A DNA stretch of 5,132 bases, taken from the NCBI GenBank assembly GCA_902766515.1, contig CACXEB010000017.1, positions 1 through 5,132 on the forward strand. The letters are read 5' to 3'. Below, in pieces: positions 1-5,132 of this stretch. How positions within the stretch are numbered: position 1 is the first letter of the stretch; every line of letters starts with the position of its first letter. The translations under genes were made by a program, and so were the position numbers. The notes beneath the pieces were generated by a model. That model was not told the DNA's origin and made no database searches. It worked only from the letters and a program-made list of their open reading frames with translations. This stretch comes from an uncultured Eubacteriales bacterium (lineage in GTDB: Bacteria; Bacillota_A; Clostridia; Christensenellales; Aristaeellaceae).

Positions 1-1
1 G

Positions 2-433
2 ACGCCGCTCCAGCCGTACTTCACCGCGGACTGCTACGCGCAGTACGAGCGCCAGCTCCGCGCGAAAAACAAGCGCGGCGAACATGCGCACTGCGAGGTC
101 CACAGCGTCAAGGCGGAGCTGCTCGGCTGGAACGAGGACAAGTACGAGTACATGCTGGCGGTGTCCATGCGTGCCGTGATCACGGCGTGGAACACGGACG
201 CGGACGGGAAGATCGTCTCCGGGTCGGACAGGAACCGCAAGGAGATGCACTATGCGTGGGTGCTGCGGAAGTCCAAGACAGCCCAGAGCGCCGAGCGCTA
301 CTGCCCGAACTGCGGCGCTTTGCTGGACATCAACCAGATGGTCCGCTGCCCGCACTGCGACGCCCTGCTCGAACAGCCCGGCAGCGGCTGGGCGCTGAGC
401 TCCATCCAGGGCATCTCCCAGACGACGCTGTAA
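2..433 (+). CDS. Tim44-like domain protein with C-terminal zinc ribbon (5' partial)
   Basis: The reading frame is open from the first bases of the window, so the gene begins upstream; 143 residues are visible. The first ~90 residues (starting TPLQPYFTADCYAQ) align well with the middle of the next gene and look like a Tim44-like, NTF2-fold-type domain. The shared pattern includes a PLxPY start, a VKAELLGW strand and a D-x-DGKIVSGSDRNR turn followed by a YAWVLRKS strand. A zinc ribbon follows, with cysteines at visible residues 101, 104, 116 and 119 (CPNC...CPHC), and the tail reads WALSSIQGISQTTL. There is no signal peptide or membrane segment in the visible part. The stop lies 21 bp before the next start, so the two genes are probably co-transcribed. 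The family assignment is from recollection of Clostridia proteins with this domain order; the cellular role is unknown. It could instead be described only as a zinc-ribbon protein. Confidence 0.75.
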   Translation, partial: TPLQPYFTADCYAQYERQLRAKNKRGEHAHCEVHSVKAELLGWNEDKYEYMLAVSMRAVITAWNTDADGKIVSGSDRNRKEMHYAWVLRKSKTAQSAERYCPNCGALLDINQMVRCPHCDALLEQPGSGWALSSIQGISQTTL

Positions 434-454
434 TGATTTGAAAAGGAGTCAACC

Positions 455-1060
455 ATGAGCCTGTTTGTACCTTACCACACCATGGTCGAGGGAGAGGACG
501 CGACCCTGTCCCCGATGTCCCAGTACAGCAGCCGCGATCCCTGGTTCAGCGTGCCATCCATGCAGTCCCGGGTGTCGAATCTCTGCATCCAGCTGATGTT
601 CGGCCTCTGCGACGGCGATATGGAGCCGCTGGAGCCCTATGTCACGCCCGAACTGCTCCGGCATTTTACGGACCAGGCGGAGGCGCTCCGGCGCAGCGGG
701 CAGCAGATGCATGTCGAGCGCCCGTGCGTCCTGCGCTCGGAGATCCTCGGGTTCCGCGCCCTGCCGGGGGAGGACCACGTCCACGTGCGCTGCCAGACCC
801 GGTGCGTCCAGTATGTGACGGACAGCCGCGGGCGGGTGATCTCCGGCGACCGTTCGCGGGAGGAGTTTTCCGCCGCAGTGTGGGTCTTCTCGCGCCCCGT
901 GGATGAAAAGACGGAGCGCAACCAGGACTTCAGGAGCTGGCACTGTCCCGGCTGCGGCGCGGCCTTCAACGTCTATACGTCGGCCAAGTGCCCCTACTGC
1001 GGCAGGCTGGTGCCTGTGAGGCAGTTTAACTGGATTGCAAACGCAATACTGGACGCTTGA
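455..1060 (+). CDS. Tim44-like domain protein with C-terminal zinc ribbon (tandem paralogue)
   Basis: This is a complete 201-residue protein. The ATG at 455 is preceded by AAAAGGAG (441-448) at a 6-nt spacing. Residues ~28-150 form the Tim44/NTF2-like region (DPWFSVPSMQ... EPLEPYVTPELLRHF... LRSEILGFRALPGED... YVTDSRGRVISGD... AVWVFSRP). Residues 163-183 form a zinc ribbon with C164, C167, C179 and C182 (CPGC...CPYC). The C-terminus ends WIANAILDA. It matches the upstream partial protein almost end to end (PLEPYVTPELL versus PLQPYFTADCY; GRVISGDRSREE versus GKIVSGSDRNRKE), so the pair is a diverged tandem duplication. No signal peptide or transmembrane helix is present, so it is probably cytoplasmic or bound to a membrane partner encoded upstream. 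In other proteins the Tim44 fold binds membranes or partner proteins; what this one does is not known. Confidence 0.85.
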   Translation: MSLFVPYHTMVEGEDATLSPMSQYSSRDPWFSVPSMQSRVSNLCIQLMFGLCDGDMEPLEPYVTPELLRHFTDQAEALRRSGQQMHVERPCVLRSEILGFRALPGEDHVHVRCQTRCVQYVTDSRGRVISGDRSREEFSAAVWVFSRPVDEKTERNQDFRSWHCPGCGAAFNVYTSAKCPYCGRLVPVRQFNWIANAILDA

Positions 1061-1067
1061 CGCGTCC
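1051..1067 (+). terminator. possible weak terminator hairpin at the end of the Tim44-like pair
   Basis: GGACGC (1051-1056) pairs perfectly with GCGTCC (1062-1067) around a TTGAC loop that contains the end of the stop codon. It is followed within a few bases by the stronger GGGGGAC/GTCCCCC hairpin of repeat copy A. There is no T-run after either stem, so intrinsic termination is doubtful; the element might act only as a 3' stabilising structure. Confidence 0.25.
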
Positions 1068-1072
1068 CGCAT

Positions 1073-1351
1073 GGGGGACTTGCGTCCCCCCTACGGAACC
1101 CCCCTGCAGATTTGCCTGTCGGGACTACGTCCCTCCCGGGCGGCAAATCTGAAAGGTAGAAATCGCTGACGCGATTTCGTCCTCGCACCGTACATGCCGC
1201 TGCTGCGGATTGTACGCGAGGGTGTGCCCCCTCGCGGCTCCCCCCGGCACGTCCTCTGCGGCACTTCCATCCCATCGCCCTACGGGTTTCGGCCTGCGGC
1301 CTCATCCGCCGGGTGAACCGGCGGACTCCGGGATTCCGTGCCGCAGAGGAC
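1073..1351 (+). repeat. structured dispersed repeat, copy A
   Basis: This non-coding element starts 13 bp after a stop codon and shares 1073-1265 with the copy at 4941-5132, in the same orientation. In order it contains five structures. (1) GGGGGAC (1073-1079) pairs with GTCCCCC (1084-1090) around TTGC. (2) CAGATTTGCC (1107-1116) pairs 10/10 with GGCAAATCTG (1142-1151) and encloses a GGGAC-TAC-GTCCC mini-hairpin (1121-1133). (3) GAAATCGC (1159-1166) pairs with GCGATTTC (1171-1178) around TGAC. (4) A long interrupted stem, 1181-1221, has arms CCTCGC/GCGAGG, GTAC/GTAC and CCGC/GCGG around TGCT. (5) GTGCC (1224-1228) pairs with GGCAC (1246-1250). Positions 1153-1236 are identical to copy B. A perfect 14-bp inverted repeat (1251-1264 with 1338-1351) closes the right part. 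Within it TCCGCCGG (1305-1312) pairs with CCGGCGGA (1318-1325) around GTGAA. The right end is set by this inverted repeat only, since copy B is cut before it. I do not recognise a named RNA or MITE family. Confidence 0.85.
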
Positions 1352-1613
1352 ATTTTGGTATGTCACTGGGCTGCGGGACTGGATGGCGGGGATGGACGAC
1401 GGTTCGGCCTGCGGCCTCCCGCCTCCGGGGACTGTCTGGGACGCCGCTGGGCTGTGGGAATTGAATGGCTGGGGGAATCACGGTTTGGCCTGCGGCCTCC
1501 CGTGATTCGGGGACTGTCTGGGACGCCGCTGGGCTGTGGGAACTGAACGGCCGCGGGAATCACAGTTCGGCCTGCGGCCTCCTGTGATTTGGGGACAGTC
1601 TGGTACGCCGCTG
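1350..1613 (+). repeat. imperfect ~82-bp tandem repeat array with internal hairpins
   Basis: Two units are close copies: 1432-1513 and 1514-1595, both beginning CTGTCTGGGACGCCGCTGGG and ending in GGGGA. A diverged unit precedes them (about 1350-1431) and a truncated start of a fourth follows (1596-1613, CAGTCTGGTACGCCGCTG). Every unit carries the core GGCCTGCGGCC (1406-1416, 1487-1497, 1569-1579). The same core also occurs once at 1291-1301 inside copy A. Around the core the second unit forms GAATCACGG (1475-1483) with CCGTGATTC (1500-1508), and the third forms AATCACAG (1558-1565) with CTGTGATT (1582-1589). The first unit has different arms, GGATGGCGGG (1381-1390) with CCCGCCTCC (1418-1426) and one bulged T. 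The array fills most of the space before the next gene and carries no convincing reading frame. Confidence 0.85.
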
Positions 1614-1646
1614 CTTTTGCACGAAAGGCAACCGCGAAAAGCATAC

Positions 1647-1651
1647 AGGAG
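1647..1651 (+). promoter_or_regulatory. ribosome binding site supporting the start at 1658
   Basis: AGGAG lies 6 nt before the ATG at 1658 and is the only good Shine-Dalgarno sequence near the 5' end of the following gene. The alternative start at 1826, favoured by the signal peptide, is preceded by no comparable site. Confidence 0.5.
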
Positions 1652-1657
1652 ATGCAT

Positions 1658-2689
1658 ATGAAACGAGAAAAACACCTGCAGCGGCGGATTGTTTCGATGC
1701 CAATAAACATTCCTGTCATCCTGAGCCGCGAAGCGGGTGAAGGATCCAATCAGCATGAAAAGACAGAAACTCAGGTAACAATCGTAACACAGAACGGGTT
1801 GCAGCCATATACCTTCGATAAGCTGATGTATACAATAAAACGCGCGATAATGATCTGTCTTGTTCTCTGTCTTGTTATGCCAAACACGGTATTACATGCG
1901 TTCGCAGAGAATGGGTTCGGCAAAATGGTCTACGATGCGAAGGAATATTTTCATAGAACCACCGGCTTCTCATATTCTTTTATTGATCATCAGTTCGACC
2001 ATCATGTCGAATGGTGGGAAGACAGAGAATTATGGAAGGTGGTTTTTACTTATCATGATATTTATAACAATCATTTGGCGACAGCGTGCCAGGGGCATAT
2101 TTACAGTGGCAAAGACGGCCGTATGATAGAACCATTGAAGTATGTTGTTTTATTTGACAGCGACTGTATTCTTCTGGAAAATGAAGACGATGAAATCTTT
2201 CCGTTATTATTGGAACGCTATATGACCGAAGCAAACCATTGGTACAGAACAGAGCGGATCAAAGAACAAAAAGGGTATAATGAAAGGTATGGCCGGATTT
2301 GGCAGTTCTGGCCTCCTGAAATCAAGGCGGCGTTTTATCAGGAATATGGCCATCCATCGGGCTTCTTCAATGATGTTGAAATACTGTCGGTTGAGAAATC
2401 CGTTTTACCATACGAAGCAGTACTGAAATTGATTCAGGATTATGTCAATGCCAATGAACTTGCGATTGATATAATCGAATACTGTATCGATTCTTCTGTC
2501 ATCATGCTTCCATGCTCAGAAATCAATGATAATGATCCAACATGGCTGATCAGGTTATACTTGTTGGACGGAGAAGAATACAGACAGGAATACATGATCG
2601 CTGTTTGCGCAGTTCACGGACAGATTGAGTGGATTGAAAAGAAAAACAACACGTTCATTGATCAATATTCCTCACAGCACACAACATAA
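1658..2689 (+). CDS. probable secreted protein of unknown function with two PepSY-like repeats
   Basis: I do not recognise a named family. From ATG 1658 the protein has 343 residues. Residues 57-83 (MYTIKRA, then IMICLVLCLVMP, then NTVLHAFA before ENG) look like a complete signal peptide with an AFA cleavage site, but they follow 56 hydrophilic residues. Start at 1826 would give a normal signal peptide and 287 residues, but has no ribosome site. Start 1658 is kept because of AGGAG at 1647. The putative mature part holds two alike segments. One covers about residues 90-158 (AKEYFHRTTGF...LWKVVFTYHD...GHIYSGKDGRMIE) and the other about 254-327 (AVLKLIQDYV...TWLIRLYLLD...VCAVHGQIEWIE). Both fit a helix, then W-x-V/I strand, then G-x-I strand as in PepSY-type domains. 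Between them is a W-x-x-x-E-I-K-A-A-F stretch. Base composition is clearly AT-richer than all neighbouring genes, suggesting transfer or relaxed selection. The promoter was not identified. A terminator begins at the stop codon. Confidence 0.7.
   Translation: MKREKHLQRRIVSMPINIPVILSREAGEGSNQHEKTETQVTIVTQNGLQPYTFDKLMYTIKRAIMICLVLCLVMPNTVLHAFAENGFGKMVYDAKEYFHRTTGFSYSFIDHQFDHHVEWWEDRELWKVVFTYHDIYNNHLATACQGHIYSGKDGRMIEPLKYVVLFDSDCILLENEDDEIFPLLLERYMTEANHWYRTERIKEQKGYNERYGRIWQFWPPEIKAAFYQEYGHPSGFFNDVEILSVEKSVLPYEAVLKLIQDYVNANELAIDIIEYCIDSSVIMLPCSEINDNDPTWLIRLYLLDGEEYRQEYMIAVCAVHGQIEWIEKKNNTFIDQYSSQHTT
1713..1747 (+). repeat. REP-like short palindrome
   Basis: ATCCT (1718-1722) pairs with AGGAT (1741-1745), and inside it CCGC (1726-1729) pairs with GCGG (1733-1736) around GAA. 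Read on the minus strand it begins GGATCCTTCACCCGC and ends CAGGATGACAGG. This resembles the widespread short palindromic repeats of the form GATCCTTCG...CAGGATGACA found in many unrelated bacterial genomes (recollection). It lies inside the open 5' part of the following gene, between the two candidate starts at 1658 and 1826. Confidence 0.65.
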
Positions 2690-2720
2690 AACGGGCCTGC
2701 CGCAATGGCAGGCCCGTTTT
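2688..2720. terminator. bidirectional intrinsic terminator
   Basis: AAAACGGGCCTGCC (2688-2701) and GGCAGGCCCGTTTT (2707-2720) are perfect complements around a GCAAT loop. The GC-rich stem is flanked by an A-run and a T-run, so it ends transcripts from both directions: the secreted-protein gene on the plus strand, whose stop codon it overlaps, and the ferredoxin gene on the minus strand, whose stop is 17 bp away. Confidence 0.93.
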
Positions 2721-2737
2721 GCCGGTTTCAGTCCGGA

Positions 2738-2908
2738 TTACGCCTGGGTGGGAGCGCCCACGGGGCAGGTCTCGGCGCAGGTGCCGCAGTCGATGCACTT
2801 GTCGGCGTCGATTTCGTACTTGCCGTCGCCCTCGGAGATCGCTTCAACGGGGCATTCGCTGGCGCAGGCGCCGCAGGCGATGCACGCATCTGTAATTTTG
2901 TAAGCCAT
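2738..2908 (-). CDS. 2[4Fe-4S] ferredoxin
   Basis: This 56-residue protein is the usual size of clostridial bacterial-type ferredoxins. It has two CxxCxxCxxxCP motifs: C9, C12, C15, C19-P20 (CIACGACASECP) and C38, C41, C44, C48-P49 (CIDCGTCAETCP). Each motif supplies three ligands to one [4Fe-4S] cluster and the last cysteine to the other, the standard arrangement of the family. The protein is a soluble low-potential one-electron carrier, typically for pyruvate:ferredoxin oxidoreductase, hydrogenase and Rnf-type enzymes. The start is fixed by AAGGAGG on the minus strand (2916-2922), 7 nt before the ATG, and by the conserved MAYKITDACIACGAC beginning. An upstream in-frame ATG at 2980 is inside the promoter and is not used. 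The gene is monocistronic, with its own promoter at 2952-2980 and the shared terminator at 2688-2720. Confidence 0.97.
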   Translation of the reverse strand: MAYKITDACIACGACASECPVEAISEGDGKYEIDADKCIDCGTCAETCPVGAPTQA

Positions 2909-2915
2909 GATGGTT

Positions 2916-2922
2916 CCTCCTT
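2916..2922 (-). promoter_or_regulatory. ribosome binding site fixing the ferredoxin start
   Basis: AAGGAGG on the minus strand, 7 nt upstream of the ATG whose first base is 2908. It decides against the longer open frame that begins at 2980. Confidence 0.9.
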
Positions 2923-2951
2923 CATTGTAACGCTCATCGCGTGTTGCCGTT

Positions 2952-2980
2952 ATCATACCATATCCGGTCCAAAAAAACAA
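2952..2980 (-). promoter_or_regulatory. sigma-A type promoter of the ferredoxin gene
   Basis: On the minus strand a -35 box TTGTTT (2975-2980) is followed after 17 bp by a -10 box TATGAT (2952-2957). Transcription would begin near 2945, leaving a leader of about 37 nt that contains the AAGGAGG site. Confidence 0.75.
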
Positions 2981-3013
2981 TAAAATTAACTGCCTCTAAC
3001 TTCAAAAAAGTAC

Positions 3014-3042
3014 TTGACAGGCTTTCTGTATTAGTGTATTAT
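3014..3042 (+). promoter_or_regulatory. consensus sigma-A promoter of the GntR-ABC operon
   Basis: TTGACA (3014-3019) is a perfect -35 box, followed after 17 bp by the -10 box TATTAT (3037-3042). The predicted start is around 3049, about 30 nt before the regulator's ATG. Strength and spacing are near ideal, which fits a promoter normally held off by a repressor. Confidence 0.88.
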
Positions 3043-3060
3043 ACACATAGTGCACTAATG
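3029..3060 (+). promoter_or_regulatory. palindromic operator overlapping the -10 box and transcription start
   Basis: Two symmetries overlap here. GTGTAT-T-ATACAC (3034-3046) is a perfect 13-bp palindrome centred on the -10 box. ATTAGTG (3030-3036) and CACTAAT (3053-3059) form a perfect wider inverted repeat; extended to 3029-3038 and 3051-3060 it matches at 8 of 10 positions. GntR/YtrA regulators bind such palindromes as dimers, so this is most likely the autoregulatory site of the adjacent regulator. Binding is inferred. Confidence 0.75.
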
Positions 3061-3080
3061 AACCAAGAAAGGAGCGCACG

Positions 3081-3455
3081 ATGAACTTTGAAGCGGCAAG
3101 ACCCATCTGGATGCAGGTGGCGGACCAGATCAAGGCGGACATTGTGACCGGCAGGCAGCCGCCCGGCGGCAAGCTGCCCGGCGGCCGGGACCTGGCCCTG
3201 CAGTATACCATCAACCCCAACACGGCCGCCCGCGTGTACCAGGAGCTGGAGAAGGAAGGCGTGGTGGAGACACGGCGCGGCATGGGGACGTATGTGACGG
3301 AAGACGCCGCCCGCATCGCCTGCCTGCGGGACCACCTGGCGCAGACCGCCGCGCGGCAGTACCTGAAGCAGATGGCAGCCCTGGGATTCGCGCGCGGCGA
3401 AGCGGCGCAATTCCTGGAGCAGGCGGAACAAGAAACGGAACAAGAGGAGGAATAA
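3081..3455 (+). CDS. GntR family transcriptional regulator, YtrA subfamily
   Basis: This 124-residue DNA-binding repressor has an N-terminal winged helix-turn-helix at residues ~8-73. It begins PIWMQVADQIKADIVTG, continues with GGKLPGGRDLALQY and the recognition region NPNTAARVYQELEKEG (45-60), and ends in the wing ETRRGMGTYVTED. The usual LPSxRxLA motif appears as LPGGRDLA. The C-terminal part (~75-124) is short, helical and ends in a glutamate-rich tail. This is the YtrA layout, with a small dimerisation extension and no large ligand-binding domain. AAAGGAG (3068-3074) lies 6 nt before the ATG. The stop is 1 bp before the ABC ATPase start, so the genes are translationally linked. In known YtrA systems the regulator represses its own ABC operon and is relieved by cell-wall-active compounds; the inducer here is unknown. 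Confidence 0.93.
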   Translation: MNFEAARPIWMQVADQIKADIVTGRQPPGGKLPGGRDLALQYTINPNTAARVYQELEKEGVVETRRGMGTYVTEDAARIACLRDHLAQTAARQYLKQMAALGFARGEAAQFLEQAEQETEQEEE

Positions 3456-3456
3456 C

Positions 3457-4155
3457 ATGCTGGCAAGCAATGCTGTGACCAAGAAATTCGGCGCGAAAAC
3501 CGCCGTGGACAATGTAACCCTTTCGATGGATCCGGGCCATATCTACGCCATGCTCGGCCCGAACGGCAGCGGCAAAACCACCTGGATGAAGATGGCGGCG
3601 GGCCTGTGCAAGCCCACCTCCGGGACCGTCAGCTTTGACGGCCAGCCGGTCGGCATCGCCAGCCGCGCGTCCATTGCCTATATGTCGACGGAGCCGTACT
3701 TCTATAACTGGATGACGATCCGGGATGTCGGGCGTTATTACCAGGACTTCTTCCGGGATTTCTCGATGCAGCGGTACGAAGCCCTGCTGCGGACCTTTGA
3801 ACTGGATCCAGCGCTCAAGACCCGGGCGCTGTCCTCGGGCATGATGGCGAAGACCAAGATCGCCGTCAGCCTGGCGCGGGACGCGCGCGTCTGGATGCTG
3901 GACGAGCCCTTCAACGGCATCGACCTGCTGGCCCGGGACCAGATCAAGCAGGCCATCATCGAGTCCGCCGCGCCGGACAAGCTGCTGCTGATGTCCAGCC
4001 ACCTCGTCGAAGAAATGGAGACCCTGGCGGACCGGGCCGTGTACCTGAGCGAGGGCAGGCTGATCAAGTGCGTGGACGTGGAAGAGGAGCGCATCGCGAC
4101 CGGGTGCTCCATGGCGGACGATTACCGCCAGATTTACGGGCATACAGGAGGCTGA
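3457..4155 (+). CDS. ABC transporter ATP-binding protein
   Basis: This 232-residue cytoplasmic ATPase powers or gates the membrane partner encoded next. Visible motifs are Walker A GPNGSGKT (34-41), signature LSSGM (125-129) followed by MAKTKIAVSLA, Walker B VWMLDE (145-150) with catalytic E150, D-loop region GIDL (154-157) and switch histidine H182 in LLLMSSHLVEEME. At the Q-loop position the sequence reads AYMSTEP (74-80), so the usual glutamine seems replaced by T78 or E79. This is probably a family variant, since the other motifs are intact. GAGGAGG (3444-3450) lies 6 nt before the ATG and overlaps the end of the regulator gene. The short length and lack of extra domains fit the YtrB/BcrA-like ATPases of GntR-linked operons, which act in export or antibiotic stress. 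Substrate is not predictable. Confidence 0.95.
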   Translation: MLASNAVTKKFGAKTAVDNVTLSMDPGHIYAMLGPNGSGKTTWMKMAAGLCKPTSGTVSFDGQPVGIASRASIAYMSTEPYFYNWMTIRDVGRYYQDFFRDFSMQRYEALLRTFELDPALKTRALSSGMMAKTKIAVSLARDARVWMLDEPFNGIDLLARDQIKQAIIESAAPDKLLLMSSHLVEEMETLADRAVYLSEGRLIKCVDVEEERIATGCSMADDYRQIYGHTGG

Positions 4156-4159
4156 CACC

Positions 4160-4903
4160 ATGAAGAACCTGATCAAATATGAAATCCGCAAGACCTGGCA
4201 CACCAAGCTGATTCTCCTGACGATCACCCTGTTCGCGGAGCTGGCGTTCCTCGCGACACTGTACCTGGGCAGTGAAGAATACAATATCCTGACGTGCGTG
4301 ATCCTGTATTTCCTGGCGCTCGGCGGCATCCTGTACATCGGCATCCAGAGCGTGGTGACCATGCACCAGGACATGAACACCAAGCAGGGCTACATGCTGT
4401 ACATGACGCCCCACAGCTGCTACCGCATCCTGGGCGCGAAGGTGCTGGAAAACGGGCTGTCCATGCTGGCGGCGGGCGCGTTCTTCTTCGCGCTGGGGGC
4501 GCTGGACATCACCCTGCTGATGGGCCATTACGGGATCCTGGAAGACCTCATGCGCACGATCCAGGAAGTGATGCGCCAGCTGCAGATGGAGCTGCAGCTG
4601 AACGCGCCGACCTTCATCGCTCTGACCGTGGCGTTCCTGACCGGCTGGCTGTCCACGGTGATGATCGCGTACCTCGCGGACGTCATCTCCACCTGCCTGC
4701 TGGCCGGCAAAAAACATAATGGCTTCTTCAGCCTGCTGGCCTTCATCCTGATCTCCATCCTGTTTTCCACGCTGGAAAACGCCTGCACCGGCACGCTCGC
4801 CTGGCTGCCGCGCCTGTGGTGGTCCAGCGCGATCTCCCTGGCCTTCGCCGGCATCATGTACGTTGTGACGGCATGGCTGATGGATCGGCATCTCAGTGTA
4901 TGA
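4160..4903 (+). CDS. ABC-2 type transporter permease
   Basis: This 247-residue integral membrane protein should pair with the ATPase encoded just upstream. Hydrophobic segments suggest six helices, at about 17-36, 43-66, 98-121, 152-181, 189-205 and 223-241. A cytoplasmic loop at 67-97 contains the characteristic D-M-N-T-K-Q-G-Y-M-L-Y-M-T-P-H-S stretch, like the T/G-x-L-L-x-x-T-L-P-x-S coupling loop of Clostridia ABC-2 permeases (recollection). An amphipathic stretch between helices 3 and 4 (~126-148, LEDLMRTIQEVMRQLQMELQL) could be a coupling or surface helix. The N-terminus MKNLIKYEIRKTW is typical of the family. AGGAGG (4146-4151) lies 8 nt before the ATG, and only 4 bp separate the genes. 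With one permease in the operon, a homodimer is likely. The substrate may be a peptide, lipid or antibiotic, but nothing here decides it. Confidence 0.9.
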   Translation: MKNLIKYEIRKTWHTKLILLTITLFAELAFLATLYLGSEEYNILTCVILYFLALGGILYIGIQSVVTMHQDMNTKQGYMLYMTPHSCYRILGAKVLENGLSMLAAGAFFFALGALDITLLMGHYGILEDLMRTIQEVMRQLQMELQLNAPTFIALTVAFLTGWLSTVMIAYLADVISTCLLAGKKHNGFFSLLAFILISILFSTLENACTGTLAWLPRLWWSSAISLAFAGIMYVVTAWLMDRHLSV

Positions 4904-4940
4904 TGTCCCTGTTCCGTCTGCGACTCCACAGGGAGCGAAA

Positions 4941-5132
4941 GGGGGACTGGCGTCCCCCCTTCGGGACCCCCCACGGCGTTTCCTGTCGGGCCTACGACCC
5001 TCCCGGGCGGAAACACCGCAAGGTAGAAATCGCTGACGCGATTTCGTCCTCGCACCGTACATGCCGCTGCTGCGGATTGTACGCGAGGGTGTGCCCCCTC
5101 GCGCTCCCCTCGGCACGTCCTCTGCGGCACTC
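4941..5132 (+). repeat. structured dispersed repeat, copy B (3' end beyond window)
   Basis: This is the second copy of the element at 1073-1351, in the same orientation, beginning 38 bp after the permease stop. GGGGGAC (4941-4947) pairs with GTCCCCC (4952-4958) around TGGC. CGGCGTTTCC (4974-4983) pairs with GGAAACACCG (5009-5018) at 9 of 10 positions, although several bases differ from the stem in copy A. Positions 5020-5103 match 1153-1236 without a difference, including the hairpin GAAATCGC/GCGATTTC (5026-5045) and the interrupted CCTCGC...GCGAGG stem (5048-5088). GTGCC (5091-5095) pairs with GGCAC (5112-5116). The window ends inside GTCCTCTGCGGCAC-TC, the left arm of the 14-bp inverted repeat seen in copy A, so the right end is not visible. 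The 37 bp before it hold TCCCTG/CAGGGA (4906-4911 with 4929-4934) and no gene. Confidence 0.85.

Follow-up and report, generated by a model that had tools for sequence, protein, structure and literature searches.

Two copies of a hairpin-rich repeat in an uncultured Eubacteriales bacterium belong to a MITE family with a covarying interior

A 5,132-nucleotide stretch of DNA from an uncultured Eubacteriales bacterium (the window) contains two copies, A and B, of a repeat with a 10-bp stem, P2, in which several pairs differ between the copies on both sides and still pair. Functional RNAs are usually proved by covariation, and the question raised by this locus is whether the stem records a folded RNA, a folded DNA, or the way in which such a repeat mutates. 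We read both copies base by base. The arm coordinates of the first-pass annotation were right in both copies, and its three two-sided changes (A1108-T1150/G4975-C5017, T1111-A1147/G4978-C5014, and G1114-C1144/T4981-A5011) and the replacement of A1110-T1148 by a C4977·A5015 mismatch were confirmed. The genes near the repeats encode a Tim44-domain protein, a ferredoxin, a GntR regulator, and an ABC ATPase. Among the best 80 of 173 matches to the ABC ATPase, the relatives were Clostridia MAGs with titles mostly naming the ruminant gut; the relative at locus L001 is 75% identical to the window protein. Of two adjacent frames at window 1-1060, one carries a Tim44-like domain; the other carries a zinc ribbon and matches Pfam Tim44 below the cut-off, and the two may be paralogues.

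The repeat carries at least six hairpins beyond P2, namely a P0-like hairpin, P1, P2b, P3, P4, P5, and P6 (Table 1). P2b, which was overlooked earlier, lies within the supposed loop of P2 (1117-1141) and covaries across copies. The P0-like hairpin of copy A overlaps the stop codon of the upstream ORF (1058-1060), and a terminal repeat was not recognisable there. A single C·C mismatch is present in P4 of each of the two window copies. For P2b of copy B, the automatic hairpin pick took a pairing different from the register of the other copies.

Table 1. Hairpins of the two repeat copies in the window.
Feature	Copy	Position	Strand	Description
P0-like left-end hairpin	A	1051..1067	+	GGACGC-TTGA-CGCGTCC; same position as P0 of relatives
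P1 hairpin	A	1073..1090	+	GGGGGAC-TTGC-GTCCCCC; then GGAACCCCCC at 1095-1104
P2	A	1107..1151	+	10-bp stem 1107-1116/1142-1151 and internal loop; arms CAGATTTGCC / GGCAAATCTG
P2b	A	1121..1133	+	5-bp hairpin inside P2, GGGAC-TAC-GTCCC, TAC triloop
P3 hairpin	A	1159..1178	+	GAAATCGC-TGAC-GCGATTTC
P4 hairpin	A	1185..1203	+	7-nt loop TACATGC, then CTGCGGATT
P5 hairpin	A	1215..1236	+	CGCGAGGG-TGTGCC-CCCTCGCG, then C run
P6 long hairpin	A	1251..1351	+	14-bp stem 1251-1264/1338-1351, nested hairpins
P1 hairpin	B	4938..4961	+	
P2	B	4974..5018	+	stem 4974-4983/5009-5018, C4977·A5015 mismatch; arms CGGCGTTTCC / GGAAACACCG
P2b	B	4988-5000	+	one C·A mismatch when paired as in the other copies
P3 hairpin	B	5026..5045	+	identical to P3 of copy A
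P4 hairpin	B	5052..5070	+	
P5 hairpin	B	5082..5103	+	
P6 5' arm	B	5117..5130	+	remainder past the window end

Three 82-bp tandem units follow copy A (window 1345-1613). Units 1426-1507 and 1508-1589 are 91% identical, and the hairpin GAATCACGG..CCGTGATTC enclosed in the former becomes GAATCACAG..CTGTGATTT in the latter through one two-sided change and one G·T. At window 1714-1747, TGTCATCCTGAGCCGCGAAGCGGGTGAAGGATCC resembles a palindromic repeat of many unrelated metagenome genomes.

We collected at least 209 distinct core sequences, fragments included, from 32 genomes and the window. The collection holds the better matches among those listed and is not a census: 223 matches were reduced to 209 distinct sequences, a few of them possibly overlapping pieces of one copy, and 167 of these, from 25 genomes and the window, have ungapped P2 arms. 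By blastn, the repeat was found in 11 of the 12 locus genomes and in 29 of 150 relatives of genome G004 (G004 itself counted), with up to 46 matches per genome when fragments are counted. A covariance model gave matches in at least 31 of the 396 genomes sampled within the order, G004 counted; this value is a lower bound because eight candidates were scored per genome and the filters were strict. Outside the order, none of the 390 other genomes of the class gave a match (1 of 391 being G004 itself). Phages gave no match to the repeat by blastn, viral contigs none to exact strict patterns for the P2 loop and P3, and genome contigs none to the exact strict pattern for the P2 loop.

The first-pass annotation recognised no described family in the repeat, and our searches agree. 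Rfam gave no match to the repeat: at E ≤ 5, the only match in the window was sub-threshold and outside the repeats, and at the gathering score the only match in 18 loci was a SAM riboswitch elsewhere in L052. Among the papers listed in searches of the open-licence literature, we recognised none on this element.

The relatives share one plan, from which some copies lack some parts. The left part consists of P0 at the left end, P1 (GGGGGAC..GTCCCCC type) with a C run, P2 around P2b and CCCGGGC, and CAAGGTA. The right part consists of P3, TCCTCGC, P4 (loop TACATGC/TACACGC), CTGCGGATT, P5 with a second C run, a long P6 in some genomes, and the right terminal repeat. Further structured modules (e.g., CGCTGAAAAT..ATTTTCCGGGCG) are nested in P2b, P3, P5, or P6 at L183, L189, L160, L193, L196, L252, and L255, as though insertion favoured the tips of hairpins. 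At L200:945-1054, P2 and P2b are merged into a single long hairpin and the conserved internal loop is lost. Copies of the family often lie at contig ends.

Pairing in P2 was tallied over nine ungapped pairs per copy in the 167 copies (1503 cells), which contain 44 distinct arm pairs. Of these cells, 1476 (98.2%) are paired, compared with 36-66% in slid controls and at most 1216 paired cells in 1000 whole-arm shuffles. Alignment A1 covers P2, P2b, and P4 in 40 of 44 copies chosen from 123 (L200, L215, L275, and L282 were left out). Its cells are paired in 94.7% of cases, compared with 74.2% in shuffles, and the 43 unpaired cells among 818 include 14 in one P4 pair. Two-sided changes occur in 17 of the 21 pairs of A1, with 164 two-sided against 2 one-sided cells. 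The covariation score of A1 was 0.508; shuffles scored 0.149 and slid controls 0.06-0.11. The number of further pair types was less clear-cut (36 against 31.7, reached by 24 of 500 shuffles). The A1 shuffles ignore kinship, whereas the slid controls account for kinship but favour a structure that was read from the sequence. Alignment A2, in which 24 matches were fitted to the covariance model with distant genomes included, contains 118 two-sided and 0 one-sided cells, with 24 of 442 cells unpaired. Because the copies are related, the cell counts are not independent. These results indicate that P2 is a real and strongly covarying stem.

Conservation outside the stems is uneven. Some unpaired columns are nearly constant (T at column 48, 0% deviation; CGGA at columns 142-145, 0-1.6%; TCC at columns 116-118, 0.5-8.6%), and unpaired motifs recur in distant genomes; arm columns 38, 43, and 44 are equally constant, and deviation reaches 10-23% in other unpaired columns. 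A helix between the P2 3' arm and TGCGGATT, read from the copies rather than formally counted, was considered and dropped because TGCGGATT is constant while the P2 arm changes.

Copies A and B are 93.5% identical outside P2. Their arms differ at 7 of 20 bases and the region between the arms at 2 of 25, and the claim that the loop is conserved above the stem holds to this extent. Over the family the order is reversed: in 393 pairs of copies with 85-97% identity, 15.1% of the P2 loop with P2b differs, against 7.5% of the P2 arms. Among 112 copies examined, the arm type of A also occurs in six outside the window (L113, L114, L142, L143, L160, and L193), and a type one T>C change from the B arm occurs in four (L164, L165, L184, and L204). 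The three two-sided changes are not independent events that arose since A and B split, because both arm types (that of B minus one mutation) stand in other genomes; the P2 difference between A and B is one between two arm types of the family. L182 and L184 form a similar pair, with 93.2% identity outside P2 and five two-sided changes. The arm sequences suggest that exchange between copies may have produced the A/B and L182/L184 differences. We keep block exchange for these two pairs only and reject it as a general mode of P2 change, because over the 393 pairs the P2 arms change more slowly than P2b, P1 (10.8%), and P5 (11.1%); they are faster only than P4, TCCTCGC, and CTGCGGATT (3.2-5.4%). 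In the closest bin (≥95% identity outside P2), there were four changed cells, all one-sided. New mutations therefore do break pairs and two-sided changes come with distance, a pattern compatible with selection as well as with later correction.

In the relatives, terminal inverted repeats of approximately 14 bp (GTNACTNTTCAGNC type) bound the copies. We used the terminal-repeat consensus to search 284 sequences (283 loci and the window) for inward pairs 250-800 bp apart with ≤1 mismatch, the core not being required. An exact 8-bp target-site duplication (TSD) was found at 20 of the 33 distinct pairs (e.g., L104, L106, L278, and L280) and a duplication with ≤1 mismatch at 23; the other 10 pairs have no TSD even at one mismatch. 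Exact duplications of other lengths were found at none of the 33 pairs for 7 bp and 9-12 bp, at two for 4 bp, and at one each for 5 and 6 bp. As controls, shifted flanks gave 0, 0, 0, 0, and 1 of 33, and swapped flanks gave 0 of 1056. The 23 TSD-bounded copies are 276-749 bp long. They are too short for a transposase, but a mechanical ORF of ≥90 aa overlaps 19 of them, often entering from the flank. Neither terminal repeats nor a TSD was found at window copies A and B, the latter of which runs off the window. Since the relatives show terminal-repeat pairs with exact 8-bp TSDs and are short with many copies, the two window copies belong to a family of miniature inverted-repeat elements (MITEs), i.e., short non-autonomous DNA transposons. 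The family is unusual among MITEs in its structured, covarying hairpin interior.

An autonomous transposase with matching ends was not found among the IS66, IS4, IS256, and ISL3 families in eight genomes. IS66 transposases were present in none of the eight, which are incomplete MAGs, and IS66 was rejected as the source. At 21 loci with IS4-, IS256-, and ISL3-type transposases in the eight genomes, there was no terminal-repeat pair at ≤1 mismatch. Weak two-mismatch end pairs at L341/L343 and L344 have no 8-bp TSD, and a near match at L340 lies outside the GGCTCTTC ends of that ISL3 element. G002 and G007 contain exact 14-mer end pairs, but only at element-sized spacing or 19 kb apart. Integron attC ends have GTTRRRY/RYYYAAC core sites; the repeat ends (GTTACTA...) do not match GTTRRRY, and an attC site was rejected. 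Transposition of the single-strand IS200/IS605 type is not known to leave a TSD, and an IS200/IS605 or REP element was rejected on the 8-bp TSDs at the relatives' copies.

Distant copies have the same core with other ends, like AGTGTCGAAAAAGTGGC / TTTTTCGACAGACTG, and no 8-bp TSD was seen at copies of this kind. Direct repeats of a terminator-like hairpin, 17-39 nt long, surround elements with this second terminus (raw counts, without a control). Three of 19 copies (L311, L317, and L318) have the same locus-specific terminator-like hairpin on both sides. L296, L014, L058, and L288 are likewise hairpin-flanked; in a set of 197 copies, they belong to the 10 that have any direct repeat of ≥13 nt.

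We counted G·U and A·C cells in the stems with a rule that is blind to both alike. P2 contains G·U in 2 of 1503 cells (0.13%), A·C in 13, and other mismatches in 14; P1, P2b, P3, and P5 together contain G·U in 6 of 2467 cells, A·C in 14, and other mismatches in 20. The P2b count covers segments shorter than 30 nt. In 90 terminator-like hairpins of the same DNA, found with an equally blind rule, G·U occurs in 19 of 874 cells (2.2%) and A·C in 6, and in 16 tRNAs of the same DNA G·U occurs in 25 of 351 cells (7.1%). Only the terminator control is neutral, because the program used for tRNAs allows G·U but excludes A·C. Fisher p values for G·U in the repeat stems against the controls were 4e-7, 2e-7, and 1e-16, over copies that are related. 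G·U is thus not tolerated above A·C in the plus-strand stems, opposite to the terminator-like hairpins.

Our main reading, to which we give a probability of approximately 0.58, is a mobile MITE with a hairpin cassette that is kept Watson-Crick-perfect at the DNA level, template switching writing the arms. The element would be moved by a transposase supplied in trans, probably a DDE enzyme. The hairpins would form in DNA, as cruciforms or while single-stranded during replication, and template switching would copy one arm onto the other. Lineages that retain hairpins and motifs would go on transposing, and selection for mobility would keep the motifs. With arm-to-arm switching, new arms would appear as Watson-Crick pairs and there would be no lasting G·U intermediates. 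In PMC8794818, template switching during replication is the origin given for compensatory changes of several bases and for inverted loops. Loops inverted on the same inner arms were found in P1 (L261 and L279 have GGA where 19 copies have TCC) and P5 (AACA in L246 against TGTT in 6 copies), with one-to-one inversions of AGC against GCT in P1 and AGCG against CGCT in P5; these are raw counts without a chance control.

More tentatively, the repeat may be an order-wide cassette in which the folded DNA itself is selected, with a core common to two or more transposon types (the one flanked by 8-bp duplications and the one lying between duplicated terminator hairpins), hairpins written by template switching, and near-perfect covariation without RNA.

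Mutation alone could have a similar result if template switching keeps the arms of any close inverted repeat perfect and the hairpins have no function. The Watson-Crick-only changes of A1 and A2, the inverted loops, and the extra hairpin modules nested at loop tips agree with this explanation. It gives no reason, however, for the near-constant unpaired columns (48, 142-145, and 116-118) and the motifs in distant genomes, which template switching alone leaves unexplained; recent amplification could account for part of the motif constancy. We consider a purely mutational origin unlikely.

We regard it as improbable that the folded molecule is the minus strand, as RNA or as a protein-recognised single-stranded DNA. 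The fold of copy A compared with shuffles is stable for minus-strand DNA (z = -7.8). Read on the minus strand, a plus-strand A·C is a G·U or G·T, and the pooled distinct cases (21 A·C and 8 G·U, p = 0.02) are thus weak evidence for minus-strand folding. These cases are not independent, the distinct P2 arm pairs counted by hand give 7 A·C against 2 G·U (p = 0.18), P3 runs in the opposite direction (4 G·U and 0 A·C), and the minus-strand wobble rate would still be <1%. GNA and GNNA form unusually stable DNA loops, and TNC/TNNC is their complement, which places GNA/GNNA on the minus strand. Apical TNC/TNNC loops are common among the distinct hairpins of P2b (46 of 79) and P1 (40 of 67), but account for only 32 of 85 in P3 and 6 of 113 in P5; those closed by C-G number 42 in P2b, 24 in P1, 28 in P3, and 2 in P5. 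The loop rule holds for P1 and P2b, in part for P3, and not for P5, and was rejected as a general rule.

A structured non-coding RNA spread by transposition, in which a plus-strand transcript would fold into P1-P6 for a cellular or transposon function under RNA selection, is quite improbable. The strong covariation in A1 and A2, the stable RNA fold of copy A against shuffles (z = -6.9), the constancy of some unpaired motifs, and the occurrence across the order are all expected of such an RNA. G·U is nearly absent, however, and below A·C in P2 (2 against 13), opposite to the terminators (19 against 6), and the Rfam searches gave no match. A plus-strand RNA reading of these sequences is therefore possible and not favoured. 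In regards to the proposed selection on a folded RNA or single-stranded DNA, the covarying stem stands and RNA is the less likely half. Chance or an alignment artefact, conceivable while only the two window copies were at hand, is refuted by the collected copies (P2 pairing in 1476 of 1503 cells; two-sided against one-sided ratios of 164:2 and 118:0).

Near-perfect covariation, scarce G·U, and transposon ends together make the family a cautionary example as well as a test system. With several species that each carry tens of copies in a genome, the upkeep of hairpins by selection and by template switching becomes directly measurable. Repeat annotators gain a family that is frequent at contig ends.

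The family resembles bacterial MITEs in its short length, many copies, terminal inverted repeats, and, in the relatives, a fixed 8-bp TSD; it differs in that its interior is a row of covarying hairpins and its core also occurs under other ends. The bcr1 and similar repeats of the Bacillus cereus group are interspersed and MITE-like with a predicted structure. They belong to another lineage, and we set them apart by description and not by sequence. Like the REP and REPIN sequences moved by TnpA-REP (PMC8266576, PMC3116915), the repeat is a high-copy extragenic palindrome with hairpin-shaped DNA; unlike them, it measures 276-749 bp and has several hairpins and 8-bp TSDs. The hairpins maintained by template switching in PMC8794818 share the multi-base compensatory changes and inverted loops. 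Those hairpins are described for RNA genes, e.g., rRNA, whereas the present hairpins are in mobile DNA and contain scarcely any G·U.
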